A stretch of 64,000 bases of DNA. Source: Pirellula sp. (lineage in GTDB: Bacteria > Planctomycetota > Planctomycetia > Pirellulales > PNKZ01). The DNA is taken from assembly GCA_013822735.1 (NCBI GenBank), contig PNKZ01000012.1, positions 124,001 to 188,000 of the forward strand, read 5' to 3'. The stretch's first letter is position 1, and each line of letters opens with the position of its first letter. The notes below the pieces were generated by a model. The model worked only from the letters and a program-made list of their open reading frames with translations, had not been told where the DNA came from and searched no databases. Both the position numbers and the translations under genes were made by a program. Positions 1-64,000 of this stretch are shown piece after piece.

Positions 1-1455
1 CTACGATTGTTCGACAACGGCAACGCACTGTCGGCAAACTACACGATCGGCACGTCCGGCGTAACAACGGCGCTCGGCAACGGCGCGGCCCGCACGTTCG
101 GAGGGGTCTCGTTTAATGCGACGGTCGAGAACCTTTCCCTGGCGGCCACGACCGCGGCCAATACGTTCTTCGTAACGCCGAGCACCACGACGACGATCAA
201 CATCGACGGCAACTCCCCCACCGGCGCAACGGGGGATGATCTCGAAGTCAACTTTATCGGTACCGGCGGTCGACAGATCACCTACAACGGCGCCACCGGC
301 AACGGCAATTGGAAGTTCCCGGGGAGCGGAGCGCCGTTGTTCGGCGTACGCAAAGACATCAACTTCCTCAGCATCGAGAAATTCAATAACCAGATCGCCT
401 TTGGCGCGGCCGGGTCCGTGGCCGCCAACACCAGTGCGCCGTGGGTCAAGTACGTCGATCTCGTTTCGGGCGAAGTCGTAGAGTTTCTGGCTTACGAGTC
501 GTCGTTCCGCGGCGGAGTGCAAGTAATCACTGCCGACATTACGGACGCCACCGGATTCGGCGCTCCGGACGGCATTCCGGAAATTATTACGGCGCCCGGC
601 CGGGGACGTGCGCCGGAAATTCGCGTCTTTACCAGCGCCGGCGTCGAACTCACGCGTTACCGTCAGATGGTCTACGCAACGAACAATCTCAACGGCGTAA
701 ACCTCGCCGTAGGCAACATCGACGGCGAACCGCTTCCGGAACTGATCGTCGTTCCCCAACGCGGCGTAGCCGAGGTTCGCGTCTTCGACATCGTCGCGGG
801 CAACGCCGACCCCATTACCAACAACCCGCTCTATCGCTTCAACGCGTTTCCGAAAAACTTCATCGGCGGAGCGGCCGTCGGAGCGGGAGATCTCGACGGC
901 GACGGGCGTGCCGAAATCCTCGTCGGCTCCGGATCCGGTACCGCCGCATCCGTCGTCGTCTTCAACCCGGCGGTGAATTTCCCCGGACTCATCGCCCCTA
1001 ATGCCGCCACGCCGGCGAATCCGCCGATCGCTTGGGCCAAGTACACGAACTTCTTCGCCAACAATTTCTTGGGGGGCATCTCCAGCATCTCCGTCGGGCG
1101 AATCAACGCCGATCTTAGCCCGGACATCATCGTCGGGCAGGGAACGGGAGGGAATTCACTCATTGCGATGCTCGACGGCACCTCGGGCCGACGACAGGCG
1201 AACGGCAGTTACGCGGTGACGTCGCAGGTTGCCGCGCAGTTCAGCGCTTACAACGACTCGGGGAACAGGGCCGCGGCATATGCCGCCGTTCGCGATGCCG
1301 ACGGCGACGGCATCATCGACATGATCTTCACCGGCCAGGCGGCCGACGGTCGCACTAAGGGCGTGATTCGCCTCTTCAAGCCGACGGCTCCATTTCCGCC
1401 GGTAGGGCTGCCGATTTTCGGCAACATTAAGCCGACCGGCGTTACCGTCGGCTAA
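1..1455 (+). CDS. FG-GAP/VCBS-repeat surface protein, 3' part
   Basis: The reading frame is open to the first base of the window, so the true start lies upstream. A TTG at position 7 is not a credible start. The visible 484 residues begin with a Thr/Asn/Gly-rich beta-structured stretch like those in large planctomycete surface proteins. FG-GAP-type repeats follow, carrying acidic Ca-binding loops such as DLDGDGRAE and DADGDGIID. In this family such repeats fold into beta-propeller blades in extracellular adhesins or integrin-like proteins. The protein ends in ...TGVTVG with no sorting signal that I can recognise. Export and a cell-surface role are inferred from the family. The next gene is convergent and 42 bases away. 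Confidence 0.75.
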   Translation, partial: LRLFDNGNALSANYTIGTSGVTTALGNGAARTFGGVSFNATVENLSLAATTAANTFFVTPSTTTTINIDGNSPTGATGDDLEVNFIGTGGRQITYNGATGNGNWKFPGSGAPLFGVRKDINFLSIEKFNNQIAFGAAGSVAANTSAPWVKYVDLVSGEVVEFLAYESSFRGGVQVITADITDATGFGAPDGIPEIITAPGRGRAPEIRVFTSAGVELTRYRQMVYATNNLNGVNLAVGNIDGEPLPELIVVPQRGVAEVRVFDIVAGNADPITNNPLYRFNAFPKNFIGGAAVGAGDLDGDGRAEILVGSGSGTAASVVVFNPAVNFPGLIAPNAATPANPPIAWAKYTNFFANNFLGGISSISVGRINADLSPDIIVGQGTGGNSLIAMLDGTSGRRQANGSYAVTSQVAAQFSAYNDSGNRAAAYAAVRDADGDGIIDMIFTGQAADGRTKGVIRLFKPTAPFPPVGLPIFGNIKPTGVTVG

Positions 1456-1497
1456 ACAAGCCTGCACCGCCGAACAAATTCAGCAGTCGCGCGTCGT

Positions 1498-3015
1498 TCA
1501 CCAGCTGAACGTGGCGCCCAGGCTGAATCCATGCATAAAGACGCTGCTGTCGCTGTAAATAGCCGTGCCGCTATCGAAGTTGTCGGTGAGGTCGACTTGC
1601 TCCGGAGCGCGCGTCAGACCTTGAATCCACATCATGGTGTAACCGATCCGTAGATCGACGCACTCGGCAGGATTAAAGCTCTGAATAATGGAGCATTCCC
1701 CAAGGTAGGACGTTCGGTTGTCGAAGCCCCCCGTGGCGGGACGCAAATCGAACGTGTTATTCAAATCCATCAGGGTTTGGCCCTGCGAGGCATGCGTTCC
1801 AAAGATGCCTCCGCGCAATTTTACAATCGTGTCGCCCCAAGCCGTGTCCACGATGCCGTTCCAGCCGACCTGACCGCCGTACATGCGATTCGTTGCGTTA
1901 ACGACATAGTCGCTCGTAAATTGGTCGCTATCCGTCGATTGAAGATCGAACCGCTCCTTCCAATAAAGGAAGCGAGCACCGATCACGAAAGAGCCGAGGC
2001 CGGTGTCGGGCGTCACGACAAAATTGGATTCGTAGTTATGGAAGGTCGTGTCGTAGTTGACCGTCATGTTGTCGGCTTGGTAGAAGTCCAACGACGCCAG
2101 CGCAATCGGGCCTGCAAGCGCTAGATTGTTATCGGAGAAGAATGAGGCGGATTGTGTTGCGCCATAAAGCCCCGAATAGACGAACTCGTAGCCTAGCCGC
2201 TCGGAATGCTGTCGTCCCACGGTGAATCGCGAACCCACGCCGCGGCTGCCGTCGAGCTGCGATGCCGACAACAACACCGCATCGTTGGATACTTGCTGAA
2301 TCAGCGCGGGACCTTTCGGATTGCTTCCTTCCGTAAGAAAAAGCGACTCTGCTCCCACGCTCCACCGCGGCTTGCCGCGGGCCGCTCGTCGGCGAGCCCA
2401 TGCAGACTCTTCAGCGGGCGGAGGACCGGCATATCCGGGGGCCGGCCCTGCAAAGGCCGGTCCCTGCATCGGTTGTTCAAACTGCGCCGGCACTACGCCG
2501 TATCCCGCGGGCGGCATGCCGGGAACATAGAGCGGAAACGGTGAAGGATCATCGAGCGGCATCGTCGAGCTTTCGGCCCCCGGCGACGACATCTCGAACG
2601 GTTGCGGCGACGGCGGTGACGCGGCCGGCATGTTGTATGAAACGGGGACCACCGCGCCAGGAGAATTTGCGACTGAGCCGTCGAACCCGAAGGGAAGCGA
2701 CGGGAAATAGTGACCGCCGGGCGCCGACATCGCGGCAGCTTCGGCGGCTGCCGCATCACCGTCGAATCTGCGGCCAGGTTTTGCGCCGGACGAATACGAA
2801 GTCGCGACGATCAATTCGGCTTGTGTCAGCGAACGCGATGATTCTAGAAATGGCGTTGGAATGCTGGATGCAGAGTTCATTCCGTTCGAAATCCGCGCGC
2901 TTGCGCGGTCGCCCGCTCGCGCGACGCTCCGCGTCGGGCCCACATCAGGCGAGCCGAGACCGCACGCTATCAACGCAACGCACGGCCAAGCAGCAAATTG
3001 ACTGAGTCGAAACAT
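1498..3015 (-). CDS. BBP7-family outer-membrane beta-barrel protein
   Basis: A 505-residue protein if started at the ATG at 3015, which opens directly onto a signal sequence (MFRLSQFAAWPCVALIACG). The ALIAC segment also fits a lipobox. Residues about 60-210 are Pro/Ala/Gly-rich linker. The C-terminal ~290 residues show BBP7 (planctomycete beta-barrel) hallmarks: WSVGAESLFL at the barrel start, a LRIGYTMMWIQGLTRAPEQV motif, alternating polar and hydrophobic strands, and a terminal Trp (GATFSW). The likely role is an outer-membrane porin-like barrel. An upstream in-frame ATG at 3072 would add 19 residues before the signal sequence and is less likely. It is transcribed divergently from the PepSY gene. 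Confidence 0.82.
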   Translation of the reverse strand: MFRLSQFAAWPCVALIACGLGSPDVGPTRSVARAGDRASARISNGMNSASSIPTPFLESSRSLTQAELIVATSYSSGAKPGRRFDGDAAAAEAAAMSAPGGHYFPSLPFGFDGSVANSPGAVVPVSYNMPAASPPSPQPFEMSSPGAESSTMPLDDPSPFPLYVPGMPPAGYGVVPAQFEQPMQGPAFAGPAPGYAGPPPAEESAWARRRAARGKPRWSVGAESLFLTEGSNPKGPALIQQVSNDAVLLSASQLDGSRGVGSRFTVGRQHSERLGYEFVYSGLYGATQSASFFSDNNLALAGPIALASLDFYQADNMTVNYDTTFHNYESNFVVTPDTGLGSFVIGARFLYWKERFDLQSTDSDQFTSDYVVNATNRMYGGQVGWNGIVDTAWGDTIVKLRGGIFGTHASQGQTLMDLNNTFDLRPATGGFDNRTSYLGECSIIQSFNPAECVDLRIGYTMMWIQGLTRAPEQVDLTDNFDSGTAIYSDSSVFMHGFSLGATFSW

Positions 3016-3212
3016 AACTACGAGCCCTATAGCCCCTCTTGAGAAGGTCGTCCAATTTGCATATCGGCACAATCCGCACAGTTGCTAGACTCGGAATATC
3101 CGGCAAAGTCAAAGAACCCTGATTCAGTACTGCCGGCAGGGCCAAACGCGTGAAAGTGCGAGATTTCGGCAATACGATGAGTGCCGGCAAGGCTTCTCGC
3201 TCCCGGTCGCGG

Positions 3213-3235
3213 CGAAATTTTTTCGTGGCTATACT
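3213..3235 (+). promoter_or_regulatory. Likely -10 element and small dyad ahead of the PepSY gene
   Basis: TATACT at 3230-3235 matches a sigma-70 -10 hexamer and lies exactly six bases before the ATG at 3242, leaving no room for a ribosome-binding site. A small inverted repeat (CGAAA-ttt-TTTCG, 3213-3225) sits just upstream, where a regulator could bind. No good -35 hexamer is visible. A leaderless transcript is inferred; the same arrangement occurs at 17763 and 50049. Confidence 0.5.
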
Positions 3236-3241
3236 CGTCGC

Positions 3242-4603
3242 ATGGCGTCCCTTTTCGATACCTCCGATGTCGCTTCCGATCGCTTACCTTCGATTGATCG
3301 TGAACCTTCCGCGACGCGACATCCTTCGTCGCGAGCCAGACTTTATCGCCTTCTCTGGCGCTGGCATTTCTACGCCGGCCTGATCACGGCGCCCGTATTT
3401 CTCGTCGCGGCGATCACTGGCGGCATCTACGTGTTTATCGAGGAGCTGCAGCCCCGGATGTATCCGGAGCTATTTTGTTCTTCGAGTACGAGCGGTTCGC
3501 ATAAGTCGCTCGATGAGCTTGCAGCAGCCGTAAAGAAAGCCCATCCGGAAGCCCAACTTAATTCCGCCGCCGAGGCTAAGCATCCCGGCCTCAATGCCGT
3601 GTTCGCGGTCAAGCTTCCCATTGGTCCGCGTACCGTATTTGTCGACCCGGCGACCGGCGACGTCGCCGGCTCATACTACGAACCCGATTCGTTCTTCGGC
3701 ATCGTCCTAGGCCTTCATCGGCGTCTGCTGCTCGGGTCCGTCGGACGCATGGTCGTGGAACTAGCCGCCTCTTGGGGTTTGGTACTTTTGATCACAGGCA
3801 TATACCTGTGGTGGCCGCAACGGCTCGGGCGGCCGCGACTGCCTACGCAAGGCGTTTGGTATCCGCGCGTCCGCGGTTCCTGGCTGCTCATCTTGCGAGA
3901 TTGGCACAGCGTCGTCGGCTTCTACGCTCTCGGCACTGCGGCATTTATCCTATTCACCGGCCTATTTTTTACACAAGTATTCGGGAACGGCTACAAACGC
4001 GCAACGAATCTCGGAGGCGAACTGCCGGCAGCATTCGCCTTTTCGCCGAAGTCGGAGGCTCCGGCAGGGCGATCGCGCGTGTCGCTCGCGGCGGTGCTCG
4101 ACGCCGCAGAACCGCATCTGCCGGGCCATGGCGCTCGACGCATACAATTTCCGTCCGGCCCGCAAGACGTGTTCCGCGTCTTCCGCGCAAGCGGATCGAG
4201 CCCAACATGGCGCACGACGGTCTTCGTCGATGCCTACACCGCCCGCGTCGTCCATTCCAACGGCTGGGACGACGCGCCGCTCGCTCACAAGGTACGAATG
4301 AGCGCCTACCCGATCCACGTCGGCAGCATTTTTGGAATGACGACGAAGGTCCTCGCGCTGTTGACGTGTGCGGCGCTGGTGTTGCTCGCAATAACGGGCG
4401 TCTGGATGTGGTGGCACAAACGGCCGCAGGGCACTTGGGGCTTTCCGCCTTCGAATACGGAGCTGGCCGTGCCGGGCCGGCTGATTGCCGTGATTTGCGG
4501 GCTAGGCATTTTCCTTCCCGCAGTGGGCGGCTCACTCTTGCTAATCTTGCTCGGCGAGTCGATTGCGAGTTGGTGGGGCGGCCGCCGCGCCATAAACCGA
4601 TGA
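3242..4603 (+). CDS. PepSY-associated TM-helix membrane protein
   Basis: A 453-residue inner-membrane protein of the PepSY_TM type (COG3182, often called iron-regulated membrane protein). The first helix follows RLYRLLWRWHFYAGL (about residues 35-65). Further helices lie near 175-195, 220-245, 370-395 and 415-440, with two periplasmic PepSY-like stretches between them (for example FVDPATGDVAGSYY). Conserved-type His residues occur in or beside the helices (WRWHFYAG, GLHRRLLLG, RDWHSVVGFY, YPIHVGSIFG), as in relatives linked to ferric-siderophore or haem reduction. Its substrate is not visible from context. The ATG at 3242 follows a -10-like hexamer at six bases. Confidence 0.8.
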   Translation: MASLFDTSDVASDRLPSIDREPSATRHPSSRARLYRLLWRWHFYAGLITAPVFLVAAITGGIYVFIEELQPRMYPELFCSSSTSGSHKSLDELAAAVKKAHPEAQLNSAAEAKHPGLNAVFAVKLPIGPRTVFVDPATGDVAGSYYEPDSFFGIVLGLHRRLLLGSVGRMVVELAASWGLVLLITGIYLWWPQRLGRPRLPTQGVWYPRVRGSWLLILRDWHSVVGFYALGTAAFILFTGLFFTQVFGNGYKRATNLGGELPAAFAFSPKSEAPAGRSRVSLAAVLDAAEPHLPGHGARRIQFPSGPQDVFRVFRASGSSPTWRTTVFVDAYTARVVHSNGWDDAPLAHKVRMSAYPIHVGSIFGMTTKVLALLTCAALVLLAITGVWMWWHKRPQGTWGFPPSNTELAVPGRLIAVICGLGIFLPAVGGSLLLILLGESIASWWGGRRAINR

Positions 4604-4632
4604 GTGAGCAGGGGTCGACGGTTTCGTTCCGG

Positions 4633-7194
4633 CTAAATCTCCCCGCCGCCGAGTGCTTGCAACGGTAATCGCACAGAAACGCACGTCCCTTGCTCCAATT
4701 CGCTTTGGATGGTGCACTCTCCTCCCAGCAAGCGAACTCGCTCCGTCATGCCAAGAAGTCCGAAGCCCCGTTTGCGAGCAGGTCCCACATCGAAGCCGCA
4801 GCCGAAATCACGAACCTCCAACTGGAGGTCGCCGTCGATCTTGTTAATTCGAATTCTGACGACGTCGGTGCCGCTATGCTTCCAAGCGTTGCTGAGCGAC
4901 TCTTGAATCACCCGATAAACGGTTGTCTGAATCGACTCGGGCAGGCGACCGATCTCGGGATCACATTTACTTGTGACCATGATCCCGGAATGCCCGAATT
5001 GCCCGATCAAATCTTCGACGGCGGCCTCAATTCCCGAATCGTCGAGTACGGCGGGACGAATTCCTCGAATCACACGTCGTCCGTCTTCGACCCCACGACG
5101 AAGATTGCTTACCACGGTCGCCAGAATTTCCGAGGCGCCGGTATTCGGATGTTGTTCTTGGTAGCCTTCCAACGACATCAGCGAAGCTACGGCATACTGA
5201 ATAAGACCGTCGTGGAACTCGTGGCAGAGAAACTGCTTCTCCTTTTCTTGCACCTCGATTAGGTTGCGAAGTAATTCCTGCTCCTGCTCCAACGACGCCT
5301 GGGCCGCTTTCAAATCGGAAATATCGGTCGAAATGCCTCCTAATGCGATCATCTTGCCGGCGACGTCACGCACGGGAAACTTGATCGAACGATAGGTGTG
5401 CGGACCATCGGCATGCGGCGCAGTTTCTTCAAAGTAAACGGGAACGTTGTCGTGCCAAACACGCGCATCGGATTCGAGAAATCCCTCGGCAAACGGTTCC
5501 GGAAAAAATTCGCGATCGGTCTTGCCGATAATGCTCTCTCCCAAATGCGCGAAGAGCCCCTGGTAAGTGCGATTGGTGAGCCGGTAGCGTCCTTCCGCAT
5601 CCTTCAGATAGATCACCGCCGGCGTGTTATCCAGAATTCCGCTCAACTGCGATTCGCGCATCCGCAACTGGTCTTCGATCTGCTTTCGCTCGGTGATATC
5701 GCTGACCATCGCCATGTGGCATGTCGTCGGCTCACCGGGTTGCCACATGGGCACCACCGTTAGGCCGGCCCACATGTAAGAGCCGTCGCCGCGAAGAAGT
5801 CGCTTCTCCATTTGGAAGCGGCGAATTTCTCCGCGCCGCAGGAGTTCCATTTGGGAAAGGTCGTCGGCCAAATCGTCCGGGTGCGTGATTTCCTGAAACG
5901 TCAGGCGCACCATTTCTTCTTCCGACCGACGAATAATTTCCTCATAACGCGGGTTGATTTGGAGAAATCGGCCGGAATGCGAATCGATGAGTGCGATGCC
6001 GAGCGGCGACTGCTCATAGATGCCGCGGAAACGTTGCTCTGCCGCGCGCAATGCCTCGTCGGCAAGGCGACGTTCGGTAATATCAGCGCTCGCCCCCATC
6101 ACTTGTAGCGGCGTACCCGATTCGTCGTACCTGGCACGACCTACCGCCTCAATCCAATGAGTACTCCCGTCGGGCCACACGACGCGGTACGTAAGATCCG
6201 TAGGCGGATCGTTCCTAAAGATCCGCTCGATTGCCGTTTGCATCAGGTGTCGATCGTCGGGATGGATCGTACTGATCGACTCTTCGAGACTCGCCTCCGT
6301 GTGGGTCGTCGAATAGCCGGTTATCAGCGCCTGCGTTTCGGAGGAACGAACGCGATTTGTCCGGACGTCCCAGCACCAAATACCCAACCGTCCCGCTTCG
6401 AGGGCCAGCAAGAGCTGCTCTTGGCTCTCCTTGGCTTGTTGCGTCGCAAGACGCGCTTCGGTAACTTCAATCGCGATGCCGCCCAACAGCGTTCGACCAT
6501 TCTCATCCGGAACGGGAAATTTGGTCGTAGACCAATACTGCGTCCTGCCGTCGGGAGTGAGCGTCGCCTCTTCAAAGGGCACAAACGCACCGTCTTTTAA
6601 CGCTTGACGATCGTTCGTCACGTACAAGTCGGCCAACTCTTTGTGGTACAAGTCATGATCTGAATTTCCCAGCCACTTAGCCGTGTCGAGACCCCAGTTT
6701 TCCTGACAGTACTTATTCACGTAGACGTAGCGTCCCGACTCGTCTTTCATGAATGCGGCAAAGGGGCCGCCGTCGACAAAGGTGTGAAAGCGTTTTTGAC
6801 TTGCGCGCAATTCCGCCTCCACTTTCTTTCGTTCCGAGATTTCTTCTTCGAGCTTTTCTTTGGCGACTTGCTCGGAGCGCATGATTAACGCACAGGCAAA
6901 ATTAATGCCCGTGAAGAAGCAGAGACTCCCCATCTCGATGGAACCGGGCGAAGAAAACGTGTATCTCGGGACGACGAAAAAGTAGCGCGATGCCAAGGCG
7001 CTGAGGACGATCGCCAAGAGCGACGGCCGGAAACCAAACAGCCGGCTGGTCAGGAGTACCGCAACGAGGAAAGCGGAGAACGGCTGCCGGTTTCGCAAAT
7101 GTTCGTCGAGTGCAGTCCGAAAGAATACGGCGACGACGACCAGCGCGACGGCTCCAAAGTAGGGCAAAACGGCCCGGAGACGAGAACGATTCAT
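4633..7194 (-). CDS. Multi-PAS sensor histidine kinase (HisKA_3 type)
   Basis: With the ATG at 7194 the protein has 853 residues. An N-terminal membrane domain of three to four helices (about residues 7-110, DUF4118/KdpD-like) is followed by a short coiled coil. Four PAS/PAC modules follow (roughly 125-250, 265-385, 390-510 and 520-640). The dimerisation domain holds HEFHDGLIQ, the phospho-acceptor motif of NarL-partner kinases. The HATPase domain shows the N box ESLSNAWKHS and the glycine boxes DFGCGFD and GFGLLGMTERV. No response-regulator gene adjoins it, so its partner is elsewhere. An ATG at 7254 would add 20 residues with no membrane or domain signal. Confidence 0.88.
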   Translation of the reverse strand: MNRSRLRAVLPYFGAVALVVVAVFFRTALDEHLRNRQPFSAFLVAVLLTSRLFGFRPSLLAIVLSALASRYFFVVPRYTFSSPGSIEMGSLCFFTGINFACALIMRSEQVAKEKLEEEISERKKVEAELRASQKRFHTFVDGGPFAAFMKDESGRYVYVNKYCQENWGLDTAKWLGNSDHDLYHKELADLYVTNDRQALKDGAFVPFEEATLTPDGRTQYWSTTKFPVPDENGRTLLGGIAIEVTEARLATQQAKESQEQLLLALEAGRLGIWCWDVRTNRVRSSETQALITGYSTTHTEASLEESISTIHPDDRHLMQTAIERIFRNDPPTDLTYRVVWPDGSTHWIEAVGRARYDESGTPLQVMGASADITERRLADEALRAAEQRFRGIYEQSPLGIALIDSHSGRFLQINPRYEEIIRRSEEEMVRLTFQEITHPDDLADDLSQMELLRRGEIRRFQMEKRLLRGDGSYMWAGLTVVPMWQPGEPTTCHMAMVSDITERKQIEDQLRMRESQLSGILDNTPAVIYLKDAEGRYRLTNRTYQGLFAHLGESIIGKTDREFFPEPFAEGFLESDARVWHDNVPVYFEETAPHADGPHTYRSIKFPVRDVAGKMIALGGISTDISDLKAAQASLEQEQELLRNLIEVQEKEKQFLCHEFHDGLIQYAVASLMSLEGYQEQHPNTGASEILATVVSNLRRGVEDGRRVIRGIRPAVLDDSGIEAAVEDLIGQFGHSGIMVTSKCDPEIGRLPESIQTTVYRVIQESLSNAWKHSGTDVVRIRINKIDGDLQLEVRDFGCGFDVGPARKRGFGLLGMTERVRLLGGECTIQSELEQGTCVSVRLPLQALGGGEI

Positions 7195-7343
7195 TCGCAC
7201 GCTCAAGATGGAAGCAAAAGAACTACACGCGCGGGAGCGATTCCTCAGGCGCATTAGCCATTATGCTACGTGGCGACATAGCGTGCCTGCGGAATTTTTG
7301 CGCGGGCACAAGCGTCGAGCGAGCGGATATCAGACGATCTGAA

Positions 7344-8219
7344 CTAAGTGTTCGCCGAAGGCTCGTAGGTTTCCGGCTCGGAATAAATATCCGACGCCGC
7401 TTCCACGACGCCGTAATCTTCGACGGGAGGCAACGTCCCCATGGGCACTGCTTGCGAGGGGTGCGAGGGAAAGAACGATTCGAGATGCATGGTGCCGTCG
7501 TATTGCTCGGTGAGCGCCGTGCAGTTCTCAACCCAGTCGCCCGTATTGAGGTAGCGCATTTCGTCGCTACCGAATATGCCCGGCGTATGAATGTGGCCGC
7601 AGATCACGCCGGTGCATCCTTGTTTGCGAGCGTACGAAAACAGATTTTGCTCGAAGTGGCTCATGAAGCGCACTCCGGTCTTTACGAAGTTCTTCAACTT
7701 CGCACAAAACGAATAGGGGCTACGGCCCGGCGTCGGACGTGCTCGGCGATACCACCAGTTGGCCGAAAGCAGAGCCTCATAGGCAAACGTCACGGCGACC
7801 GAGAGCCATTGGCACTTTGTTTCGACGACGTCAAACTTGTCGCCGTGCAACAACAGGTACCGGCGCCCGTCCTGAGCCTCGAAGACAAACTCGTCTTCGA
7901 TCCGCAGCTTGACGCCCGAGTTTTGAATCATCTTCAACACTTCGCCGTTGCGAAGAAAAGCGTCGTGGTTGCCGGGTGTGTAGTAAATTTGGGTGCCGGC
8001 ACGCGACAAATCAAACAAGCGATTCATCAGCCGCGTGTAAAGTTGCGGCCAGTACCAACCAGCGGAGAGTTTCCAACCGTCGAAAAAGTCACCGAGCACA
8101 TAGAGTCGGTCAGGCCGAATCTGCTCGAGGAACTGCATAAAGTTCTCGGTCTGCGCGAATCGGCAGCCCAAGTGAATGTCGCTGATGAACAGGCTGCGGA
8201 CACGTCGTTGATACGGCAT
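7344..8219 (-). CDS. LpxH-like UDP-2,3-diacylglucosamine diphosphatase family metallophosphoesterase
   Basis: A 291-residue calcineurin-like phosphoesterase with the full metal-binding set in order: SDIHLG, GDFFDGW, PGNHDAF, LLHGDKFD and CGHIHTPG. The spacing and the NTGDWVEN motif fit the COG2908/LpxH-like group, which hydrolyses UDP-2,3-diacylglucosamine or related nucleotide-linked lipids. It begins at an ATG with an AGGAAG ribosome-binding site about eight bases upstream. The next upstream gene on the same strand is a GT4 glycosyltransferase 61 bases away, a pairing that supports a lipid or envelope glycoconjugate role. True LpxH function in lipid A synthesis is not proven; a lipid-specific paralogue is equally possible. 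Confidence 0.82.
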   Translation of the reverse strand: MPYQRRVRSLFISDIHLGCRFAQTENFMQFLEQIRPDRLYVLGDFFDGWKLSAGWYWPQLYTRLMNRLFDLSRAGTQIYYTPGNHDAFLRNGEVLKMIQNSGVKLRIEDEFVFEAQDGRRYLLLHGDKFDVVETKCQWLSVAVTFAYEALLSANWWYRRARPTPGRSPYSFCAKLKNFVKTGVRFMSHFEQNLFSYARKQGCTGVICGHIHTPGIFGSDEMRYLNTGDWVENCTALTEQYDGTMHLESFFPSHPSQAVPMGTLPPVEDYGVVEAASDIYSEPETYEPSANT

Positions 8220-8280
8220 GACTAGTTCTTCCTGTTAAAGTACCGAGGTCGTGGGAGAATCCGTTATCCCGCGCAATCAC

Positions 8281-9543
8281 TTAGGGCGTTGAGGCGGCGA
8301 CACCCACTTTAGATTTTCGACGCTGCGGAAACACGGCCGCCGTCCGAAAAGCCCAAGTGAGTGACGTCAGAACCGCGCGTGCGAGCCGGCGATCCTTTTC
8401 GGCACGCTCGCTTCCGACGCGATGCTCCAGAATCGTTCTGCGATAATGCTCGCGGACTTTCTCCGCCGAGCGATGCCAGTCCCAAGCTTCCGCTTGGCTT
8501 CGGCCGGCCGACGAAATACGCAACCGTTGCGCGTCGTCGGCCAAAAGTGAATTGACGAGGCCCGCCGCTTCGGTCGCATTGCCCGGCTGATAGAGCAGGG
8601 CGGTTTCCCCTTCTCGCACCAAGCTCGGAATGCCGCCGGCCCGCGGCGCGACGACCGGCAGACCGGACGCCATCGCTTCGAGTACGACGTTGCCCATCGT
8701 TTCCGTTTCGGATGCAAAGACGAACATGTCGGCTGCGGCGTAGGCGTCGGCTAATTCAGCGCCCGTCATATAGCCGACGAAATTCGTGCGATCGGCGGGA
8801 AACATTCGCTCCAATTGTTCACGTTGCGGCCCGTCGCCGACGATCGCCAGCCGCGCCCCGGGCACGCGTTGCAACATCTCGGCCAACAGCCCTACGCTCT
8901 TCTCCGGAGCAAGGCGCGAAACGGTGAGCAGCAGCGGTTCGTTCGGATGTCCCGCCGAAAGGCGCTTCCGCATCTCCGCTCGTCGACGATCGGGATGGAA
9001 CAAGCTCGCATCAACGGCCGGCGGCCAAAACTCAACGCGCTCGAACCCGCGACGTTGCAGATCCGATTGCATGATCGTGGAGACGGTCAGATTCGTGTCG
9101 GCGCAGTTGTGATAATCGCGCATCAACCACCATAACACGCGCGACAACGGCTTGATCAGCCCGTATCGTTTCACGAATTCGCCGTAGAGCGTGTGGAACG
9201 AAAACACGCACGGCAGATCAAGATCGGTGCGGCTCAGGATGTCGTAGCAGCGAAATCCGAAGGCGAACGGATTCAAGAAGTGAACGACGTCCGGCTGGAA
9301 CGAACGAAGCTCATCGACAAGCCTGCCGTCGGGCAGGCCGATGCGATATTCCGGATAAGCGGGGAACGGAAAACTACGAAACTCGACGATAGGAACCGGA
9401 GACTTGCGCTCCGACACGGCTTCCGGACAAACGACCAACACTTCATCGCCGCGTTCCAACAACTGACGAATCAAATTCATCGTGCGAATGACGACGCCGT
9501 CGACCTTGGGGAGGTACACTTCGGCAATGATCGCAATCCGCAT
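8281..9543 (-). CDS. GT4-family glycosyltransferase
   Basis: Starting at the ATG at 9543 the protein has 420 residues and opens with MRIAIIAEVYLPKVDGV, the typical first strand of a GT-B fold GT4 enzyme. GGTGAG lies about eight bases upstream. A longer reading frame to 9795 would overlap the methyltransferase by more than 200 bases and adds no recognisable sequence. The donor-binding C-terminal domain has PEKSVGLLAEML and the E-x7-E stretch ETETMGNVVLEAMASG. The family includes SqdX/MgtA-like lipid glycosyltransferases. Together with the LpxH-like gene it probably glycosylates a lipid or polyprenyl acceptor at the membrane; donor and acceptor are unknown. Confidence 0.85.
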   Translation of the reverse strand: MRIAIIAEVYLPKVDGVVIRTMNLIRQLLERGDEVLVVCPEAVSERKSPVPIVEFRSFPFPAYPEYRIGLPDGRLVDELRSFQPDVVHFLNPFAFGFRCYDILSRTDLDLPCVFSFHTLYGEFVKRYGLIKPLSRVLWWLMRDYHNCADTNLTVSTIMQSDLQRRGFERVEFWPPAVDASLFHPDRRRAEMRKRLSAGHPNEPLLLTVSRLAPEKSVGLLAEMLQRVPGARLAIVGDGPQREQLERMFPADRTNFVGYMTGAELADAYAAADMFVFASETETMGNVVLEAMASGLPVVAPRAGGIPSLVREGETALLYQPGNATEAAGLVNSLLADDAQRLRISSAGRSQAEAWDWHRSAEKVREHYRRTILEHRVGSERAEKDRRLARAVLTSLTWAFRTAAVFPQRRKSKVGVAASTP

Positions 9544-9578
9544 GCTTGATCTCACCAGGGTCCGTGTTGCTTCCGTTG

Positions 9579-10400
9579 CTAGTTGGGCGGTCGCCGCGCC
9601 AGGCCGACGGCTACGTGATGCTCGTCGCTTAGCGGGAAGACCAGCATGTTCAACATCGACTTCAACCAAGGCTTGGCGTTTTGCAGCCCGATAGCTTCGA
9701 TAAACGGCGTGAGCCAACCACCGTGATACGCAAACTCCATGAAGGCATCGAAGTCGGCGAACTCCAGCTTCGGTCGTGCTAGTTCCAACGAGCAAACTTC
9801 AAAGCCGTGACGCTGAAAGCAATCGGAGATCGCATTGCAATCTACGGGCGTCAGCAGATCGCGGGCTTCAAATTTTCTTCCCCGGCCCAAGAACCGCAGG
9901 AGCTTTGAGCGAGCCTTCTTCTGCAACGTCGGGTACGCGGAGCTCACGGCGCCGAGAAACGACCAGTAACCGCCCGGTTGCAGCTTGTTCCAAATTCGTG
10001 GCGCCAAGTGTTCCATCGGCACGAAGCCGGTGACGAAATGCGTGCTCACGAACCCAAACGATTCGTTGACGAAATGACCGTCGATCGCGGCGGCATCGTC
10101 AATGACCGCCTGTAGATCTGGAATGCGCCGCTTGGCGAAGTCGACCATCCGGGCCGACAGATCGAGCCCGAAGGGCTGAATTCCACGAGCGGATGCGTTG
10201 CGAAGTTTCTCGAGAAAAAGCCCCGTACCCATACCGAGGTCGAGAGCTTTTAAGGGAGTGTGTCCCGCGGCGAGCAATGCTTCGCGCTCAACATGCTCCA
10301 AAGCCAAATCCAACATGCGATTTGTAAGATCTTGGGCATCGAGGTCGTAGTGGGCGGCGATGACCTCGTCATACTGCCGTTGGATTGCGGCCGTGCTCAT
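9579..10400 (-). CDS. Class I SAM-dependent methyltransferase
   Basis: A 273-residue protein if started at the ATG at 10400 (MSTAAIQRQYDEVIAAHYDLDA). The SAM-binding motif I reads LKALDLGMGTGLFLEKL near residues 50-65. A motif-II-like acidic stretch (QAVIDDAAAIDGHF) follows. The C-terminal half is basic and hydrophobic, with no recognisable metal or radical-SAM motif. An in-frame start at 10631 is possible but adds unrelated-looking sequence. It leads the minus-strand arm that continues into the glycosyltransferase (35 bases) and the phosphoesterase. By context it may methylate a lipid or quinone-like head group; the substrate cannot be read from sequence. Confidence 0.75.
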   Translation of the reverse strand: MSTAAIQRQYDEVIAAHYDLDAQDLTNRMLDLALEHVEREALLAAGHTPLKALDLGMGTGLFLEKLRNASARGIQPFGLDLSARMVDFAKRRIPDLQAVIDDAAAIDGHFVNESFGFVSTHFVTGFVPMEHLAPRIWNKLQPGGYWSFLGAVSSAYPTLQKKARSKLLRFLGRGRKFEARDLLTPVDCNAISDCFQRHGFEVCSLELARPKLEFADFDAFMEFAYHGGWLTPFIEAIGLQNAKPWLKSMLNMLVFPLSDEHHVAVGLARRPPN

Positions 10401-10766
10401 GCCTATCTCGCAGTGGTGTGGGTCGAAAGACCGTTGCGGTAATTGACTGCCGACGCATCCTTGCGGCGTTGCCGCATGTTCACAACCTGTTCGTAGCTTG
10501 CTCTCAACGAGGCGTATATTAGGAGAGAATTGTAAGGCCCGTGTGATGCCCAGTAGAGGTTTTGATTCAATTGCAAAAGCTTGTGCAAAGCCGACTTTAC
10601 ATTTCTGCATCGGCTCCGGATAAGAGAACAAACGATGTGAATGTAGTGTGCATTACGTGTCGCTTCCCTACTTCGTCCGCTTCACAGCCAACATGTGATG
10701 CGAAGCGATTTACGATCGACGTGTTACGCCACGACCACGATCACTCTCGCGGCCAGCGGAGTCGGC
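10401..10766. other. Divergent intergenic region of the lipid-type cluster
   Basis: This stretch of 366 bases separates the methyltransferase (minus) from the GMC oxidoreductase (plus), so it must hold both promoters. An AT-rich TATATT lies at about 10514. I see no convincing -35/-10 pair, inverted repeat or RNA gene. An in-frame GTG/ATG at 10695-10698 could extend the GMC protein by about 24 residues. Confidence 0.4.
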
Positions 10767-12293
10767 ATGGAATACGATTTCGACGCGATCGTTATAGGTA
10801 GCGGTGCCGGCGGCGCGGCATTCGCCGGCCGCCTGGCCAAGGCGGGCAAAAGCGTGCTCGTCGTCGAACGCGGTGCGAATCCCCTGCAAAACCGGCCTAA
10901 TTCCCCCGATAGTTCGCCCATATCCGTTCTTCGCGACGAACGCGCGACGATGATCGACAAGCGTTGGTACGACGATCGCAAAATCGACGTCAACAACTCT
11001 GAAATGCGACTCTACATTGGAGGCATCGTCGGCGGAAGCACGGCGCTATTCGGCGGTGCGATGATGCGCCCCAGCGTCGACGACTTTCATCCCGGCCGAC
11101 GTTACGCCGATCGACTATCGCGGGAGCTTTGGGATTGGCCGGTCGCGTACGAAGAATTGGCTCCCTATTTCGCGCAAGCGGAGTCGCTCTACCATGTCGC
11201 TGCCGGCCCCGACGACGAGTATGGGCCGCTGGCGTCCCCAACGATCCGTCGCCAATCCGACCTGTTGCCGCTGGCGCCGATCAACGAACGAGTCGTCGCC
11301 GCAAATCGTTCCGCGGGATTACGGCCGTTTCGTCTGCCGTTGGCAATCGATGTACGACGTTGCGAACGCTGCGATGCGTGTGCGGGCTTCTTATGCCCCA
11401 ACGGTGCGCGTCGCTCGGCCGCACACATCTTGACTGAAGCTCGTGATAGCGGATCGCTCAATATTACCGAGTTCACGGAAGCGGAACGCCTCGAACGCAG
11501 TCCGGCCGGTCGCATCGACGGAGTCGTGCTGAAGAATCGCGGCGACGGTACGCGTCGCGTACTGCGCGGCCGCGTCGTAGCGTTGGCCGCAGGGGCGTTG
11601 GCTTCGCCGGCCATTGCGTTGCGTTCCGGCATCGAAGGCCCGCAGGTCGGCCGCAACTACATGATGCATTATTCTCCGATCGCGGTCGGCATCTTCCCGC
11701 AACCAACCGGTGCCGGGGAGACGTTTGTAAAACAGATCGGCTTCGCCGACTACTATTTCGGCACTCCGCAGCTGCCGGAGAAAATGGGGATCGTGCAATC
11801 GCTACCCGCCCCGGGCCCGCTCATGATGGCCAAGCTCGGACTCAAGCGTTGGCCGGCAGGCGTTCGTAATTTTCTCCGCAATCGCATGCTGCTGCTCGCG
11901 GGAATCGTGGAGGATTTGCCGAACCCCGATAATCGAGTGTTCCTCGGCGACGGCGACAAAATCGCGTTGCGACACGATTTCTCCGAATATGATCGCACGC
12001 GCGGCAAAGCCCTAGGACGCGAAATGCGCCGGATTTTGCGCCGGTCGGGAGCCGTATTTCAATCAAGCCGTTCGTTTCCATCGCGCGAACACGTGGCACA
12101 TCAATGCGGCACGTTGCGGTTTGGTCGTGACCCACGTCACGCCGCAGCCGACCGCGACGGTCGTCTATTTGGCCACGAGAATTTGTTCGTCGTCGATGGA
12201 AGCGTTTTGCCGACGTCGACCGGAGTCGGACCCTCGCTCACCATTACCGCCTTGGCGCTCCGCTGCGCCGACGCGGCTCTCGCCGGAATGTAA
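10767..12293 (+). CDS. GMC-family oxidoreductase (alcohol oxidase-like)
   Basis: A 508-residue flavoprotein. The FAD-binding Rossmann motif VIGSGAGGAAFAGRLAKAG lies at residues 8-26. A cysteine group RCERCDACAGFLCPNGAR matches the C-x2-C-x2-C-x4-CP.GA.. pattern seen in long-chain-alcohol and cholesterol-oxidase-like GMC proteins. The C-terminus has the GMC signature AHQCGTLRFGRDPR and VVDGSVLPTSTGVGPSLTI. The expected reaction is FAD-dependent oxidation of an alcohol to an aldehyde or ketone. I chose the ATG at 10767, which has CGGAG about six bases upstream and places the Rossmann motif normally. It heads the plus-strand arm of the cluster, 34 bases before psd. Confidence 0.85.
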   Translation: MEYDFDAIVIGSGAGGAAFAGRLAKAGKSVLVVERGANPLQNRPNSPDSSPISVLRDERATMIDKRWYDDRKIDVNNSEMRLYIGGIVGGSTALFGGAMMRPSVDDFHPGRRYADRLSRELWDWPVAYEELAPYFAQAESLYHVAAGPDDEYGPLASPTIRRQSDLLPLAPINERVVAANRSAGLRPFRLPLAIDVRRCERCDACAGFLCPNGARRSAAHILTEARDSGSLNITEFTEAERLERSPAGRIDGVVLKNRGDGTRRVLRGRVVALAAGALASPAIALRSGIEGPQVGRNYMMHYSPIAVGIFPQPTGAGETFVKQIGFADYYFGTPQLPEKMGIVQSLPAPGPLMMAKLGLKRWPAGVRNFLRNRMLLLAGIVEDLPNPDNRVFLGDGDKIALRHDFSEYDRTRGKALGREMRRILRRSGAVFQSSRSFPSREHVAHQCGTLRFGRDPRHAAADRDGRLFGHENLFVVDGSVLPTSTGVGPSLTITALALRCADAALAGM

Positions 12294-12327
12294 TGCAACG
12301 AAGCGGGCAGGAGAATCAAAGGCTACC

Positions 12328-13260
12328 GTGAAAAGAGACATGCAAGTTCGCATCGAACAGTTTCGCTCAGCCCGACGCATCCACGGCGGCACGATGAAAA
12401 TGTGCGCCGCGGCAATCGGAGTAAAGCTGGCCAAGGTGCCTATTCCTTCGCGTCGTCTCCGCACTTGGGTCTATCGCAAAGTGTACGGCGGCAAGTACAT
12501 GGCATTGCAAGAAAACCAATTAGAGCAGCCCCTCGGAGAGTTCCGGTCGCTCAACGCGCTTTTCACGCGCGGCGTGCGCGCCGAATGTCGCCCTCTGTCA
12601 ACAGCGCCGGGTCGGTTGCTTTGTCCATGCGATTCGACGGTGCAAGACGTCGGCAAGCTCGACCAAGATCGACTGCTCACTGTGAAGGGAACTGAGTACA
12701 CGCTTGATTCGCTGCTGGCCGGAGTCGATGCGCAGCCGTTCGCGGACGGACGATTCGCGATCTTCTTTCTCTCGCCTGCCGATTGCCACCGAGTGTTCTG
12801 CCCTTACGACGCAGAACTTGTGGAAATGACGCACGTTCCGGGACGTCGGTTGCTGGTACATCCTCCCTACCAGCGCAAAGAGTTCCCCGTATTTTCGCTC
12901 AACGAACGGGTCATTTTGCGATTTCGCTCGGCGATCGGATCGTTCGTGTTGGTGATGGTCGCCGGTTGGGGCGTCGGCAACATTTCCTATCCGTACGCGA
13001 CCACCTTCAAGCCGAAGAAACGCAAGATCACCCGCTACGTCTTGCCGGTGCCGCGGCGCTTCGAGGCCGGCGATTGGGTCGCAACGTTCGGCCTGGGCTC
13101 GACGGTGATTTTGATCACGGAACCGCGTGCCGAGGCCGTGTCGTATCTCAAGCGCGATCAAACGATGCGCTACGGCAACCCGGCATTTCTGTTTCCAACG
13201 GCGGCCAACGACAATGCTGTGGTGGTAGACACCGCGAGTGACGAGGGAGAAATCGCGTGA
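12328..13260 (+). CDS. psd: Phosphatidylserine decarboxylase (pyruvoyl enzyme)
   Basis: About 310 residues. The self-cleavage site LGST is present (FGLGSTVILI, about residue 265); the serine becomes the pyruvoyl group. The other triad members are likely Asp in PCDSTVQD and His in SPADCHRV. The stretch VPGRRLLVHPPYQRKEFPVFSLNERV matches the family's VPG...NP...NERV region in overall pattern. The enzyme converts phosphatidylserine to phosphatidylethanolamine at the inner membrane. The GTG at 12328 has AAAGG five bases upstream; an ATG at 12340 is the alternative. The stop overlaps the next start (GTGA), so translation is probably coupled to the FAD oxidoreductase. Its location outside a pssA context suggests a dedicated head-group step. 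Confidence 0.85.
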   Translation: MKRDMQVRIEQFRSARRIHGGTMKMCAAAIGVKLAKVPIPSRRLRTWVYRKVYGGKYMALQENQLEQPLGEFRSLNALFTRGVRAECRPLSTAPGRLLCPCDSTVQDVGKLDQDRLLTVKGTEYTLDSLLAGVDAQPFADGRFAIFFLSPADCHRVFCPYDAELVEMTHVPGRRLLVHPPYQRKEFPVFSLNERVILRFRSAIGSFVLVMVAGWGVGNISYPYATTFKPKKRKITRYVLPVPRRFEAGDWVATFGLGSTVILITEPRAEAVSYLKRDQTMRYGNPAFLFPTAANDNAVVVDTASDEGEIA

Positions 13261-15020
13261 TCGCCGAAACCAACACTATGTTCCGGGATCTTCCTCGTCG
13301 TCAGATTTCGGTGACGGCGGCGCGACTTCCCACGTCCACAACGACGTACGTCATCGACTTTGGTGATCGTTGGAGCGAGGAACTCGCACGAGCGGGCCTC
13401 GGCGTAGCAACGCTCCGGCCTAAGGACCTGCCTCTAGAGTTACCCCAAACGTCGCAACTGCTGATTTTCTTGCCGCGTCCCTCGCAGAAATCCGAAGAAT
13501 TACTTCAGCGATGCCTGCAATTGGCTCGGCGAACCGCAGAGTGCCGCGTTTGCCTCATCGGCAGTTATCGAACGCATCTGGGCGACCGCAGTTCCCGCGA
13601 TTTCGAAGAGCTGTGGCTGCGGCGGTTTCAGGCAGTCGTCGGCCGGAAGTGTATGCTGCTGCGAACAGGCACGATCATTCGAAGTCGACCGACGACATGG
13701 CAATGCCTCGCGGCGCCTTTTTATCCATTGCTGCCGACGTCGTGGCGTAGTTGCTACGTTTCGTTCGCGGAAGTCTTGAGTACGGCTCGCGATTCGATCA
13801 CATCGTCGAATCGACGTTTATCGAGTCAAACGCTTTTGGGTTTGCATCGCACCGTGGCCGAGACGTGGCGGGAAATGGTTTCGCAAAACCTTGTCGCTCG
13901 AGCGATGGTTGTTTTTGCGAAAGTCCTCTCCGTCTTGTGCATCGGGCCGCTGTCGGCTTGGTGCGTAGCCGGTCTTCGCCGACTGCTCCCAAACGCCGCT
14001 ACGCCTTTTCAGGGAACCTTGGAGCCCAAATCCGTCGCGGAATTGTTGAGCCTTACGCAATCGGCCAATCGTTCGAATATCATCCTCGCCGGCTACAACA
14101 CGGGAGTCGTGCACTTCGGCTGGAAGTTTCCGGGCAAGACCGTCGTCAAAACGATCGGTTGCGGTCGGCGGATTCGGGTGCGTGACGACTATGTCGATGT
14201 CGACGCGGGCGTCACGTTAAAAAGGCTCATCGGCGAATTGGCTCGAAACGGCCGTGAGCTGTACGCCGTGCCCAATTATTCTTACGTGAGTATTGGTACA
14301 GCGTACTTTGTACCCATTCACGGTTCGGGCCACGTCGTGGCGACGCTCGGCGACACGATCGAAAAGGTGCTCGCTTACGACATGTGTGTCGGCCGGTTCG
14401 TGGTATTACGCCGCGGCACGGCGGCGTTCGCCGAATCGATGTACGCCCCCGACTCCAATCTCTTGGCACTACGACTGCGACTGCGAACCCGTCCGCAAAC
14501 GCGCTACTTCATGATTCGCAGCGAGTTGAATTCGCCCGATGCGGCCGCCGTTTGGAGTTCCTTTGGCGACGAAAACGCTTCGAACATCGAACTGCGCAAG
14601 TCTTCGGCGGGCGCAACAGCGGTGCAGGTCGCAAAGTTCTACGGGTCGGCGTCGGCGGGAGGCGCCGATGTGATGGAAGTTCCTCGCGACTCAATCGGCC
14701 GGATCTGGGATCGGCTCGAAGAGAATCGCGTGACCTCGTATCTGTTTCACGCCCTCACGCGTCGGTTTGCCTTTCACGTCGAACTGTTTCTCGATCGGCA
14801 TGAGTTCGAGACGTTCTGGCAGTCGCACCGCGAGTTGCCGCTGCTCAAGTTGCAGCTGAGATTCGCTCGTCGCGACGACATCCCGTGTTCTCCGATCGGC
14901 TCGCGCGATTGCGTCGCGATCGATCTCTTCATGCGTCGCAGCGCCTCGACGACATTTCTCAAGTTCATGCAGGAACAATTGCCTCATGCTCGATTCAATC
15001 GCGGCAAACACAGCATGTGA
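13257..15020 (+). CDS. FAD-binding oxidoreductase (VAO/PCMH-like) with extra N-terminal domain
   Basis: A 587-residue protein that overlaps psd by four bases. Residues about 260-450 resemble an FAD_binding_4 (PCMH) domain. They include an AGYNTGVVHFGWKFPGKTVV-like first motif and a YVDVDAGVTLKRLIGELARNG strand-helix. The FAD loop region reads VSIGTAYFVPIHGSGHVVAT and is followed by EKVLAYD. The first ~200 residues look like a worn Rossmann or epimerase-like domain (for example LLIFLPRPSQKSEELL, AECRVCLIGSYRTHLGD) without an intact glycine-rich motif. A hydrophobic segment near 220-245 may touch the membrane. Relatives oxidise sugar lactones, decaprenyl-phospho-sugars or sterol-like lipids. 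The substrate is unknown; neighbours suggest a lipid. Confidence 0.65.
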   Translation: MIAETNTMFRDLPRRQISVTAARLPTSTTTYVIDFGDRWSEELARAGLGVATLRPKDLPLELPQTSQLLIFLPRPSQKSEELLQRCLQLARRTAECRVCLIGSYRTHLGDRSSRDFEELWLRRFQAVVGRKCMLLRTGTIIRSRPTTWQCLAAPFYPLLPTSWRSCYVSFAEVLSTARDSITSSNRRLSSQTLLGLHRTVAETWREMVSQNLVARAMVVFAKVLSVLCIGPLSAWCVAGLRRLLPNAATPFQGTLEPKSVAELLSLTQSANRSNIILAGYNTGVVHFGWKFPGKTVVKTIGCGRRIRVRDDYVDVDAGVTLKRLIGELARNGRELYAVPNYSYVSIGTAYFVPIHGSGHVVATLGDTIEKVLAYDMCVGRFVVLRRGTAAFAESMYAPDSNLLALRLRLRTRPQTRYFMIRSELNSPDAAAVWSSFGDENASNIELRKSSAGATAVQVAKFYGSASAGGADVMEVPRDSIGRIWDRLEENRVTSYLFHALTRRFAFHVELFLDRHEFETFWQSHRELPLLKLQLRFARRDDIPCSPIGSRDCVAIDLFMRRSASTTFLKFMQEQLPHARFNRGKHSM

Positions 15021-17106
15021 CCTATCGCCCGAAGTTCGGGCGGCGCTGGACACGTGCGACGAAATCATCCGCCGAAGATTGCCGAATCTGTTTCGGCTGT
15101 ACCTCAACCCGTACGTCGCGCAAGCGTGCTATTGCCTGGGCGAGGCCGTTTGCGAAGCTTGGCCGGCCGCCGTCGGACCGCAACAGGTATTTCTCGCCAA
15201 CAGTTCGGAAGAGGCCCTTAGCGGCGCGGTAAAGCTGGCGCGCTACGACCGCTCGAAGATGGGACTGGCCACCGGCGGAGTGCTGCATGATGCGGTAGGA
15301 GCGCTAGAGCACTTCGCGGGAACGAAAGTTAATGAGCGCAACCGGCTGACGTTCCTACCGGGCATCGCGACGACGGAAGACGTCGAGGTCGTAATCGGGC
15401 AGTATGTCGCACGTCGTCCGCGGCCGGGTTTCGTCGCCATCTCCGCCTCCGCCCTCGATGATCTCGATTCTGCAACCCTCTCCGGAATGTCCGAAGTTTC
15501 CGCACAGCCGGATCGACCGTTGTTGATCGTTACCGTGAATCGCCGAAAACTCTTCCAGCGAGGCAACGTGCATGAACAAGCATGGCGAAAGATTAAGCCC
15601 GATATCGTCGTGTGCGACGAATCATTCACCGATCACGGCGTGCCGTTTGGCGCGTTCATCGCTCCGCCGCACCTGTACGCGCATTGGAACAACCGCCGCA
15701 CGGCCACGTTTCACTCCACGACCTATCAGCCTAACACCGTGTCGTCCTTGCACTTCATGAACGTCCTGCGACGTTCGGAGCCGGAATTCATATTGCGACA
15801 CCGGGAAATGCTGCAGCGGATCGAAGACGATCTGTCGACGCGCCGCGCGACGTTTCGCAAACGATACAGTCCGTCACTGGGAAAAATGATCGACCGAGTC
15901 GGATTGGATCAGGAAACGCAACGTGCCGACGGACACGAGATTCATTCCGGCGAGCGGCGACTTTTCGACGCCGTGGCCGGCGTGGCCTGCAGCATTCGCG
16001 GCCACAATCCGTCGACATACGCGGCGGAGATCCGACAAACCGGGTCGCCGATCGAGTGTCGCGAAGAATTCGAGCGCAGGCTGCAAGAATTAACGGGTTT
16101 GGCCAACGTACTCCCGGCCGTGAGCGGTGCCTCGGCCGTCGAGCAAGCGTTGAAACTCGGACTAATCGCGGCATTCCCGCGGACGCATGTGCTCGCGCTC
16201 GAGGGGGGGTACGGCGGCAAGACGCTTTTCGCGCTCACTGCGACGGCGAAGCCTGCGCTCAAGTCCGGCTTAGCACCCTTGTATCCGAACGTAACGTTCG
16301 TCGATCCGAAGGCTCCGGATGCCGTGGCCCGCATCGAGGCGCTCTGCCGTGAGAAGCCGGTCGGCGTCATTCAAACCGAACTCGTACAAGGGGTCGGCGG
16401 CGTGCGCGAAGTACCTCGCGAAGTGCTGGACTGTTTGGCGCGGATGCGGAGCGAACATGGCTGCTTATTGCTCGTCGACGAAGTGCAGACCGGCGTCTTT
16501 CGAACCGGTCCGTTCGTCCGCTCGACCGCCCTGGACCTACAGCCAGACTTGCTGACAATCGGCAAAGGCATCTCCGATATGATGTTTCCGTTTGGGTTGA
16601 CCCTGTACGGAGACGTCGTGGCCGACAGGTTGTCCGCGTGTGGAAGTACCTTTCCGCAAAGCGCCCAAGATCGACACGGCTACGAACTCGGCTACCGAAC
16701 GGCTCTCAACGTGCTCCGCATAGCCGACGTAACGAACCTGCAACAGCGGGTCGAAGATGTCGGTCATGAGTTTATCGAAGAGCTGAACCATAAATTAGCA
16801 GGCTGCCGCAACGTGGCGGCCGTGCGCGGCTACGGAATGCTCGTGGGCATCGAGTTAGAAGCCCGCCGCTTTCCGCGTCGCCAGTTGAAGAAGCAACTGC
16901 TGCAATTAGCGGCGCTGGCGATGCTCGATCACCCTCACTTTCCCGTCATCGTCGGCTTTTGTCAGTATGAGCCGAACGTTCTTAAGTTGACGCCCCCACT
17001 GTCGATGAGCAGTGCCGAAGCTCGCGACGTCGCGGCCACCATTGGCGACGTGCTACGCCGGTCGCCGTTGCGATGGGCCGCGGCGGCCATCCGCCGCGGT
17101 TCATAG
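14986..17106 (+). CDS. Tandem two-module class-III aminotransferase fusion
   Basis: A 706-residue protein, well over the usual ~430. The C-terminal module (about 330-700) is a complete class-III aminotransferase: SGASAVEQALKLG, LVDEVQTG for the PLP-pyridine Asp, and TIGKGIS with the Schiff-base lysine at about residue 527. The N-terminal module repeats the same order in eroded form (LANSSEEALSGAVKLAR, then KPDIVVCDESFTDHGVPFGAF near 203-222). There the catalytic lysine position is not lysine, so this half is probably inactive and structural or substrate-binding. The start overlaps the oxidoreductase by 35 bases with AGGA upstream. It probably transfers an amino group to an aldehyde or keto lipid made by the neighbouring oxidases; that is inference. 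Confidence 0.78.
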   Translation: MLDSIAANTACDLSPEVRAALDTCDEIIRRRLPNLFRLYLNPYVAQACYCLGEAVCEAWPAAVGPQQVFLANSSEEALSGAVKLARYDRSKMGLATGGVLHDAVGALEHFAGTKVNERNRLTFLPGIATTEDVEVVIGQYVARRPRPGFVAISASALDDLDSATLSGMSEVSAQPDRPLLIVTVNRRKLFQRGNVHEQAWRKIKPDIVVCDESFTDHGVPFGAFIAPPHLYAHWNNRRTATFHSTTYQPNTVSSLHFMNVLRRSEPEFILRHREMLQRIEDDLSTRRATFRKRYSPSLGKMIDRVGLDQETQRADGHEIHSGERRLFDAVAGVACSIRGHNPSTYAAEIRQTGSPIECREEFERRLQELTGLANVLPAVSGASAVEQALKLGLIAAFPRTHVLALEGGYGGKTLFALTATAKPALKSGLAPLYPNVTFVDPKAPDAVARIEALCREKPVGVIQTELVQGVGGVREVPREVLDCLARMRSEHGCLLLVDEVQTGVFRTGPFVRSTALDLQPDLLTIGKGISDMMFPFGLTLYGDVVADRLSACGSTFPQSAQDRHGYELGYRTALNVLRIADVTNLQQRVEDVGHEFIEELNHKLAGCRNVAAVRGYGMLVGIELEARRFPRRQLKKQLLQLAALAMLDHPHFPVIVGFCQYEPNVLKLTPPLSMSSAEARDVAATIGDVLRRSPLRWAAAAIRRGS

Positions 17107-17157
17107 CCGCGGCGTGCTACGATCAAACCCTTGAGTTGAATCCCGAGTGCTGCATCC

Positions 17158-17652
17158 ATGAGCCTTCTTAACGCCGATTTCTCCGAACTTTATCGCCGCC
17201 ATCTCTGTCGGCATTCGCAGTTCGGCATCAACGTTCTGCATCTTGTCGCCGTTGTCGGCATCTATATCTCGCTCTTGGCTCTCTTGCTCAAGCTCCCTGC
17301 TGCGCCGTGGATTATCGGCGTATTGCTGACGGCCTATCTCGCCGTGTTGGCGAAAAATGTTCCGGCGTTCGTGATGCTGCTCGTCGCCGTCGTGATCGCG
17401 GCGCTTCTCGGCGTGACGCTGCTGCTGCCCGCTGCTCCCATTTGGTTGCACCTACTATTGCTCGTCGGCTGGCACCGCTTTCAAGTATGGAACCATCGGA
17501 TTTATCACAACCATTTCGACATGAGCGAGTTTCAAGGTAAGTATCGCAAGGGGCCGGCACTGTTCGTGATGCTCGCGGTTTACGAATTGCCGATACTCCT
17601 CAATTACTTTCTTGCGCACCGCCTACGTAGTGCGGCCGTGAACGAAGCATAG
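17158..17652 (+). CDS. Small His-rich four-helix membrane protein, possibly DUF962/Mpo1-like
   Basis: A 164-residue protein with about four membrane helices (roughly 27-45, 50-68, 70-90 and 130-150). Histidines lie where helices meet the cytoplasm: YRRHLCRHSQFGINVLH near the N-terminus and GWHRFQVWNHRIYHNHF after helix three. This layout resembles the DUF962/Mpo1 family, in which yeast Mpo1 is a lipid alpha-oxidation dioxygenase, but the match is loose. The closing segment KGPALFVML fits that family's ...RPAL... only approximately. It follows the aminotransferase by 51 bases on the same strand and probably ends the lipid-type operon. Confidence 0.6.
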   Translation: MSLLNADFSELYRRHLCRHSQFGINVLHLVAVVGIYISLLALLLKLPAAPWIIGVLLTAYLAVLAKNVPAFVMLLVAVVIAALLGVTLLLPAAPIWLHLLLLVGWHRFQVWNHRIYHNHFDMSEFQGKYRKGPALFVMLAVYELPILLNYFLAHRLRSAAVNEA

Positions 17653-17738
17653 CCGTCGGCGCCGGCCGATTCTGGCGCATCTCGGCAAGCCAACTTCGTG
17701 CGTAATCGAGTCCTGTTTCAAAAGCAGGCGCTACCGGT

Positions 17739-17768
17739 TTGACTCGTAAGCATTGCCTTACGTATATT
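17739..17768 (+). promoter_or_regulatory. arsR-type promoter with operator dyad filling the spacer
   Basis: TTGACT (17739-17744) and TATATT (17763-17768) form a near-consensus sigma-70 promoter with an 18-base spacer. The whole spacer is a perfect inverted repeat, CGTAAG-cattgc-CTTACG (17745-17762). The ATG of the ArsR-family gene begins six bases after the -10 element. A dimeric repressor bound to the dyad would block RNA polymerase directly, so autoregulation by the adjacent ArsR protein is the natural reading. The transcript would be leaderless or nearly so. Confidence 0.8.
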
Positions 17769-17774
17769 GGCCGC

Positions 17775-18107
17775 ATGGTAACGACCTCCCATCATGCGCC
17801 GGACATCTTTGGAGCGATTAGCCATCCGGCGCGGCGTCGAATGCTCGATCTCCTCATCGACACTGATCGCTCCGTCAACATGATCGCGGGCCAGTTTGAG
17901 ATGAGCCGACCGGCCGTTTCTCAGCACCTCCGAATCCTTCTCGACGCCGGTCTCGTGACCGAGCAGCGGCATGGTCGCGAGCGACGATATCGCCTTGTAG
18001 CGGCGCGGCTCGCCCCCGTGCGCGACTGGCTTACGCACTACGAGCGATTCTGGGATCACCACCTCATGCAACTTCAGCAGCACCTCGCGAAAGACAATCG
18101 CAAATGA
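17775..18107 (+). CDS. ArsR-family winged-helix transcriptional regulator
   Basis: A 110-residue repressor-type protein. HPARRRMLDLLID and the recognition-helix region EMSRPAVSQHLRILLDAGLV are typical ArsR/SmtB winged-helix sequence, followed by the wing RHGRERRYRL. It lacks the metal-binding cysteines of arsenic or cadmium sensors. It belongs to the subgroup that precedes SRPBCC/AHSA1 genes. The ATG at 17775 sits six bases after a strong -10 hexamer; an earlier GTG/TTG frame would lie inside the promoter. Its stop overlaps the next gene in ATGA, indicating coupled translation. It probably represses its own operon through the dyad at 17745-17762. Confidence 0.88.
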   Translation: MVTTSHHAPDIFGAISHPARRRMLDLLIDTDRSVNMIAGQFEMSRPAVSQHLRILLDAGLVTEQRHGRERRYRLVAARLAPVRDWLTHYERFWDHHLMQLQQHLAKDNRK

Positions 18108-18562
18108 CCCAGAGCATTCGTAGGGAACTACTGATTCCGCGGCCGTGCGAGCAGGTGTGGGAAGCGCTCGCCAACAGCACGGCGCTAGCGGTATGGATGT
18201 ATCCGAACGACTTTGTGCCGCGTGTGGGCCATCCTTTCACATTTCGCGTTCCGGCCAACCCGAAGGTCGGCTTCGAGGGACTAATCGTCCACTGCGAGGT
18301 GCTGGAATGTGTACCACCCGGCGAAAATACCGACGGACGGCTCGCGTTCTCCTGGACGGCGGGCGGGGCGGTCGTCGATACGCGCGTGAGTTTTCAACTC
18401 GAACGTGACGGCGAGGGTACGCGACTGCTGTTCGAGCATTCGGGCTTCAACCTCTCCGAGGAATTCGGACAACAGGCGTTTCACGGCGCCGAATTTGGCT
18501 GGGCCAAGATGCTGAAGCAACTTGTCGCCGCGGTTGCAGGCCCGGCGGCAAAACAAGATTGA
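18104..18562 (+). CDS. SRPBCC (AHSA1-type) ligand-binding domain protein
   Basis: A 152-residue START-like protein. It begins RRELLIPRPCEQVWEALA, the usual first strand and helix of AHSA1/SRPBCC members, and ends in a long helix (GAEFGWAKMLKQLVAAVAG) that closes the hydrophobic cavity. Proteins of this type bind small hydrophobic ligands and are regularly encoded directly after an ArsR repressor. Here the two genes overlap by four bases. No catalytic residues are assigned in the family. The ligand is unknown. Confidence 0.82.
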   Translation: MTQSIRRELLIPRPCEQVWEALANSTALAVWMYPNDFVPRVGHPFTFRVPANPKVGFEGLIVHCEVLECVPPGENTDGRLAFSWTAGGAVVDTRVSFQLERDGEGTRLLFEHSGFNLSEEFGQQAFHGAEFGWAKMLKQLVAAVAGPAAKQD

Positions 18563-18625
18563 AACGCGTCGATCCTCGCCTTACCCAAGATCACTTTCAT
18601 CAAAAGCACGCTCAGACCAATCATT

Positions 18626-18826
18626 ATGAACCCGGCCAAGAAACGCTCGATACTTAGATGGATACATATCGTGTTCGCTCTACCGATCCTCGGCTACATT
18701 TATGGTCCGGCCGCCGAAGTGGAGCAGTACGCCGCGTTTCATCGGTTTATCTTCGTTCCTGTCGTCATGTTGACCGGATTTTGGATGTGGAAAGGGGAGG
18801 CTGTGCGACGATTCATTTCCAAGTGA
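18626..18826 (+). CDS. Small two-helix membrane protein
   Basis: A 66-residue protein with two hydrophobic segments: WIHIVFALPILGYIYG at about 12-27, and FIFVPVVMLTGFWMWKG at about 42-58. Its ends are basic, so it probably sits in the inner membrane with both ends inside. It lies 63 bases after the SRPBCC gene on the same strand, in the same ArsR-led cassette. I do not recognise the family. No clear ribosome-binding site precedes the ATG, which lowers certainty. Confidence 0.6.
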   Translation: MNPAKKRSILRWIHIVFALPILGYIYGPAAEVEQYAAFHRFIFVPVVMLTGFWMWKGEAVRRFISK

Positions 18827-18879
18827 TCGCCTCGCCTCCGATAAACGAGAGTTCACGCAGCGGTTAGTAGGGAAACGTT

Positions 18880-19380
18880 ATGGCCAAGAAAACGTCGCAG
18901 AAGCCGGCGAAGGTAGCTAAGAAGTCCGATCCCGCGCCCCATAAGGCGGCAGCAAAGCCGAAGCCCGGCAAGTCCGCGAAACCGAAACTCCTCTCGGGCG
19001 GCAACCCGCAAATCGCCAAAGGGTACGGCGACGGCCCGGTGCAAGACTTCATCGCGGCGATGCCGGGCTGGAAACAGGACGTCGGGCGCCGCCTCGACGA
19101 ACTCATCGAGCGCGCCGTGCCGAACGTGCATAAGGCCGTGAAATGGAACACGCCATTCTACGGCATCGAGGGGGACGGGTGGTTCCTCGGCTTCCACTGC
19201 ATCAGCAAGTACGTCAAGGTGGCGTTCTTCCGCGGCAAGTCGCTGCGTCCGGTCCCTCCCGTCGAATCGAAGCAAAATGAAGTGCGTTATTTCCACATCC
19301 ATGAAGGTGACGCTATCGACGAAGCGCAATTCACCGACTGGGTGAAACAAGCCAGTCGACTACCGGGCGAGCGAATGTGA
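18880..19380 (+). CDS. DUF1801 protein with basic Lys/Ala/Pro-rich tail
   Basis: A 166-residue protein. Residues 1-50 are a low-complexity Lys/Ala/Pro/Ser tail (KKTSQKPAKVAKKSDPAP and onward) of the histone-H1 type. Residues ~55-160 form a DUF1801 (YdhG-like) domain, with LDELIERAVPNVHKAVKWNTPFYG-like packing and the HIHEGDAIDEAQFTDWVKQA ending. The domain has no established biochemical role. TAGGGA precedes the ATG at about six bases. It is followed by a second DUF1801 gene, and both lie in the ArsR/SRPBCC neighbourhood, a pairing often seen in bacteria. Confidence 0.82.
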   Translation: MAKKTSQKPAKVAKKSDPAPHKAAAKPKPGKSAKPKLLSGGNPQIAKGYGDGPVQDFIAAMPGWKQDVGRRLDELIERAVPNVHKAVKWNTPFYGIEGDGWFLGFHCISKYVKVAFFRGKSLRPVPPVESKQNEVRYFHIHEGDAIDEAQFTDWVKQASRLPGERM

Positions 19381-19441
19381 TCGGCCGGCGCGAGGCGAGA
19401 TCGAGGCGAAGTGATTGGCAAGAAGACAGGCGATCAAGAAC

Positions 19442-19945
19442 ATGACTAAGTCCAAGATCAGCTCGAAGAAGAAGGCCGCGAGCGCTCCCAAGCGAGGAAT
19501 TAAAGCGAGCGGCATCGAACCAAGTGATTGGCGCCTCGACATGCTCGCGAAGATCCGAAAGGTCATCCGGCAGGCCGACCCTGACGTCGTCGAGGAGGTC
19601 AAATGGAGAAAGCCGTCGAACGCGATGCGCGGCGTACCCGTCTGGTCGCACGACGGGATTCTCTGCACGGGCGAAACCTACAAGATTGCCGTGAAGATGA
19701 CCTTCGCCAACGGTGCCTCGCTTGAGGACCCTACGGGCCTCTTCAACGCCGGCCTGGAAGGCAACACGCGACGGGCCATCGATTTCCATGAAGGGGACGA
19801 GATCGACGAAAAAGCGTTGCAGGCTCTCATTCGCGCTGCCGTCGCGCTCAACACGGCGAAACGAACGACCGCTCGCACCGTTCGCACGCTCAAGAGGCCG
19901 AAGACCGCCCAAGTCGCACTTGAGAAGTTGCACAAGGATCGCTAG
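19442..19945 (+). CDS. Second DUF1801 protein, tandem relative
   Basis: A 167-residue protein from the ATG at 19442; an in-frame TTG at 19415 would add nine residues. It again starts with a basic tail (MTKSKISSKKKAASAPKRG) before a DUF1801 domain. VVEEVKWRKPSNAMRGVPVW and the FHEGDEIDEKALQALIRAAV ending parallel the previous protein. It ends in a further basic stretch. The two genes are diverged paralogues rather than a recent duplication. Function unknown. Confidence 0.8.
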   Translation: MTKSKISSKKKAASAPKRGIKASGIEPSDWRLDMLAKIRKVIRQADPDVVEEVKWRKPSNAMRGVPVWSHDGILCTGETYKIAVKMTFANGASLEDPTGLFNAGLEGNTRRAIDFHEGDEIDEKALQALIRAAVALNTAKRTTARTVRTLKRPKTAQVALEKLHKDR

Positions 19946-20380
19946 CGAAGCGAGGTGCTCTTAGCGATGGTTCTTGAAATTTCATAAGATGAAGTGTCCC
20001 GCCGCGCGCCAACGCGCCGTTTTGGAACGAATGAGCATGCGCGTACTGGCCGTTGGCGTGCGTGAGCAAGACGGTATACATCAAGCCGCGGCTCGGGCCG
20101 CAGGACGCGACAGTGGCAAAGGCATCTGGTAGCGCGTGCTGCGCGCGGCTGATGCGCCGAGACTCGGCGGACGAATATGCGGATGACCGTAGCAATACAT
20201 ATCGGTAGCTAGCGATTGTCGCTCAACAGCAGTTTGTCTCGATTCCCCGCTCTATCCGCAGAACGTAACATAGATAATTCATGGCGACTTGTTAAATTGA
20301 TCTCCACCATCCATCGACGACCGCGCTTTTGATTGTTACGTATCCGTCGCCGAGCACTACCGCGTTCTCCGAAAAGTCAT
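19946..20380. other. Gene-free stretch between DUF1801 and the GAF reductase
   Basis: About 435 bases without a supportable gene. Reading frames on both strands are short, lack recognisable motifs and have no ribosome-binding sites. An AT-richer section (20270-20330) probably holds the promoter of the following gene. No RNA gene or strong hairpin was seen. Confidence 0.4.
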
Positions 20381-20836
20381 TTGACGATACATCACGGCGA
20401 CCTCATCAACGAACTGCGCGGCTTGCTGGCGGGGGAGCGCGACTTCATTGCCAATGCGGCCAACACGTCAGCTCTACTGTTTGGCCGATTGCCCGACCTC
20501 AATTGGGCGGGCTTTTATATATTGCGAGAGGGCCAACTCGTGTTGGGACCTTTTCAAGGCAAACCGGCCTGCGTGAGAATTGACCTGGGGCGAGGCGTCT
20601 GTGGAGCAGCCGCCCAGCGACGCGAAACGATCAACGTCGCCGACGTTCATCAATTCCCGGGGCACATCGCGTGTGACGCCGACTCGCAATCGGAGATAGT
20701 CGTCCCGCTCATTGTCGAAGGCCGTCTCATCGGCGTGCTCGACTTGGATAGCCCCAAGCTCGGGCGATTCACTCAAGAAGATGTGCGGCTGTTGGAAGCG
20801 ATCGCCTGTGCACTTCTTACCGCCTCCGAAGTATGA
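20381..20836 (+). CDS. msrC: Free methionine-(R)-sulfoxide reductase (GAF-domain)
   Basis: A 151-residue single GAF domain closely matching fRMsr enzymes such as E. coli MsrC/YebR. It contains LNWAGFYIL, VLGPFQGKPACVRI, GRGVCGAAAQRRETI and GHIACDADSQSEIVVPL, and therefore all three redox cysteines of the family (PAC, GVC, IAC). It reduces free methionine-R-sulfoxide in the cytoplasm using thioredoxin. I place the start at a TTG (20381) because the N-terminal length then equals that of the E. coli protein. The frame is open further upstream to 20333, and the ribosome-binding site (GAAAAG) is weak. Confidence 0.87.
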   Translation: MTIHHGDLINELRGLLAGERDFIANAANTSALLFGRLPDLNWAGFYILREGQLVLGPFQGKPACVRIDLGRGVCGAAAQRRETINVADVHQFPGHIACDADSQSEIVVPLIVEGRLIGVLDLDSPKLGRFTQEDVRLLEAIACALLTASEV

Positions 20837-21064
20837 AACGTTCCGGAGCTGCATTTTCTGCGGCACGTCGCGTTTTCATAGACTATGCGCGAGGCAGTAG
20901 CAACTCCTACTTTCGATGAGCTACAATGACGCCGGCGATCAACGCCCGGATTAAATCCGCCTACTAAGAAGCTCGCCCCCGTCGTCCTCCGGCACCCTTG
21001 GCGCGGCCCACTTGTATGCGGCTCCAGAATCGGTATTTCTAAGGCATCCCACGAGAGACCAGAC

Positions 21065-22621
21065 ATGGCGACTGCAACCCCCGAAGTTCGCGCTTTAACC
21101 GCTGCCGCATTTCGCACGCCGGAAAAGTTCACCGAGTTCTGTCGCAACGGCGGCAAGCCCCTCGGCGGCATCATTGACGGCGAACAAGTTCGCGGCTCGA
21201 TGAATGTGACGTTCGAAACCATCGATCCCGGTTCGGAGGAAGTGCTCGCGACCGTTTGCGAAATGGGAGAAGCCGAAGTGGCCCGAGCCGTCGCGGCTGC
21301 TCAGAGGGCGTTCGACGGGAATGGGGCGAAATCGTGGCGGAACATCGGCGTTGAAGAACGCATCAAGCTGGTCAACAAGCTTGTCGAGCTATGCGATCGC
21401 GATCGCAACGTGCTGCTGGCCTGCGAGATTCGCGACGGCGGCAAGGTGTCGGAATTGGCGGAAGGAGACTTCACACAGATCCGCGAGTGCGCCGAGTATT
21501 TCAGCGGCGTGGCGCGACGCATCGAGTTGGGTGACGGCCCCTCAATGAAGGTTGCCGACGGCGTGCGGGGTTTTACACATCGCGAGCCGTGGGGAGTCGT
21601 GGCAGGAATCATTCCGTGGAACTATCCCATCGTGCTGACCTCGTGGTTCATGTTCCCGGCGCTACTGTCGGGCAACACGATCCTTATCAAGCCGGCGGAA
21701 GACACGCCCCTCTCGGCGCTTTATATCGCGAAGCTGGCCCAGGAAGCCGGCTTCCCGGCCGGGGTGATCAACGTGCTGCCGGGCCGCGGAGAAATTACGG
21801 GGCACTGTATCGCCGAACACCCGGGGGTTCGATATATCGCGTTCACCGGTTCGCCCGGAGTCGGCCAAGCAATCCTCCGTACCTGCGATCGTCACGGCAC
21901 GCGCATGAAGCGCGAACTCGGCGGCAACGGCGCGGCCATCGTGCTGGCGGACGCTGATCCGGAACTCGTGGCTCGCATGGTCGGCAAGTACACAAACCAG
22001 CACTACGGCCAAACCTGCTGCACGATTCACCGCGTCTTCGTCGACAAGAAGATTGCCGACGACTTCATCGACGCCCAAACGGAATTCTTCAAGGGTCTCA
22101 AGATCGGGTATCAGGCCGACGAAGGAACACAGCTCGGCGCGGTGATCAATTCGACGCAACACCGCCGCATTCTCCAGGCCGAAAAGGAGACCGTCGCGCG
22201 CGGTGCTCAGCCGCTGTTGGCCGGCGGGGAAGCCACGGTCGCCGGAAAGAGCGGCTACTATCTCAAGCCGTCGTTGTATCGCACTGATCCGGCGCTCAAC
22301 GTCAATCCGGTCGAAGTCTTTCACACCTACGCGACCATCTGTCCCGTTTCTTCGCCTGAAGAAGCGTTGCGGCTTGCCAATGCCTCTCCCTATGGATTGG
22401 GGTCGAGCGTCTGGACGAAAGACATCGAGCGCGGCGTGGCGCTTGCCAAGCAGTTTCGCGACGGCACCGGCCAAGTCAACTGCCACAACTCGATTGCCTA
22501 CGGACTCCCGTACGGCGGACAAGGAATCTCCGGCGGGCCAGGGGGGGGCGTCAACTGCGAAGAGACGTTCCTTGACTACACGCAAGTGAAAGCGGTTTAC
22601 GTCGCAGACTACCCGGGCTAA
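21065..22621 (+). CDS. NAD(P)-dependent aldehyde dehydrogenase
   Basis: A 518-residue aldehyde dehydrogenase. The cofactor region includes IIPWNYPIVLTSW and ILIKPAEDTPLSAL, with FTGSPGVGQ after it. The catalytic Glu lies in KRELGGNGAAIVL, and the catalytic Cys in HYGQTCCTIHRVF, where two cysteines are adjacent. The C-terminal oligomerisation motif region reads NCHNSIAYGLPYGGQG. It oxidises an aldehyde to the acid; the substrate is not evident. It is followed on the same strand by a second aldehyde dehydrogenase after 125 bases, with a possible terminator hairpin between. Confidence 0.88.
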   Translation: MATATPEVRALTAAAFRTPEKFTEFCRNGGKPLGGIIDGEQVRGSMNVTFETIDPGSEEVLATVCEMGEAEVARAVAAAQRAFDGNGAKSWRNIGVEERIKLVNKLVELCDRDRNVLLACEIRDGGKVSELAEGDFTQIRECAEYFSGVARRIELGDGPSMKVADGVRGFTHREPWGVVAGIIPWNYPIVLTSWFMFPALLSGNTILIKPAEDTPLSALYIAKLAQEAGFPAGVINVLPGRGEITGHCIAEHPGVRYIAFTGSPGVGQAILRTCDRHGTRMKRELGGNGAAIVLADADPELVARMVGKYTNQHYGQTCCTIHRVFVDKKIADDFIDAQTEFFKGLKIGYQADEGTQLGAVINSTQHRRILQAEKETVARGAQPLLAGGEATVAGKSGYYLKPSLYRTDPALNVNPVEVFHTYATICPVSSPEEALRLANASPYGLGSSVWTKDIERGVALAKQFRDGTGQVNCHNSIAYGLPYGGQGISGGPGGGVNCEETFLDYTQVKAVYVADYPG

Positions 22622-22646
22622 TTCGCTTGAGAGCGGCTTCTGGTGA

Positions 22647-22668
22647 CGCGGGAATCGGAAAACCCGCG
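22647..22668 (+). terminator. Possible hairpin between the two aldehyde dehydrogenase genes
   Basis: CGCGGG (22647-22652) and CCCGCG (22663-22668) can pair as a six-base GC stem around a ten-base loop, 26 bases after the first gene's stop. The following bases are only weakly T-rich, so termination would be inefficient. It may equally be an attenuating structure. Confidence 0.35.
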
Positions 22669-22746
22669 CCGCCTTGATTTCCGATCGCCTTTGCGATGTA
22701 ACGGTGTTTCGGTTAAACGGTAACCTTCGATATCGGGAGAACGAAC

Positions 22747-24222
22747 GTGACGCGATCGTGGCCGAATCAGCTATTCATCAACGGTGAGTGGGTTAACAGT
22801 GCGTCCGGGAAGACTTGGAGCGTTGTCAATCCGGCAACCGGCGAAACGTTGACGGAAGTCGCGCTGGCCGACGCCGTCGACGTCGATCGTGCGGTCACCG
22901 CGGCACGTCGGGCATTCGACGAGGGTGAATGGTCGAAGATGGATCCGCTGCATCGCGGCCGGTTGCTGTTTCGGCTTGCGGAACGGATTCGTGAGTCGCT
23001 CGACGACTTGGCGATGACCGATACGTTGAACATCGGTAAGCCGATTCGTGACACGCTTGGCTGGGATGCACCGGTATCGGCGGATTTATTCGAAACGTAC
23101 GCGGGCCTACCCGACAAGATTCACGGGAAGTGCTTCGGGACGTTTTCGGACAACATGATGATGCAGATTCGTGAACCGATGGGGGTGATCGCCGCGATCG
23201 TCCCTTGGAACTACCCGCTGACCAACGCCGCCATTAAAGTCGCACCGATTCTGGCCTGCGGGAACACGGTCGTTTTGAAGCCGTCGGAAGTTTCGCCGCT
23301 GTCCGCGTTGATGCTCGCGCAATTGGCTCAAGAGGTCGGATTTCCGCCGGGCGTGATCAATGTCATTCACGGCACGGGCGCAGAAGCGGGCAACGCGCTT
23401 ATTAAACATCCGGGGGTAGACAAGATCGCCTTCACCGGACGCCACGAGACCGGCGCTCAAATGCTCGAGGCCGCGAAGTCGGGTATGAAGGGGGTACTGA
23501 TGGAGCTCGGTGGCAAGACTCCCAGCCTGGTGTTTCCAGACGCTCAACTGGACAACGTGGTGAACGGCGTCATCACGGGGATTTTTGTCAACCTTGGACA
23601 GGTGTGCGTCGCGGGCTCGCGCTTGCTCGTCCATGAAAGCCAGCATGACGAATTGCTTGAGCGCATCATTGCGAAGGCGAAGGGACTGCGACAAGGAGAT
23701 CCCACTGATCCGAAAACGCAAATCGGGTGTTTGGCGACGCCGATTCATTGCCAATCTGTTGCCAAACGTGTCGCGCGTGGAAAGGAAGAAGGTGCCCGTT
23801 GCGTGTTGTCGGGCGCACCACCGAAGTCCCCGACCGATTGCTTCTTCGCTCCGACGATTTTCGACGGCGTCACGTCCGACATGTCGCTGGCCCGCGAAGA
23901 AGTGTTTGGCCCCGTACTGAGCGTGCTGACCTACCGCACCGAAGATGAAGCCGTGCGCATCGCGAACGATTGCGACTTCGGCTTGATGGCGAACATCTGG
24001 ACTGCGGACGGTACACGGGCACTGCGCGTTGCCCGTCAGATCAAGGCCGGCAAGATTGCGATCAACGGCGGCGGCGCATTTCGGGCCAGTTCGCCGGTCT
24101 ATGGGTACAAACTCAGCGGATTTGGCACGGAACTCGGCTACGACGAAGCGGCGCACGAATACTGCAACACGAAGGTAATTCTGTATTCGATGTCGACGGA
24201 AAAGTCCTTGTGGCCTGAGTAA
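22747..24222 (+). CDS. NAD-dependent aldehyde dehydrogenase (betaine/aromatic-aldehyde type)
   Basis: A 491-residue protein of the ALDH superfamily, clearly distinct from the previous gene's product. It has PWNYPLTNAAIKVAP, VLKPSEVSPLSALML, the catalytic Glu in LMELGGKTPSLVF and the catalytic Cys in NLGQVCVAGSRL. The start is GTG, with GGGAGA about six bases upstream. It lies 125 bases after its neighbour on the same strand. The substrate cannot be assigned. Length and motif order are normal and no truncation is seen. Confidence 0.88.
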   Translation: MTRSWPNQLFINGEWVNSASGKTWSVVNPATGETLTEVALADAVDVDRAVTAARRAFDEGEWSKMDPLHRGRLLFRLAERIRESLDDLAMTDTLNIGKPIRDTLGWDAPVSADLFETYAGLPDKIHGKCFGTFSDNMMMQIREPMGVIAAIVPWNYPLTNAAIKVAPILACGNTVVLKPSEVSPLSALMLAQLAQEVGFPPGVINVIHGTGAEAGNALIKHPGVDKIAFTGRHETGAQMLEAAKSGMKGVLMELGGKTPSLVFPDAQLDNVVNGVITGIFVNLGQVCVAGSRLLVHESQHDELLERIIAKAKGLRQGDPTDPKTQIGCLATPIHCQSVAKRVARGKEEGARCVLSGAPPKSPTDCFFAPTIFDGVTSDMSLAREEVFGPVLSVLTYRTEDEAVRIANDCDFGLMANIWTADGTRALRVARQIKAGKIAINGGGAFRASSPVYGYKLSGFGTELGYDEAAHEYCNTKVILYSMSTEKSLWPE

Positions 24223-24287
24223 GCCCGTCGTGGCTGCGATGGGTTACGGGGCCGACCGGCACAAAGGCCGAAGGCGGTGCTACGGAC

Positions 24288-24301
24288 ACGTGCTAGCACG
24301 T
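24288..24301. repeat. 14-base perfect palindrome in intergenic DNA
   Basis: ACGTGCTAGCACGT is a perfect 14-base palindrome with a GCTAGC core. It lies 66 bases after the second aldehyde dehydrogenase and about 210 bases before the acyltransferase. It has no loop and no T-run, so it looks more like a protein-binding site than a terminator. Confidence 0.45.
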
Positions 24302-24514
24302 CTGTAATGGCCCGTCCACATGTTCAAAATCGTTCCTCGACGTCGTCGAGCAGACCGCCGTTGTTGACGGCCGAACGGGCTAACGCCGGCATGGTGAGAT
24401 AGCCTCGCTAACCTGCTGTTATTGACCTCGATCGGCCGGAAGTCTAATGTCCGCCGCTCTTATTTGTGGCGGACTTTTGCCCCTTCGCCGTTCCAGGCGG
24501 CTCCGAGGCGCCAG

Positions 24515-25768
24515 ATGAAGAACGGTATTGCGGGTCAAGTTACGGCGACGTTGCCTGTTGCCGGCAAGATCGAGGCCTTCGAATCGGTTCGTGGCTTGGC
24601 ATCCTTTGCCGTGCTCATTGCTCACACATGCCTGGCGTTCTGGCCGGCTTTCTACATGAGGTCGGGTCCTCTCTGGGACGGTTACTCGAGCACGGTTCGC
24701 TGGTTCGCAAGTTCGCCAGCCCGCAGTCTGTGGGACGGCCACTTCGCGGTAAGCATTTTCTTTGTACTGAGCGGATTCGTTCTGTCGCTCTCTTACTTTC
24801 GGACCAGATCCGCCGAAGTGCTGGCCTCAGGGGCGGCGCGGCGTTACTTGCGCCTGATGCTTCCCGCGTTAGCGTCGGTCCTGCTGGCCTATCTGTTCAT
24901 GCGGACGGGAGCCATGCACAATCAGGCCGCCGTTCAACTTATGGACACCACGCTGGGCGCTCCCCATTCCTGGCTCGCACAGTACTACAATTTTCCGCCG
25001 CGCCTTCTCAACGCTTTGCGTGAAGGCTCGTGCGACGCGCTGTTGACAGGAGTCAGCTACTACAACGGCTTCCTCTGGACCATGCCGGTGGAGATTGCCG
25101 GGTCGTTTTTTGTCTTCGCTTTTCTGTCGCTATTCGGCCAAGCGCGCGGGCGAAGCGTGTTCTACGTCGCATTCTCGCTCCTGTTCACGTATATCGATCG
25201 CTTCTTCCTCGTCGATTTCTTGCTGGGCATGATGATGTGCGACCTTTACGTTCGGAACGAGACGACGTGGAAGAGAACGCTTCCCTTACCGATTGCCCTG
25301 ACGCTAGTGCTGCTCGGATTCTGGATCGTCGGCATCAAACCGGGCGACACAACCAGCCCTCATGATTATGCCGTCAACCACGACTACGTACACGAGACCG
25401 TCGGCGCTGTTCTGGTGCTGACCGGCGTCGCGCTGACACCGGCGTTGCGGCGTTTTCTTGAGGCCGGCCGCCTGCGTTTTCTAGGCAAAGTGTCGTTCGG
25501 CCTGTACCTCGTCCACCTCCCCGTCATCTGTTCGGCAGGCTCGTTCGCATACATCCGGTTCTGTGGGACGCTGGGGATGTCGCATCACGTCGGGGCCGCT
25601 CTGGCATTGCTCGTCTGCGTAGTCATTTCTGTTCTTGGGGCGTGGGTGGTTTACACAGTCGTCGATCGTGCGGCCATTCGCCTGAGCAAGACACTGTATC
25701 AACGGATGATCGCTCCGCCGGAGTCAGGCCGACAGCCCCGGGACGGCTTGGTTGGCCGCGCCGCCTGA
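24515..25768 (+). CDS. Acyltransferase-3 (OafA/YrhL-type) membrane protein
   Basis: A 417-residue protein with about ten membrane helices. It opens with IEAFESVRGLASFAVLIAHT, the conserved R..A.....H motif of acyltransferase-3 proteins, in which the His is thought catalytic. HFAVSIFFVLSGFVLSLSY and a C-terminal LRFLGKVSFGLYLVHLPV are also family hallmarks. Members O-acetylate or O-acylate cell-surface sugars, peptidoglycan or antibiotics from the inner membrane. The ATG at 24515 has GAGG six bases upstream; the open frame reaches back to 24422 without such a site. No polysaccharide genes adjoin, so the acceptor is unknown. Confidence 0.85.
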   Translation: MKNGIAGQVTATLPVAGKIEAFESVRGLASFAVLIAHTCLAFWPAFYMRSGPLWDGYSSTVRWFASSPARSLWDGHFAVSIFFVLSGFVLSLSYFRTRSAEVLASGAARRYLRLMLPALASVLLAYLFMRTGAMHNQAAVQLMDTTLGAPHSWLAQYYNFPPRLLNALREGSCDALLTGVSYYNGFLWTMPVEIAGSFFVFAFLSLFGQARGRSVFYVAFSLLFTYIDRFFLVDFLLGMMMCDLYVRNETTWKRTLPLPIALTLVLLGFWIVGIKPGDTTSPHDYAVNHDYVHETVGAVLVLTGVALTPALRRFLEAGRLRFLGKVSFGLYLVHLPVICSAGSFAYIRFCGTLGMSHHVGAALALLVCVVISVLGAWVVYTVVDRAAIRLSKTLYQRMIAPPESGRQPRDGLVGRAA

Positions 25769-26218
25769 CGTTGCCGTTGCGCGTAACGGCGGCGCGATGT
25801 GGAACCAGATTCCCGCACCAAACGGAAATCTTCGTTCGTCGGAAGAGCGGGAACCAGGCGCGCTACTCGTCAAAACGGATGCGTCAACGCCGCCGTTTAA
25901 ATCATATTTCTTACCAATCGCGTCTTCCGATTCCGTCGTTTTCGAAGTTCCTCGGGCTCGACCACCTTCGAACTCGACCAGCGGTTTAGCGCTGCCTCCG
26001 CCGTTGCCGCTGATTGAACGATTATCGCACCGGATCGAGATACCGCTTATCCGCTCGTTAGCGTCAATCACGAGTTTGGTTTGTGGCTGAAATTCGTAGA
26101 GGTCGTCATCGCTTCCGGCAGGCTTGCCGAGCGACGCTTTGAGTTTCGCGAGATTGATCGGTCGTTCGGGAAGCAGCACCGTGGTCACGACATCGTCGAA
26201 TTGACGGGTTTCGTACAT
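25724..26218 (-). CDS. Possible hypothetical protein or gene remnant
   Basis: A 164-residue reading frame on the minus strand that overlaps the acyltransferase end by 45 bases. The first half has protein-like character: LPERPINLAKLKASLGKPAG followed by a DDDLYEFQP stretch and KLVIDANERISGI. This recalls small planctomycete proteins with a G-K-P...DDL...Y pattern and a closing beta strand. The second half is Ser/Arg/Gly-rich and less convincing. A stop codon lies four codons before the ATG, and there is no clear ribosome-binding site. It may be the remains of a decayed gene. Confidence 0.25.
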   Translation of the reverse strand: MYETRQFDDVVTTVLLPERPINLAKLKASLGKPAGSDDDLYEFQPQTKLVIDANERISGISIRCDNRSISGNGGGSAKPLVEFEGGRARGTSKTTESEDAIGKKYDLNGGVDASVLTSSAPGSRSSDERRFPFGAGIWFHIAPPLRATATSGGAANQAVPGLSA

Positions 26219-26690
26219 CCAGGCTTCCGGCTATCGGCAAACGCCGCAAGGTTTCTCCGACGTCGACAGTAGGCGCCGGAAATCGGTACCGTCGTTTCGA
26301 TTGAATACCTGCTATGGTCGTCGCGAACAACGGTCGTGCCGCCCAGCCCTTCGCGCAGGGGCCTGGAATACGAAAATCGTCGACTTCCCAGCGATTCTAT
26401 CTGGCACTTCATTTTTGATTGCGGCGCGCGACGCGACGGCAGTTGCGTTGACATTGAGATGCACACGAAAACCCGAAGCAGAAAGCATTCTGATTTTCAT
26501 TCAAGTCAGGTTGTCGCACGTATTGCCGGCGTTCGGCCGCGCGGCTGATTCTACATAATGCGATTCTGTGTTGTGGTGCGCCTGAGGGGTCACGTGGAAA
26601 CTCTCTAAATTGCGAACTTCTTTTTGCGTAGCGCACCACTAGTTTTGGAAGAACTTACGATTCTTCCAGCTATCGAAGTGGTGGTACGTG
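26219..26690. other. Gene-free stretch upstream of the giant repeat gene
   Basis: Together with the doubtful frame before it, this makes some 900 bases without a firm gene. The last 120 bases hold two inverted repeats described separately. No RNA gene was recognised. Confidence 0.4.
26573..26668 (+). promoter_or_regulatory. Two inverted repeats upstream of the giant repeat gene
   Basis: GTGGTGCGC (26573-26581) pairs with GCGCACCAC (26631-26639) across 49 bases. A second dyad, TGGAAGAA-cttacga-TTCTTCCA (26646-26668), lies 22 bases before the ATG. The second could be an operator or a hairpin in the 5' leader. Both are exact in the sequence; a regulatory role is inference. Confidence 0.45.
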
Positions 26691-29600
26691 ATGCGGCATG
26701 TGCAACGTTTGTCCGGAAGCAATGCGCGACTCCGGGTCTTCTCGTGTCGGCTTCCGTTTCAATCGTCTCTCTGTTCATTTGTCGTAACACTTAAAGACCC
26801 GTCGCCTTTATGCACGCGCACACGCGCGCTCCGGCGGACATCTCTTCGCGCCGTACTTTGCATGGTCGTGGTTGTCGGACAAATCGTTCGCGATCCGACG
26901 ACGGAAGCGGCCACCGTGTATTGGGACATCAACGGCGTCACTCCGGGCGCAGGAGGTGCGACACCCGGCGGAACGTGGTCGACTAGCGGTTTGATGTGGA
27001 ACGCCGATTTGAACGGGGCCGGAACCGGTAGCGTCGGCTGGACGGCCGGAAACATCGCGGCATTCGCGGCCGGCACCGATGCGGCGGGCTCGTACACAGT
27101 CGATGTCACCGGAACGCAATCGATCGCTGGCCTCCTTTTTGAAGAAGGCACGGTGACGCTCAACGGTGGAGCGTTATCGCTTGCGACAGCCACGACCATG
27201 GACGTCAACGGAGCGCTCTACGCGGAAGTGAATTCAGCCATGAATGGAACTGCGGCCTTCACAAAAGTCGGTTCCGGGACGTTGGCTTTGGGCGGGACGA
27301 ATACTTTTGGCGGCTCTCTGATTATCAATGCCGGAGCCGTGCGCTTTTTGAACATCGCGAGCCTGGGATCGCTTACTAATATCCAACTCGCCGCCGGCAC
27401 GATGCTCGACTTCGGCGCCGGCGATTTTACCGTGGCTGCCAAGCTCACCGCGCCCACTACGACGACGAACTTCACCATCGGCGGCAACGGCACGCTTACG
27501 TTCAACGGTGAATTCGCGATGGGCAACTCGGCGCAAGTTATTAACATCACCAATCCCCTCAACACAATTATCAATGCCAACAGCACGAACACGGCGACTT
27601 CGGCAGCTCGGCTGACGACATTCAACGTCACAAATGCCGGCGCGATCGTCACCATGAATGGGGCATTTAACAACAACGCCGGACAAACCGGCGCGCGCGC
27701 CTTCGGCAAAGCCGGCCCCGGCACTTTCATCATGAAGGGGGCCAATACGTATCTCGGCGGAACCACCGTCAGCAACGGCCTGTTGCGCGTCGACGCCGGA
27801 AGCAACATCGGCACCGCCGGGACCGGCGGTCTTACGGTCTCCGGAGGTGAGATCCGCTTATTGACTGGCACGCTCGCCGTGCCGAACACCCAAACCGTCG
27901 GCTTCTTGACGATGGGCGGGAGCACCGAGGCCGTGGATTACTCGCTGGTGACGCTGAGCGACGGGACCACGCTGAAGATCAACGGCGGCATTACTTTTTC
28001 CGCAGTCGGTGATCAGAAAGCGGCGAAGGTAACCGGAGGGACCGTCGACCTCGGCTCGGCAGTCCGAACATTCACCGTCGGCAACAGCGCGAACGTCAAT
28101 TCGGACGCTGATCTTGAGCTTGCGTCCACAATCATTGGTACTGCCACCGGCATCACGAAAACCGGCGCCGGCGTGCTCAAGTTCAGCGGCACGAATAGCT
28201 TCGTCGGCAATACAATTATCATAGCGGGCGGCCTAGCACTCGACTTCACGACGAGCAACGGCCTGAAATTGCCCGTCGCCGGATCGCTCGAAATGCGAGG
28301 GGGGACGCTTTTGCAAGTGCTCGGCAACGGTTCCGCGAATACTTCGGTAACGGTAGCCGGCCTAGCGCTCACCACGGCCGCCGGATCGTCCACCATCTCC
28401 GTAGCCTCGGGAGGTCCGGGCCGAACCGCTACGTTGCGCCTAGGCGCGATCGCGCGCACGGCTCTCTCGGGCACGATGAACTTCGTGTTCGACGCTCAAT
28501 CGTCGATTACGACCACCACCGCAAACAGCGGAGGAACGATCCTGGGAAGTTGGGCCACGGTCAACGGATCTGCGTTCGCCGTAACCGGCACCGGCACGAG
28601 CGAGAAGACGATTACCGCTCTCACGTCGACGGTTCGCGACAGCCTGACGACCTGGACCACGGGGATCGACGTCGGCGACTCCGCAGGTTACACCGGCTCA
28701 ACGAACTCGATCACCTTGAACACGCTCCGCGTTTCCGCGGGCGGATCCGCCGTGGTGTTGGAACCGGGCTCCACGCTCACGCTCACTTCGTCGGCCATTC
28801 TCGCGGCGTCGTCTATCGGTGCTGCTGGGGCGTCGATTACCGGCGGCACGATCGTAACCACGTCCGGCGAAATGTATATCCATCAATACAGCACCGCCGG
28901 GACTCTGACGATAAGCGCCAACCTCCCCGGCACCAGCACGAGCGGTTTGGTCAAATCGGGGCCGGGAACGCTCTTTCTCACAGGCAACAACACCTTCAGC
29001 GGACGTTTTTACGTTCAGGAAGGAACCGTAATCGTCAACGGCACGGGCCTGAGCGATGTCGGACCACTCACGCTTTCCGATCGTCCGGGAGTTGTCGTCG
29101 ATCTGAACAACAGCCGCGAAGTTATTGGGGGGCTGGAAGGGTTCGGCACCGTCGTCATCGGAACCGGCGAACTCATCATCACGCCGAACTCCGGCACTCC
29201 TAACTACAGCGGCGTGTTCGTCGGCGCCGGCGGCATCGTCAAGGCGGGAACGGCAATCGAAGTGATCTTGGGAAACAGTCCGTTGTTTACCGGCAACGTC
29301 TCAGTTACTTCCGGCGAATTGCAACTCACCGTCGGCGGCGCGCTTGCCGCTGCAACTTCCTTCGCGGTCGGACTCGGCTCATCGCTGCTCGACAATCAAG
29401 CCGGCGACGACGATATCGATCGCATCGGCGACACCGCGTCGGTTTCGCTCCGTGGCGGAACGTTTCGATTAGTGAACAACAATGATCAAAGCGAAACGCG
29501 CAGGGAAGTCATCGGTAGCTTGGCGTTGACGTCCGGCCACGGCACGCTGTCGATCGAGCCGATTCACGTGAACCCCAACACTGTCGCACAACTGGTAGCG

Positions 29601-32600
29601 CGGTCGATCACGCGCGCAAACTACTCGACGCTCTTGGTGAAAGGCCTGGAACTCGGCAACATCGCCGCCGCGAATCGGGCGACGGTACTGGTTGCCGACG
29701 GTTCCGGCGTTGACCAACCGCCTGCCGGCGCCATCGGCGGCAACGGCCTCGCCCTTTCGACGACCATCAGTATCTTGCCGTACATGATCGGCGAATCGCT
29801 CCTCGGCAGCGACACCGACTACACGAACAACTACGGCAACAGTTTCCTCACCTTTGCCGGCGGCAGCGTCGGATTGCGACCGTTGAATCTGCAATCCGAA
29901 TATGTTCTCGATGCGGCCGGCTACACGGCTTCGCTCATGTCCGCGGACAATCTTCGTTTCACCACTTCGGCGACTGGCCTCGCCGCGAAGACGTTCAATT
30001 CCCTGGTGATCGATTCATCAGCGGGTGCCGTCACTCTCACGGGAGCCGGAACACTAACGCTTAACTCAGGGGCACTACTATTGACCGGCGCCAACAACGC
30101 CTCGCTCGGCGGGTATTCCAACCTCGCCTCGGGAGCGAGCGAGTTAATTGTGTACGTCACGAATCCCGCGGCCATGTTGACCATCGGTTCGCAGTTGTCC
30201 GCTTCGGGGCCGCTGGTCAAATCCGGCTTAGGTCAACTGAATTTGGGCGCGGCAAGCAACAGCTTCACTTCGCTCTACTTAAATCAAGGCACCGTCCAAG
30301 CAGCCGGGTTGGCGCAGCTAGGCTCGGGCGACATCGTCTTCGCCGGCGGAACGCTCATCATGCAGGCCGGCGCTACGGCGAACTTCGCCAATCGTATTCT
30401 CGTGTCCGACGGCGGCGGCACCCTGGATGTCGGTCTCGTGGATACGGTCATCAACGGCCTCCGCGGGCCGAGTGCCGCGCAGTCGAGCCTCCTCATTAAG
30501 ACTCGCAGCTCGTCGACGGCCGGGTTGCTGACGATCACCGGCACGTCCACGTTCGCCGGTCTCACGATCTTCGAAACCAATACCCTCGACGCGGGCGGAA
30601 TCGTCACCTCGATCATCCTGAACGGCGCGACAAACGCCGCCATCGCGGGCAATTTGCAACTCGGCAATCAAGCTTCCGTCTACAACGGCGACGTCACGCT
30701 CGCTCTCGCCGCCGACGAGCAAATTGCGGACACGGCCGTATTCTCTTTCAAGGGGGCCTCGGGCAAGAATCCCTACTTCCGTCTCGACGGTCATACTGAA
30801 ACCGTCGCCGGCATCGTCGGTGATTCGTCGTCGGTTATCCAAAACCATAATCTCGGCGATGCCGTCACTGCGGCCGGCACTCTGATCGTCAACAGTTCCG
30901 CGGCCTATGTTTTCTCAGGCGTGCTTCGCGACGTGTCGAGCACTGCCGCAGACCCGGTCAAGTTGAACTTCGCCAAACGTGGTTCGGGAACGCAAACTTT
31001 GTCGGGCGCAGCCATCTACTACTCCGGTACCACGACGGTCGGCGGCGTCGGCGACGCCATCGGAATTCTCCGACTTCTTGATACCACGGCATTTCGAAGT
31101 TCGGCAATCGTCAACAACGCCATGCTGCAGTTCGACCTCACGGCGTCCAACGTGTTGACTTACTCTGGAGCAATCAGCGGTTCGGGTAAGATCATCAAGT
31201 CGGGCAGCGGAACGCTGACATTGAGCGGACTCAACACGTTCACCGGCGGCACAGTGATTGACGGCGGCACGCTCATCCTCGACACGACCGGTACGCTTGG
31301 AGCGGACGTCTCCGGCAACTCGCTGAAGATCAACGGCGGCACGACGCTCCGATCCCTCGGGCAGTATGCCGTCCTTGGAGCCAACCAAAGCGTGCAGGTC
31401 GTGGGCACTTTCGCCAAGATTGACGTCCAGGGAACATCGCTTACGCTCCAGGGCGCGCTCAACGGTCCCTCGACGACGCGCTTCGACAAAGACGGCGCAG
31501 GAACACTTTCGTTGCGCGGGCCTGGCATCTTTACCGGTCAGCTGCAGTTGAACGCCGGAACTTTAGAGTTGGCACACTCCGGCGCCTTGAGCGGCGTGAC
31601 CGCGGGAACGATTGCAACCGGCGGCGCCCTCGTGTTCAACGGCACGGCGACGGGAACCGCCGGCATCTTCGGCTTTACAGGCACCGGCAATGTGCTGACC
31701 TTGGGCACCGGGGCAGGCACGGTTCGGCTCGGCTTCGGTATCCGCGGCGCGGTGAACGACAAACTCACGTTCGCTACCGGACAAGCGTTTACCGTGGCCT
31801 CGACGTCCGTCGCAACAGACATCTACGTCAACGCCGCGCCGACGCTCACTTCCTATACCTTGCTGCAGACCACGAACACGGCATCGTTTGCGGCTTTCAC
31901 GCTCGGCAGCATCTTCGATCCCGGTCCCTACATTTATACGCTTGGTTCAACCTCCACCAGCCTCGTGCTGAACGTGCAAGCAGCAACAAGTCCGACCGTC
32001 GCGTATTGGAAGGGAGATCTCACCGGGACCGGCGCCGGAGTTTGGAACGCGGCTCAAACCGGCGGCAACACCAATTGGGCCACCAATGCTGCCGGAACCA
32101 CCGACACGCAGGCCGTGCCCACAAGCACCACCGATGTCTTCTTCGCGGCGACGGGCGCGGCCAATTTCGCGACGACCCTCGGCGCCGATCTAACGATCAA
32201 AAGCCTTACCTTTCTAACCGGTTCGGGCAGCGGCGGTAGCGGCACGACGGTTTCCGGTACCCAAACGGTGACGATCGCCGGCATCGACGGCATCACGCTG
32301 GCCGCCGGCTCGGGCAATATTACGGTCAACGCAGGAGTGCAACTCGGTGTCGCCCAAACTTGGAGCATCACCGATCTCACCGCTTCGTTCCTGCTCAACG
32401 GCTCGCTCGGAGGATCGGAAACGCTTACTAAAGCGGGCTCCGGTAGCTTGGCGCTCAACGGCACCAACAGCTTCAGCGGCAAAGTCATCGTGTCGCAGGG
32501 AACATTGCAACTGGGCTCGGTGACGCCGCTTCTCTACACATCTGCTGCGCCCGCCGCCGACTACTTGACACTCGCACCGGGTACAACGTTGCTTGGTGCC

Positions 32601-35288
32601 GCGAACTTCTCTCTCGGCGACGCGCAACGGGGCATTACGCTGGGGGGCCTCGGCGTGACGGTTTCCGCTAACGCCGGAACAACGATGCAGATTGCCGGCT
32701 CCATCTCCGGAAACCAAGCGTTGGCAAAAGCCGGCGCAGGAACCGTTCGTCTCGCGGTCGCCAACACGTTTCAGAACCTCGACGTAAACGCCGGCACTTT
32801 GCAATTCGATTCAGAAGACGCTCTCGGCCTGCCGGGTATCGTAACGATCGCGGCCGGAGGCACACTCTCCGCGTCGAGCAACGTCACCATCGACGACTCC
32901 GGCCGGTTCATCATCCTTGCCGCCAACGGCGCCGCCTTGGGAGCCGAAGCGGGCATCACGGCGGTCTACAATCTAAGCGTCGGCAACAGTAGTGCGATCG
33001 ATCTTCTCAAAAAGGGAGCGGGTACCGTCGAACTCGCGGCACTCGGCAATTTTGGCAACGTGGTCCTCGATGGCGGCACTCTGAAATTTGCCGTGACGCA
33101 GTCTACGGCAACCAAAGATCTCATCTTCGGTTCGTCGACTGCCAGCACGACCGCCGCGGCGTTCGACCTTTCTCTCGTCAACGCTCAATTCAACAATTTC
33201 AACGTTCAGACGAATACGTCCGCGGCTAATCTGCTCACCATCAGCCCGGGGAGAAGCCTCACATTTACAGGCAACGTCACCATCGGCAGCTCGCTGACCA
33301 ATACGGTGACCACGCTCAATGCGGTCGGCGGCGGCTCGGTCATCGTGAATAATACCGCAACGAACGGATTATTCTTCGTCGGCGGAGCGACAAGCACCTC
33401 CGCCGCAGGGGCTCGTGTGATTGCCGACTTCAGCGACCTATCGACGCTCAACGTCTCGCTGAGCCCGACGAGCGGCATTTTTCGCGTCGCGTCGGGAGGT
33501 TCATCTACCGGCACGACCAACGTTTCCACTCTCGTGCTTGCCGACACATCGACCGTCATTGCGAGGTCGATTTTCGTCGGCGACGGACCCAATGGCGCGA
33601 TCCACGAACTCAAGCTCGGCAGCGTGTCGACAACGCTCAATACCGACATCTTCAGCATCGGCACAGGTTTGCGCGACGTGGGAAGCGTCACATTTAAAGA
33701 AGCTTCCGGCACGCTGACGGTTCGCGCCGCCGACGGCGTCAGTCGTACCGTGTTCAATCTTGCGGCCGGAGGGGGCGGCACGGGAATCACTGGTCTCGGC
33801 AATCTGTTCGACGTCTCCGGTCACTCGGTCGACATGCTGTTGGGCATTACCCGCCTCGGGTACCAAGACCGGCAGAACGCGCTTTCCCTCGCCTTCGCTT
33901 GGGACAAAGGGAAACTCGACATGACGAGCCTGGGCGTTGCCGTGCGAGCCGACAACGCCGGCAGCACCACGAGCGGCGCACCGTTATCGACCAACGCCGT
34001 CGTTACTCTCGGCAGCGTCAACTCCACGGCCTCCGATACGGTTGCGATCGTCAACGGAATTCTCGACCTCGGCTCCACGGCAGGAGTGAAAACGACCGCC
34101 TTAAATCCCATCGAAAACATCTACGCCGAACTCAATCTTGGCGGCGGGACCATCACCATCGGCGCCACGTCGGGAACCTCGATCAAGATGGCTACCGCAG
34201 GGTCCGGGCCGACCTTCCAGCATACGACGACCGCCGTCATCAACATCACCGGCGGCAGCACGACCCTTTCCGGCAACATCATTCGCGGCGGCGGCACGGG
34301 TATTTCGTCGGCAATGGTGAATTTAGCCGGCGGTGAGTTGAACATGAGCGGAGCCTCGATCGGCACGGTGACCAATACGATCGATTTCCAGGCCAAGAGC
34401 GGCCGACTCTCCAACCTCGGCGAACTCAACGGCGGCGGCAGCCTCGCCAAAACGAGCGCGGGAACGCTCGTGCTCGCCGGAACCAACGGCTACACCGGCG
34501 GAACGCAAGTCAACGCCGGTCAGCTCGTGCTCGCGGCGGGCAGTGCGCTCAATAAAACGACCAACGCGATCAACGTCTCCACCGGGGCGACCCTTTCCGG
34601 CGAAGGAACCGTCGCCGGAACGATCACGCTGGCCGCCGAGTCGGCATCCGGCGCGGGCGATGGCGGCGTGCTTTCCGCAGGCACCAATTCCGATAGCGCG
34701 CGCCATGGAATCGGCACGCTCTCCGTCACCAACGCATCGGCGACGGCGCTGACGCTCGGTGCAGGCTCGACGCTTGTCTTCGAATTCAGCCATGCCTACG
34801 AGTCGGCGAGTCCGCTGACGACGTCCGCCGCAGGCACCGATTGGGACTATCTCAACGTAACCGGAACGCTTCGCCTAGATGGCCCGATCTATCTCGACGT
34901 CTTTTCGATGAGTGACGAATCCAATTATGGACAGAACGTCGGTTCGGCGGGCACCGTCTTCGATCCGACGAATTCCGTAACGACCTCCCATCGTTGGCTC
35001 CTCGCGCATGCCGGCGGGGTCTCTCTTACGGCAGGAGGCGTCATCAGCGACTATTTCATCATCGACTCGACCGGCGTCTTCGGAGGTGCCAACTACTCGC
35101 CGGTCGGCTCCGGGTCATTCTGGGTCAGTCAATCGGGAAATGATCTCTACCTGAACTATGCTTCCGTCCCGGAGCCAAGCTCGCTCGCACTCCTCTCTTT
35201 CGCAGCCGCTATCGGCTTCTACCGCCATCGTCGTCGCAAGAGCAGGCGAACCACGGCAGAAGCTGCATCGGAATGCGAGACTCGCTAA
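26691..35288 (+). CDS. Giant autotransporter-associated beta-strand repeat protein with PEP-CTERM anchor
   Basis: A 2,865-residue secreted protein, almost entirely low-complexity Gly/Thr/Asn/Ala beta structure. At least eight copies of the PATR motif (TIGR02601-like, G.GTL.L.GTNTF.GG..I..GTL.L) are visible. Examples are SGTLALGGTNTFGGSLIINA, GSGTLTLSGLNTFTGGTVID and SAGTLVLAGTNGYTGGTQVN. The N-terminus has a long basic lead before a hydrophobic segment (LRAVLCMVVVVGQIV), an extended signal peptide. The C-terminus is a PEP-CTERM signal: VPEPSSLALLSFAAAIGFYRH followed by RRRKSRR. There is no autotransporter barrel. It is probably exported and then processed by an exosortase to the cell surface, acting as a stalk or adhesin. 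GTG at 26688 is the alternative start. Confidence 0.88.
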   Translation: MRHVQRLSGSNARLRVFSCRLPFQSSLCSFVVTLKDPSPLCTRTRALRRTSLRAVLCMVVVVGQIVRDPTTEAATVYWDINGVTPGAGGATPGGTWSTSGLMWNADLNGAGTGSVGWTAGNIAAFAAGTDAAGSYTVDVTGTQSIAGLLFEEGTVTLNGGALSLATATTMDVNGALYAEVNSAMNGTAAFTKVGSGTLALGGTNTFGGSLIINAGAVRFLNIASLGSLTNIQLAAGTMLDFGAGDFTVAAKLTAPTTTTNFTIGGNGTLTFNGEFAMGNSAQVINITNPLNTIINANSTNTATSAARLTTFNVTNAGAIVTMNGAFNNNAGQTGARAFGKAGPGTFIMKGANTYLGGTTVSNGLLRVDAGSNIGTAGTGGLTVSGGEIRLLTGTLAVPNTQTVGFLTMGGSTEAVDYSLVTLSDGTTLKINGGITFSAVGDQKAAKVTGGTVDLGSAVRTFTVGNSANVNSDADLELASTIIGTATGITKTGAGVLKFSGTNSFVGNTIIIAGGLALDFTTSNGLKLPVAGSLEMRGGTLLQVLGNGSANTSVTVAGLALTTAAGSSTISVASGGPGRTATLRLGAIARTALSGTMNFVFDAQSSITTTTANSGGTILGSWATVNGSAFAVTGTGTSEKTITALTSTVRDSLTTWTTGIDVGDSAGYTGSTNSITLNTLRVSAGGSAVVLEPGSTLTLTSSAILAASSIGAAGASITGGTIVTTSGEMYIHQYSTAGTLTISANLPGTSTSGLVKSGPGTLFLTGNNTFSGRFYVQEGTVIVNGTGLSDVGPLTLSDRPGVVVDLNNSREVIGGLEGFGTVVIGTGELIITPNSGTPNYSGVFVGAGGIVKAGTAIEVILGNSPLFTGNVSVTSGELQLTVGGALAAATSFAVGLGSSLLDNQAGDDDIDRIGDTASVSLRGGTFRLVNNNDQSETRREVIGSLALTSGHGTLSIEPIHVNPNTVAQLVARSITRANYSTLLVKGLELGNIAAANRATVLVADGSGVDQPPAGAIGGNGLALSTTISILPYMIGESLLGSDTDYTNNYGNSFLTFAGGSVGLRPLNLQSEYVLDAAGYTASLMSADNLRFTTSATGLAAKTFNSLVIDSSAGAVTLTGAGTLTLNSGALLLTGANNASLGGYSNLASGASELIVYVTNPAAMLTIGSQLSASGPLVKSGLGQLNLGAASNSFTSLYLNQGTVQAAGLAQLGSGDIVFAGGTLIMQAGATANFANRILVSDGGGTLDVGLVDTVINGLRGPSAAQSSLLIKTRSSSTAGLLTITGTSTFAGLTIFETNTLDAGGIVTSIILNGATNAAIAGNLQLGNQASVYNGDVTLALAADEQIADTAVFSFKGASGKNPYFRLDGHTETVAGIVGDSSSVIQNHNLGDAVTAAGTLIVNSSAAYVFSGVLRDVSSTAADPVKLNFAKRGSGTQTLSGAAIYYSGTTTVGGVGDAIGILRLLDTTAFRSSAIVNNAMLQFDLTASNVLTYSGAISGSGKIIKSGSGTLTLSGLNTFTGGTVIDGGTLILDTTGTLGADVSGNSLKINGGTTLRSLGQYAVLGANQSVQVVGTFAKIDVQGTSLTLQGALNGPSTTRFDKDGAGTLSLRGPGIFTGQLQLNAGTLELAHSGALSGVTAGTIATGGALVFNGTATGTAGIFGFTGTGNVLTLGTGAGTVRLGFGIRGAVNDKLTFATGQAFTVASTSVATDIYVNAAPTLTSYTLLQTTNTASFAAFTLGSIFDPGPYIYTLGSTSTSLVLNVQAATSPTVAYWKGDLTGTGAGVWNAAQTGGNTNWATNAAGTTDTQAVPTSTTDVFFAATGAANFATTLGADLTIKSLTFLTGSGSGGSGTTVSGTQTVTIAGIDGITLAAGSGNITVNAGVQLGVAQTWSITDLTASFLLNGSLGGSETLTKAGSGSLALNGTNSFSGKVIVSQGTLQLGSVTPLLYTSAAPAADYLTLAPGTTLLGAANFSLGDAQRGITLGGLGVTVSANAGTTMQIAGSISGNQALAKAGAGTVRLAVANTFQNLDVNAGTLQFDSEDALGLPGIVTIAAGGTLSASSNVTIDDSGRFIILAANGAALGAEAGITAVYNLSVGNSSAIDLLKKGAGTVELAALGNFGNVVLDGGTLKFAVTQSTATKDLIFGSSTASTTAAAFDLSLVNAQFNNFNVQTNTSAANLLTISPGRSLTFTGNVTIGSSLTNTVTTLNAVGGGSVIVNNTATNGLFFVGGATSTSAAGARVIADFSDLSTLNVSLSPTSGIFRVASGGSSTGTTNVSTLVLADTSTVIARSIFVGDGPNGAIHELKLGSVSTTLNTDIFSIGTGLRDVGSVTFKEASGTLTVRAADGVSRTVFNLAAGGGGTGITGLGNLFDVSGHSVDMLLGITRLGYQDRQNALSLAFAWDKGKLDMTSLGVAVRADNAGSTTSGAPLSTNAVVTLGSVNSTASDTVAIVNGILDLGSTAGVKTTALNPIENIYAELNLGGGTITIGATSGTSIKMATAGSGPTFQHTTTAVINITGGSTTLSGNIIRGGGTGISSAMVNLAGGELNMSGASIGTVTNTIDFQAKSGRLSNLGELNGGGSLAKTSAGTLVLAGTNGYTGGTQVNAGQLVLAAGSALNKTTNAINVSTGATLSGEGTVAGTITLAAESASGAGDGGVLSAGTNSDSARHGIGTLSVTNASATALTLGAGSTLVFEFSHAYESASPLTTSAAGTDWDYLNVTGTLRLDGPIYLDVFSMSDESNYGQNVGSAGTVFDPTNSVTTSHRWLLAHAGGVSLTAGGVISDYFIIDSTGVFGGANYSPVGSGSFWVSQSGNDLYLNYASVPEPSSLALLSFAAAIGFYRHRRRKSRRTTAEAASECETR

Positions 35289-36228
35289 CTAGAAGCCCTT
35301 CGAATTGATGGCCCAACGACCGAAGCGATCATGCTACGTCTATTGGGAACGACAGGACGCAATTGGAACCGCGCGATCGATGCCGGCACTTCGCCGAATC
35401 ACTAACCGCGGACAGTCGTTGAAGCGAATTGCCACCCAAGCTAGGCGATCGCGATCACGAGACTCGGCTTGCAACTAAATTGTCCGGCAGCTCGCCGCTG
35501 CAGTGCATGAGAAGCCGCATCAATCATCATCGGTCTTCCATCTCCCGAATGGTCCACCGGACGTGGAAGTCAACCTGCAAGTCGCTCCGCGCACTTTGCG
35601 GGAGTGAAAGTCGGCACGGTAGATTCGACGACCTAAAATAAAGACTCAACTCCGCCGTTCAAACATGGCGGCGACGAAACAGGCATGAAAACGGTGGGCA
35701 ACCGAATTCAATGGAGATGCAATTCAGGACATAGCAAGTTCTTGAACATGTCGCGAAGCCGAAGGATGTGCGGCATCTAGCGAAGACTAGAGCCGCCATC
35801 TGCCGTTCTCAAATGAACTGTGCCCGCTGGACTTTCGGCCGCCCGGCAATTAATTGCCGGCAATCTCTCCAAGTTGGAAAGTAAGGCCCCAACGGCCGTG
35901 AGGAACTCATGCGGCAAAACGACAATTCGCCGTTGCCCTGCTCGAAGTGAGCAGAGTCCAAAATAAGATACCTTAACCGAAACGCGCCATGCAAACTGGG
36001 CAGACATCACGGGGCTTACTGAGCCGAATGGTTAGGCGGATCTGGGGGGGGCAACGACAAGTCACGGGGATAATCTGGACCGTAACTCGAAAGCGAGAAA
36101 TCGCAATCGAGTGTCGTTGCAACGGGAGTGACGTCCGTGCATGATAGGTCGACACAAAGGCATGCAAGGTGCGTGCCTGCCGTCGGCAATCTCAAGGTCA
36201 GGCAATCGTCAGGAAGCGAGAACTTACC
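35289..36228. other. Gene-free stretch after the giant repeat gene
   Basis: About 940 bases with no supportable gene on either strand. The longest frames (35429-35641 plus, 35777-36010 minus) lack motifs, ribosome-binding sites and family resemblance. It contains the 18-base palindrome at 35843. An AT-rich part near 35625-35640 may belong to an old promoter. The last ~60 bases supply the leader of the following membrane-protein gene. Confidence 0.45.
35843..35860. repeat. 18-base perfect palindrome
   Basis: CCGGCAATTAATTGCCGG reads the same on both strands over 18 bases, with an AATT centre. It has no loop, so it suits a symmetric protein-binding site rather than a terminator. It lies in the middle of a long gene-free stretch. 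Confidence 0.55.
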
Positions 36229-36978
36229 ATGAACACGCAGTATCAGATCAAGCAACTTGGAATCGGTGGAATTCTCGATCAGGCAGTGCAGTTGTTAAAG
36301 AATCACTTCGGTTTGTTCTTCGGCATCGTCGCGGTGACAATGATTCCGGCACAAGTTTTCTTAGGCTTAGTACAAACAGCGATTGCAACTCCGGAACAAA
36401 TTCAGGCCAACCCTTCCGCGGCAATCGTTCCCATCGCCTTGTCGCTGGTCGTGGCTATCTTCGTGTTTCCCTTGGCGAACGCGGCCGTAATTTACGCCGT
36501 AGGTTCTTCATACCTTTCTCGTCCCACTTCTGTGGGCGATTGCATCAAGCACGGAATGAAGCGGTGGGGTGCGCTAATTTGGACGTCGTTCCTCATGACC
36601 CTCGCCATCGGCTTAGGCATGATCCTCTGCATCGTGCCGGGCATCATCTTCGCCTTCTGGTTCGCGCTGGCGCAAGAAGTCGCTGTTCTGGAAAACAGTA
36701 GCGGCAGCGATGCCCTTTCACGCAGCAAGTTGCTCATGAAAGGAAATATCGGCACGCTCTTTGTGATGAGCTTGATTCTCGGCGTCATCAATTTCTTGAT
36801 TGGTCTTGGCGCGCAGATCATTCCTCAGCCCCACGTGTCGGTTATCGTACAAGCGTTCGTGCAAGGATTCGTTACCATTTTCGGCACATGCGCGCTTGTA
36901 GTGTTCTATTTTTCGGTTCGCTGCAAGATGGAAAACTTCGATCTTCAATTGCTTGCCGAAGCGGTTGACGATGTGTAA
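36229..36978 (+). CDS. Polytopic membrane protein heading the MoxR cluster
   Basis: A 249-residue protein with about six membrane helices, of the general type that includes the membrane domain of glycerophosphodiester phosphodiesterases and YciC-like proteins. The N-terminal IGGILDQAVQLLKNHFGLFF and the later SDALSRSKLLMKGNIGTLF are typical of that group, where a helix-loop motif repeats after each hydrophobic bundle. No catalytic motif is visible. I chose the ATG at 36229, preceded by GCGAG at about nine bases; the open frame extends to 36169 without support. It stands 97 bases before the DUF4129 gene on the same strand. Confidence 0.7.
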   Translation: MNTQYQIKQLGIGGILDQAVQLLKNHFGLFFGIVAVTMIPAQVFLGLVQTAIATPEQIQANPSAAIVPIALSLVVAIFVFPLANAAVIYAVGSSYLSRPTSVGDCIKHGMKRWGALIWTSFLMTLAIGLGMILCIVPGIIFAFWFALAQEVAVLENSSGSDALSRSKLLMKGNIGTLFVMSLILGVINFLIGLGAQIIPQPHVSVIVQAFVQGFVTIFGTCALVVFYFSVRCKMENFDLQLLAEAVDDV

Positions 36979-37075
36979 TTGCGGATCAACGTCAACGCGT
37001 CGTGGTGCGCGCGGTCGCCGCGCGCATCACGACTTGGAATGTCGGTACCTATAGCGCATATTCGGAGTTCGACGA

Positions 37076-37741
37076 TTGGAATCGCAGTCGGTTCCCGACG
37101 CTTCGCAGGTCCGTTCCAAGGCGGCGGAGATCCTTGCGCGCGACGACTACGACCTTGAAGTTCGTCGCGTCGATAGCACTTGGCTGAACGAGCTCGTCCT
37201 CGAAGTCTTGTCTTGGCTGATCGCGCCGTTTCGCTGGATTTACGAGCTTACGGAAGGCTGGCCCGACATCTTCCGTTGGGGCATTATCCTCGCGCTCGTC
37301 GCCGTGATTTGCTTCCTGCTTTGGCACATCATCGGCAGCATCGCGAAAGCGCTGCGCGATCCGCTGGGGGGCGGCGCCAAGCTGCCGGTTGCCGGTCGGG
37401 CAGTCGTCGAGCCCGAGGAGTTCGAACGGAAGGCGGAATCCGCGCGCATCGCGGCTGACTACATCACGGCCGTTCGCTTGCTCTTTCGCGCGGGCGTGCT
37501 GCAGTTGGAACGTCGTGAGAGCCGCCCGCTCAAGCGCGGCCTGACCAATCGAGCATTGCTGCGACGTTATAAGGATCAGCCCGTACTGAGCGGCGCGCTG
37601 CAGACGTTTGTGGAAGTGGTCGACGCAAAGTGGTACGGCGAGGGGGCTTGCGAAGAGGCCGATTACTCGTTGTGTCGTGCGGCCTACGAAGACCTTCGTC
37701 ACGCGCCGAAAGGAAGCAAGCCGCATGTTTACGGCGCGTAA
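37076..37741 (+). CDS. DUF4129 membrane protein
   Basis: A 221-residue protein with one central membrane helix (FRWGIILALVAVICFLLWHI, about 65-84) and a cytoplasmic C-terminal DUF4129 domain. That domain contains DYITAVRLLFRAGVLQLER, GLTNRALLRRY and YSLCRAAYEDLRH, matching the usual A..LY...L..L and N.E....L pattern. DUF4129 proteins are regular partners of MoxR ATPases and DUF58 proteins. The start is a TTG with CGGAG eight bases upstream. The 3' end overlaps the next gene by 17 bases. Confidence 0.82.
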   Translation: MESQSVPDASQVRSKAAEILARDDYDLEVRRVDSTWLNELVLEVLSWLIAPFRWIYELTEGWPDIFRWGIILALVAVICFLLWHIIGSIAKALRDPLGGGAKLPVAGRAVVEPEEFERKAESARIAADYITAVRLLFRAGVLQLERRESRPLKRGLTNRALLRRYKDQPVLSGALQTFVEVVDAKWYGEGACEEADYSLCRAAYEDLRHAPKGSKPHVYGA

Positions 37742-39065
37742 CGGCGTTCTGCTTGCCGTTTTCCTCCTGCTGCTGGTGATCGTTTCGGGCATCGCGTCGC
37801 TTTTGGGTGAGCCCGATTCCGGCGGCATGGGCATCGACAGCTACGGAACAAGATGGAACGGCGGCCGCGCTACGTATGAATTACTCGCCGAACTCGGCGT
37901 GCCCGTCCAGCGCCAGATCGCGCCGCCGACGTCCGATCTACCTGAATCGACGACGCTTGTTTTTTGGCAGCCGGATCCCGAGTTGGTGAGCGTCGAGCCT
38001 GCGTATCTCACGCGACTGCTTGCCTGGGTCGAGCGCGGGGGGCGGATCATCGCCGTGCCGCGCTCCTCGAGCGACCCCGATCGACAAGGCAAGCGCTCGG
38101 ACATGACGTCGGGTAAACCAGTCACGTTGCTCTCGGCGCTAGAGTTGAACAACGTGGAGGTCGACTTGCTCCCTGTGACGTCGCCATCGTCGGCGGACGT
38201 GTCGCATGTTTTGAGCGGCCGTGCGGGACGTATCCGCCGCGGCGCTGAAGAACAGTGGGAAGAGACGTGGCGTCCTCGGGCCTTGCAATGGGTGGACGCA
38301 CGCGTCGAAGGCAAGGGCTCGCTGCTCCCGGTAGCCGCGCGCTCGCGAAGTTGCCGACTCCCGCAGGATGGGAACGCGGAACTGTCGGGACGCGGCCTCA
38401 AGAACGCCTCGGGTACCTTGCTCTACACGACCTCCGGAGGTGAATCGTATACGGTCGCCGCCGCATTTAAACGCGGCCGAGGAGAAATCATATTGCTTGC
38501 CGATCCGACGCTGCTGTTCAACGTCGGTCTGGCGACGGCCGACAACGGGGTGTTGGTCTATGATTTACTGGCCGCCGGCGGCCGCACCGTGGTCTTTGAC
38601 GAGTTCTATCATGGCTTGGCCGTCCGCGGGAATCCGCTGTTTCTACTGACGCGCGCCCGCTACGCCGTCGGTGCCGCGATCATTATGCTCCTCGTCGGAC
38701 TCTACGTCTGGCGGCAGGCATTGACCTTGGGCCCGCCGTTAGCAACGCGTCCTCGATCCCGACGCACGATCGTCGAGTACGTCGAAGCGATGGCCCGCCT
38801 CTTTCAACGGGGCGAGCAAAGTCGTCGCTTCGTGCTCGAGGAAACGTATCGCGGCGCGCTGCGAACGCTCGCGGAGCGGTTCGGGCTGACCGCCGTCGAC
38901 GCCGAACCGCCGCAGATTGCGGCGGCCATGGCGCGGCGCAAGCCGCAAGAATCGACACGCTTTCTCGAAGCCGTTGCTCGCGTCGAAGCTGTACAATCGC
39001 GCGGTGCGCGAGCTTCCGAATCGGAAACTATCTCCGCTCTACAAGGAATTTGCCGGTGTCTTTAG
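37725..39065 (+). CDS. DUF4350 membrane protein
   Basis: A 446-residue protein. It begins MFTARNGVLLAVFLLLLVIV, a first membrane anchor, and a DUF4350 domain follows (SYGTRWNGGRATYELLAELG, TLVFWQPDPE, LLAWVERGGRIIAV). A second membrane helix lies near residue 315 (YAVGAAIIMLLVGLYVW). After it comes a cytoplasmic helical tail with RTIVEYVEAMARLFQRGEQS. This anchor, periplasmic domain, anchor and tail layout is standard for the family beside MoxR. GGAAG precedes the ATG at about eight bases. Start and stop both overlap their neighbours (17 and 10 bases), indicating coupled translation. Confidence 0.82.
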   Translation: MFTARNGVLLAVFLLLLVIVSGIASLLGEPDSGGMGIDSYGTRWNGGRATYELLAELGVPVQRQIAPPTSDLPESTTLVFWQPDPELVSVEPAYLTRLLAWVERGGRIIAVPRSSSDPDRQGKRSDMTSGKPVTLLSALELNNVEVDLLPVTSPSSADVSHVLSGRAGRIRRGAEEQWEETWRPRALQWVDARVEGKGSLLPVAARSRSCRLPQDGNAELSGRGLKNASGTLLYTTSGGESYTVAAAFKRGRGEIILLADPTLLFNVGLATADNGVLVYDLLAAGGRTVVFDEFYHGLAVRGNPLFLLTRARYAVGAAIIMLLVGLYVWRQALTLGPPLATRPRSRRTIVEYVEAMARLFQRGEQSRRFVLEETYRGALRTLAERFGLTAVDAEPPQIAAAMARRKPQESTRFLEAVARVEAVQSRGARASESETISALQGICRCL

Positions 39066-40003
39066 AGACGTTGTACCAGTCCGTTCGTGCCGAAATCGGC
39101 AAAGTGGTTTTCGGCCAAGACGAGGTCGTCGAGTTTGCGCTCGCCGCGCTCTTCAGCAGCGGACACATTTTGCTCGAAGGGGCGCCGGGAGTCGCCAAAA
39201 CTCTCTTGGCGAGAACGATCGCCTCGACGCTCAATTTGGAATATCGCCGCCTACAAATGACGCCGGACTTGCTCCCCAGCGACATCACCGGCTCGTCGAT
39301 CTATCGTGAAGATTTGCATTCGTTCGAGTTTCGCCGCGGCCCGTTGTTCGCCAATTTTGTCTTAGCCGATGAAATCAATCGCTCTTCGGCTCGAACGCAG
39401 TCGGCGCTGCTCGAAGCCATGCAAGAGTTGGGGGTTACCCACGACGGCGTGACACATCCGCTGCCCGATCCGTTCATCGTGTTTGCCACGCAGAATCCGA
39501 TCGAACAAGAGGGAACCTATCCGCTTCCGCTGGCCCAGCTCGATCGGTTTATGTTCAAGGTCCGCGTCGGCTATCCGAGCGACGAGGAAGAACGCCGCAT
39601 ATATTTGGAGCACCACGCCACGGGGGGCCTCTCGAATCCGCGCACGATGGGCGTGAATGCCGTCGTCACCGCCGAACAAATTCGCGAAGCGCGAACGATC
39701 ATCCGGATGACGCACATCCGCGAAGAAGTCGCCGCCTACGTACAGCGTTTGCTGTCGACGACACGGCACTACGATTCGCTCTCCGTCGGTGCGAGCCCTC
39801 GCGCAGGTCTAATGCTCCTCATGGGCGCAAAAAGTCTCGCACAATTCGCCGGTCGAGATTTCGTCACACCGGATGATGTGCAGGCAGCGCTGATCCCGGC
39901 CTTGCGTCACCGCGTGGTGCTGCATCCGACCGCCGAACTCGAAGGTGCGACGACGGACGACGTCTTGACCGAATTGCTGGAAACGGTCGAGGTTCCCCGA
40001 TGA
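39056..40003 (+). CDS. MoxR-family AAA+ ATPase
   Basis: A 315-residue AAA+ chaperone. Walker A is EGAPGVAKT, Walker B is FVLADEINRS, sensor 1 lies in VFATQNPIEQEGTYPLPLAQ, and the arginine-finger region follows in LDRFMF. The C-terminal lid contains SVGASPRAGLMLL. MoxR proteins help mature membrane or periplasmic complexes together with VWA/DUF58 partners. I prefer the GTG at 39056 because AAGGA lies eight bases upstream; a TTG at 39050 would leave only two. The stop overlaps the DUF58 start in ATGA. Confidence 0.92.
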   Translation: MSLETLYQSVRAEIGKVVFGQDEVVEFALAALFSSGHILLEGAPGVAKTLLARTIASTLNLEYRRLQMTPDLLPSDITGSSIYREDLHSFEFRRGPLFANFVLADEINRSSARTQSALLEAMQELGVTHDGVTHPLPDPFIVFATQNPIEQEGTYPLPLAQLDRFMFKVRVGYPSDEEERRIYLEHHATGGLSNPRTMGVNAVVTAEQIREARTIIRMTHIREEVAAYVQRLLSTTRHYDSLSVGASPRAGLMLLMGAKSLAQFAGRDFVTPDDVQAALIPALRHRVVLHPTAELEGATTDDVLTELLETVEVPR

Positions 40004-41469
40004 ACGTCGGTGGGAAGCATCCATTGACGTCGAAAGCCGTTGCGACCGGCAACGCGCGCAATGTCGGCCCGACGAAAGCCTTGTCGCATGCCGACGAAGC
40101 GCAATCGGCGGAAGCCGGTCGTCTGACTGGTCGCCTGACGCGATTTCGCCCGGGCGTGAATTTGTTGCGGGGTGCGGCTCTCGCGTTTGCGCCGGCCATA
40201 CTCTACTTCTTCACGCTTTGGAGCCCGTTGCCGTGGCTCACCGCCTTATGGTGCGCCGTCCTAATGGGAGCCGCCGTTCAAGAAGCGCGACAGATACGTA
40301 AGCAGCTGCGAGCACTCGTCGTGCGGCGAACGCACCCGAGCGTGGCCGGTCGAGCCTTGGCATTTAGCGTTACTTGGGAGGTATCGACCGCCGAGCCGAG
40401 CGTGATGCGAGGAGAATTGCGCGACGTCGTGCCGCCGGACGCCCTGCCGCGACTTGTCACGCAGTCGTTTGCATTCGACGGCGTGACGCCTAAGGTTTCC
40501 CTCTCGCAACGTTACCGCATCGCAAAACGAGGGCGACACTCCTTCGGATCCGTTTGGATGAGGATCATCGGGCCGCGACGACTCGTCGAAGCACAGCGTG
40601 AGTTTGGCGTCGCGACGACGATTCGCATCATGCCGGAAAAGTTCGTATCGCGCGAAGAGTTTCTCCAAGATGAAGGGGCGGCGCCGCTCTTGCTGGATTC
40701 CCGCACCAAATCGCGAGAGCAGGGGGCCGGCACGGAGTTTGAATCACTACTTGAGTTCCGCGACGGCGACGACCCTCGCCGGATCGACTGGCGCGCCACG
40801 GCGCGACGAGGACACATGATCGTGCGGCGCTTTCAAATCGAGCGTCATCGCGATGTTATGTTGCTCGTCGATTGCGGACGGCTGATGGGAACCGACGCCC
40901 TGCGCGGCACCAAGCTTGATTGCGCGATCGACGGCGCACTCATTCTTGCGCGCACCGCGCTGCAAGGGGGCGACCGTTGCGGGCTGGCGCTCTTCGACGA
41001 CCGACTGCGCGGCTATCTCCCTCCGATTTCCGGAGTTGCCGCGCTCCAATCGCTCACCGACGTCGCCTTTGACGCGCAATCAGAATTCCGCGAAATGGAC
41101 TTTGGGGTCGTGTTCGCCGAGTTGCAGATGCGCCAGACGAAGCGCTCGCTTATCGTCGTTTTGTCCGATATCGCCGACACGGAAACCTCCGGGCAGTTCC
41201 AGGCTTCGCTGGCGCGGCTCGGCAAGCGGCACGTGGTACTGTTCGTCGCGTTACGCACGCCGTCGATCGAACGCATGATCGGCGAACCGGTGAACGCCAT
41301 GCTGGATGCCGCGCGAAAAGCCGTGGCATTTCGATTGCTGCGCGAACGGCGTGAGACGATTCAAGCACTGCGCAAATCGGGCGTCTTCGTACTCGATGTC
41401 GAGCCGGCGAAGCTCACTGTGCCGCTGATCAACTACTACTTGGACCTGCGAGCAAGGAATCTGTTGTAG
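40000..41469 (+). CDS. DUF58 protein (VWA-like partner of MoxR)
   Basis: A 489-residue protein. Two closely spaced membrane helices lie near residues 50-90, and a beta-sandwich region follows with the RYRIAKRGRHSFGSVWMRII pattern. The DUF58 core is EFESLLEFRDGDDPRRIDWR followed by ATARRGHMIVRRFQIE. A VWA-like fold continues with VMLLVDCGRLMG, in which the MIDAS-type D-x-S-x-S is altered to DCGRL. Metal binding is therefore uncertain. It is translationally coupled to MoxR. Its 3' end overlaps the convergent SpoIIM-type gene by 41 bases. Confidence 0.85.
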   Translation: MNVGGKHPLTSKAVATGNARNVGPTKALSHADEAQSAEAGRLTGRLTRFRPGVNLLRGAALAFAPAILYFFTLWSPLPWLTALWCAVLMGAAVQEARQIRKQLRALVVRRTHPSVAGRALAFSVTWEVSTAEPSVMRGELRDVVPPDALPRLVTQSFAFDGVTPKVSLSQRYRIAKRGRHSFGSVWMRIIGPRRLVEAQREFGVATTIRIMPEKFVSREEFLQDEGAAPLLLDSRTKSREQGAGTEFESLLEFRDGDDPRRIDWRATARRGHMIVRRFQIERHRDVMLLVDCGRLMGTDALRGTKLDCAIDGALILARTALQGGDRCGLALFDDRLRGYLPPISGVAALQSLTDVAFDAQSEFREMDFGVVFAELQMRQTKRSLIVVLSDIADTETSGQFQASLARLGKRHVVLFVALRTPSIERMIGEPVNAMLDAARKAVAFRLLRERRETIQALRKSGVFVLDVEPAKLTVPLINYYLDLRARNLL

Positions 41470-42457
41470 TGCTGCGCGCCAAACGCTCGCGATAGGCGCC
41501 ATGCCACCAGAAGAGCGCCCAGAATAGGGCGGTGCCGGCCGCAAAGATCAATCGCGCTCTGGTCGAGAGGTGACTCTGCCGCAAGTAGCTTTCGATCACT
41601 GCGGCGGCGACAAGCATGATTGCCGCTCCCAGCGCGACAATTCCCGCTTCTCGTCCCACGGCTCGCAGCGATTCGGTACGGGAACGATCGCCTGGGGCAA
41701 GTACGGCCATGCCGAACATTAGCCCGATGCCGCCGCAAAGGATGATCGCGCCGATTTCGGTAACGCCGTGCGGCAACAGCCAAGCCCATACTTCGGAATA
41801 GATTCCCGCCCGGTGATGGAGGGCGACGAACACGCCGAGGACCATGCCGTTGAAGATCATGAGAAACACGGTGGGGACGCCGGCGAGCATTCCGGCGGCG
41901 GCGGCCAAGACTCCCACGCGCAGATTGTTGGCGAATAGAAACGCCGCGAACAAGAACTTTTCCCCGCCTGCTTGGTCGCGTCCCGAACGCAGCGCTTCGA
42001 GCAATTGTTCAGGAGTCGAGCCGGGCTGCCGTTCCCCGGCCATATCGCTGGGCCAAAGCGCGTAGGCGGCCAGCGGATCCGTGTAGGCGGCGATGTAAGC
42101 GATGATTGCGCCGAATAAGAATAGGCCGGCAGAGATGGCGTGCGCTTTCCAGTTTCGGGCAAATGTTCGAGCAATTCCTTCTCGTAACAAAAAGCCCAAT
42201 CCGCTGAAGACCGGCTTACGAGGCGGCAGGTAAATCAGACTATGGGCCGCGGCCGTCAACGAGTTCAAGTAGGAGTGCAGTCGACGGTCGCTACTGCGCG
42301 TCGCAACTTGCGCTAGATGCGTCGTCGTACGACGATACAACTGATCGAGCCGACCCAACTCTTGCGGCGTCATGCGGCGCAGCGACTTGCGTCCCTTCGT
42401 CACGAGGGCTTCCAACTCGTCCCACGTAGGCTTGTTGCGTACCGTAAAACTATTCAT
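41429..42457 (-). CDS. Stage II sporulation protein M-like (DUF95) membrane protein
   Basis: A 342-residue protein with five to six membrane helices. It begins MNSFTVRNKPTWDELEALV, the usual soluble SpoIIM/DUF95 lead with a W..L..L motif, and continues DQLYRRTTTHLAQVA. FANNLRVGVLAAAAGMLAGVPT and HGVTEIGAIILCGGIGLMFG match the family's FxxNNxxV and HGxxE motifs. The name comes from Bacillus; no sporulation is implied here. In many bacteria this gene accompanies RDD, DUF4129, MoxR and DUF58 genes, as it does here, but on the opposite strand. Starts further upstream are open but lack family similarity. Confidence 0.82.
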   Translation of the reverse strand: MNSFTVRNKPTWDELEALVTKGRKSLRRMTPQELGRLDQLYRRTTTHLAQVATRSSDRRLHSYLNSLTAAAHSLIYLPPRKPVFSGLGFLLREGIARTFARNWKAHAISAGLFLFGAIIAYIAAYTDPLAAYALWPSDMAGERQPGSTPEQLLEALRSGRDQAGGEKFLFAAFLFANNLRVGVLAAAAGMLAGVPTVFLMIFNGMVLGVFVALHHRAGIYSEVWAWLLPHGVTEIGAIILCGGIGLMFGMAVLAPGDRSRTESLRAVGREAGIVALGAAIMLVAAAVIESYLRQSHLSTRARLIFAAGTALFWALFWWHGAYRERLARSTTTDSLLAGPSSS

Positions 42458-42559
42458 ACTGAAACGCGTTCGTCGCTTCGAAGACCCGGTTGCATTCGCT
42501 CCGCATACATTAATTACCTCAATCCGCATTCCCCATGCAAGCTTGAGTGACGGCATATT

Positions 42560-43384
42560 ATGACTTCTTCGTTGCGATATGAAACGCCGGAAAACGTCGA
42601 TCTGGAGTATCGCTCGGCCGGGCTCGGCACGCGGTTTATTGCGTGGTTTGTCGACAATTTGCTGATGTATGCGTGCATGTTTGCGCTGTTTTTGCTGCTG
42701 ATGTTCTTGGCCTCGGTGTTTCAGGGAATCATTCGTGACGCACTGCAGTCGTTCGGCAATTGGGTCGACGACACGCGCCGCGAAGATGCAGATAGTGCGG
42801 TGTACTATTTCGTTGCTATCTGCATCTTGGTTTGGGGCTTCGGCAGTTTTCTCTACTTTGCACTTAGCGAGTTGCTGCTGCACGGCCAAACAATCGGCAA
42901 ACGGATCTGCAAGATTCGCGTAGTGAAGAGCGAAGGTTTTGCGTTGGATACGCCGAGCGTACTGTTGCGCAATATCTTCCGCGTCATCGATCACTTGCCG
43001 CTACTTTGGCTCGTGCCGCTATTTTCTGCGGAAGGACGGCGACTCGGCGATATGGCGTCCGGCACGATCGTCGTTAGCGACGCCCCAGAGCAACTCGGCG
43101 CGGTCCGACAAACACTGGCTGCACGTCCTGCCGGCGACGCTCGCCATCGTTTTGATCATGCCAAGCTCGGCAAGCTTGCAGCGAAGGATTATGAAACCAT
43201 CGAACAAGTTCTTGAGCGTTGGGCCGTCCTAACGCCGGCGCAAGTTTTTACCATCGGCCAGAAACTTGTCGACTCTCTCGCTCGCAAGATGGCGATCGAT
43301 GCTCCCTTGCCGCAAGATCGCAAAGAGTTTCTGGAAGACCTGCTCGCCGCCGAGTATCGCCGACAAGATCGGCGACTCTATTAG
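42560..43384 (+). CDS. RDD-family membrane protein
   Basis: A 274-residue protein. YRSAGLGTRFIAWFVDNLLM carries the R...D motif that defines RDD proteins, and three membrane helices follow by about residue 170. GQTIGKRICKIRVVKSEG and the EGRRLGDMASGTIVV segment are also characteristic. The C-terminal ~90 residues are soluble and helical (LAAKDYETIEQVLERWAV), a common extension in SpoIIM-linked members. It is transcribed divergently from the SpoIIM-like gene, 102 bases apart, and completes the MoxR neighbourhood. The biochemical role is unknown. Confidence 0.85.
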   Translation: MTSSLRYETPENVDLEYRSAGLGTRFIAWFVDNLLMYACMFALFLLLMFLASVFQGIIRDALQSFGNWVDDTRREDADSAVYYFVAICILVWGFGSFLYFALSELLLHGQTIGKRICKIRVVKSEGFALDTPSVLLRNIFRVIDHLPLLWLVPLFSAEGRRLGDMASGTIVVSDAPEQLGAVRQTLAARPAGDARHRFDHAKLGKLAAKDYETIEQVLERWAVLTPAQVFTIGQKLVDSLARKMAIDAPLPQDRKEFLEDLLAAEYRRQDRRLY

Positions 43385-43698
43385 CGGACATTTTATGCAT
43401 AATCACATAATGGAGCTATGAACGCCGCCAGTCGCAGGTGGCATCGGCGGCCACACTCGCTGCCATTCATCGGCGCGAAGGGAAATACGCTTGTCAAAGA
43501 AGATTTTTGGAACTCGCCGCGGCTGATTCAAGAATCGAAAGCCGGTCGTCTTGGCGATGCATCGCAACTTCCCGAGCCCCCTTCGACCATCACGAGGAGT
43601 TCCTCATGGCATGCCGCAGCGAGAAGCCTTGCGGGTAATCAAACGTTAATCGTGGCCGATGAAGGTCTCAACGATTCCTGCCTGCATCATTACGGTGC
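43385..43698. other. Gene-free stretch between convergent RDD and zwf genes
   Basis: About 314 bases. A reading frame at 43418-43906 overlaps the end of zwf, has no family resemblance and is judged spurious. A 10-base palindrome (TTATGCATAA, 43393-43402) lies just after the RDD stop. No T-run terminator was found for either gene. Confidence 0.4.
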
Positions 43699-45075
43699 TC
43701 ATTCTGCCTTCGGATTGTACCACCCGCCACACGGCTTTAGTTGCGCTTCCACCTCGGTGGGACCCCAACTGTTAGGATCGTACTCGTACAGCGGAGTTGC
43801 GTTCCCGAGAATCGGATCGACGACGCGCCATGCCGCTTCGACCGAGTCCTGTCGCGCGAACAAAGTCGAGTCTCCCGCGGCGGCGTCCCCGAGTAGTCGT
43901 TCGTAGGGCTCCATGAGCTCTGCCGGTTGCTGATGTGCGATCAGTTCGACGTTTTCGCCCGTCATTCCGGGGCCCGGCTTTTTCACGCGCGCACCGAGCG
44001 CGATCACCATTTTCGGATCGAGGCGGAAGCGGCAGTACGAGTCATTCGGCGAGCCGGAGTCGGTCAAGACGGTTCGCGACGACTTCTTAAACCGGACCAA
44101 CACCTCGGTCGCGGTGACGGCCAGACGCTTTCCCGTGCGCACATAGAACGGAACGCCGTCCCAACGCTCGTTATCAATATGAAATCGCAACGCAGCGAAG
44201 GTTTCGACCTGGGAGTCGGCCGCGACACCGGGCTCGTTGCGATAGCCGCGAAATTGGCCCCGCACGACGTCGGCAGGCGTGAGCGTCCGTACCGACTGCA
44301 ACAGCCGATCACGTTCATCACACTTGGCCCCATGATCAACTCCGCTCGGGCACTCCACGGCCAGACAAGCAACCACTTCCAGCAAATGGTTTTGCACTAC
44401 GTCACGAATTGCGCCGGCTTCTTCGTAGAACTTTCCGCGCCCCGACACGCCGAAATTCTCCGCCATCGTGATTTGGACGCTTTCGATATGTCGATAATTC
44501 CATGCGGCTTCCATCAATGAATTGGCAAAACGAAAGTAGATCAAGTTTTGTACGGCTTCCTTACCGAGGAAATGGTCGATTCGAAAAATGCTCGGCTCGG
44601 GAAAATACTGATGGAGCGTGCGATTTAAGGCCTGGGCTGATGCAAGATCTCGTCCAAACGGCTTCTCGACGACGACGCGCGCCTCCTTCACGCAATCGGC
44701 CCGAGACAAACCTGCGGCCACCGTCGCAAATAAGCTCGGCGGAATGGCGAGATAGTAGAGCGGATGCTGCGCCGGGCCGAGCAACTCGCGCAGCCTCTGG
44801 AAGGTCGCCGCGTCCGCGTAGTCGCCGTCGATGTATTGCAGCAGCGAGAACAGCTTCGCATCGGCCGACGGGTCGGATCGGCCGTGCTGTTCGAGGCTGT
44901 CTTTGGCCCGCGCTTTGAACTGGTCGAGATTCCAGCCGGACTTGGCCACGCCGATGATCGGCACGTCGAGGCGGCCGTGACGAACGAGGGCCTGTAATGC
45001 GGGGAAAATCTGTTTGTAGGCCAAGTCACCTGTAGCCCCGAAAACGACTAAAGCATCCGAACGTAGCGTGGTCAT
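43699..45075 (-). CDS. zwf: Glucose-6-phosphate 1-dehydrogenase
   Basis: A 458-residue enzyme from the ATG at 45075, which overlaps the gnd stop in ATGA. It has the nucleotide-binding [29 protein letters not shown], and the substrate-binding active site RIDHFLGKE with NLIYFRFAN after it. FYVRTGKRL near the C-terminus is also typical. It makes 6-phosphogluconolactone and NADPH in the oxidative pentose phosphate pathway, followed by the coupled gnd step. The length is slightly below the usual ~480-500 but all motifs are present. A longer frame to 45249 lies within gnd and is rejected. Confidence 0.95.
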
Positions 45076-46103
45076 GCAGAGACTTCCTTTGTCGCAGCTT
45101 TCTCTTGGTGTCCGCCGAATTGGAATCGAAGCGCCGAAAGAAGTTGATCGGCGAAGTCGGCTTCGCCGCGCGAACTGAATCGTTCGAAGACCGCCGCGCT
45201 GAGCACGGGAGCCGGGACCGATTCGTCGATGGCAGCCATGAGCGTCCACCGACCTTCGCCCGAGTCGGAGACTCGACCTGTGAACTTCTCCAGGCCCGGA
45301 TTGTCAAGAAGCGCCGCTGCGGCGAGGTCGAGCAACCAGGATGAGATGACGCTACCGCGTCGCCAGACCTCTGCGATATCGGCCAAGTTGAGATCGTATC
45401 GATACAGCTCGGGCTGACGAAGCGGGGTAGTTTCGGCATCCATAGTCTGCTCTCGTTTGCCTGCGTTGGCATGTCGCAGAATGTTCATCCCTTCGGCGTA
45501 GGCGGCCATGAGTCCGTACTCGATGCCGTTGTGAACCATCTTCACGAAATGACCGGCGCCGCTTGGTCCACAGTGCAAGTAGCCTTGTTCCGCCGTGCCG
45601 CCGACTTGCTCCCGGCCTGGGGTACGGACGATTTGGCCGACTCCGGGGGCCAAAGTCTTGAATATCGGATCGAGTTGTACGACTGCCGCCTCGGGGCCGC
45701 CGACCATCATGCAGTACCCGCGTTCCAGCCCCCACACGCCGCCGCTGGTGCCGACGTCGACGTAATAGACTTGCTTCGCGGCCAGTTCCTTGGCCCGTCG
45801 AATATCATCGACGTAATAGGAATTGCCGCCGTCGATCACAATGTCGCCCGGCGCCAGATGCGGCAAGAGGTTCGCGATGGTTTCGTCGACGAAGGCCGCC
45901 GGAACCATCAACCAAATCGCTCGAGGCCGCGCGAGCTTCTCGGCAAACTCAGCCAACGATGCGCTACCGATCGCCCGGTCGGCAGCCAGTTCTTGCACGG
46001 CTTGGGGCGAGCGGTCGAAGACCACGCACTGATGGCCCGCCTTCAAGAGACGCCGCACCATGTTGGCCCCCATTCGCCCAAGGCCGATCATTCCGAGTTG
46101 CAT
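45072..46103 (-). CDS. gnd: 6-phosphogluconate dehydrogenase, decarboxylating (short YqeC/GntZ-like form)
   Basis: A 343-residue protein, the short type rather than the ~470-residue E. coli form. It starts [20 protein letters not shown] (Rossmann motif) and has [40 protein letters not shown] and [18 protein letters not shown] with the catalytic Lys and His. It oxidises 6-phosphogluconate to ribulose-5-phosphate; the short type is often NAD-preferring. AGGAG precedes the ATG. It lies upstream of zwf in one coupled unit, an order seen in many bacteria with this short form. Confidence 0.93.
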
Positions 46104-46182
46104 GACACACTCCTATGGGAAAACGGCCTTTGGGTACAGCCCTGCCTGCCCAAATGATGAAAGTGAAATCGGACACCGGATG

Positions 46183-46815
46183 TTACTGCGGCGCAGAGGG
46201 CTTCGTTTCGGTTGTTTTACGCAACACGGTCAGTTCCGCCTCTAGGTCATGCACGCGTTGCTGGAGGTTCTCGATGACGGGAGCAATCTGGCGCTGAGAG
46301 AACCGCTTATGAATATGTTGATGGCAATTGACGTCCCACGCTTCGAGCGTAAACAGGATTGCCCGTTCTGCTTGGCCGGGATAGCTCGGGTCGCGCAACC
46401 GGTCGATCAGAGCGGGGTCGTGTTCAATCACCTTCGCTTTTCCCCAAAGTTTTACGCGTTGGCTATTCGCATAGTCCATCAGGAAGATGAACGCTCGCGA
46501 GTTCTCCGACAGATTGCCGAGCGTGACGTATTGCCGGTTGCCGCCGAAGTCGGCGAAGCCGAGCGTGTGCTCGTCGACCACCTTCAAGAATCCGGGCGAG
46601 CCGCCCCGATATTGAATGTAAGGTTGCCCCGCGGCGCTCGCCGTGCCGAGATAGAACATATCGAGTTCCGCCAGAAACTCCGTCAGCTCGGGCGTGACCG
46701 TAGTTTGCCAACCACGGCCCTCTTCCATACGAGCGTAGTTGCGGCGCGAACCTTTGAGTTCTTGCAGCGCTTTCACAGCCGGAGTGAAAGCGACGTCGCT
46801 GGGTATCGATCTCAT
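46183..46815 (-). CDS. Pyridoxamine-5'-phosphate-oxidase-like flavin-binding protein
   Basis: A 210-residue protein with a split-barrel PNPOx-like fold: FYLGTASAAGQPYIQYRGG, LGFADFGGNRQYVTLGNLS and RVKLWGKAKVIEHDP. Such proteins bind FMN or F420 and reduce small molecules or sense them. The last 40 residues are a coiled-coil-like helix (QIAPVIENLQQRVHDLEAEL). GGAGG lies seven bases before the ATG. It stands 99 bases downstream of the secreted hydrolase and 79 bases upstream of gnd, all on the minus strand, which fits a redox operon. True PNPOx activity is unlikely. Confidence 0.82.
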   Translation of the reverse strand: MRSIPSDVAFTPAVKALQELKGSRRNYARMEEGRGWQTTVTPELTEFLAELDMFYLGTASAAGQPYIQYRGGSPGFLKVVDEHTLGFADFGGNRQYVTLGNLSENSRAFIFLMDYANSQRVKLWGKAKVIEHDPALIDRLRDPSYPGQAERAILFTLEAWDVNCHQHIHKRFSQRQIAPVIENLQQRVHDLEAELTVLRKTTETKPSAPQ

Positions 46816-46914
46816 GAGTAAGCCCTCCGATACGAAACCTTATCGTACTTGCTATGTCTGGGTCCAGGAGCGCGGCGTCCTCCGCCGCTGGGAGGACGCC
46901 GCCGCCGTTTGCCG

Positions 46915-47883
46915 CTACTTTTGCATTACGTGCTTGCCGAGAAAATCGCGCATTCGGGCGGCAATCTCGTCGCCGTTGGTTTCCAAAGCGAAATGGCCAG
47001 CGTCGATAAGATGGAACTCGAGCGTTTTCAGGTCGCGTTTGTACGGTTCGGCTCCGGCAGCCGGAAAGATCTGGTCGTTCTTGCCCCAAACGATCAGCAT
47101 CGGCGGCTGATACTTGCGGAAATATTCTTGCCAGCTCGGATAGAGCGGCGGATTGCTGCCGTAGCTCAGGAACAGATCGAGTTGGATTTCGTCGTTCCCT
47201 TTGCGGTCGAGCAAATACTGGTCGTGTGCCGCACCGTCGGGACTGACAAGCGTCGGGTCGTTCGCTCCCGTCATGTATTGCCACTTGGTTGCTTCGTAAG
47301 TTACCAGATTGCGAATGGCATCCCGCTTCTCTTTGCTCTTCGGCTCGGCCCAATAAGCCTTGATCGGTTTCCAGAAATCGTTGTCCAGGCCTTCGTCGTA
47401 GGCGTTGCCGTTCTGGACGACGATGGCCGTGACCCGCTCGGGATGCTTCACTGCCAAGCGGTAGCCGACCGGCGCGCCGTAGTCCATGACGTAAAGCGCA
47501 TAACTTTTGAGCCCGACCTTGTCTGTGAATTCATCCATTACTTTGGCCAGGCTGTCGAACGTGTAGTCGAACTCGTTGTGAAGCGGCATCGAACTGTGGC
47601 CGTAGCCCGGATAGTCTGGGGCAACAACGTGATATCGATCAGCCAGTGCAGGAATCAAGTTGCGAAACATCTGCGAACTGGTCGGAAAACCGTGCAACAG
47701 CAGAATTGTCGGAGCATCTTGCGAGCCGGCCTCGCGGTAGAAAATATCGAGATCACCGACCTTGACGGTCTTATGAAACACCTTCGGCGATGATTGCGCA
47801 AACGAAGCGTTCCTCGGGCCGACGACGGATAGAGCGACTGCGGCCAGCGGGAGGAGCAGCGAGAATCGTTTCGTACAGAACAT
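46915..47883 (-). CDS. Secreted alpha/beta hydrolase (epoxide hydrolase or dehalogenase type)
   Basis: A 322-residue protein with a signal peptide ([20 protein letters not shown], cleaved near NASFA). The fold carries [20 protein letters not shown] (oxyanion HG) and the nucleophile elbow [10 protein letters not shown], in which Asp is the nucleophile. The other triad members lie in WGKNDQIFP and DAGHFALE. An Asp nucleophile places it with epoxide hydrolases, haloalkane dehalogenases and fluoroacetate dehalogenases rather than esterases. It acts in the periplasm or outside. GGAGA precedes the ATG. It sits between the isochorismatase-fold and PPOX genes, 112 and 99 bases away. Confidence 0.85.
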
Positions 47884-47995
47884 GGTCGGGTCTCCGAAAC
47901 ATTGTGGAAGAATCGTTCAAATGGTTCGACGCGCGGATGCCGGACTGTTGCAAGAGAGTTGCCGAATTCGAAACTACCTTTAAGCGCGGACAAAA

Positions 47996-48643
47996 TTAAC
48001 TCATGACCTTCACGGCTTCGTCAGTTGTGAGAACCGCGTTGGCGAGGAACCCGTAGTTGATGAGTGCCGCTTGATATCCGTCGCCGATCACGGGATGGCG
48101 AGGACCCGCCGTGGCGTCCTTCACCACGGCCACCTCGAAGCCCTGTTCGAGCAACTCGCGAAGGTGGCTCTCGACGCAGAGATTGGCCAGCATCCCCGCT
48201 AGAATGACTTGGTTCACACGCCGCTTGCGAAGCTGTAACACGAGGTCGTTCGTTTGTGGTCCCCACATTTTGTGCGGGCTGACCACCGTCGTCTTCCCGT
48301 CGTTGATGAAGGGTTTATAGCGTTCCAGCCAGTCGGCCCCGGAGTCTTGGAAGCCGGCAACGCTTAGCGGATCGGGGCGATAAAACTCTTTGTCGTCCAA
48401 CATCATGTGCTCGACCGCGCCACCGAATTGCCATCGTTGATCGAACGGATAGAGGTAGTGCGGCGAAATCACGACCCCATAGTCTTGCGCTTTCGCCGCG
48501 ACGAACAGCCGCTCAAGATTCTCAACCGTGTTGTTCTCTCGGACGCTCGCACCGACTAGCCCCCAAGATACGCCCCGCTCGCTCAGCACATCGTTCTGCG
48601 GATCGATCACGACTAGAGCCGTATCATTCTTATGGAAATTCAT
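47996..48643 (-). CDS. Isochorismatase-family cysteine hydrolase
   Basis: A 215-residue protein with the Asp-Lys-Cys triad of this family: ALVVIDPQNDVL, VVSPHKMWGPQTNDL and LAGMLANLCVESHLREL. Members hydrolyse amide, thioester or vinyl-ether substrates. YcaC-like examples occur in oxidative and reactive-chlorine stress regulons. Here it is 34 bases after the DUF417 gene and on the same strand. GCGAG lies about eight bases before the ATG. The substrate is not identifiable. Confidence 0.85.
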   Translation of the reverse strand: MNFHKNDTALVVIDPQNDVLSERGVSWGLVGASVRENNTVENLERLFVAAKAQDYGVVISPHYLYPFDQRWQFGGAVEHMMLDDKEFYRPDPLSVAGFQDSGADWLERYKPFINDGKTTVVSPHKMWGPQTNDLVLQLRKRRVNQVILAGMLANLCVESHLRELLEQGFEVAVVKDATAGPRHPVIGDGYQAALINYGFLANAVLTTDEAVKVMS

Positions 48644-48677
48644 GACTGCTCGCTTTCAAAGTGATTTGGTCAAAGTA

Positions 48678-49250
48678 CTAAACCGTGGTTCGGAGATACG
48701 CTTTGGCGGAGTCTGCCATCGTCACGAGGGCCGCGCCGGCCATGATTACATCTTTCACGACGAGACGTCCGGCGCCGGAGAGCAGCGGAAAGCCATGCTC
48801 CGAACTTCCCAGATTCGGCACCCAGCACTCGGGCGTCGTGACGAGAAACGACAAGGTCGTCAGGGACATCACGAACACGAGGAAGCTGCCGACGGCCGAG
48901 ACTCGCGGCAGCCACGGGTGGAGGGCGATCAACACGCCATAGCCGACGATCACCGAACCGAGCCCGTACGCAAAGCGATAGGTTCCGTTTAGCTCGTGCC
49001 ATGCTCGGTTGGCGGGAACCAACTCCCCTTCGCGATTCATATGTTGCCGATACTCGCCGGCGGGTTGTCGATAGAAGAAATTCATCAGGGGACTATTGGC
49101 GACGAAGGGAACGATTCCCTCATCCTCGTAATGAAAGATCTTGAGGCTGCCGATCCAGACCAGCACCACCACCAAACCTATTCGCGTTACGGTGATACCC
49201 ACGCGATCCAGTCGGGCAGCGTACTCGAACAACATGTGAAAAGCGTTCAT
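48678..49250 (-). CDS. DUF417 (RclC/YkgB-like) membrane protein
   Basis: A 190-residue protein from the ATG at 49250, with GGGAG about ten bases upstream. It has four helices: RVGITVTRIGLVVVLVWIG, RFAYGLGSVIVGYGVLIAL, SAVGSFLVFVMSLTTLSFL and VVKDVIMAGAALVTM. KIFHYEDEGIVPFVANSPLM and LLSGAGRLVVKD are the family's hallmark segments. The E. coli relative RclC belongs to the hypochlorite-resistance operon. A longer frame to 49307 reaches into the next gene and is rejected. It is flanked by AhpD-like and isochorismatase-fold genes at 34-base spacings. Confidence 0.88.
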   Translation of the reverse strand: MNAFHMLFEYAARLDRVGITVTRIGLVVVLVWIGSLKIFHYEDEGIVPFVANSPLMNFFYRQPAGEYRQHMNREGELVPANRAWHELNGTYRFAYGLGSVIVGYGVLIALHPWLPRVSAVGSFLVFVMSLTTLSFLVTTPECWVPNLGSSEHGFPLLSGAGRLVVKDVIMAGAALVTMADSAKAYLRTTV

Positions 49251-49284
49251 GACCGGTTCTCCCGATATCCTTAAGTTTGCCGTG

Positions 49285-49845
49285 TTAGGCCGTTTCGGCC
49301 GATTCAATCGTCAGCGAAGCGGCCTTGGGAAAATCGAGATCAGTTTCGGCGACGTTGTTGAAGTAGTTTGTGAAGACGTTTAGCGCGACGTGAGCCACGA
49401 CTTCCGCAACGGCACCGTCGTCGAATCCCGCGTCGCGAACTTCGTCGAGGTCGCCGTTCGTCACACGTCCGCGCGCTTCGACAACCTTGTGAGCGAAACG
49501 TAAGAGGGCTTCGATTTTCGAATCGATCGCGGTGCCCAAGCGGCTGTCGCGAATTTGATCGGCAGTCAGACCGACCATCTTGCCGACTGCCGAGTGGGCG
49601 GCGACGCAGTAGTCGCATCCGTTCGTCTCAGAGATCGCCAGGGCCAACTGTTCTCGCACCTTGGGAGACAGAACCCCGTGGCTGAGCGAACCGCTCAGTT
49701 GCAGGTAGCCTTCCAAAACAGTCGGGGCATTCGCCATGGCTCGCGTCATGTTCGGCACCATCCCAAGCTTTGCGTTTACCGCGCCGAGAAGATCCTTGGC
49801 TTTGCCGGTGGCCGAGTCGGGGGAAATCAATTTGAGGCGGGACAT
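49285..49845 (-). CDS. Carboxymuconolactone-decarboxylase/AhpD-family protein
   Basis: A 186-residue protein. The peroxidase motif NGCDYCVAAHSAVGK has the redox pair C-x2-C followed by His, as in AhpD, and the flanking VREQLALAISET helix is typical. Such proteins reduce alkyl hydroperoxides or serve as thiol disulphide carriers. AGGAGC lies about eight bases before the ATG. It is the first gene of the minus-strand operon and faces the sigma-54 regulator across 215 bases. It is therefore the most likely direct target of that regulator. Confidence 0.88.
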   Translation of the reverse strand: MSRLKLISPDSATGKAKDLLGAVNAKLGMVPNMTRAMANAPTVLEGYLQLSGSLSHGVLSPKVREQLALAISETNGCDYCVAAHSAVGKMVGLTADQIRDSRLGTAIDSKIEALLRFAHKVVEARGRVTNGDLDEVRDAGFDDGAVAEVVAHVALNVFTNYFNNVAETDLDFPKAASLTIESAETA

Positions 49846-49995
49846 TGGAAAAGCTCCTGGTTTACGATCTAAGCGTTCTCGACGGACAACCCATGAGAAC
49901 GCTTGCCGTAAATCAAATCGTGTGCCGCCGAGGTGATATTCGAATAAGCCGTTTCGTTGATGAGACTTACGCTCGTCCGTCCTTGACGAGCGTGT

Positions 49996-50054
49996 TTCAC
50001 GACATTTCGTCGATTCACGATTTCTCGCGAAACGTTCACGAAGTTTCGTATATT
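49996..50054. promoter_or_regulatory. Three spaced direct repeats and a -10 hexamer between stress operon and regulator
   Basis: TTCACGA occurs at 49996, 50014 and 50035 (spacings 18 and 21 bases, near two helical turns), each followed within a few bases by a TTTC-type tract. TATATT (50049-50054) lies six bases before the regulator's ATG at 50061, so that transcript may be leaderless. The repeats probably bind the regulator or another protein. I found no confident sigma-54 GG-N10-GC element on either strand. Confidence 0.55.
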
Positions 50055-50060
50055 CGTCGT

Positions 50061-51668
50061 ATGGCTGTTGAATCCACCTACGACGCGATTCTCACGGACC
50101 CTAAGCGACTGTTGCTAGAGATGGCACAGATGCGCTCGGTGCCGGACTTGCTGAATTTGATCGTGTCTCGATTGACGGAAACACCGCGAGTTGCCCTTGC
50201 GCGCATTTGGCTGGCTCAACCGACAGCCGATTGCACCGACTGCCCGCTGATCGATGTCTGCCGAGAGCAGACGCGATGCCTGCATCTTGTCGCGGGGGGC
50301 GGACGATCGATTGCCGGCCCGACGGAATGGACCGGCATTGAAGGTGCGTTCCGACGCATGCCGTTCGGAGTCCGCAAAGTGGGCCGAATCGCGACCAGCG
50401 GCGAACCAATCGAGGCTCCCGACCTCAGCGATCCGCTTCCTGAATGGATCGCTCGCCCCGATTGGATACGCGCCGAGAAGATTCGCGGCTTCGCAGGCCA
50501 GCCGCTTGTTCATCGCGGCGAAGTGCTGGGCGTGCTCGCCGTATTTGCGCGGGGAACGATCGAACGCGAATGCATGGGCTGGCTGCGAATGATTGCCGAT
50601 CACGCCGCCGCCGCAATCGCTACCGCGCGGGCCTTCGCGGAAATTGAATCGTTGAAAAGAAGCCTGGAGCAGGAGAACGAATACCTGCGCGAAGAAGCGA
50701 CCGGCTCGGCCGCCTTTGGTGAACTCGTCGGCCAAAGCCCCGCTTTGGAAACGATCACTCGGCAGATCGAGCTTGTCGCCGCCACCGATGCGACCGTCTT
50801 GATCTTGGGTGAAAGCGGCACCGGCAAGGAGCTCGTGGCCCGCGAACTTCATCGCCGCAGCAAACGCTCAGGCAGGCCGCTGATCAAAGTCAATTGCGCC
50901 GCGGTACCACGCGAGCTATTCGAAAGTGAATTCTTCGGCCACGCGAAAGGAGCCTTCACCGGCGCTTTACGCGATCGGGTCGGGAAATTCGAACTGGCGG
51001 AAGGCGGGACGCTATTTTTAGACGAGATCGGCGAAATTCCCCTCGAGCTTCAAGCCAAGCTTTTGCGGGCCTTGCAAGAAGGTGAACTCGAACGGGTCGG
51101 CGAAGACCAAACGCGTAAGGTGAACGTGCGATTGGTGGCGGCCACCAATCGTGACCTGCGGGCCGAAGCCGAAACCGGCCGGTTTCGCCAAGATCTGTTC
51201 TACCGCCTAAGCGTGTTTCCCGTCGAAGTTCCGCCCCTGCGGAAGCGTAAGGAAGACATTCCGCTGTTGGCTGAACACTTTCTGCGGGGGGCCGCACGTA
51301 GAGTCGGTCGTCCTAAACTTTCCTTAACATTGGCCGGCGTGCAAAGGCTCCAACACTACGACTGGCCCGGCAACGTGCGCGAACTGCAACATGTCGTCGA
51401 GCGGGCCGTGATTACCTCCCTCGGCAGCCGGCTGAACATTGAGCTTCCGTCTCCGCCCCAAACCGCCGCCAAGCAACCGGTCGTCAGCGGCGGATTCGAC
51501 GATGTCCGAACCGACGCCCAGATGCGACGACTAGAAGCCGACAACATCCGCGCAGCGCTGGCCGCCTCACAAGGCAAGGTCTCAGGTCCTGGGGGCGCCG
51601 CGGAACTCCTCGGCATGAAGCCGACTACTTTGGCCTCGCGCATCAAATCACTCGGAATCGAAAGTTGA
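50061..51668 (+). CDS. GAF-domain sigma-54-dependent transcriptional activator
   Basis: A 535-residue enhancer-binding protein. Residues ~1-190 are a GAF sensor with a cysteine motif [16 protein letters not shown] (C58, C61, C67, C73). A coiled coil near 190-212 joins the AAA+ domain. Walker A is GESGTGKE (250-257), the sigma-54 contact loop is GAFTGA (297-302) and Walker B is [25 protein letters not shown] marks the sensor II side. The last 50 residues are a Fis-type helix-turn-helix ([20 protein letters not shown]). The ATG at 50061 follows a -10 hexamer by six bases; the frame is open to 49845 but that DNA holds the repeats. It probably controls the divergent operon. Confidence 0.9.
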
Positions 51669-51931
51669 GTCCTTGACGCGAGTTGTCGATCAGGCGATTT
51701 GGTGATCTCAGTCGGTATGCATGCCGCTTCTTCCATGTAAACCTACCACCAATCAGGCGTATGATGAGCAGAACACTGCTGGCAACCCGGGGTGCGGCCG
51801 AATAATCTGTAGGTTTCCTTAAGTTCGACTACGAGCCAAGCATGGTCGGCGCAAATTCAAAGGCAACGTAACGCGCAGCGGGCCGGCGTCGAACGAGTTC
51901 CTGATCCGGATCTGATACGAAGGTCTTACGC

Positions 51932-54391
51932 ATGAAATTAACCCAAGCCGTCGTCACTTCTCTGCGATTTGCGTCGCCTGCCGTCTTCGTCTGCCTTGGC
52001 TTGGCCGGCGTCGTTCGCGGAGCCGAACCGTTTGAGGCCTTCCTCACGAAGCACTGCATCCGATGTCATAGCGCACAGAAGGAAGAGGGGGATCTGCGGA
52101 TCGATCGGCTCTCGCGCGATTTCAAGTCGGGCTTGGACACGCATCACTGGGCCGAGGCTCTAGATAAGGTCAACAGCGGCGAGATGCCTCCGGAGACGGA
52201 GCCGCAACCTACGCAAGCGGAAATCGCAACGTTCGTCACCAGTCTCGACTCACGGCTCAAAGAAGGGCGGGCGGCGCGAATGGCCTCGCGGCCGGCCGTG
52301 GCCCATTATCGCCTGAGCCGGAAAGAATATCAGAACACGGTCTATGACTTGCTCGGCGTGCGTTACGATCCGACCAAGCCGGGAGAATTAAACGAAGACA
52401 CGCTGTGGCACGGCTTCGAGCGCATCGGGTCGGAACTATCGCTCTCGCCGTCGCATGTCGATCGCTACTACGGCGCGGCGGGGCTTGTGCTGGACCGCGC
52501 CTTTCCCGCCACATCAGAAGTATCACGCAAAGTTCGTAAGACCGCTGCCGATCTGCGTTACGGCGGCGGGAAGACCCAGCAGGAGGCGCTCGACCGCTTC
52601 GGCATCAAGCGGCCGCTACGTTACTTACTCTTTCCCGGCAATGTCCAAAACGCGCTTTCCTCCAACTGGTTTGGAAAGACGGGGCCGGAACACAGCGGGC
52701 TTTACAAAGTCCGCATCCAGGCCAGCGGTGTTCGCCCGCCAGGCGGTCAGCCTGCGCACCTGAGCATCGGCAAACGGACCGGGGAAGAAACGGTAGACGG
52801 CCTCATCGAGTTTGACCTTACGGCGCCGGAAGACCATCCGCAAGTTTATGAGTTCGAGGTGCTTCTCGAGATGCCGGCGACGCTCGATTTCTGCGTGGTG
52901 GCCACTGACGTCGTCGACAGAAGAGCCGGTGCAGCCTTTCGCAATGCGCTGGGCAGCAGGGGCGGCTATATCTTCACGCACAGCAGCGAGACGCTGCTCC
53001 TGAACCCCAACGCTCCGCAGATGTTCGACGACAAGGGGAACGGGCTCTTCTCCACGGTGCTCCTCGATTGGATCGAGTGGGAGGGACCGCTGGAAACGGA
53101 GGCGGAGAAGTCCCGACGCCATGGTTTGTTGCCGCCCGATGACGCGCCGCTTGAGGTGGTCGCGGAGCACCTGCAACGCTTCGCCGAGCGCGCCTGGCGG
53201 CGATCGGTGACGCAGGATGAGTTGGCAGATTATCTGCAAGCTTACCGCTCGGAACGCGAGGCGGGTGAAAAGACGGCCGCCGCTTATCGCGTGGCGTTGC
53301 AGGGCGTGCTTACTTCGAGGCACTTTATTTACCTCGTCGAAGGCGAACCTTCGGCCCGCGAACGTCTCAACGACTCGGAACTCGCCTCACGGCTCTCGTA
53401 TTTTCTCTGGAGTTCGATGCCCGATGACGGACTGTTTGCCGCGGCCCAAGCGGGCAAACTAAACGGGGAAGGTCTGCAGAAGGAAGTGAACCGGCTACTG
53501 AAGGACGGAAAAGCCAACCGCTTCGTCGACGACTTCGTGCGGCAATGGCTCCAACTGCACCGCGTCGGGATGTTCCCGCCGGACAAGAAACTGTATCCGA
53601 TGTACGACGCCTGGCTTGAGGAGAGCCTGCGCTGCGAGCCCGTCGAGTACTTCCGCGAGATGTTCGCGAAGAATCTGCCGATCGACGGCTTCATCGATTC
53701 CGACTGGACCATGGCGAATGCGCGGGTCTGTGATTTCTACGGGCTGCCGGAGCCGAAGGCCGATGGTTTCCAGCGAGTGTCGCTCAAGCCTGACGATCAT
53801 CGCGGCGGTCTGTTTACGATGGGCGCGGTGTTGGGACTGACCTCGGACGGTACCCGGCATCGACCGGTTCACCGCGGCGTGTGGGTCAGTGAAGCAATTT
53901 TTGGCAAGACCCCGCCACCGCCCCCGGCGAATGTGAGCGCGATCGAGCCCAGCCCGCCGGAAAGCCCTAAGGCTACGCTGCGCCAAAAAATCGAAGCGCA
54001 CCGTAACAACGCCAGTTGTGCGGCCTGCCACGCGAAGATCGATCCGCTGGGACTCGCGTGGGACAACTACGACGCCATCGGGCAATGGCGAACCCACGAG
54101 AAGCTCGCACAGGGAGTCGGCAAAGACCCCGCAATCGATCCCTCCGGCGTTTTGCCCGACGGCCGTTCCTTTAAGGATTCCGTCGAATTCAAACGGCTGT
54201 TGCTGGAAGATCGCGAACAAATCTCGCGAGCTTTCATCGAGCAACTTTGCACCTACGCTCTTCGCCGGGTGCTCACGGTGGACGATCAGGATGACCTCCA
54301 GGCCATCGCGGCCGAGGCGAAGAAAAACGAATACCGGGTTCAGGACATCATCCGCGCCGTAGCTCTGTCCAACTTGCTCCAAAAACGCTAA
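51932..54391 (+). CDS. Planctomycete cytochrome-c-type DUF1587/DUF1592/DUF1588/DUF1585 protein
   Basis: An 819-residue secreted protein. A signal peptide ends near residue 31. A PSCyt1-like haem site CIRCH (42-46) follows. DUF1587 begins at [17 protein letters not shown] (~128), and DUF1592 covers [16 protein letters not shown] to [16 protein letters not shown]1588 has [19 protein letters not shown] and [17 protein letters not shown] second haem-type motif CAACH lies at 696-700, before the DUF1585 ending [13 protein letters not shown]. The expected place is the periplasm, as a c-type haem oxidoreductase of unknown substrate. GAAGG precedes the ATG. It is 24 bases upstream of the DUF1552 gene, its constant partner. 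Confidence 0.92.
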
Positions 54392-54415
54392 CGAACTCTC
54401 ATAAGGATAATGTCG

Positions 54416-55792
54416 ATGAGTAATTTTCTTTCGCAGTCGTGGTTGATCGACCGGCGCCACGCCCTGCGCGCCTTGGGGAGTTGCATTTCGCTGCCGTTCC
54501 TGGAATGCATGGTTCCGCTCCGGGCGGCTGAGCAGCAAAGCGCCACGCCCCGACGCAGTGCCTTCATCTACCTCGCCAACGGCGTCCATTCGCTCAACTA
54601 TCAAATCACCACGCCGGGCAAGGATTACCAGTTCTCGCGTTCGCTGAAGCCTCTGGAAAAGCATCGAGAGGTGATCACGCCCATCAGCGGCCTTCATCAC
54701 CCGGGCGCCCTCAGCCACCACCACAATTGCATCTCGGTCTGGCTGACCGGCGGCAAGCTCGGCCCTTCGGATCGCAACAGCATCTCCGTGGACCAGAAGA
54801 TGGCCGAGGTTACCGCGAAACACACGCGCTACCCTTCGATGGAGATCGCCCTCACGCAAGAATCGCTCGCGTGGACGGCCGACGGAGTCCGGTTGCCCGC
54901 GATGCGGCGCTGCAGTGAGATCTTCGCGTCGCTGTTTGGAGAACCGAAAGGAGGTAAGGCGGCGCAGCGGAGGGATTTGCGCCGCAAAGGGAGCGTTCTG
55001 GACGCCAACCTCGCGGAGGTGCGTCGACTCGAACAGGCGATGGGATCGGCGGACAAAGGGCGTCTCGATCAATACCTCACCTCGGTTCGCGAAGCGGAAG
55101 TTCGCACGCGACGAGCCGATTCGTGGCTCGACACGCCGCTCCCCGCCGTCTCCGACACCGATCGCCAACGCACCAACCGCGATGTCGCCGCCACCATGGC
55201 CGGCGACTATTTCCGCACCGTCTACGACCTGATTGTGCTCGCCTTTCAGACGGATGTGACACGTGTGGCCACGTTTAGCCTCGGGGGGGAAGGGGACGCC
55301 TTCTCTATTCCCGAGATCGGCATTACCGAGTCGCGTCATCAACTAAGCCACCACGGCGGCGATGCCGGCTACATGGAAAAGCTTACCATGTATGACACCT
55401 TCGCCCTTGAGCAGTTTGGCTACTTCCTCACCCGACTCGCCGAGACGAAAGACCTCAACGGCAAGCCGCTCCTCGGCTCGACCATGGCCCTCTTCGGCAG
55501 CGGCATGTCGTACGGCCACAGTCACGGCAACGCCAACCTCCCGTTGGTGCTCGCCGGCGGTTCGGATCTCGGTCTGAAGCACGGCAGCCACCTCGATTTC
55601 AACAAGAAGGCCGCAGGCTTCCAAGGCTACGCGCTAGGCGCGGACGGAGCGCTCACCACCGCGCACTACCAACTTTGCAGCCGTCCGGCGAACTCAAACG
55701 CTCACATGAGCAACCTGCTGCTACTCATGGCCCAGCGCATGGGCGTGGAGACTGACCAGTTTGGCGACAGCAACACGGTGATCGAACTATGA
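54416..55792 (+). CDS. DUF1552 secreted protein
   Basis: A 458-residue protein that starts with [20 protein letters not shown], a twin-Arg-like or Sec signal region typical of DUF1552. The family motifs continue: [33 protein letters not shown] and [11 protein letters not shown]. The late [19 protein letters not shown] and NLPLVLAGG are equally typical. In planctomycetes this gene regularly follows the DUF1592 cytochrome gene, as here. AAGGA lies eight bases before the ATG at 54416; an ATG at 54410 is too close. The stop overlaps the next start in ATGA. Function is unknown; the pair may oxidise an extracellular compound. Confidence 0.92.
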
Positions 55793-57120
55793 ACCAGTTG
55801 CGAGTTTCTAGTTCTTGGTTCTTGGTTCGTTGTTGGCCGGTGGTGCTTGTTTGTTCGTTCCTCGTGGAAGCGATCGCCTCTGGCGAAGAACCAAGAACGA
55901 AGGACCCGGAACCAAGCACCCAAGTTGACGAGCCGTTCCGCCCCGAGGCGGGGAAGTTTCCCCCGTTGAAAATGGCGCACTCCTACCGGGGCGAACTCGC
56001 CTTCGTGGATCACGCCAACCGTCGCGGCAGTATCCGCGTGCAATCGACGGGCATCTTCCGCTTCAGCGCCCCGCGTCCCTTCGCCATGCTCCCTTACGGC
56101 ATCGTCCAATATCACGGCGCACCGGCGGATCTGCGCGACATTCCGCTCGGCACCATGCTGCATGTCCACGCATTTCTCCCGCCCGACCCGAAGACGTCGT
56201 CCGTGCCGGTGTTGCCGGTCAATAATCGGGAGCGGCCAAGTTCAGGCGGCCCCGGCACGGCGCCTGCCGAGAATCACGTCCTCCTTCTCGAAGACGAGCC
56301 CAGCCGTTGCCTGCGCGAGGGCTTGGTCTGGAAGCTCAAAGAAGTGGAGATCAAGAACCATGAGGGGACGATCATCGCGAGCCGTGAGCCGAAGCAAGGG
56401 GGAGACGGCAAGAACGGCGAGGAAACGTTAACCTTTGATGCCGCCACGCGCGTTTGGCGCGGTCGCGAGTTGCTCCGGATCGAACACCTGATCACCGAGG
56501 GCGCGTGGCCCGCGACGGGGAAGAAATCCCTCGACAAACAACCTGTCTTACTCGGCATCACTTGGAAGCCTACGCCGGGCGGCGTGTTCACCCGGTTCCA
56601 CATCTCGGACATTTGGCTGGACGACGCCGCAATGCAAAACGCGGCACTCCACCAAACGGAAACGCACAAGGCCTTCATGCGCGGCCGCTGGTTGCCCGCG
56701 TGGGTCGATACGGTCGAATATGGCAAGTTCGGCCGCGCGACCGTGACCGCGACGTTGTTCGGCGGCATGGATCCTTCGCTCTACGCTGATTTCAAAACGG
56801 GCATCCCCGCTGTGATGAACGGCGTCGAGAACACGTTGAAGCATACGGAAGGGGGGACTGCCGGCCCCACGCAGATGGCCGCGCGGGGCACCATCCACGA
56901 CGTCACGAAGGTGTCCGGCGATGTACCTTTGGGCAGCAGCGGCATCCAGATCCGATTTGAGACCGACCTTATCACCGAAGGCCTCCGCCCTACGCGAATC
57001 GTTCGCGTTCGCCCCGCAAATTGGCCCGATGTGCATGTGCCGCGCGAGGAATACCTCAGCGACGGCGCGTCGAGCATCGAGGAGCGTTTCCCGACGCCGG
57101 CCATCTTTCCGAAATACTGA
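55789..57120 (+). CDS. Unrecognised secreted protein A (tandem paralogue)
   Basis: A 443-residue protein, coupled to the DUF1552 gene by an ATGA overlap. It has an N-terminal hydrophobic segment ([20 protein letters not shown]) that serves as a signal peptide, then a Glu/Pro/Lys linker. The body begins [20 protein letters not shown]. It contains [38 protein letters not shown] and [18 protein letters not shown], and ends near [12 protein letters not shown] do not recognise the family. No catalytic or metal motif stands out. It shares most positions over ~380 residues with the next protein. Its place beside DUF1592/DUF1552 genes suggests a role in the same extracellular system. Confidence 0.8.
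55811..55898. repeat. Heptad direct repeat and 11-base inverted repeat in a signal-peptide coding region
   Basis: GTTCTTGGTTC occurs twice with a seven-base offset (55811-55821 and 55818-55828). Its exact reverse complement GAACCAAGAAC is at 55888-55898. The arms could pair across 59-66 bases. The same heptad (GTTCTTGG) appears twice in the matching segment of the downstream paralogue (about 57168-57188). Confidence 0.65.
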
Positions 57121-57145
57121 TTCTCATCACTCTCCAGTTCATCCT

Positions 57146-58411
57146 ATGACGCGTCTCTCTCTTGTTCTTGGTTTATCGTTCTTGGTTCTTAGCTTGTGCC
57201 CCGCACACGCCGAAGAGGAAGTGTTCCGCCCCGAGGCGGGGAAGTTTCCCCCTTTGGAGAAAGCGCACGCTTACCGAGGCGAACTCGTGTTTCAGGACCA
57301 TGCCAATCGTCGCGGCAGTATTCGTGTCGAGGGATCGGGCATGTTCTTCCGCAACGACCCGCACCCCTTCGCCATGCTCCCCTACGGCATCGTGCGTTAT
57401 CACGGCGCACCCGCGGACCTGCGCGACATCCCGCTCGGCACCGTGTTGCACGTCCGTGCGTATCTCCCGCCTGACCCGAAGATCTCTGCCGTGCCGGTGC
57501 TGCCGGTCAACAACAAGAAGATCGACGGAAACCACAATCGTGGCGCAGGTACGGCACCCGCCGAGAATCACGTCCTCCTCCTCGAAGACGAACCCAGCCA
57601 TTGCCTGCGTGAGAAAAAGGTCTGGAAGCTCAAGGAAGTGGAGATTCAGAACAACGAGGGAATTATCGCCGCCGTCCTCGAAGCGAAAGAAGGGGGAGAC
57701 GGCAAGGCCGCCGAGGAGAAGTTGACCTTCGATGCCGCTACCCGCATTTGGCGCGGTCGCGAATGCCTCGGCATCGAAGACCTCATCGCCGAGGGCATTT
57801 GGCCCTCCGCGGGGAAGAAATCGCTCGGCGACCAAGCTGTACTGCTCGGCATCACCTGGAAGCCCACGCCCGGCGGCGTGTTCACCCGCTTTCACATCTC
57901 CGACATCTGGCTGGACGATGCCGCGATGCAGCGCGCCGCGCGCAATCAGACCGCGGTGCATAAGGCGTTCATCCGGAGCCGCTGGATGCCCGCGTGGATC
58001 GATGCCGTCGAGTACGGCAAGTTCGGCCGCGCGAAGGTAACCGCGACTCTGTTCGGCGGCATGGACGCGTCGCTCTACGCTGATTTCAACAAGGATGCCA
58101 CCGTCCTAATGAATGCGTCTGAGAACACGCTGAAACATGCCGGCGGTGCATATGGTCCCGCGCACATGGCTTCAAAAGGCCCCATCCTCGATGTCACGAA
58201 GTCGTCTGGAGAGGCGCCTTTGGGCAGCAGCGGCATCCAGATTCGCTTTGAAACCGACCTCATCATCGAAGGCATCCGCCCCGGCAGAGTCGTCCGTGTG
58301 CGCCCCACAAGCTGGCCCCAAGTGGACGTGCCTCGCGAGGAATACCTCGGCGACGGAACCTTCAGCCACGAAGACCGCTTCCCGACCCCGGCCATCTTCC
58401 CGAAATACTGA
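57146..58411 (+). CDS. Unrecognised secreted protein B (tandem paralogue)
   Basis: A 421-residue protein from the ATG at 57146, which starts on a clean signal peptide ([20 protein letters not shown], cleaved near AHA). The rest closely follows protein [57 protein letters not shown] and [16 protein letters not shown], ending in the same [11 protein letters not shown]. The pair therefore arose by tandem duplication and has since diverged. It lies 25 bases after protein A. No ribosome-binding site is obvious, so translation may be coupled to the upstream gene. Function unknown. Confidence 0.8.
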
Positions 58412-58462
58412 CGCTTGAAAATCGCCCGCCCCTGTCGCAAAGAGAAGGCTGCACCTCATCCA

Positions 58463-59473
58463 ATGAAACCCGCCCTCACTCTACTCACCGCATTTTCTTG
58501 CGCGCTCACCACGGTCACCGCCTTCGCTCTCGATCCGCATGTCGAAGCCGTCATTCGCACGGTCGAAGGTGCGCACGGCAACGTGGAAAGAACTGCAGAC
58601 GGGCAGAGCCTAAAGCTCGTCGATCTCGCCGTGCCCGGAGCGGGTCCGCACGATCATCGCAAGGGGGATCCCTACGACGCGGCCTTTTTCGAGCACCTAG
58701 GGCACATCACGACTCTGGAATCGCTGAACGTCATCTCGACGAAGTTCAACGACGCGTGGATGCCGCACATTGCGAAGCTCACGAAGCTCAAAACGCTCCG
58801 CTTCACCAACAACGGCCCGCTCACCGATGCCGGCATGGAGCAACTCGCCGGCCTGAAGAACCTGGAGCAGTTCTCGTTTGTCGGCACCAAGATCACGGGC
58901 CGCGCCTACGCAAAGTTCGACGGCTTCAACAAACTCACGCGAGTCAGCCACCGCGGCAGCAGCATCGACGACGAAGGTCTGAAGCAACTCTGCGAACATC
59001 TGCCGAACCTGGAGAGCATCAGCCTCGCCCACGCCAAGTTCACGGATGCAGGCGCCGTGCATCTCGCCAAACTCACGAAACTCAAAAGCCTGGAACTCGG
59101 CGCTCACCACGCTACAGCGGCGGCCCTCAAGAATCTCGCCGGCCTTCCGCTGGAATCCATCCAACTCGGCGAAGGCTTCCACTCCGCCGATGCTTTCGCG
59201 ACGGTCAAAGCCATCCCGACCTTGCGTAAGCTCTCGGTCACCGACGGCAGCAAGTTGACGGATGCCGATTTGAGTCTTATCGCCGGCATCAACCAGTTGG
59301 AGTCGCTGAGTATGGACAAGCTCCCGCTCCCGAACGAACGACTCTCGGCACTGGCCGCCTTCGCCCATCTCAAATCTCTCACCCTCGCCCTTCGCCCCAC
59401 AGGTTACCCTGCGGAAACTCAGGCCCAAGTCAAAGCCCTACTGCCCAAAGTAGAGGTGCAGTTTGTCCAATGA
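58463..59473 (+). CDS. Secreted leucine-rich-repeat protein
   Basis: A 336-residue protein with a signal peptide (MKPALTLLTAFSCALTTVTA, cleaved near AFA). About seven LRR units follow, for example LGHITTLESLNVISTKFND, LKTLRFTNNGPLTDAGMEQL and LPNLESISLAHAKFTDAGAV. The spacing is that of bacterial internalin- or F-box-like LRR of planctomycetes and verrucomicrobia. Such proteins mediate protein-protein contacts outside the cell. I chose the ATG at 58463 because it opens onto the signal peptide. It is 51 bases after paralogue B on the same strand and may belong to the same transcription unit. Confidence 0.85.
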   Translation: MKPALTLLTAFSCALTTVTAFALDPHVEAVIRTVEGAHGNVERTADGQSLKLVDLAVPGAGPHDHRKGDPYDAAFFEHLGHITTLESLNVISTKFNDAWMPHIAKLTKLKTLRFTNNGPLTDAGMEQLAGLKNLEQFSFVGTKITGRAYAKFDGFNKLTRVSHRGSSIDDEGLKQLCEHLPNLESISLAHAKFTDAGAVHLAKLTKLKSLELGAHHATAAALKNLAGLPLESIQLGEGFHSADAFATVKAIPTLRKLSVTDGSKLTDADLSLIAGINQLESLSMDKLPLPNERLSALAAFAHLKSLTLALRPTGYPAETQAQVKALLPKVEVQFVQ

Positions 59474-59561
59474 GGCGGCACTATCTGTGGGAAGCCCGCC
59501 TTGTCCGTCCCTTCGCTAAAAAGCCCGGTGGCTCGCTCGTCACGTCGCCGCAACATGTGTT

Positions 59562-60017
59562 GTGGCATTCATTGCCTTGGCGGCGGATCGTGCTACCGCT
59601 GAGAAAACCGCAACGGCGTCGCCGGCCGATCCGACACGCGCGTATGATTTCGGGGCAGTTGCGAAAGGGGGCGTGGGCGGCAAAAAACTCGCCGTCACCT
59701 CGCTCGATGACGATCCCAAGTCGTCGCAGCGGGGCACTCTGCGATGGGCCGTCGAGCAAGAGGGCCCGCGCATCGTCCGCTTTCGCGTCGCCGGCAACAT
59801 TCGCCTACGAGCTCCGCTTGAGATCCGCAATCCGTTTATCACGATCGACGGCTCCGACGCCCCGGACTTCGGCATCTGGCCGACCGAACAGTGTTTTCGC
59901 ACGCCGATTCGGAATCTCGGACCAGGTGGTTGGCCCGGTTCGACCTCAAGATTATTGCGTTCCGTCGAGCTTAGCGTGTCGATCGGCAATCCGGCGGGAT
60001 CGAGCCATAACGACTAA
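59562..60017 (+). pseudogene. Truncated pectate-lyase-like (PL1) relic
   Basis: A 151-residue frame that matches only the start of family-1 polysaccharide lyases: AYDFGAVAKGGVGGKKLAVT, RGTLRWAVEQEGPRIVRFRV, LEIRNPFITIDGSDAPDFGI. The usual continuation (a Cys-containing strand, then R.RPG and DHCS...W) is missing. Residues after ~105 do not fit the family, and fragments resembling it (LKIIAFRRA) appear in another frame nearby. Upstream, the frame continues into a signal-peptide-like stretch (ARWLARHVAATCVVAFIALA) that lacks a start codon. Both ends are thus broken. It probably represents a decayed gene rather than a short functional protein. Confidence 0.55.
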
Positions 60018-60340
60018 GACGGTGATTCTTGGCTATTCGTTTGACGTGGCGGGTGCAACGGGAATTTGGTCTGTGGAATCGCCAACTCTAACCAACGTCG
60101 AAGTTTCTCGTAGAATTCGGTAGTTGTTTCCTCGTCGCTCCTCACGCATTCGCCAAACGTCTTGATACGACGCGCCAGTTCCGCGGCGCCCGCGGGCGTC
60201 TGCTTCAACTGTTCGATAGACGCCTGCAACTCAATGAGCTTTTCGGCGACGATTTCCGCAATCCGCACGGCATCATTCTCGGTCCGGTGGTGAAGCGTAA
60301 CTTCGTTTCCCTCACGTGTGGCTTTTCGAGTGCGGTCCAT
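60014..60340 (-). CDS. Small hypothetical helical protein
   Basis: A 108-residue protein preceded by GGAGAAACG directly before the ATG, a good ribosome-binding site. The sequence is mostly helical and charged (NDAVRIAEIVAEKLIELQAS, ELARRIKTFGECVRSDEE), with a possible coiled coil at 30-50 and a disordered Pro/Gln tail. No membrane segment or recognised domain. It lies 45 bases downstream of the GH94-type gene on the same strand and could be co-transcribed. Function unknown. Confidence 0.55.
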   Translation of the reverse strand: MDRTRKATREGNEVTLHHRTENDAVRIAEIVAEKLIELQASIEQLKQTPAGAAELARRIKTFGECVRSDEETTTEFYEKLRRWLELAIPQTKFPLHPPRQTNSQESPS

Positions 60341-60385
60341 CGTTTCTCCGTTTATAGGCTCGGCAAGTAATTTGGAATGGGTCGC

Positions 60386-63300
60386 TCAGGTCAAATGAAC
60401 TTCCGCCGAGTGATCGTGGCGATCGTCGATCAGCGGAATCGTGCGGTCAGATTGTTCCACGCCGTCGACGACCACTCGCGTCACCGCGGCGCCTTCGCCG
60501 CCGTTGTGCACGGTGATGTGGTAGACGGTCTCGCGAAAGCGGTAATGGATTTTGTACGACTGCCAGGCCTTGGGAAGGCGCGGCTCAAAAGAAAGCCGAT
60601 CGACATTGAGTCGCAAACCCAAGAGCGATTCGGTGATAAGCCGATACATCCAACCGGCCGAGCCGGTGTACCAAGTCCACCCGCCGCGCCCGACGTGCGG
60701 CGCCACGGAGTAAACATCGGCCGCCACAACATACGGCTCCACGCGATAGGTTGCAATGTCGCCGGCCGTAGCGCCATGACTGACCGGATTGATGAGTCGA
60801 AACAGCTCCCACGCTCGCTCCGAGTCTCCCATCTCCGCGAAGGCCATCACGGTCCAAATCGCGGCGTGTGTGTACTGACCGCCGTTTTCCCGCACGCCCG
60901 GCACGTAGCCCTTGATGTAGCCCGGGTTCAGCGACGACTTGTCGAACGGCGGATCCAGCAGCTGAATCTGCCGAGACTCGCGCCGCACCAAGCGCTCGTC
61001 GACGTTCTGCATCGCCGTTTGCGAGCGCTCGAGTGTTCCCGCGCCTGAAAGAATCGACCAGCTTTGCGAGATAGAGTCGATCTGGCAATCTGCATTGCTC
61101 GCGGAACCGAGCGGCGTGCCGTCGTCAAAATAGGCTCGGCGATACCACTGTCCGTCCCAAGCATTCGCTTCGATATTGCCGCGCAGCCGGCCGGCTTCGA
61201 GGTCGTACTTGTCGGCCAGCGCGGCATCTCCGCGACTGCGCGCCAGACCGGCAAACTGAGTAAGTACGTCGAACAGGAAAAAGGCCAGCCATACGCTTTC
61301 TCCTTTTCCTTCCGCGCCGACGAGATTCATGCCGTCGTTCCAATCGCCGCACCCCATCAGCGGCAAACCGTGCGAACCGAAGCGCAAGCCGTTGTCGAGC
61401 GCACGAACGCAATGATCGTACAAGGTACCCACTTCGTCGGAGACTTGCGGAAGGTCGTAAAACGCCTCCTCTTCCGGTCGCAGCAATCGTGCCTTGAGAA
61501 ACGGTACCGTCTCGGCAAATACGCCGGTATCGCCGGTCGCGGCAACATAACGACAGGCGGCGTACGGCAACCAGAGATAATCGTCGGAGAAGTGCGTGCG
61601 TACGCCGCGACCTCCCGGCGGATGCCACCAATGCTGTACGTCTCCTTCCAGAAACTGATGCCCCGCCGCGCGCAGCAGTTGCTCGCGCAAGAGTCCCGGC
61701 TCCGCATGCAATAGGGCCATCGCGTCTTGCAGTTGGTCGCGAAAACCGAAAGCCCCGCCGGATTGATAGAAGCCGGTGCGCGCCCAAAGTCGACAGGCCA
61801 GCACTTGATAGACCAGCCAGCCGTTCGCCAGAAAGTTCACGGAAGCGTCGGGCGTCTCCACGTACACCGTGCCCAACGTTCGACTCCAGTAGTGCCATAC
61901 CCCTTCCAGCGTGCGCTGAGCCGTAGCGACGCCGCGAAAACGTTGCACGAGTTGTCGCGCGTCGGCTTCGCTCGTCGCGGCCCCCAACATGAAGACGATT
62001 TCCTTCTCCTGGCCTTCTTCCAATTCGAACTGCACCTGCATCGCCGCGCAAGGATCAAGTCCGGCGCCGACCCGGCCTGACAAGCGTACCCGGCGCATCG
62101 CGGCCGGCGCTGCAGCGCTGCCGTTGCGGCCGAGAAATTCGGTGCGATCTCCGGTAACGCTCCGGAGCGTCTCGCTGCAATCGACGAATGCCGTGCGATC
62201 GGAAAACTCAGTGCTGTAGGCGTTGCGGGCGAAGATGGCGCCGGTCGTCGGATCAAGCTCCGTGACCACATGCATCAACGTCTTATCGCGAAGCTCGCCG
62301 AGTACCCATTCCCAGTAGCCGGTCGCAGAGAGCTGACGCGGACGCGTCGAACGATTCGTAATCTTCAGCCGTGCGAACTTGACGGGCGCATCGGTTGCCA
62401 CGAACAAACACAACTCCGTGGCGATTTCGTCTTCCGTGTGCTCGAAGACGGAGTAGCCGAAGCCGTGTCGGGTCACGTACGGTTCTGTTCCTCGCGCGGG
62501 AAGAGGAGTGGGCGACCAATATCGTCCGCTTTGTTCGTCGCGAATATAGATCGCCTCGCCGGATGCGTCGGTCACCGGGTCGTCGTACCAAGGAGTCAAA
62601 CGAAACTCATGACTATTCTCCGACCACGTGTAGGCGCCGCCGCTTTCCGTGACCACCGTGCCGAACTGCGCGTTGGCAAGTACGTTTACCCACGGGGCCG
62701 GCGTCGTTTGCCCGGAACGCAATACGGTGACATATTCGCGTCCGTCGTGCGTAAAGCCTCCTAGGCCGTTGAAGAACTTGAGATCCTGTCGAGGAGAGTC
62801 GCTTGACGTGGGCCGCTGCGGCAGGCGACGCATCGGCTTCAGTGTGGCGATCATCGGTTCCGCGCGCCCGCGGCGTTCGACTTGCTCGGCAAACGTGCCC
62901 GCGTCGTCGAAGAGTACGATTCGGGCTACGGTAAGCAACAAGGTTCGATCTTCTTCCGACATCTGCTCGCCCCGTCGAATGAAGACGCCCCCCGGCTTAT
63001 CGAGCATGACGGCTTCCGGGCCGGAGGCAATGAGGTCGTGAATCGTATCTTGCAACGTCTGGCGATAAACCGAATCGTCTTCGTTCCAGACGACGAGATC
63101 GACGGCCAAGCCTTTCAGCCGCCAATACGCGTGTGCCTGTACGGCCTGGCGTACCAATTCCATATTCTCTTGATCGCGAATGCGCACGAGCACGATGGGA
63201 AGGTCGCCCGAGATTCCGTATCCCCAAAGACCGGACTGGCCGCGACGGTTGGCGGCCAGCGTCACCGGCTTCGCTCGCCGTTGTGCCGTGGCATAGATCA

Positions 63301-64000
63301 GCGAATTCGCGGTGCGCGAATAGATTTGCGCGTCGGCTTCGGAGAGATTCAACTGGCGAAGCAATATCAAACTGTGCGTCCAGGCGAGTTCAAATACGCG
63401 ATCCGAAAGCCGCGAATCGTTGTATTTGTCCATGATCACCGTCGCGGCATCGCGACTTTCGGCAACGCCGGTAATGAAGTCGACGCGTGCGGATTGGTTC
63501 GGCTCGATTCGGACGACTTGGCGAATGGAAGCGGAGGGGTCGAGCACCGCCCCTTGGCTGTCGGTGAGCTTGGCGTCGGTCAGCATCGCTGCCGGCGCGC
63601 CGACGGTTCCGGTGCGTCCGAGGAAGCGCATCCGATCGGTTTCAAACGAAGGCTCCCCGACGACGGCTCCTTGTACCGTCATAAGATGCACCATCCACGG
63701 CGGACGTTCTTCGGTGGAGCGTGCACGGCGCGTACAAAGAATCGCCTGGCGCTCGCGAACGATCTCCGTTTGCACGAAGAGATTGCTAAACGCCGGATGC
63801 GCCAGGTCGTGTGCCCGCTGCGCCAATACGATCTCGGCGTAACTGGTGAGCTCGATTGTGCGGACGACGTCGGACCGATTCGTGATCGTGATGCGTCGCA
63901 ATTCAATGTCGTCCTCGGGCGAAACGGCGATCTCGGTATGCGTTTCGATCCCTTCGTCGCGCCGGCGAAATTCCGCCCTCGCCTGGGTAAAGATCGCTTC
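60386..64000 (-). CDS. GH94/NdvB-type cyclic-glucan synthase or carbohydrate phosphorylase, C-terminal part
   Basis: The frame is open to the right edge of the window, so only the C-terminal 1,204 residues are seen. The visible start ([20 protein letters not shown]) leads into [20 protein letters not shown], then [15 protein letters not shown] and [13 protein letters not shown]. These match the glycosyltransferase-36-associated beta domain of cyclic beta-1,2-glucan synthases. A second such domain and the GH94 (alpha/alpha)6 barrel follow, with the catalytic Asp in [15 protein letters not shown] (near 61,345) and [14 protein letters not shown]. In NdvB/ChvB this part sets the glucan length. 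Whether the upstream half contains the GT84 synthase cannot be judged here. Confidence 0.88.

Follow-up and report, generated by a model that had tools for sequence, protein, structure and literature searches.

What can a second aminotransferase module contribute to an enzyme when that module has no catalytic lysine of its own? The question is raised by a gene in a 64,000-nucleotide stretch of a Pirellula sp. genome (contig PNKZ01000012.1, positions 124,001 to 188,000; hereafter the window, in which position 1 is the first letter), whose product carries two unequal class-III modules in one chain (Table 1). PLP enzymes of fold type I usually form dimers, with active sites that are shared. We consider it probable (about 0.82) that the product is a class-III dimer fused into a single chain and made asymmetric, with an active C half and a dead N half that completes the C-half site.

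Table 1 Features of the aminotransferase gene and its neighbours, in window positions
Feature	Position	Strand	Evidence
Methyltransferase gene, linked, on either side of the operon depending on locus	9579..10631	-	10/12 loci
GMC oxidoreductase gene (ORF as listed)	10695..12293	+	PF00732 and PF05199 above cut-off; 10/12 loci
Phosphatidylserine decarboxylase gene (ORF as listed, probably starting further downstream)	12121..13260	+	PF02666, 140.9 bits; 10/12 loci
FAD-oxidase gene, upstream, 35-base overlap	13257..15020	+	PF01565, E 2.3e-5, 24.5 bits, just under cut-off 26.4
Asymmetric tandem class-III aminotransferase, whole gene, 706 residues	14986..17106	+	ORF and translation; Pfam; 29 other distinct aligned members (28 complete)
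N half, residues 20-292, decayed large PLP domain	15043..15861	+	Model pLDDT 84.4; VIA Z 18.3 to 9qc2_C
Interface loop, residues 33-46 (PNLFRLYLNPYVAQ), probably lent to C-half site	15082..15123	+	P33, N34, R37 and P42 in 30/30
D211-E212, with E212 at the N-half Schiff-base lysine position	15616..15621	+	E 28, D 2, K 0 of 30
FHSTTYQPN (242-250), T246 being the threonine lent to the partner's PLP phosphate	15709..15735	+	30/30; column = T of six controls; Thr332* in YgjG (PMC4244111)
C half, residues 293-706, complete class-III chain with own-site PLP contacts	15862..17103	+	Sequence; VIA Z 39.7 to 4ppm_A
E465, equivalent of YgjG E243	16378..16380	+	29/29 members
DEVQTG (498-503), D498 being the PLP ring nitrogen partner	16477..16494	+	D498 29/29; DE[VI]QTG 29/29
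K527, Schiff-base lysine	16564..16566	+	29/29 members
Residues 555-571, lent-threonine motif lost, D562 at the Thr column	16648..16698	+	Thr 0/29
Small conserved protein, weakly Mpo1-like	17158..17652	+	PF06127, E 0.036, under cut-off; downstream in 12/12 loci

Two unequal class-III modules in one chain

The protein is a class-III aminotransferase (PF00202) by Pfam, by fold and by the own-site PLP residues of its C half. Against Pfam, at E values up to 1, the full chain matched only Aminotran_3 and, at chance level, a holin, and all named class-III subfamilies (NCBIfam equivalogs, for example argD and bioA) fell below their cut-offs among the best 25 of 67 matched families, with argD scoring highest (166.9 vs a cut-off of 410). 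Promoter and terminator scans gave scores near shuffle level.

A preliminary description of this DNA had located the 706-residue reading frame, placed DEVQTG and a Schiff-base lysine near residue 527 in the C-terminal half, noted the missing lysine in the N-terminal half and proposed searching with each half separately; the first three observations hold, with E212 standing at the lysine column of the N half. When searched alone, the C half scored well above the Aminotran_3 cut-off (E 4.5e-39, 134.7 bits vs 30.5) and the N half fell below it (E 2.1e-4, 20.6 bits), while still matching PigE (4ppm) at E 1e-6; an N-half profile of 13 members matched 2eh6 at E 2e-5. By sequence the N half is thus a weak class-III match, and its predicted fold is that of the class-III large domain (VIA Z 18.3 to residues 72-345 of 9qc2_C, rmsd 3.0, 226 residues aligned). 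The description's further claim that the class-III motif order is repeated twice stood in part: a class-III large domain is present in both halves, but the N half consists of the large PLP domain only, lacking both N-terminal segment and small domain, and the DEVQTG equivalent is missing from it (DE[VI][QMA] matched there in 0/29 complete members). Direct profile-profile comparison of the N half with the C half detected no relationship (probability 1%), so their kinship is drawn from the match of each to class III.

A conserved family

The family alignment held 30 distinct members, the window's included and 29 of them complete, after 43 sequences were merged by identity of their last 500 residues. 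One member (L037) ends at a contig edge and was counted for the N half only, and two complete members (L031 and L032) were read as longer frames, which extend out of frame across the adjacent gene. Four of 34 class matches (G715, G703, G570 and G691) were left out of the alignment, as was a further relative, L014. Both structure models and profiles A1-A3 were built from 13 of the 30 members, and column-by-column comparison covered six members against six class-III controls from the same genome. In a class-wide search of 397 genomes, which scored the best few candidates per genome, the two halves co-occurred: the N half was found in 34 genomes and the C half in 35, the odd one being a truncated remnant.

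Two candidate forms of the protein were rejected. The frames of 1,067 and 1,175 residues (L031 and L032) are not natural fusions to the FAD oxidase, since their additional residues come from reading the FAD-oxidase gene out of frame. L014 is neither a free C half nor an ancestor: it has no N half and no upstream operon genes, and its downstream gene matches in part only.

Active-site residues divided between two halves

The residues that make up a class-III active site are split between the halves. The C half retains K527, D498 and E465, the contacts that a subunit gives to its own site (29/29 each), and in the N half these are gone. The threonine that a subunit lends to its partner is present in every N half (30/30) and in no C half (0/29). 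Both sets occur together on one chain in each of the six ordinary class-III enzymes encoded by the same genome. In the N half, the lysine column of these controls is occupied by E212 and the aspartate column by T183; across the six N halves compared, Lys, Asp and Glu were changed in every case and the stacking aromatic in five. Loose patterns are less strict than the aligned columns: a Lys-near-PD pattern matched 2/29 N halves and a Thr pattern 3/29 C halves, although the columns themselves held Lys in 0/30 and Thr in 0/29. With lysine absent from all 30 aligned members, its loss is not a chance event.

The interface shows the same division. The stretch that includes the interface loop measures 38-41 residues in the family's C halves vs 47-77 in the six controls, and N-half residues 33-46 align to this class-III loop, which is shorter in the C half. 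They probably act as a lent interface loop, by analogy with F89* in a T. roseum transaminase (PMC6502798). Threonine lent by a partner subunit is itself documented, both in YgjG (Thr332*, PMC4244111) and in the T. roseum enzyme (PMC6502798).

This division is what an internal pseudo-dimer predicts, unlike an ordinary homodimer. The preliminary description had offered such a pseudo-dimer as a possibility, and had named two outcomes that would count against it, a different fold for the N half or a lysine conserved in close homologues; the predicted class-III fold, the residue division and the 0/30 lysine count all favour its reading. In the arrangement we propose, the C half would carry PLP on K527 using the contacts that a subunit gives to its own site, and the N half, as a decayed copy of the large domain, would supply what the second subunit normally lends: T246 would reach the PLP phosphate of the C-half site, and the loop at 33-46, including R37 and Y39, would probably lie at its substrate entrance. 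Each chain would then have one active site and one dead pseudo-site, and we propose that the decayed half has been retained because it supplies these lent residues. From the full-chain model (pTM 0.89) we infer a packing of N half against C half like that of two class-III subunits, probably between halves of the same chain and not of different ones.

Alternative readings

The likeliest alternative, though an improbable one, is that the N half forms a separate functional site, for example for non-covalent PLP, the amino donor or the substrate. It is strongly conserved at D211, E212 and S213 (28/30 each), R37 (30/30) and H243 (30/30), and in glycine decarboxylase the half without lysine has been suggested to bind PLP non-covalently (PMC7259800). 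Its own phosphate-loop region is also partly retained (N72, E76, K83 and R86 in 30/30), and an aromatic stands at the stacking position in one of the six N halves compared, so the pocket may serve some other use. Set against this are the PLP-site Lys, Asp and Glu, changed in all six, and the fact that much of the conserved sequence falls in parts that the C half would be expected to borrow (FHSTT.QPN and the 33-46 loop).

In a domain-swapped dimer, the N half of one chain would complete the C half of the other, giving two mixed sites per dimer. The residue split fits this equally well; the confidence of the single-chain model argues weakly against it, and we regard the swap as improbable. Still less probable is an ordinary class-III homodimer built from the C halves of two chains, with the N half an appended, decayed domain for docking or stability. 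Class-III enzymes normally homodimerise, and in sequence and predicted fold the C half is a whole class-III chain, but it no longer has the lent threonine and its interface region is shorter, whereas the N half keeps both. An assembly artefact, chance fusion or pseudogene can be dismissed: one relative, L014, is a truncated remnant, but there are 29 complete members, the window's own included, and 27 of them are frames of 693-788 residues.

Relation to known enzymes

To our knowledge, few cases of asymmetric fold-type-I dimers are known, glycine decarboxylase and serine palmitoyltransferase among them. Among the closest known enzymes are class-III aminotransferases such as acetylornithine aminotransferase (1vef), YgjG (4uox) and ornithine aminotransferase, which share their fold and own-site PLP residues with the C half and the large-domain fold with the N half. 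In these, a chain normally has a single domain that carries both the lysine and the lent threonine, whereas here the two are parted and the threonine is found only in the N half.

The closest parallel in layout is the glycine decarboxylase P-protein (GLDC), likewise a single chain whose N half has no lysine and whose C half is active, and presumed to be a fused dimer (PMC7259800). The window's protein shares this layout, but the Pfam scan does not place it in the P-protein family: GLDC belongs to another fold-type-I family, exceeds 1,000 residues and has Gln at the dead lysine site, whereas the present protein is class III, has 706 residues and Glu at that site, and its dead half lacks the small domain. 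Serine palmitoyltransferase LCB1/LCB2 is also an asymmetric fold-type-I dimer, with one active site as a working hypothesis and no lysine in LCB1 (PMC3794620). It comprises two separate chains of the alpha-oxoamine synthase family and catalyses a different reaction; ours is one chain, and PF00202 is the sole PLP family matching its full length. PigE of the prodigiosin pathway (4ppm) is likewise a long protein with a C-terminal class-III domain and is among the best matches of both halves. However, its N-terminal region resembles acyl-ACP reductases (PMC8341465), whereas the N half here has an aminotransferase fold, and the NCBIfam PigE model scored 156.9 bits vs a cut-off of 850, over query residues 272-626 only.

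A conserved operon

The aminotransferase gene lies in a conserved operon with genes for a GMC oxidoreductase, a phosphatidylserine decarboxylase and an FAD oxidase. The FAD-oxidase frame was upstream at 12/12 full-length loci and 30/30 short loci; a dehydrogenase-like domain in its first 200-300 residues is not supported, as Pfam matches in six members were at chance level only. The operon is perhaps a lipid-amination pathway, for which any named substrate is a guess. Tentatively, and at rather less than even odds, the enzyme may aminate a lipid or headgroup precursor at a carbonyl that one of the operon's oxidoreductases, FAD or GMC, has produced. A more doubtful extension is that R37, N41-P42, D211-E212-S213 and H243 make up a second site, which would hold the substrate, perhaps an anionic lipid headgroup, and hand it on to the site of the C half, in which case the operon would lead to an undescribed aminated membrane lipid of planctomycetes.

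No tandem, fused, duplicated or pseudo-dimeric aminotransferase of this kind was found in the open-access literature searched, and the matches listed there included no description of the planctomycete operon, which is conserved and apparently uncharacterised. The protein adds a class-III aminotransferase to the few asymmetric cases: its lysine sits on one half of the chain and the lent threonine on the other, which would make the contributions of the two subunits to catalysis separately mutable within a single polypeptide.

Architecture of the two halves

The aminotransferase gene is read without interruption from its ATG to the stop codon and shares 35 bases with the FAD-oxidase reading frame upstream. 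Judged by its sequence, the C half is clearly a class-III aminotransferase. Among solved structures its sequence comes closest to acetylornithine aminotransferase (1vef) and PigE (4ppm); the N-terminal region of PigE is reductase-like (PMC8341465). In the full-chain model (mean pLDDT, 84.9; pTM, 0.89; pLDDT of the five models ranging from 77.7), the C half superposed on 4ppm_A with Z 39.7 and rmsd 3.3 over 424 residues. No named NCBIfam subfamily fits the protein, because its scores fell under the cut-off in all 25 families shown.

In separate profile searches against the class-III Pfam family (cut-off, 30.5 bits), the C half scored 134.7 bits and the N half was a marginal match at 20.6 bits, under the cut-off. 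The N half alone matched PigE 4ppm at E 1e-6, and a 13-member N-half profile matched 2eh6 at E 2e-5. Using an N-half model built from 13 members (residues 20–292; mean pLDDT, 84.4), Foldseek returned 648 PDB matches (E ≤ 0.001); the 50 listed were PLP enzymes of the class-III type, some of them serving as fusion scaffolds. Aligned to 9qc2_C with VIA-align (Z 18.3; rmsd 3.0; 226 residues), the model covered range 72–345 of the 461-residue chain, and the N half is therefore predicted to be the large PLP domain only, with the N-terminal segment and small domain absent. The preliminary description had proposed two aminotransferase modules; the predicted class-III-type fold of the N half bears this out, but that module is only a partial one.

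Complementary active-site residues

The alignment comprised 30 distinct members, 29 of them complete (the window's own among these), drawn from 30 of the 34 matching genomes of the class. As previously described, the N half lacks the catalytic lysine (Lys in 0/30; Glu in 28 and Asp in 2) and the C half carries it at K527, which, like the PLP contacts D498 and E465, was present in 29/29. Conversely, the N-half motifs F242-H-S-T-T, containing the threonine that class-III subunits lend to their partner, and Q-P-N were found in 30/30, while the matching C-half column held Arg, Ser, Gly, Asp or others and never Thr (0/29). Six ordinary class-III enzymes from the same genome (L048–L053) served as controls in an alignment that also included the N and C halves of six members; the lysine, aspartate, glutamate, stacking aromatic and threonine stood together on one chain in 6/6 controls. 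All six N halves had Lys, Asp and Glu changed, five of the six had the aromatic changed, and all six retained the threonine; the six C halves showed the opposite pattern. The C half has also shortened its interface-loop region, since GH and the phosphate-binding SG are 38–41 residues apart in family C halves (30 rows) versus 47–77 in the six controls.

Such lending between subunits is documented for other class-III enzymes. In YgjG, PLP sits on Lys300 with its nitrogen bound by Asp271, and Thr332, which contacts the phosphate, belongs to the partner subunit (PMC4244111); in a T. roseum transaminase, the partner subunit supplies Thr323, Tyr324 and F89, a residue of the pocket, and the authors infer that dimerization is indispensable (PMC6502798); in human ornithine aminotransferase, both monomers build each site (PMC13327489). 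By sequence, the two halves carry complementary parts of a single putative class-III active site. A C-half homodimer decorated with the N half does not explain the loss from the C half of features on which its partner would depend. The split instead points to a probable internal pseudo-dimer, as suggested earlier, in which the halves would be placed like the two subunits of a class-III dimer. Selection on one composite site would account for the pattern, and the half completing that site would belong to the same chain or to a swapped one.

A limited literature search found no class-III pseudo-dimer. The glycine decarboxylase P-protein has the same layout in a different family and is called unusual among fold-type-I enzymes in one paper (PMC7259800); serine palmitoyltransferase has a comparable arrangement but in two chains (PMC3794620).

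Distribution

A pattern scan of 84,980 species genomes yielded 12 loci, of which eleven carry the whole protein and L014 carries the C half only; all come from planctomycete-titled records except L004 (titled only 'Bacterium'). A protein search and an N-half-profile search, in different samples of 392 phylum genomes, each found two genomes, the window's own and a second from its class. Across 397 class genomes, the N half was present in 34 and the C half in 35 (E 1e-75); neither a free N half nor, at E 1e-75, a close relative of the C half with a single domain was found. G513, the additional genome with a C half, shares its frame length and contig number with L014. In G468 the two halves are on separate contigs. 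At E 1e-60, three other genomes of the window's genus and three of its family gave no match, so the distribution is patchy. In L014, the gene downstream of the C half matches the operon's downstream gene only in part. The last 500 residues of the member in L006, a record titled Candidatus Kuenenia stuttgartiensis, match those of the member in L023, from a genome of the window's class, without a difference, so that title may be wrong.

Genomic context

Coordinates of the aminotransferase, its operon and related loci
Feature	Location	Strand	Observation
Aminotransferase ORF	window 14986-17106	+	706 residues
Conserved planctomycete operon with linked methyltransferase	window 9579-17652		recurring gene order
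First ~200 FAD-oxidase residues	window 13257-13856		no above-chance Pfam match, six members
Adjoining lipid-type glycosyltransferase and LpxH-like phosphoesterase	window 7344-9795		
Second phosphatidylserine decarboxylase, window's genome	L047 (G000:C2:261851-262363)		
Decayed locus copy	L014 7938-9694		368-aa C half present; no N half or upstream operon genes

The recurring order is GMC oxidoreductase, phosphatidylserine decarboxylase, FAD oxidase, aminotransferase and a small, weakly Mpo1-like protein; the literature searched contained no description of this operon. Among 12 full-length loci (L003–L013 and L015), the FAD-oxidase and Mpo1-like genes occurred in 12/12, the GMC, decarboxylase and methyltransferase genes in 10/12 each (only short stretches being covered at L003 and L008) and a glycosyltransferase gene in 5/12, with the methyltransferase on either side of the operon depending on the locus. 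The FAD-oxidase frame also lay upstream of the aminotransferase in 30/30 short loci (L016–L045). The FAD-binding Pfam match of the window's own FAD oxidase falls slightly under the cut-off. The glycosyltransferase is nearest to a phosphatidylglycerol-glycosylating model (N-acetylglucosaminyl phosphatidylglycerol synthase), well under cut-off at 143.3 of 480 bits. Because the genome encodes a second phosphatidylserine decarboxylase, the operon's copy may be dedicated. The predicted products of the neighbouring glycosyltransferase and LpxH-like phosphoesterase genes suggest a glycolipid setting, and our guess, at rather less than even odds, is that the operon would encode a lipid or headgroup amination pathway.
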